A program made the translations under genes and the position numbers. Positions 1 to 64,000 of a stretch of DNA of 64,000 nucleotides are shown here, piece by piece. The stretch covers positions 15,673-79,672 of the forward strand of contig CAJJDN010000070.1 of the NCBI GenBank assembly GCA_905182985.1. The letters are read 5' to 3'. The stretch is from Paramecium sonneborni (Eukaryota > Ciliophora > Oligohymenophorea > Peniculida > Parameciidae). Within the stretch, counting starts at the first letter, position 1; the number at the start of each line of letters is the position of its first letter. The notes beneath the pieces are model-generated. The model saw nothing but the letters and a program-made list of their open reading frames with translations. It did no database searches and had not been told where the DNA came from.

Positions 1-1
1 T

Positions 2-121
2 ATCAGTGTTGAATATCGATATGACAAACTATTTAAACAATAGAGATAATTATTGATTTTCTATAGGAATTTACGAAATATTGATTCTGCTTTCTTGTTA
101 CAAATTGTTAAAAGTCTTTGA
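2..121 (+). CDS. 3' end of an upstream gene (partial)
   Basis: A frame entering from the left edge stays open for 39 codons under the ciliate code and ends at TGA 119-121. It reads as mixed polar and aromatic residues (EYRYDKLFKQQ near its start, LLQIVKSL at the end), like other exons here. No domain can be recognised in so short a piece, and an intron could be hidden in it. The next gene starts 146 bp downstream on the same strand. It could be chance, since AT-rich DNA has few TGA codons. Confidence 0.4.
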
Positions 122-267
122 GTAAGCAATATGAAATAGATTTTGTAATTCATTAGGCTTTTTGGATTATTATTATTACTGTATTTATTGTTGTTATTGT
201 TTGTCTTGTGGTTTGTCTTATTAATTTCCCATTTTTGAATATAATAATATATTGTATATTAATTTTA

Positions 268-2687
268 ATGCAAAGATCCTTGGGTTCTCCAATTGATAAA
301 AAGTCAATGATGTAAAGAAATAATACGTCTTTAAGAAATTTGGCAGAGAAATCAATCTTTGCCAAATAATAACTCAGTAAGTAAAGAAGATTTATGATTG
401 TTTAGAAAAAGAAGCTAATCTATAAATCTTTAATAGTTAGATGAACCCTCTGTTCATTATTCACATCCAATAGAAACGAAGCGAGTATCAATGGCAAGTG
501 TGGCATTGATATAAAATGATTCTAATGAATGTTTTTAAAAAGTTCTTGGATCTAAGTAAGGATCAAAAGAAGGGAGCGGAGAGGAGGATGTGGGAATGGT
601 TAGCAGCGACATAAAACCAACAAAGATTAGAAGATTGTCTCGTCTAAAAGATATTGAATTACCATAGCCACTTAACTTCTCACTAATCATAACCCAATCG
701 AGTAGATTAAAATAAACTTGGGATGCAGTAATTTTTATAGTATTAATGTATCATTATACGATTTATTAGATATGTTTGCATATTTACACCATATAAGATG
801 GCTTTTATAGAAGATGGCGATTTCCCTGGTTGGGATGGTTTTGATAATTCAGTGGATTTTCTATTTATGGCAGATATGATTTTCACTTTTTTAAGTTCTT
901 ATTATGATGAAGAGAATAATTTAGTAAAGGATCCAAAATAAATAGCAATAAACTATTTAAAAGGATGGTTTGCTGTAGATCTTATAGTATATTTTGAAAG
1001 ATAATTCATAGTCTTGTTTTCCATTCCAATTCATCTTCCAAGATTAGGATAAATCTAGCAATATTGCCAGATTATCGAAACTGCCTAAAATATACAGAGT
1101 TATAAAAATGGTAAAAATATTCAGGATGATTTAATTGAAAGACGTTGAATACATAAAAGTGATTAACATAAATATTGGAAGTGAAAGATTTCTATATGCA
1201 TTTATTTTACTAGCATTCAGTTGTCATGTGACAGGATGTATATGGTTTTTCATAGCCTCCTTATCTGAAGATCCTGATTGGGAATATAATTTTATTTCTG
1301 GATATGATCAATACATTGTTTCATTATATTGGGCAGTACAAACTATATTAACAGTTGGATATGGTGATGTTAAAGTTTATAAATGGCCATCATTTTTATT
1401 TGCTATCTTTTGGATGCTAGTCTCTGTGTACATATTTTCATTTGCAGTTGGTTCTTTAGCATCATTTTTAGATAGGTTAGATCATGCAAATTCTATATAT
1501 GTAAATCGACTTTCCACTTTAAAAAATATTAAAAAAGAATTCCATATTTCTAATGCAATCTTTTAAAAAGTAAAAAAAGAATTGAAATCAGGTAAAAAAA
1601 ATTTATTACTCAATTATAATACACTTTTAGAAGACTTGCCACCATAATTGAGGATTGAATTAGCATTCATTATGAATAAATAATTATAAGAAGAAATTAA
1701 ATATTTCTAAGATAAGGCACCAACTTTTATTGCTGCAATCGGACCTGTTTTAACTCCCCTTAAAGTAGGAGCTCATGAATATCTATTTATGACTGGAGAT
1801 AATGCAGAAGAAGTTTATTTCGTTAAGAGTGGAAAATTAGCATTAGTAATCCCAGATAATGATAATTTTAAATTCTTAATGATCAAACCGGGATCTTACT
1901 TTGGTGAAATCGATATCTTGTTTTATGGAGAAAAAAGAAAATACACAATTATGACTACCAAAAAATGTGAATTTTATGTACTATCCAAAAAACATTTTAA
2001 ACTCATCTATTTAAATTAATTCAGAGATGAAGGAGCTAAAATGATCAAAGAAGCTTAATAAAGAAAACAAATGATTAAATCTGCATATGAAGAAGCAGTT
2101 CAATTTATTGAAGCCCATGGTGAAAAACATTTTAGAAGAAATCAATAGACTTCTTCTTAGGGTATTTAACTTAAACATATGAATTCAGTCTCAAGCTCTA
2201 AAAGCCCATAAGAAAGTAAAATTTGCACATATAATAAGTATCAGTATCTAATTAAAAATTCTAATTGGAAAAAATTATTTAGGAGGAGAATGAGGATGAT
2301 GATCAAGAGAGAGAAACTGAGGCCTTAATGTCTTTAATGGATAGATAGTAATTTAGAAAAAAGATCTCTCAACTTGAAAAGTAAATATAATTAAAAGATC
2401 AAACCATCTTAGCAATTTAATAAGAACTTGATGAGTTAATGACTGAAATCTAATTAAAAAATTTAGATGCCTTGCAAGAAAAAATAAAAGTACCTAAAAC
2501 ATTTGAAGAACACTTATAATAAAGGCGCTTTTTGAAGGCTAATCAAAAACTGAAAGATAAGTTAAAAAAAAGAAAAAGTAGGAAAGTTTCATTACGTTTC
2601 TCATTTAAGTAAACAACTTCTCTAAGTGGATCAGAAAAAAATTGTAATTCCCTCTCTCCTTTAAAATTAGATTTTGAATAAGATTGA
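268..2687 (+). CDS. Cyclic-nucleotide-gated / voltage-gated K+ channel (CNG/HCN/EAG superfamily), 774 aa
   Basis: Six-transmembrane K+ channel subunit expected in the surface or ciliary membrane. Four introns (381-405, 748-769, 987-1011, 2216-2238; 22-25 nt) are needed to join the frames, and the exons sum exactly to 774 codons plus TGA. S1 begins near residue 143 (WDAVIFIVLIYVCIF). The segment near residue 242 (ARLSKLPKIYRVIKMVKIFR) is a basic S4-type helix. The selectivity filter TVGYGD lies at 338-343, so K+ selectivity is expected. A cyclic-nucleotide-binding fold follows around 470-590, with a phosphate-cassette-like stretch GEIDILFYGEKRKYT. The usual Arg context is altered, so ligand binding is uncertain. 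The Gln/Glu/Lys-rich tail is probably coiled coil. The start ATG is the first one giving an open frame through exon 1. Such channels are greatly expanded in Paramecium. Confidence 0.85.
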
Positions 2688-2740
2688 AAATCATATTTTA
2701 TTTAACTAACTTACTGTGTTTATGTTTTCATAATTATAAA

Positions 2741-5700
2741 TCATTCAATATATGAATTATTCTATTCATCAACTTCTAAAAATTACCCTTCAAATTCTTG
2801 GGGCTTTTAATGAAGTTCTATTAAAACTTCTTCTTCTATTTACTAAATTGGTACTTAAAATTCTTGTTATTCAAAAGTATGTTTATTCATGTTGTCAACT
2901 TAAATTATATTTACTTAAGGCTATGAAAGATCGAATAAATTCTAAGGATCATTTTAAAATAAGTCTTTCAAACTATTTTATTTTAAGTTGAGATTTTCAA
3001 TTTACAAAGTATTATTGTTTTTTGTATTTTTTTAAGGATTATTAATTATTTTATCTTCGTCTGCTACAGTTCCAAATTCAAATATTTCTTCATAATCTTA
3101 TTAATTATCTAATTCAATTTATGGTTGTTCAACTATTTAAACTATTTTAATTTCTGGTTCTTAAAGTTCCAGTAAATCATCTGTTTAATTTTATTATTTA
3201 TTTTATATTAAATCTTAGTTTTCGTCTTCTTGTTATTCATTTCTTAATTCAAACATTTCTTCATTATCTTATTAATTATCCAATTCAATTTATGGTTGTT
3301 CAACTATTTAAACTATTTTAATTTCTGGTTCTTAAAGTTCCAGTAAATTATCTGTTTCATTTTATTAATTATTTTATTTTTAATCCTAGTTTTCGTCTTC
3401 TTGTTATTCATTTCTTAATTCAAATATTTCTTCATTATCTTATTAATTATCTAATTCAATTTATGGTTGTTCAACTATTTAAACTATTTTAATTTCTGGT
3501 TCTTAAAGTTCAAGTAAATTATCTGTTTCATTTTATTAATTATTTTATTTTTAATCCTAGTTTTCGTCTTCTTGTTATTCATTTCTTAATTCAAATATTT
3601 CTTCATTATCTTATTAATTATCTAATTCAATTTATGGTTGTTCAACTATTTAAACTATTTTAATTTCTGGTTCTTAAAGTTCAAGTAAATTATCTGTTTC
3701 ATTTTATTAATTATTTTATTTTTAATCCTAGTTTTCGTCTTCTTGTTATTCATTTCTTAATTCAAATATTTCTTCATTATCTTATTAATTATCTAATTCA
3801 ATTTATGGTTGTTCAACTATTTAAACTATTTTAATTTCTGGTTCTTAAAGTTCAAGTAAATTATCTGTTTCATTTTATTAATTATTTTATTTTTAATCCT
3901 AGTTTTCGTCTTCTTGTTATTCATTTCTTAATTCAAATATTTCTTCATTATCTTATTAATTATCTAATTCAATTTATGGTTGTTCAACTATTTAAACTAT
4001 TTTAATTTCTGGTTCTTAAAGTTCAAGTAAATTATCTGTTTCATTTTATTAATTATTTTATTTTTAATCCTAGTTTTCGTCTTCTTGTTATTCATTTCTT
4101 AATTCAAATATTTCTTCATTATCTTATTAATTATCTAATTCAATTTATGGTTGTTCAACTATTTAAACTATTTTAATTTCTGGTTCTTAAAGTTCAAGTA
4201 AATTATCTGTTTCATTTTATTAATTATTTTATTTTTAATCCTAGTTTTCGTCTTCTTGTTATTCATTTCTTAATTCAAATATTTCTTCATTATCTTATTA
4301 ATTATCTAATTCAATTTATGGTTGTTCAACTATTTAAACTATTTTAATTTCTGGTTCTTAAAGTTCAAGTAAATTATCTGTTTCATTTTATTAATTATTT
4401 TATTTTTAATCCTAGTTTTCGTCTTCTTGTTATTCATTTCTTAATTCAAATATTTCTTCATTATCTTATTAATTATCTAATTCAATTTATGGTTGTTCAA
4501 CTATTTAAACTATTTTAATTTCTGGTTCTTAAAGTTCAAGTAAATCATTTGTTTAATTTTATTATTTATTTTATTTTAAATCCTAGTTTTCGTCTTCTTT
4601 TTATGTATTTTATAATTCAAGAATTTCTTAGTTTTTGTGTTGATTATCCTCCTCTTTTTGGTCGACCTCTTTTTTTAAAATTCTATTTATTTAAGTCTCT
4701 TGCGCTTTTTCTTATTCATCTCCGCTGTTATCATTAAGATCTTCTTAAAAATCTTCAAATGATTATGAATATTCTTCTTCTTAATGATTTTCAACTTCAT
4801 CAACCTATCGATGTGCACTTTTACTTAAATTTCCACTATATATTTCATTAAATGGTGCTTTGATTGAATTATCAGTTTCTTTCTGAGATATTAATTAAAT
4901 TTTTTAAATTTAGTTCTCATATTTTTCTTTTTATTGATGTGCTTCATAATTTATATTTTTTTATTCTAATTATTGTATTTTTAATTTTTAATCTTCTATT
5001 TCTTCTTTCAATAATTTTATTTAAAATTTAAGCTAATAACTATCATACATTATTTATTCGTTCTATGGTATTTACTATTCTTGAATGTTAATTTAATCAT
5101 TATTTATTGTTAATTCTAAACTTTAAATAATTTTTTATTTATCTCTTAAATCAATAGTCAACTCCTTTTAATAATTATATAGATCTTCTATCTATTTTTT
5201 GGATTCATCTAATTATTCTTTCAATTCAAATGACACTTATTTCAATTTATTTATTTCTTCATCTTTTTCTTAAGCTCTTTTTGCATAATCATCTTTTATA
5301 ATTAACATTTCTTCCATCATAATTTTTAATTACTCGTTATTTTGTTTCTAATGAAAAATTTCTTATTCTAATTTGTCTATTTCATCAGCATCTTCATTAA
5401 TTTATGAATTGAGTTAATTTTCTAAATCCAAATTTTTTTACTTTAACAAATCATTTTCAATAATTAATCCTTGTTAATCAAAGCCTTCTTCTTATGATTC
5501 CAAAATCTATTCTAATTCTTAGATTCTTTCTAATTATTCTTAAATTTTAGACGAATAAAAATCATTAAGTTATTTACTATTGATTTTTACAGATTCAATA
5601 TCTTTATTTAGTTATTAATTTTTATACTCTAAAATTTCATTTTATGATTATAACAAAGCGATTAATTTACCTTATTCATTTATATTATTTTAATACTCTT

Positions 5701-7855
5701 AACATTTGAAATTTAGATTTTATACTTAATCATTAAAATTTTTGAAGTGAGTATTTAAACTATCTAATTTTTATTATGATATTTTCAAATGACTAATTAA
5801 TTCTTCATTTTAATCTTTTATATTTTTTATTTCAATTAATTACTCATTGGCTGATTCTTCTAGTTCTCCTATTCTTTCTTATAATTTATTTCTCTATTAA
5901 TAGAGTTTTGCATTTTCATTTTCTAATTGAGTAAAGTTAGATAGCTTTTCAGCATCTTTCTTTTAAATTTCTTTTAAATGATGCTCAAAGTTGCTTTTTA
6001 TTTAATATTTTTCTTTTTCTAAAGCATTAATTTTAATTAAATTCTCTTCATGTATCTTAGTCAATTATTCAACCTCATCCTAAGATTTTTGCAGTTCTTC
6101 CACAATCTCTTAATTTTATGTTTATAAATTTGATAATTCATTTTTTAATTAATTATTTTGTATTTAATACTCTTTATTTTCTGTTTTTTACTATGTTATT
6201 ATTTAATCAAAATTTTTTGAATCTTAATTCTATTTTAATAATAATTCCTATTAGTAAAGTATTTCCGCATCCTTTTCTTTATTAATCAAATGTAGTTTTT
6301 CTATTTATTTGGTTAGTTCTTAGTTACTTAATTCTAATTTATTTAGTTAGTAATTTTAATTTTAAAATATTTATTTATTTTATCTTAATTAATCGATTTC
6401 TTCTTCTAATTGTTTTATTATTTAGTTCTTGTTTTCAAGATTTTTGAATAGTTCTTCTTATTATTATTATAATTCTTAATTATTTTTCTTCAAAATTATA
6501 AGTTCTTCAGTAAGTTCTTCTTCCTAATTCTAAAATTTTGCATTTTCTTCCTACAATTCACTTAATAATCTTGCATAATATTTTATATCTTATTCAAGTT
6601 ATGTTGTGTTAAGTTTATTCTAATTTTACACTTTTAATGAATTAATTTCTTCAGAAAATATCTTAATTTATTATTTTTAATCATGCATCTGCTGTTTCTA
6701 TTATTATATAATCATCTATAGATTTTCATTTTCCTTTTCTAATGAAGGGATTTTTTAAGAATCTTTCGCTAATTATTTTAATTTGGCTACCTCATCATCA
6801 AGTAAGCTTTTCTCTTAAACAAGTTAATTATTAAGATTTTCTAATTGTAGTAATTTTTCTTTATCTTATTAACTAGTCTTATTTCTAGATTCTACAATTT
6901 AATTCTACAAATTATTGATTTGTTTTTCTTTTGCTTATATTTGTAGTTGCAGATTTTAAATTTCTTGAATCTTTTATTATTCTATCTAATTTAGTAAATA
7001 TAAATATATACATAAGCATTTTTATTGATTTATTCATTCAGTTTAGAAGACGATTGTTGTAGATGTAATTTTAATTCATCCTTATTAGATTCCAATAGTT
7101 AAATTTTTTCTTTTAATTGTTTTGTTTCAGTTTCCCTTTCTTCTAATTTGTTCATTAATTCCTTATATAGTATTTATTTTTTACATTTAGTTCATTGTTT
7201 TTCTAAATAGTCATATTTTATAAATCAAGTGCTTTATATAAATTTTCTCTCTCATTATCAAATCTAATTTCAATAGATTCTATTTCTTTTTATTATTATT
7301 ATATTATTTCTTCATACTTCTTTCTCATTATACTCTGTTCTTATTAAGACTATCGAGATAATTGAGCTTATCTAAATTGATATTCCTTGAGATTTGCAAA
7401 GTATTTTTCTTTCCATTATGATAATTCTTTATTCAAAACTGATATTTCTTCTTTATAATTATCTTCTATTATTTAGATCTCATTAATTTCTAAAACGAAT
7501 TATTTTATTTGAGATTGCTAATATATAATTTCTTTCTCTCTTGCCTTAAGTTTTGCATCTTATGAATCAATTCTAAATTGTAAATCATCAATTTTCTTTT
7601 TTAGATGAGACACATCATTGTCTCTTGTAATAATAAAACTTCCACTTGTTTTAGTCGAAATTTCATAGGACTTATTGTTTGCTTCATATGGTTATCTAAT
7701 CATGATGATATCAAATACTTTGAACTTCCTCTTTTTATTGAATCACATCTAGAACGAATTTCATTGACTTTAGCTTTAGTTTCCCTTATCCCAACAATGA
7801 GATCTTAACAATTATTTTTCAAATTGCTTTCAAATAATAACTTCTTTCTATCCAT
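2741..7855 (-). CDS. Giant Gln/Glu-rich coiled-coil protein with 57-residue tandem repeats, 1680 aa
   Basis: Large structural-type protein read from ATG at 7855 to TGA at 2743-2741. Three introns (7696-7718, 7162-7184, 6986-7011; 23, 23 and 26 nt) restore one frame, and the exons sum to 1681 codons including the stop. After a short N-terminal region (MDRKKLLFESNLKNN) almost the whole protein is heptad-like, rich in Leu, Asn, Gln, Glu and Lys, as in golgin or centrosomal coiled coils. The C-terminal third holds nine near-identical 57-residue acidic repeats containing motifs such as EPEIKIVQIVEQPQIEL. The tail is Gln-rich and acidic. No catalytic domain was seen. It converges on the K+ channel gene, with only 53 bp between the two stop codons. 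Its exact role cannot be told from sequence alone. Confidence 0.8.
3049..4587. repeat. Tandem array of nine 171-bp units inside the coiled-coil gene
   Basis: Units begin at 3049, 3220, 3391, 3562, 3733, 3904, 4075, 4246 and 4417, with a constant spacing of 171 bp (57 codons, frame-preserving). A decayed tenth unit starts at 4588. The units from 3391 onward look identical or nearly so, while the outer units carry substitutions and the edges fade. This is the pattern expected of unequal exchange homogenising the middle of the array. On the minus strand each unit encodes an acidic, Gln-rich segment. Confidence 0.95.
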
Positions 7856-8866
7856 TTAATTTTAATTTATAAGTTGTTTATCAACTGAATTTAAAAATAG
7901 AATTGTAATTAAATTTGAATGAAAATTAAAAACCAAAAAGCTCTTCATCAATTATATTATAATAATGCTTCTTTATTATAAACATTCATTAATAATTTGT
8001 AATAGCATAAATAATTTTTTAAAATTATTAGTAATCATTAATGTTTAAACTAATATAATTAACAATTTCCAACAATAAAGGATTATCATAATAAATTAAA
8101 TTTGAGAAAGCATTATCGATATAATTCAAAATTGTAAATTGAGTAATTTTGATTGAATAATTGGCTTACAAGTTCGGTTCATAACTTTAATTTAACTTTA
8201 GAACATCTTAAAATTTTGTTTTAATTCCAATTAAAGGTTGGCCACTCACCAATGTTCCCTAATAAATTAAGAGGATTTAGCGGGAACAAGAGTTAATGCA
8301 AAATAAAGGGAGAAAAATAATAGAAGGTTATTGAAATTGATAATGAAATGGTACAAAAATTTGCTAATGTATTTTACATATTTAAACCGGCCAAATCTCT
8401 TAGGTTGTAAAGTTATTTTATAAATAAAGCATTTAATAATGATTGCTTCTATTATCACAAAGTAATTAATCTATTAAACTAAATGTTCATTATTTGAATA
8501 ATATTTTTTAAGTCTATTAATATTATTTACTAATAAAGAATTAAATATTGTAAATTTTTAATCCTAATATGAAATGATATCTAATCAGTATGTTTATAAA
8601 TTGAAAGGTTAATATATTTTTGGATAATCAAGAAAATCATAATAAATTTCAATTAATCTTATTTACTACTTAAATCAAAATTTTTAATGAATTGAATAAA
8701 AGTTTCTGAATTAAATTTAATTTAAAGATAAAATAACAATATATGATAGATGAAAAGATATGAATAATGCAAAAAGATTTTCAAAATTTAATGATCCAAT
8801 TGATAATTATGAAAAAAAATTTGATTTTCTAAATATTGATTAAATGTAATAAATAAGTATTATTTT
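7856..8866. other. Region between coiled-coil and phosphatase genes
   Basis: About 1 kb, very AT-rich at both ends. The centre (about 8200-8460) is richer in G+C and open in several frames, including the small ORF listed separately. It contains a 7-bp inverted repeat TGTTCCC / GGGAACA at 8253-8259 and 8282-8288. No tRNA or snRNA signature was recognised. The rest shows nothing beyond promoter-like AT-rich sequence. Confidence 0.5.
8252..8497 (+). CDS. Small hypothetical ORF, 81 aa
   Basis: Begins MFPNKLRGFSGNK and ends at TGA 8495-8497. Base composition is closer to coding than the flanks. A second plus-strand frame and a minus-strand frame are also open over the same stretch, so which frame (if any) is translated is unclear. 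The inverted repeat 8253-8288 lies at its start, so a structured RNA is an alternative. No family was recognised. Confidence 0.25.
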
Positions 8867-9687
8867 TCACTTGTGATTTTTTTATTTAATTTCAGGCATA
8901 GCAAAATGATTCTTGATAACTAATTTATTATTTTTCGCATAGGTCACAATTTAAGGTCCCTGATAAGTTTTCTATGGTTCAAACAATTTTTTTTAATTTA
9001 GAGTAGAATTAGCTCTTGTAGAATTTGAAGATGTTATTTTTGGTTAAACTAATTTACTTGGTTATCTTAATTATACAGCTTATTAGCCCACTATATTTAA
9101 ATCTGCTATCTTTTTCTCTGATGCTTTCATTATTTACCAACCCTTTCCATCTTATGGATTTTCACTTATTTTAAGTTAAAGTGGTTCTTTTTTTACTATC
9201 TTTACTTCCTTTTCATAGTTTCTTAATTATTTAATGAATCCATAATTAGGTTAAATAACACTTCTTTTCTTCTTTACAAAATTAAAAGCCTCTGAAAAGC
9301 CTAATCCTTTAGTCTTCATTAAATATGCTATAACAACAGAGGCAGATCTAGAAACACCAGCAGCACAATGTACTAAAACTGACCCTTTTTTCAAACCTTC
9401 AATTATTTAAGTATTGGTGTCTTAAAATAATCTACCAATATTTGCAGTTTCGGAATCTAGAATATGATAAACCTATCTTTGATTTTATAAACTACTTTAT
9501 GATTTATTCCAGCTTCTCTATACGAAATATCTAAACCAGTTGCAACTGTTAACACAGTCTTAATACCTTTTGAATCAAGAAGAGTTCTATCCAATGCAGC
9601 AGTAAAATCACCTAGCCAAAGAACATTCCCACTTTCTTCAATAATTTGATTCATCTATTGATAATTCGAATCAAATAATCTAAACAT
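8867..9687 (-). CDS. Dual-specificity protein phosphatase, 265 aa
   Basis: Cysteine-dependent phosphatase that removes phosphate from Tyr and Ser/Thr. The active-site loop HCAAGVSRSAS gives nucleophile Cys100 and phosphate-binding Arg106, a perfect HCxxGxxRS match. The general-acid loop lies upstream in HILDSETANI. The N-terminal half reads VLWLGDFTAAL and VLTVATGLDISY, as in other DSPs. One 23-nt intron (9473-9495) is required, and with it the exons sum to 266 codons. Start ATG 9687 (MFRLFDSNY) was preferred over ATG 9654 in the same frame because the upstream residues look coding. The about 90-residue tail after the domain is polar and basic and shows no second domain. Its substrate cannot be inferred. 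Confidence 0.85.
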
Positions 9688-10292
9688 TTTTCGATTAATA
9701 TTATAATTAATGACATTTATGATTATTATGTTATTAAACGGATATTAAACTTACGTATTTTATATTTAAATTATCACCAATCAAATTTAATGAAATAGTC
9801 TTCTTTATTAATTAGTGAAAGATAACTTGATTAATGTTATTTTAAAATTAAGGAATGTCCTTCATGTTAAAAACTTTTATTAATATTTTCACAAATAAGG
9901 AAAAAATAAATAAACAAGGTAAATATATATTATTTCTAAAGTCTTTATTACTTTGTTATTGATCTTGCTTGTTTAAAAATTATTTCCAGCGTATTTTTTT
10001 TTTAAATTTAGTATTTAAATCAATATAACACTTTTTCAAATCTTATTGAACACTGTAAGACTTAAAAATAGAAATAAATGGTTTGAATTCATCAGTTTTA
10101 ATTCTTATTTGATTAAATCAATTAATAAATCATTATTTTAAAACTATAAATAATTTATATAAGAAAAAAAATTTTGACAAAAATATTTATAAAAGGGAAA
10201 CATCACATATTAAATTATTGAATGAAACTTAGGGCAGTTAATTTAGATTTTTAAGCCAAATCTTAAATATTAAAGCATATTTCTATTTTTTA
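9688..10292. other. Intergenic AT-rich DNA
   Basis: About 600 bp upstream of the phosphatase. Only short open stretches were seen (for example one starting MKLRAVNLDFQ near 10221, broken by TGA after about 40 codons). No gene, RNA or repeat could be supported. Confidence 0.5.
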
Positions 10293-11470
10293 CACTCAAT
10301 CCAAATAGTATTTTATTTTTAATAGATAAGTCTAATGATTTCTATTTCATTTTTTCTTACAAAGACTTCAAATTTGGATTTAAATTTTCCAATTTCTTCA
10401 ACCAAAAATATTCAACATTTTATTTTACTTAATTTTCACAAACAATTCTTACATTTTTATAGATTATCTTAAACCATATGAACTAAATCTTGATGAATAT
10501 TTATGAAAAAGGATGAAATAATATTGGATAATCAAATAATATTATTTATACATTATAAATATTTGCCTTAATTGATTTTAATTATTTAAAAATATTTCAT
10601 ATGATGTAATAATTATCATATATTGAAAGTAAGTAAAATTAATACTAACTTAAATCAATATATTATTGATAGATGATATAGTAGGTCTTTAGGGCTATTA
10701 TAGAGTTCATTTAAATTATCTTTTTAACGTATTACTATAAAAAAAAAATAATTCAATAGATAAATATAATAATTAATCTTATTTAGAATATAATAAAATA
10801 ATAAATCATTTCTTTAATGCAAAATTAAAGCGCCTCTTTACAAATCAATGAATGTAAAAATAATGAGACGATATAAGGAACAAAATAATTTCGCTCTAAA
10901 AACAATTAAATAGATAATTAAAAAGAAAAAACATAGCCTGAATGTAAAAAAGATTCAGAAGGAACTAATTAAGGGAATGTATCAAGTTTAGTATAAATTA
11001 ATAGAGTAAGGCTATGTCGAAAAAAAGGAATGAAGAGTATGATGTGACTACTTGTATCAAGAATTTAGTGTGTTTATCTTTGAGCATAATTAATGAAGAA
11101 CTTTAATTTAATTGTTAATAACAGAATTAGAAAGAATAAATTTCTGAACAAAGTAAAGTTTTATAAAATAGTGATTAAAACGAGATAGAATCGTTTTAGT
11201 TACCTCCAACATCTTAATAAATTCCAACATAAAAATAAAAATCTCATAAAAAAGCAAAGAACAAAAAAAATAAAACAGATTCCTCATTAAAAATACCAAA
11301 AAATTAAACATTAACCCAAAAATAATAGGCATTGTAACCTTAAATTCCATAACAATCAAAAGAGAAATAACATAATTAACTATCTCCTTAAGAGCCTCAT
11401 AAATTAAAACAGTAAATAGTTTAGTAAAAGTAAAAAAAGTAGTCTAATGTAACTTAGATAGAAAATTGTG
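10293..11470. repeat. First copy of an apparently exact 1178-bp direct duplication (likely assembly artefact)
   Basis: Appears identical to 11472-12649 and is separated from it by a single N at 11471. The repeat starts and ends exactly at the N. It carries a truncated copy (from about 10848) of the start of the Trf4-like gene, which continues intact only in the second copy. See findings. Confidence 0.95.
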
Positions 11471-11471
11471 N

Positions 11472-12649
11472 CACTCAATCCAAATAGTATTTTATTTTTA
11501 ATAGATAAGTCTAATGATTTCTATTTCATTTTTTCTTACAAAGACTTCAAATTTGGATTTAAATTTTCCAATTTCTTCAACCAAAAATATTCAACATTTT
11601 ATTTTACTTAATTTTCACAAACAATTCTTACATTTTTATAGATTATCTTAAACCATATGAACTAAATCTTGATGAATATTTATGAAAAAGGATGAAATAA
11701 TATTGGATAATCAAATAATATTATTTATACATTATAAATATTTGCCTTAATTGATTTTAATTATTTAAAAATATTTCATATGATGTAATAATTATCATAT
11801 ATTGAAAGTAAGTAAAATTAATACTAACTTAAATCAATATATTATTGATAGATGATATAGTAGGTCTTTAGGGCTATTATAGAGTTCATTTAAATTATCT
11901 TTTTAACGTATTACTATAAAAAAAAAATAATTCAATAGATAAATATAATAATTAATCTTATTTAGAATATAATAAAATAATAAATCATTTCTTTAATGCA
12001 AAATTAAAGCGCCTCTTTACAAATCAATGAATGTAAAAATAATGAGACGATATAAGGAACAAAATAATTTCGCTCTAAAAACAATTAAATAGATAATTAA
12101 AAAGAAAAAACATAGCCTGAATGTAAAAAAGATTCAGAAGGAACTAATTAAGGGAATGTATCAAGTTTAGTATAAATTAATAGAGTAAGGCTATGTCGAA
12201 AAAAAGGAATGAAGAGTATGATGTGACTACTTGTATCAAGAATTTAGTGTGTTTATCTTTGAGCATAATTAATGAAGAACTTTAATTTAATTGTTAATAA
12301 CAGAATTAGAAAGAATAAATTTCTGAACAAAGTAAAGTTTTATAAAATAGTGATTAAAACGAGATAGAATCGTTTTAGTTACCTCCAACATCTTAATAAA
12401 TTCCAACATAAAAATAAAAATCTCATAAAAAAGCAAAGAACAAAAAAAATAAAACAGATTCCTCATTAAAAATACCAAAAAATTAAACATTAACCCAAAA
12501 ATAATAGGCATTGTAACCTTAAATTCCATAACAATCAAAAGAGAAATAACATAATTAACTATCTCCTTAAGAGCCTCATAAATTAAAACAGTAAATAGTT
12601 TAGTAAAAGTAAAAAAAGTAGTCTAATGTAACTTAGATAGAAAATTGTG
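11472..12649. repeat. Second copy of the 1178-bp direct duplication
   Basis: Continues without a break into unique sequence at 12650. This copy therefore holds the usable 5' part of the nucleotidyltransferase gene. It matches 10293-11470 over its full length as far as can be read by eye. Confidence 0.95.
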
Positions 12650-14025
12650 AATAGGAAAATAAAAAAGATTTAACAGACTATGATACTTAGTTTAGTCATG
12701 TAAGTTTAAAAATAAATATTGTAGATTGGAGCAAGAAGTACAACAGCAGGAAATTCTTAATCTGAATCAGATGATTGTCTGTAATAATCTGATGATAATA
12801 AGCAATTTGAATCAAGTGCATAAAAATTATCAAGTAGAGAAAAACTAAAGAAAAAAAACTACATTAATAATGGAGAAAAAGTTGGTGATAAATAATATCC
12901 TCATTCCACTTAAACAACACCAATTAAAAGAAAAAAATTAAATTTAGTAAAATCTAAAACTTATGATATTGATGAATTATCGAATTTTATTCAATAAAAA
13001 AGTTATCAAAATAGAATTAGAAAATAAATTTGTTTGAATAGACTTAATTATCTTATCTATACAAATTACCACCTTAATATGTATCCTTATGGATCTTTTG
13101 AAACTGGATTAGATTTAGAAATAAGTGATGTAGATGTTGGAATTTGGGGTTCATAAAATCTAAGTTATGCCTAGATAGTTAGTTTCTTATAACTATTGAA
13201 TAATACTTTAAAGTAGACTCCATTTTTAATATAATCAAAGTAATTTACATAATATATGATTTAAGATTAATTTAAAGCAATATGCCAATACTAAAATTAG
13301 AGTTAAATCCTAAATCGAGTTTTTATGACGATGATTAACACATTTAATAAAATTGGTCCTATTTTCATTTAGATCAAAATGATTAAGGTATAAATAATAT
13401 AATAACATAAAGGGAAAATCATTTAGGTAGATGTAAGTTGGATTTATCAATGGAGCAATATATATAATAATCCTCATTTAGGTTTTGCTTCGACTACAAT
13501 TGTAAAAGATTGGGTTAGTAGATTTGCTTGGTATAGAGATATTCTGTTAATTCTAAAACACTTAGTTAAATCTAAAAATTTAAATGATGCTCATACAGGT
13601 ATTAATTATATATTAATATTTGATAGGTGGAATAAGCTCATTTTGTTTATCAATAATGTTAGCAGCAATCTATTAGTGTAAGCATTACACTCAAAATGAT
13701 AAAAAATAAATTCTTCTTGACTTTTTAAAGAAGTATGGTACTCAATTCGACCCATTAAAAGAGGGAATTTATATCGACAGTTATGGGTATCTTTTATATC
13801 TAAATTAGTTAATAACATCCATTTATAACTTTGGAAGAATGTCCTCCTTTTAATCCTCTCACAATTTATTCACCAATAAACGATTAAATTATTTCTCAAA
13901 AAGCTCATCGATTTTAAGATATATAAGAAGAATTTAAATAACTTTATGAACACTTAACTAAATCTAATAAGATTTAAGACTACTTTGATATGCCTTTATA
14001 AATGAATTAACCATTATTTATATGA
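12027..14025 (+). CDS. Trf4/Cid1-type nucleotidyltransferase (non-canonical poly(A) polymerase), 585-632 aa
   Basis: Predicted to add A or U residues to RNA 3' ends. The pol-beta signature is clear: PYGSFETGLDLEISDVDVGI (hG[GS] helix followed by DxD), the third Asp in KIIQVDVSW, and the family's AHTGGISS motif, followed by a PAP-associated region (PPFNPLTIYSPIND). Introns 12700-12724, 13599-13626 and 13787-13808 are certain from frame. The start is not. ATG 12193 (MSKKRNEEYDV) gives 585 aa. ATG 12027 plus a 25-nt intron at 12165-12189 gives 632 aa with a Lys-rich, nuclear-signal-like N terminus, and that longer model is the one coordinated here. The N-terminal about 250 residues are Gln/Lys-rich and disordered. 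Its 5' part lies in the duplicated segment. Confidence 0.8.
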
Positions 14026-14479
14026 TTATATTGTGACTTATATTTTATAATTTTAATCAATATTTATCGAAAGCTTTATGAGATTTTGAGTAAGAAACAC
14101 TTGTATTTGAACTATCAAATTTATAAGTGCAAGATATTTTGTTTATCTTACTATAATCCTTCATTTAACAATCAACCTTTTCCAATTACATGTTCTAAAT
14201 AATGAAGAATTAGATCTGATTTCTTAAATGTTTTTTATTATATCATCAATTAAACAGTTCTTAATATATATTTAAATTTAAGCATAGCCAAGAAATTTAT
14301 AATATATTATAAAAATTTAAATCTAACTTTTCTCTTTTAACTTTTAGATCTATTGATTTGCTAAATAAATACTTTGAGATTGATTATTGATCCTATTACT
14401 ATTGCTATCAATTTTTAAATAAAATAATAGTTCAATAATTACTTCGTCATTTATTTTAATTAAATATTTTTATCATATA
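14026..14479. other. Intergenic region with an imperfect hairpin
   Basis: No gene was seen. At 14098-14129 the sequence forms an imperfect inverted repeat: the outer arms CACTT/AAGTG and inner arms ATTTGA/TCAAAT pair, with a small internal loop. It could help end transcription of the nucleotidyltransferase gene or be incidental in AT-rich DNA. Confidence 0.4.
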
Positions 14480-16191
14480 ATGATTGAGAAATAACCAATA
14501 ATATCACTTTGTGAATCTATTGTATCAGAATAAAATCTTCTTTCATCATAATTATCTAGTACAGATAAAAAAGGAATTAGTCGATTTTCATTCATCAAAT
14601 GTGAATTAGAAGATAAATAAAATTATGCATTGAATAATAGAAATAGGATAAAACAATAACTCAAAGGTATAATATTTGGTATGAAAATAGGCAGATTATA
14701 ATTAATAATTAAAAAACCATCTTATGATGAAAGGAATTCATTGGAAGAACTAAATGAATTAAGCAAAAAATTAGATGTTGATTTTAGTGATATTGATTCA
14801 TAGAGCATTTGTGCTGATATTAAAAAATTTGAAGAAGAATATGAAATGATGGAAATTTTAGGTGAAGGTTGTTTAGGATTAGTTAAAAGAATTGTAAATA
14901 AAAAAACATAAGAAGAATTTGCAGTTAAAATAGTATAGACTTAGGATGATGAAATTATTAGAAATGTAAGTTTCATTAATATTATATTTAAGATGATAAT
15001 TGAATTTAAATCACTATAAAAGTTAAATCATGATAATATTGTGAAAGTTCATAAATTATATATAGATTTTTACAATGGATTTTAATCTGAAAGTAAAGCA
15101 TATGCTGTAATGGAATTAATTAAAGGAAAAGAAATGTTTGAAGTTATTAATGAATTAGGTCATTATTCTGAAAATGTTGCTAAGGAATTATTCAAATAAT
15201 TATTAAGTGCCATAGAATATATGCATAGAAATGGAATTTGTCATAGAGATTTGAAACCAAATAATATCTTGTGTGTTTAAAGTATTTTTTATTATTTATT
15301 AGATAAAAATTAGATTAAAGTAACTGACTTTAATGTTAGTAAATTTAGTGATTCTTATAAAGAATTTGGAGATTTAAAAGAGATAGAAAAAATTGAAATG
15401 TGGACATATACTGGAACTGTCGCTTTTTCTGCTCCAGAAATATTTACAGGAGAAGGTTACAAGTATATTTATATTATATATAAATATAAAGTTAAATGGT
15501 TGATATGTGGAGTGCCGGTTGTATTTTATATTCAATGTTATCAGGATAATTGCCATTTATATCAGAATAGTAAATTAAATTATATTTTAGTTTAAATGAT
15601 TTGATAGAATAGATTAAGGAAGCTTAAATTTAATTTCCAGATAATTTATTTAATTAAATTTCTAAAGAAGCTAAAGATCTTGTTTCATAATTATTACAAA
15701 AGGATTCAACATAAAGACCTTAACCAGATGATGCATTAAAACATGCATGGTTTTAGAATAGAATTAATGAATAAGAAATGTAAACGATGATAAATTTCGA
15801 AATATAAAAAAATATTCCTAGATTGACATCTAAATATTAAAGGAATAATTAAAAATCTAGAAGTATACTTTTACGATCTTCTTAAAATATATTATCATCA
15901 AAAATGGATAAATCAAATCTATAATAATCTGAGTTTACATGTAGTCCTGAAAAGCTTAGTAATAAAAAAAGCAACTTTTTTTCAAACTCTATTTTTGAAA
16001 GTTAATTACAAACTTAAATTGCAAATTTAAATTAAAATGATGCAACCTCTATAACAGATTTTGCAAATTTATAAATTATAAAAAATGCATCAAATTTTAG
16101 TGAGGACCTTGGTGATTTAGACTTTGTAAATCTAGAGTAATTTGTTGTATTCAAAAAAAAGGAAAATGAAAATGAAGAAATTTAATAGTGA
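14480..16191 (+). CDS. Serine/threonine protein kinase, CaMK-like, 537 aa
   Basis: Complete kinase domain in the middle of the protein. It shows the glycine loop LGEGCLGLVKR, the ATP lysine in FAVKIV, catalytic loop HRDLKPNN, metal Asp in VTDFNVSKF, TGTVAFSAPE (subdomain VIII), VDMWSAGCILY (IX) and RPQPDDALKHAWF (XI). The metal-binding motif is DFN rather than DFG. The N terminus (about 120 residues) and the Ser/Asn/Gln-rich C terminus are non-catalytic, and no EF hand or second domain was seen. Four introns are used (14966-14992, 15282-15302, 15463-15491, 15570-15590). Only the 29-nt one changes frame; the three others, divisible by three, are inferred from GTA...(T/A)AG ends and could be retained. 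It lies 42 bp upstream of the ubiquitin/ART gene on the same strand. Confidence 0.85.
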
Positions 16192-16233
16192 TTATTATAA
16201 TTTATAAAATTTAACTTTATTTTTTAATAGAAA

Positions 16234-18375
16234 ATGAATCCATTTAGTTAATTTGAAAAATCAGATGAAGATTATGAAATTCCTCCTTTTATAAATTAAA
16301 TAAAATTTAATGAATTAATTAAATAAGAAAACTATTAAGATGCAAAAATTCAACAATTTGACAACTTTATCAATAATGATATTTCAATCATACTTAATTT
16401 AGAATATTTAGGAATTCAAAATTTAAATGAAAGAGTTTTGATTATAAAAGAAAATGATAGAATTTTAGATGTTAAGAGTAAAATACAAAAATAAGTCTTA
16501 AAGGATTACAATGTTGAATTTGAACTTATTTTAAATGAATATATTTTATCAAGAAATAACTCAACTGTTAAGGAAGAGTAAATAAAAAACAATAGTATCA
16601 TCATGGTAATTATCAAAATTAAGAACTATCTCCCAATTCACATTTAAACAAATACTGGAAAAACGACAGTTATGGATTTTGATTATAGTTATCCTTAAAA
16701 GGTGATAAATTTAAAAGTAGCATATCAATATAAAGAAGGAATACCTCCAGATTAAACGCGTTTAATTTATAATGGTAAATAATTTGATGACAACTAATAT
16801 TTAATAAAATATTTAAGAAATTAAGATGTTGAGGAGAAATTCAAAATTCACTTACTTCTAAAATTGGCAGGAGGGATGTAATTATTTATAAAAATGCCGA
16901 CATAAAACTAAATTATTGTTACTTTAGAACTCTCCACATCAATTGATGAAATAAAAAAACTAATAGAAGATAGAACGGGGCTGTCGATATATGAACAGCG
17001 TTTAATATTCAAAGGAGTAGTATTATAAGAAGGTAAAACTCTTTCTTATTATAATATGAAAGCAGAAGATATGATACATGTAATATTGATTTCAAACGAT
17101 TAAGAGGATAACAACGTTTCCTTTTTTTTTGAATATCCTAATCGAAATATGTTACTATAATTAATGATTGATAAAAATTTGCAAGTTAGCTACTTAAAGG
17201 AAGAGTTAAGGTTATAAACAAAAGAAGATTTCTTTCTATTAATCTACAAAAATTAAGTTGTAGATGAAAGTTGGGATTCTTAATTAATTAAAATTTTTGA
17301 ACCAGATTCAACTTTTATTGTTGTGAATTAAGATTGGGAATATAAAGGAATTTAATTAACTATGAATCTTTCTGATTTAACCATTTAAGGAATCAAAGAT
17401 TTACAAAAAAGTCTTAATTTTTTACCAAGTCAGTTATAATTGAATCAATTCATAACTTAATGTATGGAAATTATTCCTCATAAAAAGGAGGGATTAGATA
17501 TATATTAAAAATGTCCTATAGAAAATATTCTTGCTATTAAAATATGGACTAGTAATCTAGTTTATAGATAAATTAATATTGATTTATAAAATGGGTTTTA
17601 TGATAAATGGAAAGTTTTTTTAAAAACTTTATTAGCTGGTCTTAAACATTGTCCTTATTTTTGTGGTACAGGATATAGAGGAATTAAAAATTATAAGAAC
17701 TTGGAGCAATATTAATAAGGAAAATAATTATAATGGTGTTAGGTGTCTGGTCTTTCTAAACTTGAAGAAATAGCAAATAAATTTACAAATACGGAAGGAA
17801 CATTTTTTGAAGTAAAATTACTTACTGCTAAAGATATATCAAGTATTTCATAATTCCCAGATGAAGAAGAAGTATTATTACAACCATTCACATGCTTCAT
17901 GGTTGAACGTACATAGGTGAATCACAATAGTCCCTTAATAATTAAATTAAAAGAAATTCCATATCCTAAATCAATCGATAATGTCATTCTTTGGGTAGAT
18001 GATAACCCAAAAAATAACCATATTTTTATTTAGGATTTAGAATTAGAAAATCCAGAAATATCAATTATTTATTGTCTTTCAACTGCAGAAGCAGTAAATA
18101 TTATTAATTTTTATCGAGTTATTGTTACAAAAGTAATAAAATAATTTAGAGTTGTGACAGATATGGTTAGACTTGAAAATAATAAAATGAATTATTATGC
18201 TGGAATAGATCTTATTGAAATACTTTATAAGTAGTTTTAATTTTAAAATTAAATTTTAGTTTATTGTTCAGATGAAAAAAACGCTTAAAAGAATTTAATT
18301 TAAAGAGGTGTACAAGGTAATTATTAAGTAACCAATTCACCTTAGAAGCTAAAATAATTTATCAGATTTAAATGA
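16234..18375 (+). CDS. Ubiquitin-like repeats + mono-ADP-ribosyltransferase + receiver-like domain fusion, 713 aa
   Basis: A single intronless frame of 714 codons. Residues 1-123 look like a divergent ubiquitin-like fold. Residues about 135-214 are a clear ubiquitin relative (GIPPDQTRLIYNGKQ, ending LAGG), joined directly to a second one at Met215 (MQLFIKM, YEQRLIFKG), the GG-M junction of polyubiquitin. A fourth, divergent one spans about 290-385. Residues about 430-560 resemble an Arg/Ser/Glu-class ADP-ribosyltransferase: Arg482 in GTGYRGI, a Ser motif in VSGLSKLEE, and the ExE motif Glu544/Glu546 in DEEEVLLQPF. Residues about 585-713 resemble a response-regulator receiver: VILWVDDNPKNN (Asp589/590), VVTDM, ILVYCS, with no obvious conserved Lys. 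This suggests NAD-dependent modification, possibly of ubiquitin or attached proteins. The function is inferred, not shown. Confidence 0.8.
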
Positions 18376-18585
18376 AAATAATATATATTCGATTGCAATT
18401 AAAATTAATTGATAAATATTATATACAATTAGGAAATGATTATATCTTTTTGAATTAAATTGACAACTATAATCTTTTAATGGAATTTTGCTTCTAAACT
18501 CGAAGAATTATAAAATTAAATAATTTATAAAATAACGTAAATAAAACTTATAATAATAAATGAAATATTTTATTTAATTTATATT

Positions 18586-20058
18586 TCAACTCTAACTTTT
18601 AATATAAAAATAGATTCCTGCTCCAATTAATCCAGAAAGTGCAATTAATGCAATTCCATATTTAGGATGATAAAATAGCCATGCAAAGGCTATAGTCAAA
18701 AGTGAAAATGGAATAGAAATAATAAAGCTGACTAAAAAGAAAACAAATCCTGTGATAGAAGCTAAAAAGTTTCCAACTAAAGGGAACAATGATATTAACC
18801 ATGAGATAGGAGAGAATATTAAGCAAAATCCAATTCCCTATAAAACATGAATAAATTATATACCATTAACACATATCCACCAATTCTTTATGCCAAAGTG
18901 AAACATGCATTTTCTTCTGCTTTTTTTTTAAACACTTAATTTTATGTTAAGATAGTTTCATAGATCCAATCAATTTCAGTAAGAGGTTTTTCAAGTGCTC
19001 TACATACTTTACAGCAAAAACAACAGCAAGTAGCACAAGAGCATTACATGTCTTCTAAATTTTCATCTCTAGCTAATGTTTATTCAAATTTATCATGAAT
19101 GACAAATGGTGTGAATGTATCATTTTATTATTGAGAAACAACAGTAGTAGGACCAGTTTTGGATGCATTAAATGAGACTCTCAAATCATTCATGGTAACA
19201 GTTCCTTTATTTTATTAGAAATATATATATTATCCATTAGCTTCACTACAATATTATATTAATATACTAATTCTAAAAACCTCTAACTAACCCATAGAAA
19301 TTAGAAACTGATTATGCATTATTGCTAGCCATAGGAATACTTTCCTTAGCATTTGTTTATTCAGCCAAAGATTTGCTCATTAAATAAGCACCAATACGAA
19401 CATTTAAGTTAACTTGTGTTTCTTATTCAACAATCCATTTTGTTTTATCATTAAAATGTCCTTCTCCACAATCTTCATGAAAAATTGTGCTCCATTCCTA
19501 AACATAATAATAAACAGTTCTTTTATTTTCTTCTCTAGATTTGCGAACCCATTAATACATTTCTACAGTTCTGACTAATTTGATGCAATCTTTTAAAGAT
19601 AAACCAAATGCAGCATCAACAACAAGATCATTGGTTCTGCTTTCACCTATAAATTTATTTAGAATTAGAGAATACCATTTGTGTGAATCAATTAATGATT
19701 GGTATTAGGATTTACTTCAGCTGAGTTAACTGATGTACATTATTTCTTTGCTTCTTCTAGTCTGTATTCTGTTATAGCCTATCTAAAGTTGTTATGTAAT
19801 AATTAAAAACCTTCTTTCATTATACCATAACATAGCAAATGCTCCAGTAACACATAGGAATCCAAATATAACGGCTGTTATAGGGTTTCCACTTTTATGG
19901 CTAGAATATAAATGCTTATTTTGATGATCTAATTTTAATATATTTTATATACCTTCAAGATGTCCTCTTAAATGATTACTTGCATCACAGGAGGATATTA
20001 TAATAGCAAATAATGCAAACACAATTATATAATGATTAGATTAAGATAATCTTATCAT
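18586..20058 (-). CDS. TMEM43 (LUMA)-like membrane protein, 447 aa
   Basis: Predicted inner-nuclear-membrane/ER protein of the TMEM43 family (DUF1625). It has an N-terminal hydrophobic segment, a second one (VIFGFLCVTGAFAMLWYNE) followed by the long lumenal region with the family-like LVRTVEMYQWV and VQEWSTIFHEDC motifs, and a C-terminal cluster of hydrophobic helices ending IALIALSGLIGAGIYFYIKS. A cysteine cluster (CSCATCCCFCCKVC) before the last membrane block could be palmitoylated or metal-binding. Five introns of 24, 28, 29, 22 and 26 nt bring the exons to 448 codons including TGA. It converges on the ubiquitin/ART gene across a 210-bp gap. Confidence 0.75.
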
Positions 20059-20309
20059 TCTTTTAATTTAATAATAATTATATCATTCAAATCCTAATTG
20101 CATATATACTTTGCAATAAATTTTAATCAAATAAATAATAAATTAAACCTTGTATCTCAATGAAATAAACTCAATAAATTATATTTGTAATTAGAATTCT
20201 TTAGGATAATATTAGCAAAAGATGATATCATATTAAACAACTATTCTTGTTATATATATAAAACAGTATAACTAAAACTTGAAAATATATATTTTTTATA
20301 AATTAGTTA

Positions 20310-21455
20310 TCAAACTTAACCCATTGCAATACCATAACCAAACTTATAGGAATCTTTACGGTAATCTGCGATTGCACATAATTTTAATTGATAAGCAAAT
20401 CCTTACAATGTTAAAGCAGAGCTGAACTTCATTTTAGAATTGATAGTTACGATGACTTCTGAAATGGCAAACTTTTATCTATAACCCTTAAAAAGATTAA
20501 ATAAATTCTATTACAAGAATAGTTTTGGATTCTCCTGTCTAATTAGAATATTCAAGTTCAGACATAAAGTATGCTTTGTCCAAAAGCTAAATTATATAAT
20601 AAATATATACTCTATGATTATATGCTAAAATCAATTAATCAGCAGCTCCAACATATTAGGCAAACAAATTCTACCTTTAACTGATTCCGAATTTCATTGC
20701 ATAACTCATTAAAGACATATTTCTTTCAGTCTTATGTATTTTAATTTAAATACCAATGTCATCATTTCATATCCTAAAACCAATCTCTTTCCAATAGTTT
20801 ACATCATGTTAAAACTATATAATCCAGTTCCTAATTTGATAGAATGTACATAATCTTCTCCAGAAATGTCACAATCAAAATGTACTTATGAATTGGTAGG
20901 ATTAGAATCTAAATAGAAAGCACTGAATCTATTTGAATAATAGAATTATAACACAATACCTAAGATTGAACATTTCATTTAATTTTTTGATAATGGCAGC
21001 TTCTAATTTACCACTAGAATCCCATCTACCTGTCATTATATATGATGGTTGATCATATGGAGTTCTAAGCTATCCTCCTAAATATTATGCTGCTAAAGTG
21101 TAACTTGGAACTGCAGGCTATTTCATAGGATTAGGATTAGGAGCCTTTCCTTTATTCTAAATTTTAGATATAATTAATATACAGATGGTGGAATCAACCA
21201 AGAATGAGCTAAATGAAAATTATTTGATAATCCTCCTGCTACTTCAAATTTAAATCCTTTGATATGTTCTACTTTTTTTGTAACAGCCCTAACATTATTC
21301 AATAAACCATCAAAAAGTGGAGGTCTTCTTGGGTAACGATTTCTCATTAAAGGTGATACACCTATATCTTCATCGTCATTTATTTTCAAATGTGGATCTT
21401 GTTAGGCAAATGCTGGATTATCCATGTCGACCTATTCTTTGTTTATTGTTGCCAT
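20310..21455 (-). CDS. TOM40: Tom40, mitochondrial outer-membrane import channel, 337 aa
   Basis: Beta-barrel pore of the TOM complex. The Tom40 start-of-barrel motif is recognisable (GLSNNFHLAHSWLIPPS), preceded by a helix like that of other Tom40 proteins (LLNNVRAVTKKVEHIKGFKF). Alternating-residue strands follow, such as YIMTGRWDSSGKLEAAII. The end QLKLCAIADYRKDSYKFGYG fits the final strands with a sorting signal. Five introns (26, 31, 23, 24 and 28 nt) join the exons to 338 codons including TGA. Length 337 aa is normal for the family. A second in-frame ATG at 21425 (MDNPAF) is an alternative start. The divergent neighbour's ATG lies only 23 bp away. Confidence 0.8.
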
Positions 21456-21478
21456 TATTAATTTTTAATTAATTTATT

Positions 21479-22107
21479 ATGAATTTGGACAATCATAATG
21501 CCAATGAACATAAACAAAATAAAAAACATCATTATTATGATTAAGATTGGCCACAATAGTAATTTACCTTATTATCAAAATTCACTCCTCAATAGTTTTA
21601 TCTCTTAAAAATATAACAAGATCTGTATTCAATTTCTTACCTGATTAAGAAATTTAAGATAAAAATAAATCAAAATATCCTTTAAGAAAGTTATCAATTG
21701 TCGATACTTTAGAATTATAGAAAGATGACCCTAATCATGTAATTATCCACCATTTATTTAATTATATCTCAACAAATGAAATAACATCTAAATAACTAAT
21801 ATAAACATAAATTTTTATAATCATATCTTCCTTCCTGTTATCGACCTCTATATCTAATATTTTATTACCCTTCTTTTTGATATATACTTTATCCAAATTC
21901 AATCAATTACTTTAATATTAAAAAGTTTCTCATTTCTAATGTAATTGTAAAAAAAGTAAATACTTAAAAACTATTGAAAATGCTTTTCAAATAATAATTG
22001 GGTTTTATTCATTGATATTTTAAGTTTTTTCTAAAGTTGGAATTGCACTGATTTCACTGAATAAAAAAATAAAATTGATCATCAAAATAAAGATCTTAAG
22101 CTGTTGA
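21479..22107 (+). CDS. Hypothetical membrane protein, about 200 aa, 3' end uncertain
   Basis: Begins MNLDNHNANEHKQ and needs a 26-nt GTTTT...AAG intron near 21592-21617 to enter a frame reading SVFNFLPDQEIQDKNKSKY. One or two hydrophobic segments follow (QIFIIISSFLLSTSISNILL) and a second near KVGIALISL. The frame ends at TGA 22105-22107. Just downstream another frame looks strongly coding (AVEETLLKNPEALAPIF, to TGA 22265), so the gene may continue through an unusual intron or have suffered a frameshift. No family was recognised. The start is unusually close to the divergent Tom40 gene. Confidence 0.4.
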
Positions 22108-22478
22108 AGAAACTCTTCTTAAAAATCCAGAAGCACTTGCTCCTATTTTTTAATAATAATAGACAATAACTATAAATCATATAAGGTATTTATTAATCTA
22201 TTATTTTGAAATAGCAACTAAAAAGGTTGTAATTGTAAAAAATCTGAATGCAAAAAAAATATTGTGAATTTTAGAGCATCAATCAAAATTGCACTGATTT
22301 TTGTAAATGTTAAATTTTTTAAATAAAGAAGAAGAATAACTATAAATTCAACTATAAAAAAAAGAAAACAATTTCCTTCAATATAAATTATTCAAAAAGA
22401 ATATTTAATAATAAAAAAAAAAGAACTTGTTTGATTTAAATAGAAATTCGTTTAAAACATAATTAATAATGTTTATAA
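22108..22478. other. Stretch downstream of the hypothetical membrane gene
   Basis: Contains the out-of-frame coding-like piece described for the preceding gene (about 22085-22267, ending NLNAKKIL). It also holds a partial repeat of a short motif: TTGCACTGATTT occurs near 22045 and again near 22290. The remainder is A-rich, and nothing else was seen. Confidence 0.4.
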
Positions 22479-24013
22479 TCATTGGACTTTGCTTAAATTT
22501 TTTAGTTCTTTTATTAATGGCAAAATATTCCTTCCTTCTTTCTATTATTCTTATATCTTTTAACTTGCCCAAACCATAAAAATTTCATCTTCCTTCTCTA
22601 TCTTTCTCTATTTCTCTTCTTGTTAATCTAATTGTTCAATATATTCTTTTTCTCTTTAAACCTTAAAACATTTATATTAGTTAAACTACCTTCTTTTCAT
22701 CTATTTAATTTTATTAAAATCTTGCATTTTAAACTCTTCTTTCTCTTTAAGCTGTAGTTTCTGCTCTTTCTATTTCTTCTAATTCTTTTCCTCTTTTTTC
22801 CCAATAAGTCTAAAATTCTTTTTTATGATAATCAACAGCTTAATTTGATAATAAAACAAAATACATCTTGATTCTTTTTCTTTTACTTCATCCTTAATTT
22901 TTCTACTATACTCTATTACTTTAAACATTTGCTCTTTCTTCTGCTTTTTAATTTTTTCTACTTCTTCAGCCTTCACTTAAGCTTCAATAATTTATTTATT
23001 CAAATGTTCTTCTTATGCTTTTTTCACTATCTCTAATTATTATATTTATCGGTCAATTAGTTTTTATCTCTACTCCTATTTTTCATGAAATTTTAAATCT
23101 TCTCTAACTTTTCTCATTTCAGCTATTCTTTATTTCTTTTCTGCATGCAATCTTATCTTTTCATCTTATTCTTTCTCTTTTATTTTTTATTAAACTTTAA
23201 AATCTTTTAATTAATCATTTGCCAATTAAACTAATCTTTAATTCTCTAAAATCTTTTCTTATTTTAATCTTTGTATTTTTTAATCTTCTTCTAAAGCATC
23301 TTTAACTTTTTATTTAATTAACTCTCCTTCAATTCTCTCTTCTTTTAATTTAGTTAGATATTTTTCTTTCATTTCTTCATGTTATCTATTAATATATAAT
23401 GTAATAATACTTATGCAACATATCCTTTTATTCTTTTTTCTTTTATTATTGATGTTTCTATTTTACAATTTATTTTTAATCATATTCATCTAGTTGTTCT
23501 TCTAAAATTTATTAATAAATCTCTTCTTATTATTTAAGAAGCTCCTTCTTATATTTTTCCATTATAATTTATTCATCTCTTTCCTATAATACATCTGAAA
23601 AAAGCATTTTTCCATGAAAGGCTTTAACCCTATCACTGTCTTCATAAATTTATTTGTTTGCTTTTTCTAATGTAATTTTCTTCTGTTCTTTTTAAAAAAT
23701 CTCTTCTTCAATATCAATTTATCTTCTGTCTTCTTCTGCTGCTGCAAATTTTTCAAATCTATGTTAATCTCTTTTTTATTTATAGGCAGCTATAGTAGTT
23801 GGCCAACGTTTCATCCTTTCTTCTGAATTTGCCTTCCTAAAAATTAAAAAAGTTATACATTCTCATTTTATCAAGTAATCGTTCTTCTGTAGCTAAATTA
23901 CCACCTTTAAGTTTTCCCCTTATATGATTTAATTCTGAAAGAGGAATAAGAGTTTGAGTTTAAGTCTTTGAAAATTGATTTTATTATTGTCCTCTTGATG
24001 TATTTGATAACAT
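22479..24013 (-). CDS. CFAP210 (CCDC173)-like ciliary microtubule protein, TPH domain, 477 aa
   Basis: All-helical, Glu/Lys/Gln-rich protein of the trichohyalin-plectin-homology group. The segment RMKRWPTTIAAYKQKR, with DSDRVKAFHGKMLFSDVL and ERDEQI shortly after, resembles the conserved core of CFAP210, a microtubule inner protein of axonemal doublets. Continuous heptads follow (LEEQLDEYDQKQ, LKQEKILENQRLVQL). Four introns of 22, 25, 26 and 28 nt bring the exons to 478 codons including TGA, close to the vertebrate protein's size. Paramecium is densely ciliated, so such a gene is expected. CFAP45 or another TPH protein is the main alternative. Confidence 0.65.
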
Positions 24014-24362
24014 ATATTTTAATGATTATTTATTAATCTAAAAAATTATTATGAAAATGTTTCATATTTATTTTTTGTAAGTATTTAATTTAAGAGATAA
24101 TATGATTTAAATTCATAGACTTAATTATAGTATTTCTTTTATTTAAAACTTAAGTTATTTCATCTTTATAATTAAATCATATTTTAGTTTAATATGGAGT
24201 ATAAAATATTAATAAATAAATAAAATATCACCACTATTTGATATATGAATTAAATATAATATATATAGGATTATAAAATGTTGATATTAATATTAAGTTT
24301 AAGAATAGATAAATTGAAATAAAGAGTAGTTTAATAATAAATGATATATAAAAAATGAAATA

Positions 24363-25387
24363 TCAATCTGTCCATCGAATTCTTTTACCATCTGCCCATT
24401 CTCCTCTTTTAGTTGTACCATCAGCTTTAATAAAAAGTCCTTTTCCCTATTATTTACCATCAATCCATTATCCAATGTACTTTCTACCATCACTCCAAAT
24501 AAATGTTCCATGTCCATGTTTTTTATCTTCTCTATATCTAATAATATTAATATAAAATATATTACTCTCCCTCATAAGATCTACCATCAGGCCATTTAGT
24601 TAATCCATATCCATGCATTTTATTCTTTTACCAATCTCCATTATATTGTCTTTTATCTGCCCAAACATACAATCCTATATTTAATTTTAATAAATCAAAT
24701 ACCTTTTCCATGAATATCATTTGCTTAGAATTCTCCATCATAAAAAGAACCATCAATAAATTCTAATCTTCCTTTTCCATGTTTTTTACCATCTATATAT
24801 TATCCCTTATATTTAGATCCATCTGGCCAAGTTTCTTCACCAAATCCTTCTTACTTGTCATCTTTCCATTATCCTTAATATGTTGCTCCATTACTATGAT
24901 AATATCTTCCAAAACCATTAGCTTTATCATTAGCCCATTCACCATCATATATATCTCCATCTGCATGAATTAACTTACCTCTTCCACAAGCTTTATCATT
25001 AACCCATTCTCCTTCATATACTGATTAATCTGGCCAAACTTGCCTCCCCCAACCATTTTTTTATTCATCCTTCCATTATCCAGTATATATTGCTCCTGTT
25101 TCCAGTGTTACAGGTTCACATTTCTCAAGAAAAGAATCATGTTATAATTAAGTTTTTATCTCTTCAAACTTCTAATTTGATTTCTTTAATTGTTCATAAT
25201 GATCGTTCTCATAGTGCATTTATCCAACATTCACATCTGAAGATTGTTGAGATTATCTAACTGAATGTCCTGATCCTTTTAAACCTTAATCTATTTATTA
25301 TTCCACATCTGATTGTTGTACATGATTTCCATTAACTATTGTATGATCAGTGTTACTCTATCCACATATTCCACTACAAGCACCCAT
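24363..25387 (-). CDS. MORN-repeat protein with acylation-type N terminus, 322 aa
   Basis: At least eight MORN repeats (pattern YxGxWxxxxxxGxGxxxxxDG) run from about residue 110 to the end, for example [28 protein letters not shown] and YIGQWIDGKQQGKG. MORN proteins scaffold membranes and cytoskeleton. The start MGACSGICG is a good N-myristoylation site with adjacent Cys residues for palmitoylation, so membrane attachment is likely. Two 28-nt introns interrupt the repeats, and the exons sum to 323 codons including TGA 24365-24363. The Gln/Ser-rich N-terminal 100 residues contain a short helix. No kinase domain is fused, unlike plant PIP5K MORN proteins. Confidence 0.85.
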
Positions 25388-26496
25388 TATTATTATTATT
25401 ATTTAGTAAAATTATTTAATTTCATATATGAAAAAATAAATGAATTCTCTAACAATTCTCATTTTAACTTTAACTTTATTCATTCCTAAAAAAACAACCA
25501 TATTATTTTTAATCCTAATTAGAAATCTTATCTTAATATTTTTATTATTAAAGAATATGAAAAGTAATCTAAGTTTTCTTAGTTTATTCTATCTAATATT
25601 CATAAATACATTTTATAACACTATTAAAGTATTAATTATATCTTGCTTCTATATAATTTTATTCCTTCTTATTTACTTTTAATTGTTCTAAGAAATTTTA
25701 TCTATTAAAATATAGTCAGTAAAATCAAGTTTATATAATTATTTTAAATTTGAATTAATTTTCTAAACAAATATTAAATGTTATTTTAGTTGTGATTGGA
25801 TCTTCATTTGATAAAATTTTAATGTGTGCATATATGAGATCAAATCTTAACCTCGATTGAATATAAAATACTTTTTTTATTGAATATTTAACGGCATATC
25901 AAAAATTCTTTGTTTTTTTAAAATATAATGTCATCAATAATAATTTTAAAACCAACAAAAAATAAATAAGAAAACATCTTTCATTGAGATTTCATTTTTC
26001 ATTTTGATTTTCAAATGCTTATTATTAATAATTGCATAAAAATTTATATTCAAATTTGATTTTTATCTTTTAAAGTAATGTAAGTGGTTTGAAATTATCA
26101 GATCAAAATAAAAAGAATATTTATCACAAGTTTGATTAATGAAATGATAATTGGAATAGATGAAAATAGATAACTGTAGTTAAAACTACCAAAATATTCT
26201 AATAATTATTAAAAAACTGTTAAAAATTTTAGGACAAATTAAGTAAGTAGAATCAGAGGATTAATAAAAATTTTGAAAAGCAATTTGAAAAAAATTAATG
26301 TAGACAAGTATTAAATAGAAAAATGATGTAATGGAAAAAAGGAACAATTTTTTCTCAAAGAAGACTCTAGAATTAAACTCATCTCCCACTATTTTATTGT
26401 ATTTATAAGATCATTTTTTCAACCCACTAAAATATATCTTTTTCTTGAAGGACAAATAAAATTAACTTAGATAATCATTATTTAATATTAATATTA
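25388..26496. other. Low-complexity region with weak ORFs only
   Basis: About 1.1 kb. A minus-strand frame between about 25425 and 25830 starts MHTLKFYQMKIQSQLK and stays open, and a neighbouring minus frame (VIKCIYEYQIEQTKK) also looks coding, so a small or broken gene is possible. On the plus strand a 60-codon ORF at 26144-26326 starts MIIGIDENRQLQLK. None has a recognisable domain, and TGA is rare here by composition, so these are recorded only as possibilities. Confidence 0.35.
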
Positions 26497-27279
26497 ATGA
26501 ATTCATTTGTTAAAATATTTTTTCTTAATTCTATTGTTTACCAAAATTGTATAACTGATGATGAATAGGATTGCAAATATACAGATTTTTCAGTTGTTGG
26601 ATCAAGTGGTTCAACTTTAGCCAGATGTGGCTCAGGTCCTAAAAGTTTGTATATGGGACCATATGGTTTAAAAACATCAGTAACTTTGACTATTACAAAT
26701 TTTCCTCCAAATAACTAAATGGAACTTTAGATTGGGATATGGAAAATAGATTCTTGGGATGGAGAAGTTTTTGAGATTTATGCAAATGATATTCAAATCG
26801 ATAGTATAATTTAAATAGCCTCTCTTGGTGTTAGCACATGCAGAAATTTATGGGAAGATATTTGTTAATCTTTTTCAGTTAAATGTTAAATGAATGGAAC
26901 TGATTTAACAATAAAATTAAAAGATAATTTCGACCAAAGTTTATGGGATGGTATATTTTGAATAAAAATTAAAGAATCTTGGGGATTTAGAGATTTTATT
27001 TTGAAACTTTCTGTTCCTTGTGTTAATTTTTATAGCGAATGTAATTATTCTGGAAAATTATTTTAAATATGTAAAGGAGAGTAAACTAAAAGAGTAACCA
27101 GAATACCTTATGAAATAAAATCGGTTCTTATGGCTCCTAATATTATAGTTAAAATAAAAGATCCAAACTACTATGGAGGAGTATTATAGTAGTTTAGTAC
27201 TTCATAATCTTGTATAGAAAGCTATAAAATATTATATAATAATAAAAATTAGTTTCCAAAATATATCCCGTCATCATGA
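26497..27279 (+). CDS. Secreted or surface protein, ciliate-specific, about 252 aa
   Basis: Starts with a short hydrophobic signal-like segment (MNSFVKIFFLNSIVYQ), followed by a Cys-containing beta-rich region (GSSGSTLARCGSGPKSLYMG, MELQIGIWKIDSWDG). An in-frame TGA at 26959 is removed if the 24-nt GTA...AAG segment 26951-26974 is an intron. That joins QSLWD to ESWGFRDF, a sequence that reads naturally. The frame then continues to TGA 27277-27279 with more Cys (PCVNFYSECNYSGKLFQICKG). No enzyme motif was seen. Proteins of this look, with a W-G-x-R-D motif, seem widespread in Paramecium and Tetrahymena. The C terminus may be incomplete. Confidence 0.55.
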
Positions 27280-27869
27280 TTAATAAGATATAATTTTATA
27301 GAAATTGATCAATTTCATTACATATTTTTCTAATTTTCTAATTTTCTCAGTATTTTAAGTTATCCAAAGATTTTAGTAAAAATTTAGTTTTAAAATAAAA
27401 ACTTAATTCATTATAACATTAAAAAAGCCCATTATTATAAACTAACTGAATTTAAAAATTATATCTACAGACAATAAATCACATAATTAATCTTGAATGA
27501 ATTACATTGAACTGAAATGGATTTGTTTAGAGATATTTTCATATTTATTATTTTATATAAAAAAAATTAGATTTAATTTAAACTATTATTCTCCTTACAA
27601 GATTGTGCTATTTTAAAGTACTTTTTCTATTTTAACGAATGTGGTTAAACTAAATCATTTAGAGTACATTCTTGAACTATCAGAAATTTATAATTTAATA
27701 TAATAAATATTTTAATTTACTGTTAAGGATCTTAAAATAACTAAAATAGAATAAATGGTCATTAATTTAACTTTTATAAATATTTGAATTATCTTTTTTT
27801 CTTTATTTATTGAAAACGTTCTTTGAAAATCCTTTTAATGATAAAGATATTATATTTAAAATAATAGTT
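27280..27869. other. Possible relic of the preceding gene family
   Basis: Plus-strand frames between about 27500 and 27760 read DCAILKYFFYFNECG, KSFRVHS and then TGA. They weakly echo the Cys-containing second half of the upstream secreted protein. Several TGA codons and no start suggest a decayed partial copy. No other feature was seen. Confidence 0.3.
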
Positions 27870-28843
27870 TCAATATATCAAAATTTAAAAAGATTTCATT
27901 AAATTTGAAAATGTATCCAAATCCAATATTAAATGTTAAGCATCCATATGACATAATACAGGTTTGATTTTTTCTAAAATTTAGTGATCAATATCTAAAT
28001 TTATAAATTGACTTGATATTTATCCATCCTTATCATTATCAAGTTGATTAAAAACTCTTTTCAATATATTTTAATCTTATTTTAATTAAATCTTTTGCGA
28101 AGCGAATTCATATATTTTTTTTTTCTATTGTATTCCAATCATTTATGCTAATTCATAATCTTCTTAATCAATTTTTTTGCTTACTTTTTTATAAATATTA
28201 TCTTTTGTTACTTTAGGTTTAAAATCATGGGATATAGGTGAATTTGATTCAATTCTCAATTATTGTAATCTTTTTTCTGATTAATTTTTTTATGATATTA
28301 ATCTATTTGCTAAATCAATTTGTTCTTATCTTGATCTTTTTGGATGTAACTAAATATTTATATTAGATTCAATATCTGTCACACATTTGACATTCTTTAA
28401 TGTATTTTTTTTTAATAACAAATTTCCCTAAGACTTTTATCCATTTAGTATAATATTACTAGAATTTCTTTAATGTATTTATGTTGTAGATGGTTTCTTT
28501 TAAATTTATCCCCAAACTGTATTGTGTAATGTTTCATATTCATTTTTTTCTAAATTAATTGCTAAAATTAATTACTAACTTATGCAGATTTTAAAAATGC
28601 AGATTATGATTAACATTACTTTAATGAATTTGATTGAGATACAAATTTCTATTTGGTTTGCTTTTCTTAAATTTTCAATTGATCTCTTATATGATCAATT
28701 ATAAATTATTTTCCATCCTCTTGAATATTATGTCTGTCACAAAAAAATTCTGCAAGCATTTCAATATCATCTCCTTCATAGATATGAATGTATTCAGGTT
28801 TATCACCAGTGTCTAAAGTAACTATGGCTTTTAAAGCACTCAT
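27870..28843 (-). CDS. EF-hand protein, 315 aa
   Basis: Starts MSALKAIVTLDTGDKPEYIH and continues with GDDIEMLAEFFCDRHNI. This N-terminal module, with a Gly-Asp and Cys-His pattern, I recall from ciliate and other protist EF-hand proteins, but I cannot name it. A canonical calcium loop lies near the C terminus (FNQLDNDKDGQISSQFI; loop D-N-D-K-D-G-Q-I-S). A second, weaker loop (LDLDTFSNLM) is incomplete. The middle is basic and polar. One 26-nt intron joins the frames, and the exons sum to 316 codons including TGA 27872-27870. Its ligand and partners are unknown. Confidence 0.65.
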
Positions 28844-29382
28844 GGAATTTTTTGAAATATTTATTAATTATAAGTGTATTTATTATAATGGATTAGATTA
28901 TTATTTTATTATTTTTGATTAAAGAGATTAGAAATTATATAAACATTATATAGTTTAAATATCTGTGTAACATTAATCATAAATTTATTTAAAAATTTAT
29001 ATGAATTTTTTTAAACATTTTTGTTTGAGTCACAACTTCATATACATCCATCCAACATTTTTATATTTATATATAAACCGTTTAATAGCTAGTAGATTCT
29101 TCTCAATTATTAAGATATTAATTATCTCTGCCTATATATTTGAGGTGTATTTAAATTACTTATTAGAACTAATATCAATTCTACAGATGTGATTTTGTAG
29201 TGAATTGTTTCATTTAACTCAACAACTAAGTTTTATTTAAGAAATTTATAAAAACAGCACAATGTTGATAAGAATAGTTGATTATATGTTATAAAATATG
29301 TTATCTGATCATCATAATATAATCAGATCAAAATTGGAAATGGTTTTCGTAAAAGTCTAAAAGATAAATAGCTTATATTACT
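28844..29382. other. Intergenic region with a minus-strand coding-like tract
   Basis: A minus frame of about 50 codons near 29030-29185 (SNKQFKYTSNIQAEI, VGWMYMKL then TGA) looks coding in composition but has no start or domain. It might be a lost 3' exon of the small ORF upstream (29383-29538). Otherwise nothing was seen. Confidence 0.3.
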
Positions 29383-29538
29383 TCATTTTTTAGCGATTTA
29401 ATGTGCTAATTGCGTCTTAAATTTTAACATTTTTGTAGGATCATTAAAATCGATTTTCTCAACGGTGAAATAAAAAATTGCGGAATTAGAACTATTTGAT
29501 TTTGTCGCTTTGATTGTTTCTGGAGTATTTGTATTCAT
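29383..29538 (-). CDS. Small hypothetical ORF, 51 aa
   Basis: Reads MNTNTPETIKATKSNSSNS and then FYFTVEKIDFNDPTKM, ending IAKK and TGA 29385-29383. Composition is coding-like (Thr, Asn, Asp, Lys) against an AT-rich background. A GTA...TAG stretch of intron size starts only two bases after the TGA, so the stop may truncate a once longer protein. No family was recognised. Confidence 0.35.
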
Positions 29539-29949
29539 AATAGATATTTTATGTTAAATTATTTATTAAAAAGAAGAAATACATAGATTTTGCTTTGTAG
29601 TTGATTAAGTATTACCTTTTTAGTATTTTTTCGATTGATCCGAGTTAGTAATGCATTTTTTTATAGTATTCCATCAAAAAGGTAATGATGCTAAGAAAGA
29701 TATTTTCACTATTTATATAATTTTTGACATTTATCTTAGGAGTTCTATATGTCAAGAGAGGATCCACAAGTTCATTTGTTGTAAATAAAATAATTTAATT
29801 GAGAATATCAAAAATAGACAAAATGGTAAAAAATATATACTATTATCTCATTTGATATTATGTAATTATTTTGAAGTATCAGATGTTTTGAGAACTCATC
29901 TAGTATTTGAATATATATATAATATAATTAATTTAGATAAAAACGGAAA
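29539..29949. other. Intergenic, upstream of the Cys-rich gene
   Basis: AT-rich, with only short broken frames (one starting MSREDPQVHLL near 29749 stops after 18 codons). It presumably holds the promoter of the secreted protein gene. No specific site was recognised. Confidence 0.4.
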
Positions 29950-30285
29950 ATGAGATTAATATTAGTTCTATTGATAGTGACAATAGTTTCTGCAACAATG
30001 GCTCCACCCATTACTAGTAACGATAAAAAATGGGTAAGATCATCAATTGAAAATAATGATTGTCATAAAGATTGTAAAAGAGCAGATGGACATGTTTGTG
30101 CAGGATTACATAAATCATAATGTTGTTAAAGACATTGGTGTTTATAAGATGAAAAATTACATGATGTTTGGAGCTGTAGAACTGGATTGTATTATAATAT
30201 TTTTAATAAATTTAGCGAAATTCATGTTGATTCATGTAATGCATTCCCTAAAAGAGATGCAGGATTTCTATAAGAAACAGATTGA
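29950..30285 (+). CDS. Small cysteine-rich secreted protein, 111 aa
   Basis: A strong signal peptide (MRLILVLLIVTIVSATMA) is followed by a mature region with nine cysteines spaced C-x3-C-x7-C-x6-CC-x5-C, further Cys residues, and the aromatic stretch GLYYNIFNKFSEIH. The frame uses TAA as Gln and ends at TGA 30283-30285, giving 112 codons with no intron. Disulfide-stabilised exported proteins of this size serve as lectins, protease inhibitors, pheromones or trichocyst/mucocyst components, and nothing in the sequence decides among them. Confidence 0.65.
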
Positions 30286-30664
30286 TATAAGCAATTAATA
30301 ATCATTACATACCAAAAAAAAATTATTATTTTCTTTTTGCTTTCTTATTCTTCAAATTAAATTATAAATATAAAGCAGATCAATAATATTATGTATATAT
30401 AATTTCATTTATCTCAATACTTACTTAGAATTTTAATTTATATTTATTATAATAAAATCTATGTTGTGCCTTCATTTCAAGATTCATACGTATTTATTTC
30501 AAAAAGTGAAAATTTTAAATTATGAAGATTTTCTAAATTTACTTATGCTATTTTACAACAAGCTCATGAATAAATTTTATTAATTATAGATATTAAATTT
30601 ATATTATATACTAATTACACGCGTGATTTGATTAATAAAAATAATTAACAAGAATAGATTAAAA
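30286..30664. other. Intergenic region upstream of RAMP4
   Basis: About 380 bp of AT-rich DNA. A frame starting near 30521 stays open for a while but lacks coding character. No motif was recognised. Confidence 0.4.
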
Positions 30665-30948
30665 ATGGTACTTATTGTTATAGATTGTAGCCATCTGCTT
30701 AAACTATGAAATTGAGAAGCAATAATTATAAAGAAAACATTCATAAATAAGGAAAAGTTCCAAAATCATTACTTGTAATATAAATTGTATGATAATATGA
30801 ATAGAAAAAAGAAGAAAATTTACCAGTGGGTCCAATATTATTAGGAGTATTCTTGTTTGTAGTTGTTGGATCAGGTATATATATTATTTATTATATGAAA
30901 GCCTTGTTTTAAATACTCAATGTAGCTTCAAGTGGATAAGATGTTTGA
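30665..30948 (+). CDS. RAMP4 / SERP1, stress-associated ER translocon protein, 67 aa
   Basis: Tail-anchored ER protein that associates with the Sec61 translocon. The spliced product begins MPSAQTMKLRSNN, then NIHKQGKVPKS matches the family's N-terminal basic region, and PVGPILLGVFLFVVVGS gives the single hydrophobic anchor with the typical VGP lead-in. It ends FQILNVASSGQDV. Length 67 aa is almost exactly the family norm. Three introns (30668-30690, 23 nt, right after the ATG codon; 30 nt; 27 nt) make up over a quarter of the gene. It converges on the WD40 gene with only 17 bp between stop codons. Confidence 0.85.
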
Positions 30949-30965
30949 TATATATATTTGCTATA

Positions 30966-32709
30966 TCATTATTTTATCTAAAGAATACAGAAACTACAAT
31001 CTAATGCAGTTATCACACATTTTTCTTTATACATACTAATCTTCATAGTCTTTGCTCTCAATTTCATAATTTTATCCCATTTATTAAATTACTCATCTGT
31101 TATCCATATATCTATAGTCATATATAATATTATACGTCCATCTTCACATCCTAATATTACAGATTCTTCATTTAAACATACACACCAAGGACTTAACTTT
31201 TTATCAGGAAATGTTATCTTTTTTATTTAATGATAATTTTCTAAATTCCAAACTGTGATCTCAGATCCAAATCCAAATAATTAATTTAATCTAATTAACA
31301 AAGCATATTAAGGTTATGGTGTTTCTATCTTTTTTAAAGGAGCATTTTATTCATATTACCAAAAATAGATTAAATTTTGCCTTTAAGATCTACCCTTTAA
31401 TTCATACAAACTAAAACAAAACATTGATTTTCTATTTATTAAACACATTGGACCAAAAGTTGAACCTTATATTTTATACTTAACTAATTTGCCAGAATTC
31501 AATTTCCATTAATATACATAATTTTAAGAAATTACCTAAAAGAATGTATTTGTTGCAAATATTGATTAAGTTTATTCACAATAATATAATTTACTTGGAG
31601 TTCCTTATGATTCTTCAAATTCCATTTTATTTGCTACATATTAATTATTTACCAATTCAAATAATTTTATATTATGTACATATGCTAATACTATTTTATT
31701 ATTTCCTATTTAAATACAATCATAAACTCCATTCTTCTCTTAATAAATATATTATTTAATAATCTGTTTCTAAGGATCAAATATTATAAATGGATTGTAA
31801 TCACCTGCTGCTATTCCTAATAAATTTTCACTCAACCATGTAATACTATACATTCGCTTAAATTTAAAAGTTGTTGGAATCTCAAAGTTATTTACTTTTT
31901 AAACATAATTTTAACTTAAAATTGGTATATCTATCTATTTTATCAAAATTTAATATGTTTAATCTAATTAATCTATTTATTCTTATTGATCTAATTATTC
32001 TAATTAATCTGTTTATTCTAATTGATCTGTTTATTCTAATAAGTTTGTTTATTTTAATTAATCTTTTTATTCTTTAATTTTATTTGGGGTGTTAATAATA
32101 TCTTAATTTTCTTCAAAATTTATTGTTTATACTTCTTAATTCATATTTTACTACGAATTAAATTATGATAAACATCTTTAGATTAAGTTTTCGAAATTTT
32201 AAATTTCTTTCAATTTCTCCTTTATTACCTTTATTTAATCTCTTGTTATATAAAAATTAATTAATTGAAATAAATATTATTAATCTTGATTTTGCAAAAT
32301 GGAAATTAAATTTTCTAATTATGTTTTCTGAGAGACTTTATTAATTTCAGAATATTATGATTTGATACTTTCGATAAGCATTTCTATTTAACTCGGTAGT
32401 TTCTCATATAATATTGTTAGAATTTATTAAATTAAAGGTTAAGCCTTGTTTGTGAAATCTGCTAAATCTGTTTTTAGGATAAATTTATGAGATTCAATAC
32501 ATTCAATATCATTGCAAATATCACAAACTTCCTAAATTTTTGATTACTCTATCAAATAACCTATTTTCTAATGACAGCAATTATTTATCATTAATATTAT
32601 ATTAGTATTTCATTTAATGCAATAATTATTTTAATTATTCAATTTAAGAGCTAAGAATATTATCTATAGGTTTCTTTTAAATTATATTATTAATGCCATA
32701 AGATGACAT
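30966..32709 (-). CDS. WD40-type beta-propeller protein with zinc-finger-like and Gln-rich N terminus, about 567 aa
   Basis: The C-terminal half reads as propeller blades: MYSITWLSENLLGIAAGDYN, GSEITVWNLENYHQIKKITF, CVCLNEESVILGCEDGHIW. N-terminal coiled coil with a Cys/His group (CDICNDIECIESHKF) may bind zinc. Between them is a low-complexity linker of six-residue repeats (LEQTDQ-like). A 24-nt intron near 31117-31140 is likely. Frame also requires removing 16 nt near the N terminus (around 32538-32553), which is below the usual Paramecium intron size, so this junction is uncertain. It may represent a frameshift instead. Probable scaffold; partners unknown. Confidence 0.65.
31955..32075. 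repeat. 18-bp tandem repeat within the WD40 gene
   Basis: Imperfect 18-bp units of the type ATTCTAATTGATCTGTTT repeat about six times on the plus strand. On the coding minus strand they give a hexapeptide series LEQTDQ / LEQLDQ / QEQIDQ, a likely flexible or helical linker. Confidence 0.75.
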
Positions 32710-33608
32710 TATAATGTTTTAATAATTTATTCTTATAAATTGATTGAATCAAAGAATATATAGTAATATAGACATGAAGTCAAGAAATTTGTAAACAATG
32801 TTTTCTATAATAGTACTAAAATCTAGAGAAATTATCTTACATTCAATTGATGATCAATATTTTTATTAGAAAAGTGATATATAACTAATCTTAAAATCGA
32901 TATTTTTATTTACTAATATTGCCTTCCAAAATAAATTAAAATAATATTTAATCTCATATAAAATGTTTTATATTTTTGCAGTGTGATTAGAAGTCAAAGA
33001 TAGGGTGAATTCTTATCATTCTGATAACTATTCTTTTAGAATATTCAAATATATGTTAAAGAACATTACTTAAAAAAAAATAAGAAACTCAAAAAGTACA
33101 AGTTTCTTAGGATTCTCTAAATAGTTTTACAGAGTTATTTTAATTTGATAAAAAATATAATTATACAAAATTTATTTGAATATAGACAAGGATTAAAATT
33201 AGAATAAAGTTTTTTAAGATATATAATATAAATTTTGGTTTTGATTAAAAAAGACGTTAATTAATTAACAAAGAATAACATGATTTAACCTTTAAAATAA
33301 GGAGAGTATAATTTCGAATAAAAGAATTATAAAGGAGAATATGAATATTAAATTAAAATACTTAAATCTATAAAATGACAGAATAAATTATTAAATAATA
33401 CTTTTAATTGAGAGATCATTTTAATTAGTATTCAATTATTTTGATTTATCATAAAAGAGGTCTTCTAGATTAAGAGAGATGAATAAAATATAAGATATTG
33501 AGTTTATCAAGAAAATAAAATAATATTGATTTTAATTTTTAATAGTTTATATAAAATAGTGTATAATGAATAAGTTATAAATAATTTGATATTTTTATAA
33601 ATATTTTA
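32710..33608. other. Intergenic region with one weak ORF
   Basis: About 900 bp between a divergent pair. A plus-strand ORF at 32774-32986 (MKSRNLQTMFSIIVLKSREI, 70 codons) is the only plausible coding stretch and has no recognised domain. The rest is AT-rich with no structure noticed. Confidence 0.35.
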
Positions 33609-34562
33609 ATGAAAAAAGAGAAGGATAATTAAGAACTTTTAATAGGAAAAGATTGGGATGGCAATCAAATTGATATTGATAATGAAGATCTTCATAAGGC
33701 AGAATATATAGATGTTTAGGCTATGTTAAATGATACATTAGATAAATTAGATAAAATAGAGAAGATAGAAATATTTATGACATTCTTAAATTTTACAACA
33801 AAAGCATTAGCTCTTTACCTTGTTCTAATTTATTATGACACAGTTTTCAAATATGATTCTCTATTGTTATTTAGTTATTTATTATACGCATTACTTGAAG
33901 TGGTAGCATTTGGAGCAGCATTTGCAGTAGTATTGAGTGCCCGTATAATTTCAGCTTTATTAGGAGTAAACGTATTTTATTTAGGTTAGAAATGTACTAT
34001 AATTAGATAGCTTCATTTATTTTCCAATTTTATACTCAGTATTTAAGTTCTGCTTTGTTGTCACATTTTTAGTATAATCGTTGACAGTTGTGATGTTTTC
34101 AAAATTTTCACATTGGATATTCCCATTAGTTTTAGTAATATAAATAATTTAAAAGAATATAGATAACATCATTGTTTGTAACTCTCATTTTACAAGTCAG
34201 TAGATTAATTCTAATGGTTGGAGGGAAAGTTAGTTCAATTACTAAATGTTTTGATACAAATTGGATATTTAAAATATTAGCACCTGAAAATCTATAGAAA
34301 GTATATTTTTATATATTATATTTGTATATAGAGTTACTAATTCTCTAGAAATCTATTATTTTAACTTTTAAATATATATGAAGAACTCAATCCAGAATAT
34401 AAAGAATTTATACAGAAAGGATATAAATATTAGAAATAAGTTATTGAATTAAAAGATGATATACAATGGGCTAAAGATTTCATTAAAAGATCTATTATTG
34501 AACATAATGATGTTCAAGGCAATTCTTTTTCTAATAAATAATCTCTTGTTATTTAATCATGA
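33609..34562 (+). CDS. Four-pass membrane protein, unknown, 290 aa
   Basis: Acidic cytosolic N terminus (MKKEKDNQELLIGKDWDGN), a short amphipathic helix (DTLDKLDKIEKIEIFM), then four hydrophobic segments including ALALYLVLIYYDTVF, ALLEVVAFGAAFAVVLSAR, ILYSVFKFCFVVTFLV and WIFPLVLITSLFVTLIL. The C-terminal tail is polar (LNPEYKEFIQKGYKYQKQ) and ends VIQS. Introns 33985-34006, 34135-34162 and 34301-34331 (22, 28 and 31 nt) yield exactly 291 codons including TGA. I do not recognise the family. The topology suggests both ends face the cytosol. Confidence 0.65.
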
Positions 34563-34666
34563 ATATATATATACTATTATTTTATATGTTTGTTTCCAAA
34601 TTAAAACTATTAATATAAGGATAAATAAATACAAAAATCTCTTCTTAATTATTTTTATCTGATTAA

Positions 34667-36193
34667 ATGAGTTATTTATCCCAATCCAGTCGAATAACTT
34701 TCTTATTAATTTAACTTAAATCCAAAGCCTTAATTACACCTGACTAATACTCTAGACTTTGTGATTACGCTGCCAATGATAACCCACAATTAAAACAATT
34801 AATTAATTCATATGAAAATGGTTTATCATAGAGTGACCTTATTGATCAACTTTCCAAAATGCTTATTACTTAAAATGGTAATGAAAATATCATTAAATCC
34901 TATTTGTAAGTTTATTCACTTATCTATTAGTGATTCTATTATCATTATTTCCAAATAACTCAAAAGCAAAATTAAAGAGTTTTATCGTGAAATTAAGGTA
35001 AATCGAATTTAATTTTTATCTTAGCAAGATATCAATCATATTTATAAAGAATGTTTTCTAGCTCAATAACAGGAAGTTAAGAATCTCATTAGATTGATTC
35101 TTAAGCAATTTTATATTCAAGAATTTAGCTTAGTACATTTTAACGAAAATCAATATCATTTTCTTACAAATAGTTTTGAATCAATTATAATTTAAAATGC
35201 TTAAGATATTCAATAATTCACTTAATCATAATCCTCTCAATAATTCATAAAGACTTCATCAGAATTTTTTAGTTTATTGAAAATTGAAAAATTACCATAA
35301 TATTTTGTCATATCAAATAAAGATGTATTTTTTTTCACATTTGCTGATAAAATGAATAGCAAATTTAAACAATATTTTATGATTACTTAACTCTATAAAC
35401 ATATCATTTCTATTTTGAAATAAGGATGCTAAATATTAATATTAAAAAAACTCTAGGCTATCAGAATGGAAATATTGCAAATAGTTTCATAAACAATATA
35501 TCTTTAAACTTACAAACTAGTATTTCATATTTTGATTTAAATAATGAAATAATTTAATTTGCCAAATTTTATTAGTCAAAATGATAATGAATAATTTTAA
35601 AAATAAGAATTGACTAATTATTTAATGTTAATTTTCAAAAGTGAATGGAATTTTGTTAGTATAGATTTAGATGGGAATCTTTCAGACTAATTAAAAGAAA
35701 AGATAAAGAGCACATTTAAGAAAAGTATAAAAAGATATAGTAAAAAATTGAAATAGAAAAAGAATTTGCTTGAATCTTTCTAATAAGTAACTTAACATAA
35801 TGAAATGATTATGTGTTTATTCTTTAACAATTTCTTATAGTTGTATTATATAACTGTTCAATGGAATCACGATTAATTTGTGTAAAGTATTTAACTAAAT
35901 TTAGATCTCGATTTAAATTATCTAAAGAAATAAATTATGGGGATGCAATTTACAAAATATTTGAGAAAAATTAAATAATAATTTTAAAAGTAAAAGAATT
36001 AATTGAATCTAAAAATGATCATTTGGAGTTTAATGATGGATTTTATAAATTTTCAATGAAAGTTGAGAGAAGTATAAAATAAGAAATAAAGTAAATTTCA
36101 GTTTATTTATTTAATATGTAATTGAAAAGGTATCTTATTTATAATTTATAAGACCACTTAATGAATTATTATAAATATTTCGAAGAAAGGTGA
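34667..36193 (+). CDS. Hypothetical protein, alpha-helical, 473 aa
   Basis: Begins MSYLSQSSRITFLLIQLKSK, followed by ITPDQYSRLCDYAANDNPQL, a helix pattern seen in many ciliate proteins. Mostly long helices follow, with Gln, Lys and Leu, ending DHLMNYYKYFEER and TGA. Four introns are needed: 34906-34930 (25), 34998-35024 (27), 35813-35840 (28) and 35880-35904 (25). The last two begin GTGT rather than GTA and are placed by frame logic, so the 3' third is less certain. The exons sum to 474 codons. No domain was recognised. It sits 29 bp upstream of the phosphodiesterase start on the same strand. Confidence 0.5.
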
Positions 36194-36222
36194 AAATATT
36201 ATTAACACTTAAGAGGGCAACA

Positions 36223-37480
36223 ATGGCATTTAAATAAAAGCAACTTATAATGGAAAATTAGTTTTTTTAATAATCAGCTTTGGTAATGTATTTACCAGAT
36301 AATGATATGAGAAGATTAACTCGTGTTTATAATAATAATGATTAATTATTGGAGAAATATAGAGCTTATATAATGAAGAAGAAATAAAAGAAACTAGAAT
36401 AGATTTTAGCTAAATATTAGGAAAAGGATAAGAAAAATCCAGAAGGACGTTAAATTTCAATAGATCCTAATTTATAATAAAAATTATTGGATTATGAATT
36501 CAATTTATTAAATAAGAAATAATTTAAGAATAAGTTTACAATAGTGTATAATATATTTGATATGTGTGAATATGGTAAATAATATCCCATAAAGAATAAG
36601 GAGTTTATAAATTTTTTGACAGCTTTAAAATACAAATATAATAAAACATCAAATCCATTTCATAATTTTACTCATGGAGTGAATGTAATGCATGGATGTT
36701 TTCTTTTTGCTCATCATTAAAAATTTGGATTATATTTTAATGATTTATAAAGATATGCAATGACATTAGGAGGATTATGTCATGATGTAGGACATCCTGG
36801 AATGAATAATTTATTTTAGATAAATGCTTAAACTAAATTAACTTTGATATATAATGATAAATCAGTATTAGAGAATCATCATATAGCAGTAACTTATTAA
36901 TTATTGGCTCTAAAATAATGTGATTTTTTAGTTGCTTTGCCTAGAGCAGATAAATTAATGATTAGAAAATATATTGTTAATAATGTTTTAGCCACTGATA
37001 ATTAATATCATTTTAAATTATCAAATGATATTGAAATAAGATTTGCTTAGTCTTAAGGGGATCCTAAAATATTTTGTATATAGAATTTATATATATTAGA
37101 ATCTGAAGAAAATAAAATTTTATTAAGTGGATACTTAACTCATGCAGCCGACTTCTTTGGAGCAGCTAAATCTTATTAAATTTCAAGATAATGGAGTGAA
37201 AAATTAAGAAGAGAATTTTAAGCCTAAGTAAATTTGATCTAATATAATTTTAAAGTCTTAATTAGAAGATATTGTAGGTATCGCTTAGACTCCATATCTC
37301 AGAAATCTTGATGATGATGTTTAATATGCCAAAAATGAAGTTGGATTCTTAAAAGTAATTGTTAAACCAATTTATGAATCTTTAAATCAATTCTCTGATG
37401 GAGCAATTTCATTATAATTGGCAAATATCAATCTTAGTATCAAAAAATATTAAGAGATAGTTGATTCATAATAATCATGA
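36223..37480 (+). CDS. 3',5'-cyclic nucleotide phosphodiesterase, class I, 409 aa
   Basis: Hydrolyses cAMP and/or cGMP. The class I catalytic signatures are present: NPFHNFTHGVNVMHGCF, the metal motif HDVGHPGMNN (His187, Asp188, His191), LENHHIAVTYQLL, RKYIVNNVLATDNQYHF, and the later metal Asp in LTHAADFFGAAK, followed by WSEKLRREFQAQ. One 28-nt intron (37228-37255) is present and the exons sum to 410 codons. There is no GAF, PAS or membrane domain, only about 110 N-terminal helical residues. Two earlier in-frame ATGs near the start are alternatives. Paramecium uses cAMP and cGMP to control ciliary beating. A cyclic-nucleotide-gated channel gene also lies in this window, though 34 kb away. 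Confidence 0.9.
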
Positions 37481-37529
37481 AAGTTATTTTTATATTTATC
37501 AACAGGGAATGCCCTATCAAATACTAATA

Positions 37530-37828
37530 TCATTGCAATTCACTATCTGATAGGTCTGAATCATTTCCAGAAAATGCTTCCAATTTTTTATTGATATCTT
37601 GCATCATATCAATACTTTGATTAAAAGAATTTCTACATTCTTCTATTGAAACTCTATTTGAAGTTTTATTTTAACTATTTTTGCTCTCTGTAAATGAGCA
37701 ACTCACTAAATCTAATTTGTTATCTATCATATAAATTATTAAACTATACTCTTATCTTCTTCATTCATAGCTGCTTGCTCTTTTTGCTCTTCAATAAGTT
37801 ACTGATTTCTAGACTATAAACAACCCAT
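37530..37828 (-). CDS. Small acylated protein MGC-type, 90 aa
   Basis: Begins MGCLQSRNQQLIEEQKEQ, a good N-myristoylation/palmitoylation start (Gly2, Cys3). The rest is polar and ends KLEAFSGNDSDLSDSELQ, with acidic serine clusters that look like CK2 sites. One 26-nt intron (37724-37749) gives 91 codons including TGA 37532-37530. No domain was recognised; a peripheral membrane adaptor is possible. Its first exon and most of the second are present again at 38785-39055 because of the assembly duplication. Confidence 0.65.
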
Positions 37829-38352
37829 TAAATTTAAATATATTTATTCTAACATTTCGTTAATATTTCATAAATATCGCATCTAATCTATCCTCTTTAT
37901 ACTCTAAATATGAACATTTCGCATTTACCAAATAGTTTTTCTATTCATAAATTAAATAATATTACACAATTGTAAGTAGTCCAAAAAAATGCATCCATAA
38001 GGGTATGATCAAATACACTATATGTAATAATTTTAATCGTACCTTCACATCATGTTCCATCATCTCATTAACAGGAATATATTAAAAAAAAACAAAGTTA
38101 TCAAAGGATGAATAAGTAGTATAAATTCAACTAAATTTAATGCTATATTAAGGCAGTTATCTCTTCAAGTGGATATGTTGCACATTATCTTGAAACAGTA
38201 GGTTCTCTAAATAAATGATGCACACTATGGAAATTTTTATAGAGAAAATTAAAATGAAATATTCTATGGACCCAATATCCCAGAACTATTTAAATAATTT
38301 TTTACACTTTCTGGTTGTCCAAATAGACAAAAAAATAATAATTCGATATCCA
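37558..38352. repeat. First copy of an apparently exact 795-bp duplication flanking the N gap
   Basis: Appears identical to 38785-39579. This copy ends exactly where the 432-base N run starts, and the other copy starts exactly where it ends. It contains most of the MGC-protein gene. Probably the same genomic segment represented twice. Confidence 0.95.
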
Positions 38353-38784
38353 NNNNNNNNNNNNNNNNNNNNNNNNNNNNNNNNNNNNNNNNNNNNNNNN
38401 NNNNNNNNNNNNNNNNNNNNNNNNNNNNNNNNNNNNNNNNNNNNNNNNNNNNNNNNNNNNNNNNNNNNNNNNNNNNNNNNNNNNNNNNNNNNNNNNNNNN
38501 NNNNNNNNNNNNNNNNNNNNNNNNNNNNNNNNNNNNNNNNNNNNNNNNNNNNNNNNNNNNNNNNNNNNNNNNNNNNNNNNNNNNNNNNNNNNNNNNNNNN
38601 NNNNNNNNNNNNNNNNNNNNNNNNNNNNNNNNNNNNNNNNNNNNNNNNNNNNNNNNNNNNNNNNNNNNNNNNNNNNNNNNNNNNNNNNNNNNNNNNNNNN
38701 NNNNNNNNNNNNNNNNNNNNNNNNNNNNNNNNNNNNNNNNNNNNNNNNNNNNNNNNNNNNNNNNNNNNNNNNNNNNNNNNNNNN
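38353..38784. other. Assembly gap, 432 N
   Basis: A run of N only. Any ORF drawn across it is meaningless. Because the flanks are identical, the true gap length may be zero or negative (overlap). Confidence 1.
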
Positions 38785-39579
38785 GAATCATTTCCAGAAA
38801 ATGCTTCCAATTTTTTATTGATATCTTGCATCATATCAATACTTTGATTAAAAGAATTTCTACATTCTTCTATTGAAACTCTATTTGAAGTTTTATTTTA
38901 ACTATTTTTGCTCTCTGTAAATGAGCAACTCACTAAATCTAATTTGTTATCTATCATATAAATTATTAAACTATACTCTTATCTTCTTCATTCATAGCTG
39001 CTTGCTCTTTTTGCTCTTCAATAAGTTACTGATTTCTAGACTATAAACAACCCATTAAATTTAAATATATTTATTCTAACATTTCGTTAATATTTCATAA
39101 ATATCGCATCTAATCTATCCTCTTTATACTCTAAATATGAACATTTCGCATTTACCAAATAGTTTTTCTATTCATAAATTAAATAATATTACACAATTGT
39201 AAGTAGTCCAAAAAAATGCATCCATAAGGGTATGATCAAATACACTATATGTAATAATTTTAATCGTACCTTCACATCATGTTCCATCATCTCATTAACA
39301 GGAATATATTAAAAAAAAACAAAGTTATCAAAGGATGAATAAGTAGTATAAATTCAACTAAATTTAATGCTATATTAAGGCAGTTATCTCTTCAAGTGGA
39401 TATGTTGCACATTATCTTGAAACAGTAGGTTCTCTAAATAAATGATGCACACTATGGAAATTTTTATAGAGAAAATTAAAATGAAATATTCTATGGACCC
39501 AATATCCCAGAACTATTTAAATAATTTTTTACACTTTCTGGTTGTCCAAATAGACAAAAAAATAATAATTCGATATCCA
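38785..39579. repeat. Second copy of the 795-bp duplication
   Basis: Matches 37558-38352. It carries a truncated copy of the MGC-protein gene (minus strand, ATG at 39055, lacking the last codons, which fall in the gap). It continues into unique DNA at 39580. Confidence 0.95.
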
Positions 39580-39900
39580 AAATTCAGCTATCCATATATT
39601 TATTTCGTAATAGCGATACGATTTGCAATTAGGATAAAAATAATGATAAAATATCTATTTTAAACAATATACATTTAATTTAATAACGTAAAGTATGAAA
39701 CTTGTAAAAAATATTTATGTTTTCTGATATTTGATTTCCCTTTTAATATTATTAATTCTTAATTTATTTTTTGGCATAAGATTTTTCCTATTCAAATATT
39801 GAAATAATTAACAAATATTGTAATATCCTTATAACTGAATATGCTGAGATCTATATTATACGTTAAAATCAATCAAGGTGGATTGGTATTTTTTGAATGA
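39442..39900 (+). CDS. Weak open reading frame, 152 codons
   Basis: Starts MMHTMEIFIEKIKMKYSM and remains open under the ciliate code to TGA 39898-39900, with a hydrophobic patch FSYPYIYFVIAIRF. It is very AT-rich and its composition resembles non-coding DNA toward the end. No family was recognised. It may be a chance ORF. Confidence 0.2.
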
Positions 39901-40536
39901 CTATATCCAATATCAAAATAGAATATGCGTTTGTGGGTTAAACAAAAAGTTTAGTAAAAAATATATTGTCCTGCATTGTATAATTTATGGTAAATTAATA
40001 TAAATATGAATTATTTTAAAGATTTTGAAAATAAAAATTTATATTAGACGTAACGAGTTGTGCACTCAATTATCAGATATAAAGTTTTTATTATATATAA
40101 ATTAAATAGTTATTAAGGTAAATGGTAAATAATAAATATCTCTTTGTTTCTATTTCAATAATTAATAATTATATATTAGAACAAATAGCTGAATAGAAAA
40201 TGTTGTGATTTTAAATTATGTGTTATTTTTGGATATTTTTATATTAAAAATAAATGAGATAAAGAATTTTAAATTAATTAATGATTTGATTATATTTAAT
40301 TGTGAATAAGAGAGATCATAAATAAAAGATAAAATAATATTGATAATAAATGTTTGATTTTTCTATTACTTAAATAAATTAAAGGAATTGTTATGATTGT
40401 TTGGTATGTATAATTTAAGAAATGAATGTTATTTTGAATCTATTTATTTAGTAATAAAAATGTCTCACAGAGTTAGATAATATTAAAATGTGAAACACAT
40501 AATTTTAAATCTAATTTAAAAAAATCCAAGATTTTT
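39901..40536. other. Intergenic region upstream of eS6
   Basis: About 640 bp, extremely AT-rich. It must include the promoter of a highly expressed ribosomal protein gene. No specific element was identified by eye. Confidence 0.45.
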
Positions 40537-41499
40537 ATGAAGGTAACAAAATATGCTTTGCTTAGTTCAACATATCCTACCCCTTGACAGGTGCTTAGAA
40601 AACAGTGGAAATTGATGATGACAAGAAATGGTAATATATAATTAGAGATTATGTAGCTCAATATTCTTCGATAAGAGAATGGGATAAGTTGTAGAGGCTG
40701 ACAACTTAGGTGATGAATTCAAAGGCTATGTATTCAAGATAACAGGTGGTAACGATAAATAAGGTTTCCCAATGAGACAAGGTGTCCTATTTAAGGGAAG
40801 AGTTAGAATTTTAATGAGAAAAGGACACAAAGGATATAGACCAAGAAAAGATGGAGAGATGAAACGCAAATCAATTAGAGGATGCATTGTAGGTCAAGAT
40901 ATTAGAGTCCTTGCTTTATAAGTAGTAAAGAAAGGAGCTAATGAAATTGGTGGACTTACAGATCAAAATGTTCCAAGAAGATTAGGTCCAAAGAGATTAA
41001 CTAAATTAAGAAGATTATTTGGATTTAAGAAGACTGATGGTGTTGCTCTTGTTTAAAAGAATCTCATTAGAAGAACATGGTAAACAAAAGATGGAAAGAA
41101 GAGATAAAAGTCTGCAAAGATTTAAAGACTCGTTACTGAATCAAGATTGAGAAGAAAGACTATTTAAAAGAAGACAGAATAAGCTAGAAGAACCAAAGCC
41201 AAATAAGCTTTAGAAGCATATAAAAAATTGGCTCATGATGTTCATGAAGCACATAAGAAACACAGAAAAGCTTCATCTGAAATCAAAGAAAAAGCTTAAG
41301 AATAACCTAAAGTAATTTATGTTATGCAATTTATTAGACTAAAGACACTAAATAAGTTAAAACAACTTAACCAGTCAAACCAGCTACATAAGCTAAAACA
41401 GCTGCTCCAGTTAAATCCACAGCTCCAGTCAAGACTACTGCACCAGCTAAGACTGCAGCATAACCAACTTAAAAAGCTACAACAAAAGCTAAGAAATGA
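40537..41499 (+). CDS. RPS6: 40S ribosomal protein eS6 (RPS6), 295 aa
   Basis: Structural protein of the small ribosomal subunit. Begins [20 protein letters not shown]. The family hallmarks [55 protein letters not shown] and [17 protein letters not shown] are all present. Introns 40543-40565 (two codons after the start), 40631-40656 and 41312-41337 give 296 codons. The C terminus carries a Lys/Ala/Thr/Pro-rich tail ([19 protein letters not shown]) instead of the Ser-rich phosphorylated tail of animal S6. Base composition is richer in G+C than neighbours, as expected for a highly expressed gene. Confidence 0.97.
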
Positions 41500-41609
41500 A
41501 AATGATATTATAAAATAAAGTACATTACATAAAATAATGATATATTAATATTTATCAATTTGAAAATGAAAATTGAGGAGATTCCTCTTTTTTTTTCTTT
41601 TCTCCAAAT

Positions 41610-42506
41610 TCAAATTTTATTCTCTATCTTTATTTAGATGTCTGAGGAATATTTTTTGTATGTTCTTAATTCAATTTTGATAAATGTTTTAATGAATAAA
41701 TTTTTGGTTTATTTTCTTGTAATTCTTTAAGATAATGTTGCTCTACAACTAATGAATAAGGAGGCATAATTTAAGAAAAATGCTAAAAGTGTCGATTAAA
41801 TCTATAAAAGCTGAGCATTTTCTATTATAAAACTTAACACTATTTAATTATTATAAAATCTTACTTCTTTATATAATTCAAGGATCTATAATTTGTTTTA
41901 TTAGATTTCCTACTAATTTTCAATTATTGACTTCACATCTTTCATAATAAAAATAGCAATATCTTGCAAATCATAATAAATGTATTTAACTATATTGCCA
42001 AGCAATTAATTAGTTTAAAATTATTCTACATTTTCAATTTATGATTAAATGCTAATTCCTAAATTGCATTAATTTGATAATGTGAAATAAATTAAAATAT
42101 CTCCATTAATTACATCTTCATTAATAAATGTGGTTTAGGAAGCTAGCTTATAAAGATAAAAATAATATTATTGACAAACTTTTCCTAAAGTAGTGTTATT
42201 GGTTTGAATATTAATTTGTTTTGAAATAAAAATTTTTGATTATTCAGATCGAGCTACTTGTGAACTTAAGATGATATGAAGCAAAAGTAAAAGTTTTAAC
42301 TATTTTTACAAATTACCCTTCTCTTAGATCTCTTATTCAACAATTTTAAATAAAGACTTCAAGAATTATTTCTAAAAATAAAGAATGAATGATTATACTT
42401 TAGTTGAAATGTTTTCAAAAAAGGACTTAAGACGAATAGATATGGATTGTTAAGATTAGAATTCATTGTCTTAATCAAATATATTGAGATCTCTAAGAGC
42501 ATTCAT
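41610..42506 (-). CDS. Hypothetical protein with one strong hydrophobic segment, 289 aa
   Basis: Starts MNALRDLNIFDQDNEFQSQQ. A very hydrophobic stretch at about residues 63-77 (LKLLLLLHIILSSQVAR) could be a membrane anchor or an internal signal. The remainder is polar, with Gln/Asn-rich and helical tracts (IVKYIYYDLQDIAIFIMKDV, LQILELYKEVRFYNN). A 27-nt intron near the N terminus (about 42390) is required, and the exons sum to 290 codons. I do not recognise the family. It converges on eS6 across 110 bp. Confidence 0.5.
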
Positions 42507-42803
42507 AATAGGTTAGGAATTGCTGTTTAATTCTTTGGAATTAGTAATCATAATATTAGATATTTTGTGTTTGAAATGTATTTTAATATTTCTATTGAGA
42601 AATTGAAATATTGTATTTAATTTCTTGTAGAATACTAAATCTGAAAAATAACAAATTTGAAAGAGATTGTATAAAAAATTGATATTTAGGACTATAAAAA
42701 TTTAAAGTTATAGTAATTTAGTCATTCAAATTTTAATAAAAATATATATCAAGGAGGATGATAAATGCTTGAATAATAAATTATAAGGGAATTTAAACAA
42801 ATA

Positions 42804-43475
42804 ATGTCTAAAGACATTTTCGATATTCCAATTTGATCTGCATTTTTGGTTTATAGAGAATTACTTATTAATTACCTATTGTTTTAGCTGAAAATCAAGA
42901 AATCTTTTCAAGTGGAGGAATGCTTTCATCACTAACTTTTGAATGAGCTTAAATTAATACACTGAATAAAAAAACTTGCTTAAGTACTTCAAAAGCAGTA
43001 AGTTAACAAAGATTAACAAATAATCAAAAATATTTCTATAGAATATTTAAACGAGTAGCCAATTAGAGCCAAATATATTCAATACCTTAAATTTTGTATC
43101 CTAATACTTGATCATCATTTTTTTTAAATAGGAGTTTGCATTCAAGAAAAAAATAACTCATATCTATAGATATCTCTATTTGTTATTTTTAAATTTCCTT
43201 CTAAATTGTAGGCATTAGAAATATTAGTTTAAAATATTGGTTTGCTTGTAGATATGGAAATTACAGTTATTTTGCTATTCAGTCTATTTGGATTTCATTC
43301 ATTTTATGGAGTAAAAAATATCTCAACATTTAAAGTGATCAATAATATTAGAGAAATTTTAAAGTTTGATTCTGATTTTGTGTATCAGTTAATCTTAAAA
43401 TATCTATTTGATAAGGTTGATTATCAACAATATTAGGTTATTTCTGTAAATTTAATGTCAAACACAAATATTTGA
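42804..43475 (+). pseudogene. Probable degraded gene
   Basis: Coding-like pieces in shifting frames: MSKDIFDIPI followed by TGA, then LPIVLAENQEIFSSGGML, then TGA, then VSQQRLTNNQKYFYRIFKRV, and finally a longer open piece (VDMEITVILLFSLFGFHSFY to TGA 43473). No set of GTA...TAG introns was found that joins them, so decay is more likely than an intact gene. The parent family was not recognised. Confidence 0.3.
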
Positions 43476-44526
43476 ATGTTAATTATAAGCTTGATGAATA
43501 CTTTTATTTTAAAATAAATTCAAATTTATTTATTTTAAGATTTTTATATATATTTTCAAAACATCGATTGAAAATGTAATCTCTCTTTGTCAAGTGTTAA
43601 AAATGTTAACAAAGACCTGCTACGATTAAGTGTAACTAATGTAGATATGGTCAAACTTACAGATTATGCTATTCATGCGATTCTTAAATACATAATAGAA
43701 CAGGCCCTGTTGATCAATAACATAAAACAGAAATCATACCCTATTAAGGTATAACATAAGAATAATCCAAACTTTAGAAATGTATTAGAAAAACCAAGTA
43801 AATGTGCCTGTTCCTTAAAAAAATGACTAAAGAAATTCATTCAAAAAAAATGATTACAAACCTTAACCTTAAGTTCCTACAAAGGAGTATTTAAACAATG
43901 AGTCTAGAAAACCTGATTACTCTAAAACCATTGATGTTAATAGAGTCAGCAATAAACATGATTATTTGGATAAAAAAATTGATAGTCATGATAAAAGAGC
44001 AGATTAACAATATCTCTCAAATGATAAAAGACCTTACTCTTCTAATTAAAAAATCACTTCTGATAATGATAGAAATAGTTAATAATTAATTAACTAATTA
44101 AAAGAGGAATAATAATAAACTGAAAAATTAAGAGCAGAATTATCATAAGCTAATTAAAAAGAGAGAGAAGCATAAAGAAGATTGTATTTTTATTTTAGTA
44201 TTTTAGATAAAAATTAGAATAAGAATTTGAACTCAAAATTAGAGAAGATAAATTAAAAATTTAACAATTAACTGATGAAAATAGAAATTTAAATACAAAA
44301 TTAAATTAAACAAATAAACATATACAAGAAGAAGTAAATAAAGTCAGAAATTAATATGAAGATTAGATAAATGAATTAGAATAAATTTTAAATGAAAAAA
44401 ATTAATAATTAGAAAGTATTGCTTAAGAATATAATTTGGTAACAATTTTTTATAAATTTATTAGGAAGAATTACAATAAACTCTTAATGAGTTACAATAA
44501 GAATCTTCAATGAAAGATTAAATAAT
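43384..44526. repeat. First copy of an apparently exact 1143-bp direct duplication (likely artefact)
   Basis: Appears identical to 44528-45670 and is separated by a single N at 44527. It includes a truncated copy of the B-box gene beginning at ATG 43574. Confidence 0.95.
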
Positions 44527-44527
44527 N

Positions 44528-45670
44528 ATCAGTTAATCTTAAAATATCTATTTGATAAGGTTGATTATCAACAATATTAGGTTATTTCTGTAAATTTAAT
44601 GTCAAACACAAATATTTGAATGTTAATTATAAGCTTGATGAATACTTTTATTTTAAAATAAATTCAAATTTATTTATTTTAAGATTTTTATATATATTTT
44701 CAAAACATCGATTGAAAATGTAATCTCTCTTTGTCAAGTGTTAAAAATGTTAACAAAGACCTGCTACGATTAAGTGTAACTAATGTAGATATGGTCAAAC
44801 TTACAGATTATGCTATTCATGCGATTCTTAAATACATAATAGAACAGGCCCTGTTGATCAATAACATAAAACAGAAATCATACCCTATTAAGGTATAACA
44901 TAAGAATAATCCAAACTTTAGAAATGTATTAGAAAAACCAAGTAAATGTGCCTGTTCCTTAAAAAAATGACTAAAGAAATTCATTCAAAAAAAATGATTA
45001 CAAACCTTAACCTTAAGTTCCTACAAAGGAGTATTTAAACAATGAGTCTAGAAAACCTGATTACTCTAAAACCATTGATGTTAATAGAGTCAGCAATAAA
45101 CATGATTATTTGGATAAAAAAATTGATAGTCATGATAAAAGAGCAGATTAACAATATCTCTCAAATGATAAAAGACCTTACTCTTCTAATTAAAAAATCA
45201 CTTCTGATAATGATAGAAATAGTTAATAATTAATTAACTAATTAAAAGAGGAATAATAATAAACTGAAAAATTAAGAGCAGAATTATCATAAGCTAATTA
45301 AAAAGAGAGAGAAGCATAAAGAAGATTGTATTTTTATTTTAGTATTTTAGATAAAAATTAGAATAAGAATTTGAACTCAAAATTAGAGAAGATAAATTAA
45401 AAATTTAACAATTAACTGATGAAAATAGAAATTTAAATACAAAATTAAATTAAACAAATAAACATATACAAGAAGAAGTAAATAAAGTCAGAAATTAATA
45501 TGAAGATTAGATAAATGAATTAGAATAAATTTTAAATGAAAAAAATTAATAATTAGAAAGTATTGCTTAAGAATATAATTTGGTAACAATTTTTTATAAA
45601 TTTATTAGGAAGAATTACAATAAACTCTTAATGAGTTACAATAAGAATCTTCAATGAAAGATTAAATAAT
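44528..45670. repeat. Second copy of the 1143-bp duplication
   Basis: Continues directly into the unique 3' part of the B-box gene at 45671, so this copy belongs to the complete gene model. Confidence 0.95.
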
Positions 45671-46156
45671 TGAACAATTATAATAAAATTTACATGATAA
45701 TTAAGAAGAATTCTAATAATTAAAGGAAGAATTAATGAATAATTCTAAAAAAAATTTATAATCTTCGAATAAGAAATCGGTGAAAAGTAATGATAATCAA
45801 AAAGATGAAATAATTTAGGAATTAGGTTAATAATTGGAAGCAAAAGATGAAGAAATTCATAAATTAGAAGGTAATATATATATAATATTTATAAATTTAA
45901 AGATTTAATTGAAAATTTTAAGTAATTGTATTAACATATGAGTGATGAGAAATAATAACTTTAAGAAGAGGTAGAAAAATTAGCTAATGAGAATAATTAA
46001 TTTAGAGATATATTCAGTGTAATAATAATAATTGATTAATAGCAAAATCTTCATCTTTTTGGAATAGATCCTGAATAATTAAATGAAGAAGGAGAAGAGG
46101 GTGAAAATGAATATCCAGAAGAGATTGCTGAAGAAAATGATGATCAAAATGATTGA
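44718..46156 (+). CDS. B-box zinc-finger coiled-coil protein, 434 aa
   Basis: The N-terminal 60 residues form a B-box-like zinc finger: CQKCQQRPATIKCNQCRYG, LCYSCDSQIHNRTGP and a following His (QQHKTE), giving the C-x2-C...C-x2-C...C-x2-D-x2-H ligand series. A polar linker precedes about 300 residues of coiled coil (LEQEFELKIREDKLKIQQL, INELEQILNEKNQQLESI). The C-terminal end is acidic (EENDDQND). Introns of 29, 23, 26, 32 and 24 nt bring the exons to exactly 435 codons, supporting the model. B-box coiled-coil proteins often act as ubiquitin ligases of the TRIM class, but no RING finger is visible, so a scaffold role is as likely. Confidence 0.75.
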
Positions 46157-46239
46157 TTTTTTTATAAATAAGAAATTAATTCTAATTGATATGCTAGCTC
46201 TTTTTGATTTTAATAATTTATTTAGTAGTCATTAATAAA

Positions 46240-47715
46240 ATGAATAAATATACTCTAAGATTCAATAATGAAAATCTAGAATAATAGTATTTTGCAGATC
46301 AATTTAATGAACTCTTTAAATTTTATACTTGGGCTTGCATCATTGGAACAATAAGTGCAATTGTTGTTTTTTGTATGGAATTTTTACAACCATTTGGATT
46401 TGGATAATTAAAATATGTATTAGGAATTGTTCCAATTAGCTTTTTCATTAGTTTTAAGATTGTTTAGAAATACCCTGAATAATTTAATATAATTCTGGCT
46501 TGTACAAACTTTTTACTAGGTGTTATGATTTACTTTTTATTATTTGTCTTTGCTAATTCTAATGTTCTATTTCTAGCTGGGTAAACTGTTGCAATGGTAT
46601 AATATAGTTTATTAATTGGATCAAATATCATAGCCAATTTTTCAATTTTATTGATAAATTAAATTGGACTTATGATTATGTGTACTTATGTTTAGGAATT
46701 CTTTAATTCAATACAATTGATGTTTATTTTAGCTTTATTGCTTGTTTTAAAATCAATTTGGATTAATGAAAAAATGAAACGACTCTTTTTCCTTCTCAAA
46801 ACTGAAGATTTTTAATTATAATAATCTTTAGATAATGTATTTCAATTTAAAATTGTTCAATGTTCATTTAATGAGAAAACTAATGCATTTCAAGTTCTAC
46901 ATGTAAATAAATAAGCAACTAAATTAATTAAAAATTAAGAAGATTTTACATAATTTATAAGACATTATAAAATAGTTTCATTTTAATAATAAAAAGCAGC
47001 TAATTCGGAATCTGAGTAAACTGTAAGTGCTTTTGCTTTATTAAAATAGACTTTAGAATAGTTTTTATTTAAAGTAATCCAGTAAAATATTAGTGTAAGA
47101 TCTGCTGAGATTTCATCTGATAAATTTAAAAGGATTTATAGAGTTTCTCTATAAAATAGTTTAAATAATGGAAATTCTAGAATAATTATTCTATTATAAG
47201 AAGATACTTAATGCAAAACAATGATACAACTAAAAAAAAAAAATATTCGATATAAATTTTTGAATCATCATTTATCTAATTGTTTTGATTACACTCGATT
47301 ATCATTAGGATATTTGAAATCGTTATTGAATTAATAATAATTTGTAAATAGAAATTAGTAATTAATCTTAAAAAGGGCAGTTTAATTTCTTTATAAAACT
47401 ACATTTGGATATTATAATATGAAATTATTTCTAGGAACAATAAAATTTGGATAGTTGAAGTAATTTCATTTTTCATAAATATATAATGATATTCAACAAA
47501 TGTGGGGAATTTATGATCCTAAATAGGAAATATAAATTTATTTTAAAGATAGTTAAAGTTATTGTAATACAAATTATGCATTAATTCTTTAATTGATTTT
47601 AAATTTAATTGTTTCAAATCTTAGTTAATTAGATTGTTAACGAATTTTCGTTTCAGTAATATATTATTATAATATTATCAGACTACTTAAAAATAAATAG
47701 AAGGAGTTTCAGTGA
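46240..47715 (+). CDS. Multi-pass membrane protein with histidine-kinase-like C-terminal region, 491 aa
   Basis: A single frame of 492 codons. After MNKYTLRFNNENLEQQ come about six hydrophobic helices (WACIIGTISAIVVFCMEFL, VLGIVPISFFISFKIV, FLLGVMIYFLLFVFANS, FILALLLVLKSIW). The cytosolic half has a PAS-like stretch and, near residue 440, YALILQLILNLIVSNLSQL, which resembles the N-box of histidine-kinase ATPase domains although the key Asn/Asp pattern is degenerate. It is followed by FVSVIYYYN. An upstream His-box is not clear. It ends at a TGA just before a stretch that is open in two frames, so further exons are possible. The function is inferred weakly. Confidence 0.5.
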
Positions 47716-47997
47716 TTAGTTGTTTGATGACATTTAAATTGGAATTCAATTAATTCAGACAAATTGAAACAAGAGAATAGAGATATTAGAATATAATATT
47801 AGAGAAGGTGAATAAGAAAATTTTATAAGAAATATGTTTAACTTAGATGATGCGCATAATTAAAAATAAAAATGAGAAATTGATTGAGTTTAATATAATA
47901 TAGAACCTAAATGAATTTAAATTGAACCTCGAAAATACAAATTAATTAAATACTATTTCGAATATTTGAGAATTAATATTATATAAATAAAATAATA
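47716..47997. other. Possible missing 3' exons of the membrane protein gene
   Basis: One frame reads QLFDDIQIGIQLIQTN and another MTFKLEFNQFRQIETREQ up to about 47970. Both look coding-like but no consistent splice joins them to the upstream gene. Unresolved. Confidence 0.3.
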
Positions 47998-48461
47998 ATG
48001 TAAAAATATTGTATTGATAAAAATAAATTCATTTGGATTTTAATAGCTTAGTATGTAAAGGATCAATAATTATTTAATAAAGAAATAGGATTAAATGAAG
48101 ATTGTATCTATGCATTAGTTAATCCAGAATATATACTTAAAGATGATTATTCTAGTTGGTTTCATTATAAGCATGTCTAATTGCTATCTATAGAATGCTA
48201 AAATAGAATGCTAAAGGAAAAAGAATATAAAATTTCATCATAATTCTTAAGAGATTTACATTATTTATTGACTCCTGAAAGTTAAAGACATGATATTAGT
48301 TTGGAATAGATAACATTTTAACTTAAAAAATGTTATGTGTATTTCTTTCTCCAGTAACTGAGGAATAATAAAATTGTTTTGAATTGGATGATTTAACAAA
48401 TCTATACCAATATTGTAATATTCCTTAGATGATCAAGTATTATAAAATGATAAAGATGTGA
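47998..48461 (+). CDS. Hypothetical protein, 146 aa
   Basis: Starts MQKYCIDKNKFIWILIAQYV and continues LNEDCIYALVNPEYILKDDY and SSWFHYKHVQLLSIECQNRM. A 23-nt intron near 48330-48352 (GTT...CAG) joins the second exon, LTEEQQNCFELDDLTNLYQY, ending at TGA 48459-48461; the total is 147 codons. Composition is convincingly coding. No family was recognised. Confidence 0.5.
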
Positions 48462-48589
48462 GAGGATCTGTTTATAATTAAATAGCACTTAAAAAGTTTA
48501 AGTGAATATATATATCTATCTATATAGTAAATATATTTACTGAATAATGGTCATGGTATAATATTTGGATATATTATATTATAACATTA

Positions 48590-49715
48590 ATGAGTATAAG
48601 CAAAGGAGTTTAGATAACAATATTTACATTTATGGTTCCAATAATAAAGAATGAATGGCACATATCTTATTCATTAAATTCATTATAAGCAAATTTTGTT
48701 TTGATAAACTCATTTTTTAAATAATTAAGGTAGCATATTTAGTATATTTAATATTATCAGATTAATTGGCTGATATAGTATAAAGAAGAAAACCATTTTT
48801 GATTAATTCATTTTTACAAGTTTATTATCTTTGAGAACATTAACTTTTTGGTGTTGTTTTACCAGTTTTCTAGACTATTTTTATTAGTAAATCTTGCTTA
48901 AGGGAGGGTCTCAGATTTGCAATATTATATGATTAAAAAGGAATAAATTATTGATTAGATGAATCAATCTAATGGATATCTTTTCCTATTTTGATAATGA
49001 AATAAAATATCAAATTATCAAATAGGGATTATATTATGAATAGAATTTAAAAAAAATATAACAATAATGTATCTAATATCATTATTTCTAAGATTCAATT
49101 ATGGCAATATTTGATAATAATTGATTCTTTTTTACTATTTTAATTTTTTTCAACTGAAACATATTATTATTTGTTTAATATGGAATTATACTTTTATTAT
49201 TATATATTTTATTGCATATCGAATCAACTTAAACTGAAAGAGAAAAAATGATTTAATTAGTTATTTCATGTATTAGCAACATTTTAGGAGCAGTAGCAGC
49301 TGCTTTCTTTATTTGATTAAAAGGATTCTCTGGAAAAAACTATTTAATAATATTCTTTCTATCAAAAGCTACAGCAATATTAATGTCATTTTATGATATA
49401 GAATATCATTTCAGATATTGGGCAACTTTTTCTAAGTTTTACTTATCAATGAAATTCATTTTCTAGTATCAAAATGAAATTAATTTAGATTTTAATATAA
49501 GGCTGAAGTTATACCCAAGTAAAAATGGAACATTAGTAGTATGAATGGCTCATGAAATTAGTAGATTAAGAGAAGTAATCATACTATTGATATGTATGTA
49601 CATGAATATTTAAAAATTAAGAAGACCATTTGTATTATTTTCAGTTCTCTATATTATTACGTCATTTTAGAATTGATTCTTACCTTTTGAGACATTAGTA
49701 AAAGAATTGGAATGA
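48590..49715 (+). pseudogene. Major facilitator superfamily transporter pseudogene
   Basis: Recognisable MFS pieces occur in order but in different frames: MSISKGVQITIFTFMVPIIK with EWHISYSLNSLQ (N-terminal helices), LADIVQRRKPFLINSFLQ (motif A, loop 2-3), then SNILGAVAAAFFI-TGA-LKGFSGKN (second-half helix), and YPSKNGTLVV-TGA-MAHEISRLREVI (the EVYPT/R region before the last helices). Resembles organic-ion/SV2-type transporters. At least two in-frame TGA codons and several frameshifts not explained by intron-like segments indicate decay. It ends just upstream of cytidine deaminase. Confidence 0.6.
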
Positions 49716-49736
49716 CTATATAAATAAATATTATTT

Positions 49737-50222
49737 ATGGAAATTACAGAAGATCAACTTATTCAAGAAGCACTGAAAGCCAAAGAAAGAGCATATTGTC
49801 CATATTCTAATTTTAGAGTAGGATGCTCTTTACTCACTAAAAATAACAAATTATACACAGGATGTAACGTAGAAAATGCTAGTTATGGTCTTTGTGTTTG
49901 TGCTGAGAGAGTAGCAATATGTAAAGCTGTAAGCGAAGGAGACCGTCAAATTTCCACAATTGTGGTTTCATGGTACATAATTTAAATAATATTCATAGTG
50001 ATACTGATGAACCTACATTTCCTTGTGGAATGTGCAGGTAAACAATCATAGAAGTATATACAAAAATGTTATTATTAGTTTTGCTACAGTGGCAATGATA
50101 TTAAAATTATAGCTCTAGGAAAAGATCAATCAAAACCAAAATATTCAAAAGGTAGCGATGTTATACCATTTGCATTTGTTCCTAAAGATCTCAATGTAGA
50201 TCCTTAATTGGAAAAAAAATGA
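49737..50222 (+). CDS. CDA: Cytidine deaminase, 145 aa
   Basis: Converts cytidine/deoxycytidine to uridine/deoxyuridine in pyrimidine salvage; cytosolic tetramer in this family. The start reads MEITEDQLIQEALKAKERAY, then CPYSNFRVGCSLL (substrate loop), NVENASYGLCVCAERVAICK (C-A-E zinc ligand and proton-shuttle Glu) and FPCGMCRQ (the two zinc Cys). Introns 49973-49998 (26 nt) and 50068-50089 (22 nt, GTT...CAG) restore the frame to 146 codons. All catalytic residues are present and the length is normal for tetrameric CDA. Confidence 0.95.
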
Positions 50223-50608
50223 CAAAATATTTAATATTTAAAAATTATTCATATTCCGTTATTCTTGTTCTTTTTTCCTTCATTTAGGTTCACATATGTT
50301 GATGTATCTTTTTGTTATTAACTTGCTTGTACTTTATGAAAAAAATGGGAATTTAAAGTAAAATATTATATATATAAATATCTTAATTAATATTTAATTC
50401 AAATTTAATTTATTTTACTTAAGGTCTTGACAAATTTTTGTTACATTATGTTTTCTGGCTTTTTTATTTTACTTCTATATTATTATATTCTCAGATTTAT
50501 TTTGTTTTTAATTAGATAGTAAGATTACATATGTAATTTATCTTCTCAATAATTGGTATTTATTTATAAGCCTCCAAAATACAATATTTAATTAATAATA
50601 AAATTCAT
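50223..50608. other. Intergenic, between CDA and ASF1
   Basis: About 385 bp, AT-rich, with only short interrupted frames. No gene or RNA was seen. It presumably holds the ASF1 promoter. Confidence 0.45.
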
Positions 50609-51240
50609 ATGGCATTTGTTAGTATTACTAATATTGTAGTTGATGATAAACCACAACCATTTACAAGTCCAATTACAATGGATATTTATTTCGATGTAAT
50701 AATTGATATAGAAGATGAAATAGAATGGACGTATGAATCTATAATTATATTAATCTTAGACTTCTTTATATAGGTTCTCCAAAAGATGAAGAACATGATT
50801 AAATATTGGATTAATTTTCTATGGGACCTTTGACAAAAGGAACTAAATAATTTACTCTTGAATCAAATCCACCTGATTGGAAAAAGATTCCATAAGAAGA
50901 ATTATTGGGTATTACTGCATTCATTTTGACTTGTTCTTATAGACATAGAGAATTCTTTAGAGTTGGATATTATGTATATAATACTTACACATCCCCTGAA
51001 AATATTGAAAACGATCCTTAAGAAGTCATTATTGAAGATATTGCTAGATAAATCTTCAATAATAAACCTCGTATAACACGATTTGAAATAGATTGGAATA
51101 ACCCAGCAAATTCTGAAGCTTAATAATAGCCAATTGAAACAAAAGCTTACATGTTTAAAGAATAATAAGATAAACAATCTACTGATGCAACAGAATATTA
51201 TGATGCCCCACATTAAATTTAAAATGTATTTGACTCTTGA
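50609..51240 (+). CDS. ASF1: ASF1 histone chaperone, 200 aa
   Basis: Binds histone H3-H4 dimers during nucleosome assembly. Typical start MAFVSITNIVVDDKPQPFTS. The immunoglobulin-like core is complete: LLYIGSPKDEEHDQILDQ, MGPLTKGTKQFTLESNPPD, ITAFILTCSYRHREFFRVGY and KPRITRFEIDWNNP, the H3-binding end. The final 35 residues are Gln/acidic-rich, as in other ASF1 tails. One 29-nt intron (50731-50759) gives 201 codons including TGA. ASF1 is conserved in all eukaryotes and single-domain, so the assignment is secure. In ciliates it may also serve nuclear development, though nothing here shows that. Confidence 0.96.
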
Positions 51241-51439
51241 TCGTATTTTAATTAAAAACTCATTAACTTTTAATAATTTTCATTAATCAACTATACAAAC
51301 TTATGCTTTCTTCTAATTAATTAAGAAATGATTGAAGTTAAATCTATTATTTAATATAAGTACTCTCTCAATAAATGATACATTATATAACATGTAATAA
51401 TATGCTAAATACTTATATAAAATATAAATATAATATAAA

Positions 51440-52176
51440 TCAACATTTACATTTTCCTTCATTTAAGTTTGCAGATTATTTCATAAGTTTTAATTAGGAT
51501 TGTTCTCCTCCTCTAAATCCAGTCTTTTATTTACAAAGGTCTAATTATATTAATTATGAAATTTAACCTATAAATAAAGTTTCAAAACATTGATTTACAT
51601 TTTCTGGTAAATGAGCTGATATTTCAAATATCTTCCATTTATTTTATTTAATAAATAATTTAATATCATTTTCTGATACTTATCTACAACTTGGATTTTT
51701 TTACACTAAATCTAATTTGTTTCCTATAATTATTATTTGAATATCTCCATCTCCATGATGTTTTAATTCTTATATCCAAAGTTATAATTTTTCAAGACTT
51801 GTTTTATTGGTTAAATCAAAAATTGCTAAGGCTCCAACTACTTTTCTAAAATGACTTTATTTGTCAATAATATATTTTCTACCTATTAGTAAGAGAACGA
51901 TATCTTTCTTGTCCAGCTTCCTATAATCATTCAGTACCTGTATCCCAAATTTGGGCTTTTATTCTTGATCCATCAGAAAGTGTGATAAATTTTGTTTCAA
52001 ATTCTACACCTATTGTTGGAGCAGTTTTCTTTGGTATCGTTCCCTTTAAATAATTTTGCCAAATACAAGTTTTGCCAACATCACATTCCCCTACTAAAGC
52101 AACTTTATTAGCAGTATTTAACTTATTTACTTTTAAAAGAATAATCACATTCTTCTTCTTTTATCTCTTTTTGCAT
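51440..52176 (-). CDS. Rab-family small GTPase, 219 aa
   Basis: Membrane-traffic GTPase. Motifs: P-loop VGECDVGKT, switch I Thr in APTIGVEF, switch II WDTAGQERYRSLT, guanine motif GNKLDL and EISAH in place of the usual SAK. The C terminus ends LNEGKCKC, a C-x-C geranylgeranylation signal of Rabs. Introns 52103-52130, 51917-51937 and 51855-51882 (28, 21 and 28 nt) are all needed and give 220 codons. Start ATG 52176 (MQKEIKEEECDYSF). The specific Rab class cannot be named by eye. A truncated copy (53068-53350) arises from the assembly duplication and should not be counted as a second gene. Confidence 0.9.
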
Positions 52177-53066
52177 AATTAAATAATTTAGTTTTTATTA
52201 TCAATTAAAAACAAAATAAATTTTTTTATAGAAATCAATAGTTGTATTCATTCTTTTTACTACTCTCATAAATAATTTATTTATTATATGTCATAAGAGA
52301 TTTCTCCAAAATAATAGAAAATTCTTTAAGAAGAATTATAAGAACAAATTAATTAGCCTTAAATTGAAGCATAAAATCATGAGGAATAATAATTGAAAGA
52401 GAATATTTAAGAAAAAGTAGATAATTAAGAATAGTAGGATAAGTAAATAAAAGCAGAATAATAAGTTGAATAAGATATAGAAGAGAAGAATAATAAATAA
52501 AAATAATAACAAACCTCTTCAATTCAAGAAAGTACTATTTAAAAAGAAACTTAATAAGAGAATACTTAAAATGAAAAAAAAGATCAAGAAAATTAAGTAA
52601 AAGATAATGAAGAAAAATAAGTATTAAATGAAAAAACTCCAGAAACAATTTCATCAAATTTGGATAATTTATTCTTAAAAGCAGATCATACTTTCCCAGT
52701 ACTTTTATTGATTAATTTTTAGATTGAAATAAAAGTATCTGATCCTATTCAAAAAGTAGGAAGTATTTCAAATTATGTAGTCTATACTATAAAAGGTAAA
52801 GATTGTTTTGGATAATTTGAAACATAAAGAAGATTTAATGATTTCTACATGATTAGAGAATTACTCTTAGCAAAATGGCCTGGATAATATATACCACCAA
52901 TTCCTGAGAAATCTGTAAATGCAGGTTCAGATATAATTTTAGAAAGGACAAGATTACTTAACATCTTTTGTATGAAAATGATGTAGATTAAACATCTTTA
53001 TTATTCTGAAGAATTTTATGATATATTTTTAAGATCAACTAATCAAGAGATTAGCAAAGTATTTTG
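51894..53066. repeat. First copy of an apparently exact 1173-bp direct duplication (likely artefact)
   Basis: Appears identical to 53068-54240 with a single N at 53067 between. It holds the 5' part of the Rab gene (complete through this copy) and a truncated PX gene starting at 52288. Confidence 0.95.
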
Positions 53067-53067
53067 N

Positions 53068-54240
53068 AGAACGATATCTTTCTTGTCCAGCTTCCTATAA
53101 TCATTCAGTACCTGTATCCCAAATTTGGGCTTTTATTCTTGATCCATCAGAAAGTGTGATAAATTTTGTTTCAAATTCTACACCTATTGTTGGAGCAGTT
53201 TTCTTTGGTATCGTTCCCTTTAAATAATTTTGCCAAATACAAGTTTTGCCAACATCACATTCCCCTACTAAAGCAACTTTATTAGCAGTATTTAACTTAT
53301 TTACTTTTAAAAGAATAATCACATTCTTCTTCTTTTATCTCTTTTTGCATAATTAAATAATTTAGTTTTTATTATCAATTAAAAACAAAATAAATTTTTT
53401 TATAGAAATCAATAGTTGTATTCATTCTTTTTACTACTCTCATAAATAATTTATTTATTATATGTCATAAGAGATTTCTCCAAAATAATAGAAAATTCTT
53501 TAAGAAGAATTATAAGAACAAATTAATTAGCCTTAAATTGAAGCATAAAATCATGAGGAATAATAATTGAAAGAGAATATTTAAGAAAAAGTAGATAATT
53601 AAGAATAGTAGGATAAGTAAATAAAAGCAGAATAATAAGTTGAATAAGATATAGAAGAGAAGAATAATAAATAAAAATAATAACAAACCTCTTCAATTCA
53701 AGAAAGTACTATTTAAAAAGAAACTTAATAAGAGAATACTTAAAATGAAAAAAAAGATCAAGAAAATTAAGTAAAAGATAATGAAGAAAAATAAGTATTA
53801 AATGAAAAAACTCCAGAAACAATTTCATCAAATTTGGATAATTTATTCTTAAAAGCAGATCATACTTTCCCAGTACTTTTATTGATTAATTTTTAGATTG
53901 AAATAAAAGTATCTGATCCTATTCAAAAAGTAGGAAGTATTTCAAATTATGTAGTCTATACTATAAAAGGTAAAGATTGTTTTGGATAATTTGAAACATA
54001 AAGAAGATTTAATGATTTCTACATGATTAGAGAATTACTCTTAGCAAAATGGCCTGGATAATATATACCACCAATTCCTGAGAAATCTGTAAATGCAGGT
54101 TCAGATATAATTTTAGAAAGGACAAGATTACTTAACATCTTTTGTATGAAAATGATGTAGATTAAACATCTTTATTATTCTGAAGAATTTTATGATATAT
54201 TTTTAAGATCAACTAATCAAGAGATTAGCAAAGTATTTTG
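53068..54240. repeat. Second copy of the 1173-bp duplication
   Basis: Holds a truncated Rab gene and the 5' part of the complete PX gene. It continues into unique sequence at 54241, inside the first PX-gene intron. Confidence 0.95.
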
Positions 54241-55122
54241 ATTCATATTACTATATCATAGTAAATAGCATAGATTCCTAAATAAAATGTATTTGCTTAC
54301 ACAGAAAGATATAAATAAGCATTTCAAATAACTGAAATCAAAGAAATCTCACCTGAAATGATTAAAAAAATGAGTGGAGTTTAATCCTTTTTAAAATTAT
54401 CATAAAATTCTCTAACAAAATTATTAGATTAAGCTAAATCTATAAGTTAAAGCAGAAAACAATTAAAAGAAATGTTTTTTACAATTTTTGGATTAAATAT
54501 GATTGAATATGAAAAGTAGACACTTTAAGAAGTGGTACCATAAAATAAGTTAATTTTTGCAAACACTGCTAATACAGAAATTTTAGAATTAGCTAAAAAA
54601 ATTGTAATTATATATCACTTAATATAGAGAGATCCAAATAATAATTCTCTTGATAAAATATAAGATTTAATTTCTACTGAATAAAGAGATATTGAAGCAT
54701 TTTTATAGGCTTTTTAAACTAGAGATTCTGTGATGCAATCAAAATAAAAGGCAGAATAAAAGTTAAGTGAAGAATAATCTGATTTATACAAAATTATGAA
54801 AGGAAATTCAACTATGAAAGGTTCTTTTAGTAAATTAAGTTTAGAAGAATAAAAATAAAAATTAGAACTTCAATTAAATGAAGTAATTATTATTATTCTA
54901 CTCTTTTAGACACAAAAAGAAGTTGATTAATATAAATTATTATTTTAATTAGTAACAGATGTTTTAACTTCGTATACAATTGATAAATTTAAGAAAGACA
55001 AACATTAAGCTTATAATACTATATTAGCAGATTTAGCTTAATGTGAATTACAATATTTAGAAATTCAATAATAATTTTGGTCTAAAATAGAATAGGTAAT
55101 AAAATAAAATTAAGAACCTTGA
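53462..55122 (+). CDS. PX-domain sorting nexin (PX-BAR type), 526 aa
   Basis: The N-terminal about 130 residues are a Gln/Glu/Lys-rich disordered tract. A PX phosphoinositide-binding domain follows: IEIKVSDPIQKVGSISNYVV, then QRRFNDFYMIRELL (R-R-F basic motif), WPGQYIPPIPEK (PxxP loop) and the arginine in LERTRLLNIF. The C-terminal about 300 residues are helical (KSISQSRKQLKEMF, LDKIQDLISTEQRDIEAFL), consistent with a BAR dimerisation domain. Introns 54233-54261, 54604-54627 and 54883-54909 give 527 codons. It should act on endosomal membranes. It is divergent from the Rab gene, with 111 bp between the start codons in either copy. Confidence 0.85.
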
Positions 55123-55162
55123 AATAAATTATTCATAAAAAAATGTTTTAATAAGTTACAAA

Positions 55163-55853
55163 TCATTAAGATTTCTACTTTCCACTTACTTTCTTTTCTT
55201 AAAATTAGAACAATTCTTTTTATACTCTTAAGCAGAACATTGAAGATAATAAATATACAATTCCTGCTCCATTTGAAATAATATCATATTTTTCTGTTAG
55301 ACTTATTGTAATTTAGAGCATAGATTCTAAAATATGTAACTTTAATTGTAAAGGACTCAAAGTTGTGCCATTCTTATTTTTAATCATTTGATATAAATGA
55401 TAAATAAAAACTAAACTTTATGTATATTATGTTGCCTGACAGAGAAATCTTATTGAGTCATCTGTCATTTATTATACAAAATATGAATATTGTACCATTA
55501 TAGTAAATTAATACACAATCTAAGCAAATTGTTTTTCATAAAGTAATACTCCAATTTGAAAAATTATTCCAATTATCAAATGACCCATAATAAATTCATC
55601 AGATGAATACTTAATTTTCTTAAACAATATATAAAATGACAAAATAAGACAAGTCTTTAATATCATTGTTGGTCCTAAATTATATATAATTAAAAATACC
55701 TATCTGATTAAAAAAGGATGATTATTTCTTATATGTTCTAAAACAAAAATAAAAGTAATGGATGAGTTAAAATCCTAAAATTAGTTAAACACCTAAGAAT
55801 TTTAGTTTATTATTTGATTCAAGGTCTTAAAAAATAGAAATGTGGGGCTCCAT
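55163..55853 (-). CDS. Multi-pass membrane protein, possibly PQ-loop type, 221 aa
   Basis: Begins MEPHISIFQDLESNNKLKFL, with six or seven hydrophobic segments (LILGFQLIHYFYFCF, MILKTCLILSFYILF, FIMGHLIIGIIFQIGVLLY, YTQSLVFIYHLYQMI). The loop KNKNGTTLSPLQLKLHILES and the final helix pair resemble PQ-loop/MPDU1-like transporters, but the defining Pro-Gln pairs are not clear. The tail is basic (EKKVSGKQKSQ). One 25-nt intron (55675-55699) is present and the exons sum to 222 codons. It converges on the sorting nexin across 40 bp. The family assignment is tentative. Confidence 0.5.
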
Positions 55854-56387
55854 TTAATTTTTATAACTATCTAAATTAATATTATAAATGTAATTAAAAT
55901 TAATATTTTTTTATATTGACTAAAAGTATTAGTAAAACATCAGTACAATTTTATCATTAGCATATAAAAAATATCATAATATAAATAAGTTACCAAAAAG
56001 GCTCTTTAATTATGTTTAAAAATGGATTAGATAAAAATATAATTGTTCTTTGATTATAGTATCAATCGCCAATCAGTGAATTTAATATTATTTAAAGAAT
56101 TGGACTTTTATTATCACAATTTAATTAATGTATTACTGAACCTAAAGTTCTAATTATCCCACATGATATCACTTATTTCTAGAATTACGATAACAGTTAT
56201 TTGCTTATCATTAACTCACTTAAGTATTCATATATATTTGAGGTACTCTATTCAGATTTTGCTCTAATAATTGATGTAATTGTTCAATGATATGATATGT
56301 GATAATCAAATAAATTATAATCTGAACAATAAATAGATATTTAAGATTGTAGTTAATAGACATTTTAACAATAGGAAAATAATAAAA
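55854..56387. other. Region with an unassigned minus-strand coding-like tract
   Basis: Between about 56040 and 56290 a minus frame reads YEYLSELMISKQLLSQFQKQ then VISCGIIRTLGSVIHQLN and LNSLIGD before TGA, then continues YYNQRTIIFLSNPFLN. It looks like a protein with one internal TGA and no clear start, so it may be a decayed gene or an exon of an unresolved model. Confidence 0.3.
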
Positions 56388-56690
56388 TCATTTGTTTTTT
56401 CCACTAATTAGATTGAAAAGATTTCTTTAGCTAAACATTGTTCTATAAGCAGTGTTATAATCATGTTCAAATGGTAAAATTTTTTCTTTTTTTAAAGGAG
56501 GTAGAGTTTTGATTCTACTTTTAGACCCTATTGGACTAGATGTTCCAATCCTTAAATTGGCATAATTCTTTGTATTCATTTCTGTAATTACTACTCTTTA
56601 TGAAGGGTAACATTGAATTTCCTCAATTTTAAATTCATAATAAGCAACCAAAGAAGGTTGAGATTTTTTTCTATGTTATTATAAAAACAT
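56388..56690 (-). CDS. Small hypothetical protein, 100 aa
   Basis: Reads MFLQQHRKKSQPSLVAYYEF, then YPSQRVVITEMNTKNYANL and IGSKSRIKTLPPLKKEK, ending NLISGKNK and TGA. The frame is also open upstream of the ATG, so it may be the 3' part of a longer gene, perhaps together with the coiled-coil ORF at 56778-56992 through an unresolved intron. No domain was recognised. Confidence 0.45.
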
Positions 56691-56777
56691 TAAAAAATTG
56701 AATAAAAATTTTGTTGGGATTTTCGATTGATTAAGTTAATAATATGAATGAATTACATATGAAGTGAAATTGAATAT

Positions 56778-56992
56778 TCAACTCTCTTCATTTTGTTTTC
56801 CCAATATTTCATTAATTCGATTTTATAGAATTCTTTTTTCTAGGATAGATTCTGATAATTCACAATTAACTTTTTCATATTCTTATTATATGATTTAATA
56901 TTGCTATTTAAATAAGAGAGTATATTTACTTTCATGAGAATGGCATATTTCTTTTTTAATTCTTTGTACTTAGTTTCATTATAAGTGTCCAT
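56778..56992 (-). CDS. Small coiled-coil ORF, 62 aa
   Basis: Begins MDTYNETKYKELKKKYAILM. A 26-nt intron (56904-56929) leads to QYQIIQQEYEKVNCELSESI and then GKQNEES and TGA. Strong heptad character. The intron and composition argue that it is translated. The start lies 33 bp from the divergent start at 57026. It may be the 5' end of a gene continuing at 56690. Confidence 0.45.
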
Positions 56993-57025
56993 AGTATAAT
57001 AAAATATTAATAATAATTAATTATT

Positions 57026-58712
57026 ATGTATACAAGTGAAAGTGTGCAAGAACATATACTTTATGATAAAATATACCAATATCTTTGGGTGAAATCTGAA
57101 ACATCTAATCCACCTTCTATATTAATACCAGATACTGTGATATTAATTAGATCAATGCCAATTTATTGGTATTTTACAGACAAAGAAACAGGAGAAGTGA
57201 AAAAAAAAATGAGAAAAAACGTTACTAAAGAAAATATAAGAGAAACATGGTTAAATTAAGTTGGAAAATCTGGAGTAGTAGGATATCTATTGCATTTTAT
57301 GTATAAATAATATGATTTACAACTTTAAGTGAGAATTTAGACTTGAATTATCCTCCAGACAAATTAAAAATAAGTGGTTAAATTTAAATTGTATATTTTG
57401 ATGAAAAAGGATTTGATGATTTTATGAATTCTAATTTGGAGCTTCCATTTGGAATACTTTAACGATACGTTGAAGCAGCAGACGATAAAAATTGTATAAA
57501 TATAATATAATTTAGCATAAATTTAGGCATATTGGAGCAAATCAGTTACATTATTTACAAAAAGAATGACTAAGAAAAGTTATTTAAATAAATCAATGAA
57601 TATTTATGAGAGACTTTGTACATTTGAAGGACCTGAATATTTGAGTGAAGCAAGTAAAATTTCTTGATTCTATTGTAAATATAGCTTAGGTGAAAGATTT
57701 TTAATCTTAAAGAATATCTGAATAGATTGAAAAGATGATTAATCATTTAGATGCAATATCTTTTGGAAAATTGAATATAAGTTAAGGAACTTTTTATTTT
57801 AAAGTTGATAAATAAGCAAAATGTTGGTTTCTTTTTTGTGGTAGTTTAAAATTTGATGATGATAAACATTATAAGAATTATCCAAAAGATTTATATACTC
57901 AATCTTAAATTTAAATACCAAAATCAGTAGATGGAATTATGTCAGTCTATAGTCAAAGACCATTATAATTAAATAAAGAATCTAAATGTATTAAATGTGG
58001 TAACATTGATAAAGAGAATAATTTTATATCAATTCCATATCATTATATATTAGATTAAGATGAATCTAATTTACCAGCTGACTAATGGCCAAATGAAATT
58101 AAAAAGGAAGCAAAAACTGTTAAAATTGCAGGTGGTAATAATATAACTGAAGCTTTCTTAAATACAATAACATAAGTGCCTTTAGTATTTTAAAAACTTC
58201 ATGAAAAATTAAATTATACAAACTTTGATTAATTTAAAAAATCTGATGGTTTCTTACATAAAACATTATAAGTTTGTTTGGATTGCTATATAGTATTAGG
58301 TATTTAGTTTCTCTTATTATTAAATAAAGTTGCTCATCAAGAAAAAACTCAAAAAGATTGTGTAATTAATAAAATCAGCCATAATATTCGAATTCGAAAA
58401 TAATCTGGAGTATTTAATAATGCCAAACAATTAAAAACATAATAAAAATCTAATTTAAAAGAATAAAATAATAAAGTAACTTAGATTAAAACAACAGAAA
58501 GTAATGGAAGCAAATAAATTTAAAAAATAAGACCGATACAAAAATATATTAATATGAGATTGTAAAGTTTAAGTCCTTAACTAAAATATTCAATTGAAAT
58601 ACCTTCAACTGCAGATTATTTATCATTTAAAACAAAATCTTCTAATTATGACAGCAATTTAAAATTAAGAAATTTGTATAATTAGTCTCTACAAACTAAA
58701 TTGAATTCTTGA
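57026..58712 (+). CDS. Hypothetical protein with a CxxC pair, 534 aa (or 524)
   Basis: Starts MYTSESVQEHILYDKIYQYL. The frame is restored by introns 57301-57329, 57494-57515 and 57654-57684 (29, 22 and 31 nt), and the exons then sum to 535 codons. An additional 30-nt in-frame intron near 58302 is possible. The N-terminal half is mixed alpha/beta (ISGQIQIVYFDEKGFDDF, YWSKSVTLFTKRMTKKSYL). Central SQGTFYFKVDKQAKCWFLFC precedes KCIKCGNIDKEN, a likely zinc pair with a later Cys pair (CLDCY). The C-terminal 150 residues are basic and disordered. The family was not recognised, although the length and repeated Cys pairs suggest a conserved protist protein. Confidence 0.6.
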
Positions 58713-58785
58713 TATTAAATATTTTTGCTTCCATTTTATTTATTTATTTGTTTTTTTTTCAGAAACTGATTTGATATAATTTAAA

Positions 58786-59723
58786 ATGTTTTTTTCATGT
58801 TTAATAAACTATTTCATAATTTCTCATAATTGTACTATAGCTTCAATACTTTTGCTTTCGTTATTTTTTCATAGGGAATTCATCGTTTATCAATTTTCTT
58901 AAGTAAATTTGGATATTTTTAATAAAATACTAGTGGTATTGATATTTTATTTTATGATTGCTCCATCCATTTCAACTATCATGTTCTTTTTCTATACAAT
59001 GATATTAGAAAATGACCTTCCTTTCTAGAATAGCTAAAATATTTTATACTTTATCAACTAATTAAAGAGTTTTATTATATATTAATTATTTGAAGAATGT
59101 TCCTTTTAAAAAAATTATTACTACAGCCATTTTATATTATTTTTGCTATTAGTCAATGATTATTTTAGTTTCTTAAAAAAAATGTTGAGTGGAATTTCAA
59201 TGATAGACTCTTTTGTTTTGGAGATTCCATTATATTAATTATTAGTAGGAGAATTAAAAATTATGCTAATATTAGTTTAAACATGTCGAATATGTCAAAA
59301 TAATATCAAAGCTGCTAAGTTAATGAGTACTATTAATTTTGGTTATCTATTATTTTATTTCTAGGATCAACTTTGGGATCTTAATTTGAAATTATCCATC
59401 TAATTGCATTTAGAGTTATTTAAAATGAATTCTCTAAACTGTGGTTGTTTAATGTATTTACAGGAATATTCTTTTTAATTCCTCTTTCATAGGTAGGAGT
59501 TGTTAAAGAAGAATAAATTTTAAATTCCTTAATTGGTAAAAATTTAGAAAAAAATAGATTATATAAAGACTTTGAATTTATTCTCCTTCATCAATTAATC
59601 TTGGATAAGATTATGATTATTATTAACTCCTGTCTATTTAAATCAAAATATTTCTTATGGATTTCTCAGTTAATTTATTCATTTCATTTTCAATTTAAAT
59701 ATATGTGCTAATTTTCTTATTGA
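58786..59723 (+). CDS. Seven-pass-type membrane protein, unknown, 304 aa or longer
   Basis: Begins MFFSCLINYFIISHNC. Hydrophobic segments are separated by short polar loops (ILVVLIFYFMIAPSISTIMF, HFILFLLLVNDYF, LWLFNVFTGIFFLIPL). A CRICQNNIKAAK loop lies mid-protein. A 23-nt intron (59342-59364) is required, giving 305 codons. The layout (seven helices, short C terminus) resembles gustatory-receptor-like proteins, but this is only an impression. The frame after the stop stays open to 60161, so a longer C terminus is possible. Confidence 0.45.
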
Positions 59724-60161
59724 TTTTGTATCACATTTATTAGGGTATCATCAAACATCTGTGCCTTCAATTTTATAGAAAATTTAATTCTTCAATTTTT
59801 TTTTCATTAGTATTTAGGCTAATTTTTCATAATAATTAATTTGTAACTTTTAGAATTTTATTTAACATATTTTTTGAATTCTTTATGTTTTTATTATTCA
59901 ATAAATATAATTTAAACAATGAATAATCAATATAGTGTTATCACCTTCTTTTACTTTTTTTTGATTTTAATTAATTCCTTTTCATCAATAATTTAATTTT
60001 TGAAATTTCTGAGTTTTTTCTCGATAAAAAGAAGCTTTAATATTTTTTTAGTCATAAATACAAAAATAAATTATGTATGTTGTAAAATGTATCTTATTTT
60101 ATTAATATAGTATATATTGATTAATTAGTTGAATTCATAAACTCATAAATTTATATAATAA
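59724..60161. other. AT-rich stretch upstream of the MGC gene
   Basis: One plus frame continues open from the preceding membrane gene without TGA and is hydrophobic (LLEFYLTYFLNSLCFYY). With so few G residues an open frame of this length is not significant. No other feature was seen. Confidence 0.35.
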
Positions 60162-60563
60162 ATGGGTTGTGCACCTTCTGTATTAAACTCTGAGAAATGT
60201 GAAATAAATTACAAGGATGATATAATATTCTCAGATGATTTTGAAATGGTTGAAGAAACTTGTGCTAATTTAATCAACAACAGCATTCAAGTAAATTAAA
60301 GTGTACTTAATAAAAAAACCTTTTATTAAGATGATGAAGATGATGTTTGTATAGTCCAATAATAATTACAAAATTAAAAACCCTTCACCAAAAAATCATG
60401 TTTAAAAAAAAATGATAGAACGTAAAAAATTGATTAAAAAGAAAAAAAAGTAAGATTTTGCAAGACTTATTAAATCTTTATAAATGGTGTAAAAATTATT
60501 TTCAAAAAGAAGAATAAAAAAAAGAGACAAAAATAATATTAGAAGTCGAACCAATACTTTTGA
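60162..60563 (+). CDS. Small acylated MGC-type protein, 133 aa
   Basis: Begins MGCAPSVLNSEKCEINYKDD: Gly2 fits N-myristoylation and Cys3 palmitoylation. The first half is acidic (DDIIFSDDFEMVEE, DDEDDVCIV). The second is strongly basic (KKSCLKKNDRTQKIDQKEKK) and ends in a Lys-rich tail. No intron is needed and the frame has 134 codons. No folded domain was recognised. A membrane-tethered regulator is plausible. Confidence 0.6.
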
Positions 60564-61268
60564 ATTTATTATAATAAACATTTTCATTTTATAAGACCAA
60601 TTTTATTTTTTATTCTGCAATCTTAACCATTAATAAATGATTAATATTAATATATTCCATCATCTAATCTATTATCAAAATTCACTTCTCCAACAACAAA
60701 ATTTATTATTTTTATATTAAATTTAATTATGAAATAATTAAGATGGAGACTTTTTAAGATGATTAATGAAAGAAGCAAATTTTTTATCTAAATATTAAAT
60801 ATTATTTTTAATTAAAAAAAAAAATTCATATATCGTTATTAATCTATAATGCTTATTTTATGCAATTCTGAGCCATGATTAAAATAAAAAAAAATAATAT
60901 TAAATTGTATAAATAACAATTTTACCATAATTTAGAATATAAATCTAATTTAATAAAAATTAGTTATTATAAGGATGAGGAAAATATTATTGAATGAGAA
61001 ATTAAATTTAAATAGATTTAAACTTTTAAACTTTATTTGCAAGACTTGTTTAAATGAAACAGAATGTTCTCAAAATTCAATCTAAGTTGTAAAACAATTA
61101 ATTGAGGAAAAATGTTTTAGAGTGTGTTAAAATTCTAAATAAGAAGTTGAGACTTACACTAAGTAGTTTGTTTATAAAATTGTTTGAATAAACAATATAA
61201 ATTATTGAAATTTAGAAATAATGGGTATATTTAAGAAATAATCTAATTGGATTATGAATTATTAATAA
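60564..61268. other. Intergenic region with one small ORF
   Basis: About 700 bp, very AT-rich in the first half. The only coding-like tract is the ORF 60975-61187, listed separately. Nothing else was seen. Confidence 0.4.
60975..61187 (+). CDS. Small hypothetical ORF, 70 aa
   Basis: Reads MRKILLNEKLNLNRFKLLNF, then ICKTCLNETECSQNS and EEKCFRVCQNSKQE before TGA. Five cysteines (C-x2-C, C, C-x3-C) and better composition than the flanks make it more than a chance frame, possibly a small zinc-binding or disulfide protein. No family was recognised. Confidence 0.35.
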
Positions 61269-62413
61269 TCATTATCCATCTTATAGTAAACTTACAATTT
61301 TCTTTTATTATTATTCTAGAAAATCAATTTTAAAGATTTCATTCAATATATCTTTGTAGCATTTTAAAATAATAATAAAGTCTGCATCAATAGCTTAAAG
61401 GGAGGATGATAGTGATTGAATTCTGACAAAGTTTTCATTATTCTATTATAAAGTATGTTCAATTTTATTGAATACTTCTATAATTTAAGTATCTTGTGAT
61501 TGCTTCAATTAATTTAAAGTATTATTAGTTTCACTAAATATTTCGAAGCAGTTACGTGATTTCTTTGGATTGTTGTTATAGATGTAAAATCAGGGCCTTT
61601 TAACTCTCTGTGATTTCGTTAAATTGTTATTGTAAATTCATGGTACTATATGCAAAATATTTTTCATTTAGAGCCTTTATAGTTTTATCTAATCTTTGAT
61701 TATTCGCATTTGATTATTCTTGAAATTCTCTAGATAATTTAACATAATTATCTTCATAAGATCTCAGTCTTTTTTCTAAGGCAGCAATTTTATTATTTTC
61801 TTAAATAACCTATTGAGAAGAGATAGCAAGATTTTCTAAAATTGTTATTCTATAAATTACATGTAGGCTATTTAGATACTGAACGTCTAGCTTAAGGGCT
61901 TTTAATTTTATCTTAAACACTCAGAACACTAGCATTGTCATTTTAAGGTAAAGAAACTTAACTTTAATTACGAATTAATCCACTAGTATCATTATGAGAT
62001 TCATCCTTTTTTTAATTAACATGATTGGCATTAGGACTATATGGACTTGATTATAGATTTTGTAATTTTATGAGGTGCGAATTTAATTCTTAGAGATTAT
62101 CTCTATTTTCTAATCTATCTTAGAATTCTGTCAATTTAGCTTCAATAGAAATGATAACTTGTTTAAAGATAAGTCCGTTTACTTTCTCATCATCTTTTAA
62201 AGTGTTTGCTAACTCTACAATTTCAATAAGACAATCTTAATTTCTTTTAAGTTCTTAAGGATTTGGCTATGTAGACATTTATTTAGACGCTTCAAAACCA
62301 TTAGATTCATTCGTAAATTCTTTTTTAGAATTACCTGTTTATACAGTTAAATTGTCTTTTGGTTTAGAATATGATTTTGCTGGCTTTTTAGCTGAAGGAA
62401 TTTAAGATTTCAT
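61269..62413 (-). CDS. Coiled-coil protein, 365 aa
   Basis: Starts MKSQIPSAKKPAKSYSKPKD, a basic Ser/Pro-rich head, followed by helical segments (NQDCLIEIVELANTLKDD, IISIEAKLTEFQDRLEN), a disordered Ser/Asn-rich middle and a long C-terminal coiled coil (IAALEKRLRSYEDNYVKLSR, LNEKYFAYSTMNLQQQF). Introns 61836-61860 and 61534-61555 (25 and 22 nt) restore the frame to 366 codons. The pattern resembles basal-body or cytoskeletal proteins, but no family was recognised. Confidence 0.65.
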
Positions 62414-63523
62414 TAATTAATATTATGTTGTATTATTATTCAAAACAATATGATATAATTCATTTGTTGACAGCTCTTTTAGTTAAATTAGATATTATTG
62501 CATGAATAATCTTAAACTTAAAAATCTTCATCCTTTTTTTAATAATGTGATTTTATGATTATTTCCATTTTAGCTTGCATCAATACTTATATGTTTATAA
62601 TTTATTAATACCTTTTTATTTTGATTTAAAGTATTAAGATAAATTTATCTTTTTTCTCTATCAACAGTAGAAAATAATTCTAAGTATTTTTAATGATAAT
62701 TTTAAGATCAAAGAATTTATTTTATAGAGTTTGAGTAATCTAAAATAATAAAGAAATCTAGATACTCTTTATAATTTACTATGCATCATGTAAATAATTT
62801 GTTTTTATATAAAAAGTAATGATTATTCTAATGGAAATAGAAAACTTGAATGAAATACAATAGAACATCTTAAACATGAAAGATTATTTTTGGAGGTACA
62901 ATTTTGATTCGTATAATTTCTGAGAGAATTTTACATAATATATCATACATTAAACCAGAAAATTCTATTTTAACACTTTTTCATCTAAAATTATCAATTT
63001 ATACTCTACTATATATCAATTCATGCTTTTTAAATCTTTTTTATATCTTTTTTAAAGAAACTCATTTGTATATTTTTTCTTGGAACAATTAAGAGAACTT
63101 TATGGAGTAAGAATAGAATCATTACAACCTATTTTTGGCTATACGATTCTAAAGTTAATAAAGATAAGAAGTTTCTTCTAAATCATTTTCATATAATTCT
63201 TATTTCTTTTTTTTTTAATATTCTAAATTGTTGTACATAAAAGTATTTTTTATTTTTGAGGTATATAAAATCTAACGTCTCATAGGATATCTTCACTAAA
63301 AAAAAATAACATTCTCCAGTGTTTAATTATAGAATTATATTATTCTTTAAAACTTTAATATAAATAATTCTTTTGGGAGGGATTATATTAATTTTATCTT
63401 TATGTGATTAATCTACTATGAATATTTAATTAATTGAAGATCTTAGGCTTAAGTTTTTGATATTAGGAATCTAATATTTATCAAATATTTGTTTTAATTA
63501 ATACAATAAGAATAATAATAAAA
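62414..63523. other. Intergenic region with possible gene relics
   Basis: Over 1.1 kb. Around 62830-63000 short coding-like pieces in different frames (NTIEHLKHERLFL, ILIRIISERILHNISYI) may be relics, perhaps of a hydrolase like the one at the right edge. They are broken by TGA and not joined by intron-like segments. The rest is AT-rich with nothing recognised. Confidence 0.3.
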
Positions 63524-64000
63524 ATGATCAATATTATCATTACGATAGGAATATTATACATATTGTATAGATGGATGAGATTTCTGAATCGTCCAAGTGT
63601 TCGATTGTTTTATAGTAATTCCGAACTAAAGAAAGTAATAGATAAATGTCCTTCTTTATTAAATTATAAACCTACTCCATATCTAAATGGATTATTACAT
63701 ACTTTGATTGGTATACATTTATTTATAATTTTAGGTTCATTGAAACATGCTAAGGAGAAACATACATCAAATAGAGAAATTGTACATGAAGCAGGATTGT
63801 CAGTAGATTGGATTGATAAAGGAAATGGAGTAGATGCTTAGTATCCTTTATTATTTATAATGCCTGGTTTAACAGGAAGTGTAGAAGATGGATATATCAA
63901 TACAATAGTTTCATAAGCTCATTAACATAATTTTCATAACATTTGCATATATAATTATAGAATGTTAGCTAAAAAAGTAGATTTCTCATTCAAACCAGAA
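63524..64000 (+). CDS. Alpha/beta hydrolase, ABHD1/3-YheT family (N-terminal part, cut by window edge)
   Basis: Begins with a membrane-anchor segment (MINIIITIGILYILYRWM), then the family layout SVRLFYSNSELKKVIDKCP, KPTPYLNGLLHTLIG, GLSVDWIDKGNGVDAQYP and the oxyanion-hole strand LLFIMPGLTGSVEDGYI. These match the EMB8/YheT type of ester or lipid hydrolases bound to membranes. The nucleophile Ser, Asp and His lie beyond the edge. No intron is seen in the 159 codons present. In-frame TAG at 63839 is read as Gln. Confidence 0.85.

Follow-up and report, generated by a model that had tools for sequence, protein, structure and literature searches.

A Hint-less relative of the ciliate BUBL genes joins ubiquitin-like repeats, an ADP-ribosyltransferase and a predicted pseudo-receiver in Paramecium sonneborni

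A single Paramecium sonneborni gene (P0001) joins four ubiquitin-like modules, an ADP-ribosyltransferase (ART) with conserved active residues and a tail of receiver fold that lacks the receiver Lys and Thr/Ser. This three-part fusion, first proposed in an earlier note made from the DNA letters alone, is real and not an isolated oddity, as the gene belongs to the BUBL family of ciliates, of which it is a copy without the Hint (intein-like) domain. Its catalysis, substrate and regulation we infer, and the reading that we favour, with reasonable though not high confidence, is a Hint-less BUBL member whose four linear ubiquitin-like modules are not released, and whose pseudo-receiver gates an arginine mono-ADP-ribosyltransferase.

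The gene and its place in the BUBL family

Translation with table 6 opens an intact 713-codon frame at 16234-18375 of the window, that is, the whole stretch of 64,000 nucleotides analysed, which is part of contig C70; searches of the organism's own genome covered the 91.5 Mb P. sonneborni assembly. The uninterrupted frame and the residue positions given for it earlier are both right, and a chance open frame was rejected as its explanation. The features are as follows.

16234..18375, + strand: whole coding frame P0001, 713 aa, code 6, TGA stop
16264..16305, + strand: N-terminal motif DEDYEIPPFINQIK, its Pro-Pro common to 8 of 11 aligned rows, counted by eye (alignment A1)
16351..16629, + strand: Ubl1, weak ubiquitin-like domain (PF00240 8.3e-5, under cut-off)
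16630..16875, + strand: Ubl2, clear ubiquitin-like domain (PF00240 2.5e-10) ending KLAGG; Arg42 equivalent R176
16870..16878, + strand: Gly-Gly-Met junction, the exact Hint site (GG-C...CTxxH...HN-M) in 6 of 11 aligned members
16876..17094, + strand: Ubl3, nearest to ubiquitin, without terminal GG; Arg42 equivalent R256
17116..17346, + strand: Ubl4 position, degenerate, placed only from the aligned relatives (Pfam matches P0002 at 9.7e-10 but not P0001)
17347..17964, + strand: ADP-ribosyltransferase domain with helical N-terminal part
17677..17679, + strand: Arg482, R of R-S-E, kept in 10 of 11
17755..17757, + strand: Ser508, S of R-S-E, kept in 11 of 11
17863..17871, + strand: Glu544-Glu545-Glu546 (ExE); E544 in 11 of 11, E546 in 10 of 11
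17965..18372, + strand: predicted pseudo-receiver domain
17998..18003, + strand: Asp589-Asp590, acidic pair; D589 in 11 of 11, D590 in 10 of 11 (Glu in C1)
18160..18162, + strand: Asp643, at the phosphoacceptor Asp by alignment; nine of the 11 have Asp, C39 and C72 have Asn
18265..18267, + strand: Cys678, at the receiver Thr/Ser position
18337..18339, + strand: Ser702, at the receiver Lys position (RcsC alignment with A3); column Lys in 3 of 11

The four ubiquitin-like units read from the letters are thus borne out, two over the PF00240 cut-off, one below it and one by alignment only.

Database searches found six relatives of P0001 (P0002, P0003 and P0004-P0007), including proteins of P. pentaurelia, P. 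sonneborni and Tetrahymena utriculariae in which the shared domains stand in the same order. The architecture that the earlier note had asked to be sought in other ciliates is therefore present in P. pentaurelia and T. utriculariae. Within its own genome, C18, C35, C39 (P0005), C72 and C1 also carry ART and tail. Our main alignment, A1, holds 11 sequences including P0001; the broken C71, the remnant C113, the first part of C72 and the C26 ART gene were left out, the last because it is without the other domains. C72 is represented by the gene's second part alone, since the first lies in another frame and the intron is not defined. Among these 11 members, picked for having ART and tail, Pfam matches ART in all, PF00240 in 10 and Hint in six. 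Where present, the Hint always reads GG-C...HN-Met and encloses a motif of CTxxH type, which is CTADH in C72. The own genome has three Pfam Hint matches, all in the BUBL family, that of C72 being under the curated cut-off. The C72 Hint matches solved T. thermophila BIL2 (6tmm, 6y75) at 4e-13, and these chains are named NAD(P)(+)--arginine ADP-ribosyltransferase.

The association of polyubiquitin, Hint and ART is already in print; on BUBL proteins, the references of PMC8616854 include Dassa et al. 2004 and Chiarini et al. 2019 and 2021. The available text of PMC8616854 describes a T. thermophila polyubiquitin locus in which BIL2 is flanked by ubl4 and ubl5, and conjugation of ubl4 without ATP. 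P0001 shares with T. thermophila BUBL1 its ubiquitin-like repeats, the downstream ART and the site of the intein-like domain. However, it has no Hint and its GG-Met reads straight through at the point where six of the 11 members carry one. The remark that no intein-like domain is seen here therefore holds by Pfam, while the relation to BUBL is closer than had been supposed. With several linear ubiquitin-like domains, and with repeats, ART and tail that mark common descent with the Hint-bearing genes, but with no Hint after its GG, P0001 is a relative within the BUBL family and not a full BUBL. The self-splicing domain is thus missing from parts of this family.

In a midpoint-rooted tree, which does not fix the position of the P0001 branch, the Hint-less C1 is sister to the Hint-bearing C72 (100/99), P0006 is sister to P0002 (95/93), and C35, with a Hint remnant, falls among the Hint carriers (100/98). 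These placements of P0006, C1 and C35 beside Hint-bearing members point to repeated loss of the Hint, and P0001 itself is likely to have lost one. C71 (L034) is a duplicate of window block 13.5-20.5 kb at 73-92% identity, with a broken BUBL-like copy. Across its junction region, window 14142-17140 aligns to 2993 bases with no Hint-sized gap, so that the absence of the Hint predates the duplication.

Ubiquitin-like modules and the ADP-ribosyltransferase

The only GG of P0001 follows Ubl2 and is succeeded directly by Met, with Lys at position 72 and Ala at 74. Conjugatable polyubiquitin has repeats ending RLRGG, whereas here there is a lone KLAGG and Ubl3 has no GG at all. By eye, a further GG lies between Ubl4 and ART in nine of the 11 aligned rows, with YKG in P0001 and GV in C72. 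If relatives release their ART at this GG, the loss of the GG from P0001 would be in line with fixed, non-released modules. Because the lone GG runs into Met, Lys72 and Ala74 are present and the Ubl4-ART GG is lost, we suggest that the ubiquitin-like modules act in cis, in docking or localisation, rather than as released modifiers. The Ubl2-Ubl3 join, which lies beside a self-cleaving Hint in relatives, would here be fixed as a single linear peptide. It seems unlikely that deubiquitinases instead cut Ubl1-Ubl2 off at GG-Met to serve as a free modifier in the manner of polyubiquitin. The junction does resemble that of polyubiquitin, and the fold matches listed for the full model, which are dominated by ubiquitin, are headed by linear di- and tetra-ubiquitin. 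Against this, the repeat does not end RLRGG, and the Hint occupies the same junction in relatives, so that GG-Met may only mark the site of its loss.

The predicted structure of the ART matches XopAI/HopU1/ART2.2-type enzymes. Those folds belong to R-S-ExE enzymes, and P0001 carries the same residues on its ART fold (R482, S508 and E544-x-E546), but its domain, unlike theirs, shares a chain with ubiquitin-like modules and a pseudo-receiver. The arginine-type assignment made earlier is therefore upheld, and the loss of R, S and E from all orthologues, named at the time as grounds for abandoning it, is not seen, as each is kept in 10 or 11 of the 11 members, P0001 included. Such conservation argues for arginine mono-ADP-ribosylation, in which the ART would move ADP-ribose from NAD onto arginines of cellular proteins.

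The earlier note went further and supposed that the enzyme could modify its own or released ubiquitin-like units at Arg42, in the manner of Legionella SidE. SidE-type ubiquitin ADP-ribosyltransferases combine an ART and a phosphodiesterase in a single protein. P0001 is broadly like SidE in that ART activity is linked with ubiquitin, but its ubiquitin is fused rather than a known substrate, and neither a SidE nor a phosphodiesterase family appears among its Pfam matches (E<=10). Neither this nor the type of ART fold supports a SidE-like system. Both clear repeats of P0001 do have the Arg42 equivalent (R176 and R256). At the Ubl2 position, however, Arg is found in only five of the seven rows with a residue there (C72 being aligned by its second part only), and at the Ubl3 position in four of 10. 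C39 of P. sonneborni keeps R-S-ExE intact, yet its residues at these sites are Asp and Gln, so self-modification cannot be the general purpose of these enzymes, and the arginines of P0001 may simply be ancestral ubiquitin residues. An NAD-dependent ubiquitin system in which the ART modifies Arg42, on its own repeats or on free ubiquitin, is accordingly doubtful. Ubiquitin repeats are abundant in the genome (74 PF00240 matches) and accompany the ART in 10 of 11 aligned members, but the C26 ART gene of the same genome has WWE and no ubiquitin match.

The C-terminal pseudo-receiver and its prokaryotic relatives

PF00072 missed the tail when single sequences were used, and Pfam scans of the tail had no receiver family among the families listed. 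When a profile of the ciliate tails was compared on its own with solved structures, no match reached significance (the best of all at 0.076, the best to a receiver at 1.2), so a bacterial bridge was needed. A profile of the 11 tails reached response regulators of bacteria and archaea, with 61 proteins at E<=0.01, among them ciliate-like relatives. Profile-profile comparison of the tail with bacterial receivers (hhalign) gave an E of 2e-27, and the bacterial profile in turn matched solved receivers, the best at 4e-11. The HMM searches that the fusion called for have therefore recovered both folds, the receiver by way of the 11-tail profile. NCBIfam gave single-member matches only (best STM4014 at 6.3e-4; response regulators at 0.06 and 0.12). 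PADLOC gave AbiO in two of 11 tails (best 1.4e-4) and CARF, Csx1 and HTH_VI in one each. As no two of these agree, we judged them noise, AbiO least surely.

Alignments to 3a0r and RcsC, carried via A3, place Asp643 at the phosphoacceptor, Cys678 at the Thr/Ser and Ser702 at the Lys position. A canonical receiver has DD, D, T/S and K; P0001 has Cys and Ser at the last two. In the available text of PMC12632262 a pseudo-receiver is a receiver missing any of the five residues. By that definition the P0001 tail, a receiver by homology and fold in which Thr/Ser and Lys are missing, is a pseudo-receiver that keeps the acidic pair and Asp643. A structural model of ART plus tail reached pLDDT 92.1 and pTM 0.87, the relative placement of the two being based on pTM alone. 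The receiver-like domain of the earlier note is thus correct as to fold, but as it is a pseudo-receiver, signal input by a standard phosphorelay is less likely.

Outside ciliate-like sequences, the nearest relatives found for the tail are membrane-anchored WVDDNPKNN receivers of bacteria and archaea, the closest of which share with the tail the signature W-V-D-D-N-P, N, T, R-x-E, A-G, T-x-S. A genome scan for WVDDNP-type receivers gave 25 loci, one archaeal (Methanothrix). WVDDNPKNN receivers from Sorangium (P0037) and Methanothrix (P0039) have WVDDNP, N, T, R-x-E and A-G in common with the P0001 tail and are likewise without the receiver Lys, and in 13 aligned bacterial relatives the corresponding position is an invariant Ser. 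Unlike P0001, the bacterial proteins have, by eye, a hydrophobic stretch in their N-terminal part and another that is rich in Q and resembles a coiled coil. No ART was noticed by eye in the frames of 21 of the 25 loci. The tail profile scored 36.5-68.6 bits on 13 bacterial receivers and at most 3.7 on P. sonneborni receiver loci (16 scored, 15 once L078, in the wrong reading frame, is discounted), with a decoy maximum of 7.1, a contrast that is inflated by the choice of the bacterial set with the same profile. Transfer from prokaryotes would be the simplest source of the tail. Viral contigs gave 38 pattern matches, none of them a relative. Ten chosen neighbour proteins from seven of the 25 loci showed no common theme, two being without any match. 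At L055, L056, L057 and L063 the bacterial WVDDNP receiver lies, by eye, either behind a possible winged-helix and a hydrophobic stretch (Pseudoalteromonas) or, in L063, behind a kinase-like domain and a hydrophobic stretch. The ciliate ubiquitin/intein/ART genes thus have one more component, a pseudo-receiver related to the membrane-anchored receivers of bacteria. The passages of the literature covered, those of PMC8616854 among them, make no mention of a receiver tail on BUBL or ART proteins.

Control of the ART by an ordinary histidine-kinase phosphorelay has little in its favour beyond the retained acidic pair and Asp643, a genome rich in kinases and receivers (at least 124 HisKA and at least 50 PF00072 matches) and Lys at the aligned position in three members. 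P0001 itself lacks both Thr/Ser and Lys, two of 11 members have Asn for Asp, the ciliate's own receivers examined barely register with the tail profile, and the bacterial relatives have Ser in place of Lys; we consider such a switch rather unlikely. With Asp643 in nine and Lys in three of the 11, members differ, and residual phosphorylation may occur in some. The position of a pseudo-receiver beside the ART suggests allosteric control other than phosphotransfer. Under our preferred reading, the pseudo-receiver, predicted to adjoin the ART, would gate it through binding of a metal, a ligand or a protein at the DD/D pocket. The available text of PMC12632262 calls pseudo-receiver activation unsolved. 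In a broader scheme, which we regard as improbable, ciliates would have an endogenous NAD-dependent ubiquitin signalling system. Here a bacterial-derived pseudo-receiver would gate an ART that modifies ubiquitin or ubiquitin-linked proteins, the ubiquitin being supplied by ATP-free self-splicing in Hint copies or as a fixed linear chain in P0001.

Other family copies and features of the window

There is only a slim chance that P0001 is a scaffold in decay or without catalytic activity. Decay is evident elsewhere in the family: in C71 the ART-holding stretch, between matches at window 17250 and 17987, is reduced to about 70 bases, C113 is a tail remnant only, C35 retains a Hint remnant, and P0006 has Cys for R482 and no GG after its ubiquitin, and is possibly an inactive ART. 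C18 has Asp for E546, and this and the R482 change suggest that some members may be inactive. P0001, in contrast, has an intact frame and every R-S-ExE residue, and the loss of the ART stretch from C71 indicates that the intact copy was kept at the P0001 locus. With Hint present or absent, receiver Asp or Asn, and ART intact or altered, the family offers a ready test set for enzyme function and pseudo-receiver control.

In C35 (L037) the intein-like Hint domain is half lost, with only some 20 residues from its start remaining behind RLRGGGSG. A second set of six short fragments, P0012-P0017, also carries the tail; P0016 has an ART match (2.9e-11) beside it, P0012, P0013 and P0017 have none, and the four fragments scanned have no ubiquitin match. 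L030 (G000:C26:147179-150691, minus strand) is a second type of ART gene, with WWE and PF01129 and without a ubiquitin match.

That the fusion is an artefact of assembly or gene modelling can be dismissed with near certainty. The window does hold four assembly joins with duplicated flanks, but none lies inside 16234-18375, and the identical domain order at other loci and in other species already refutes it.

Four exact direct duplications, of 795-1178 bp per copy, lie at window 10293-12649, 37558-39579, 43384-45670 and 51894-54240, the pairs being parted by a single N in three cases and by 432 N in one. They are most probably the ends of contigs left unmerged where the assembly was joined, and not real tandem genes. 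Window 3049-4716 holds a 171-bp tandem array (nine overlapping 300-nt matches, eight of them 78-93% identical to the first), which sits in a long code-6 frame on the minus strand, 2741-6715, with 215 reassigned Gln codons.
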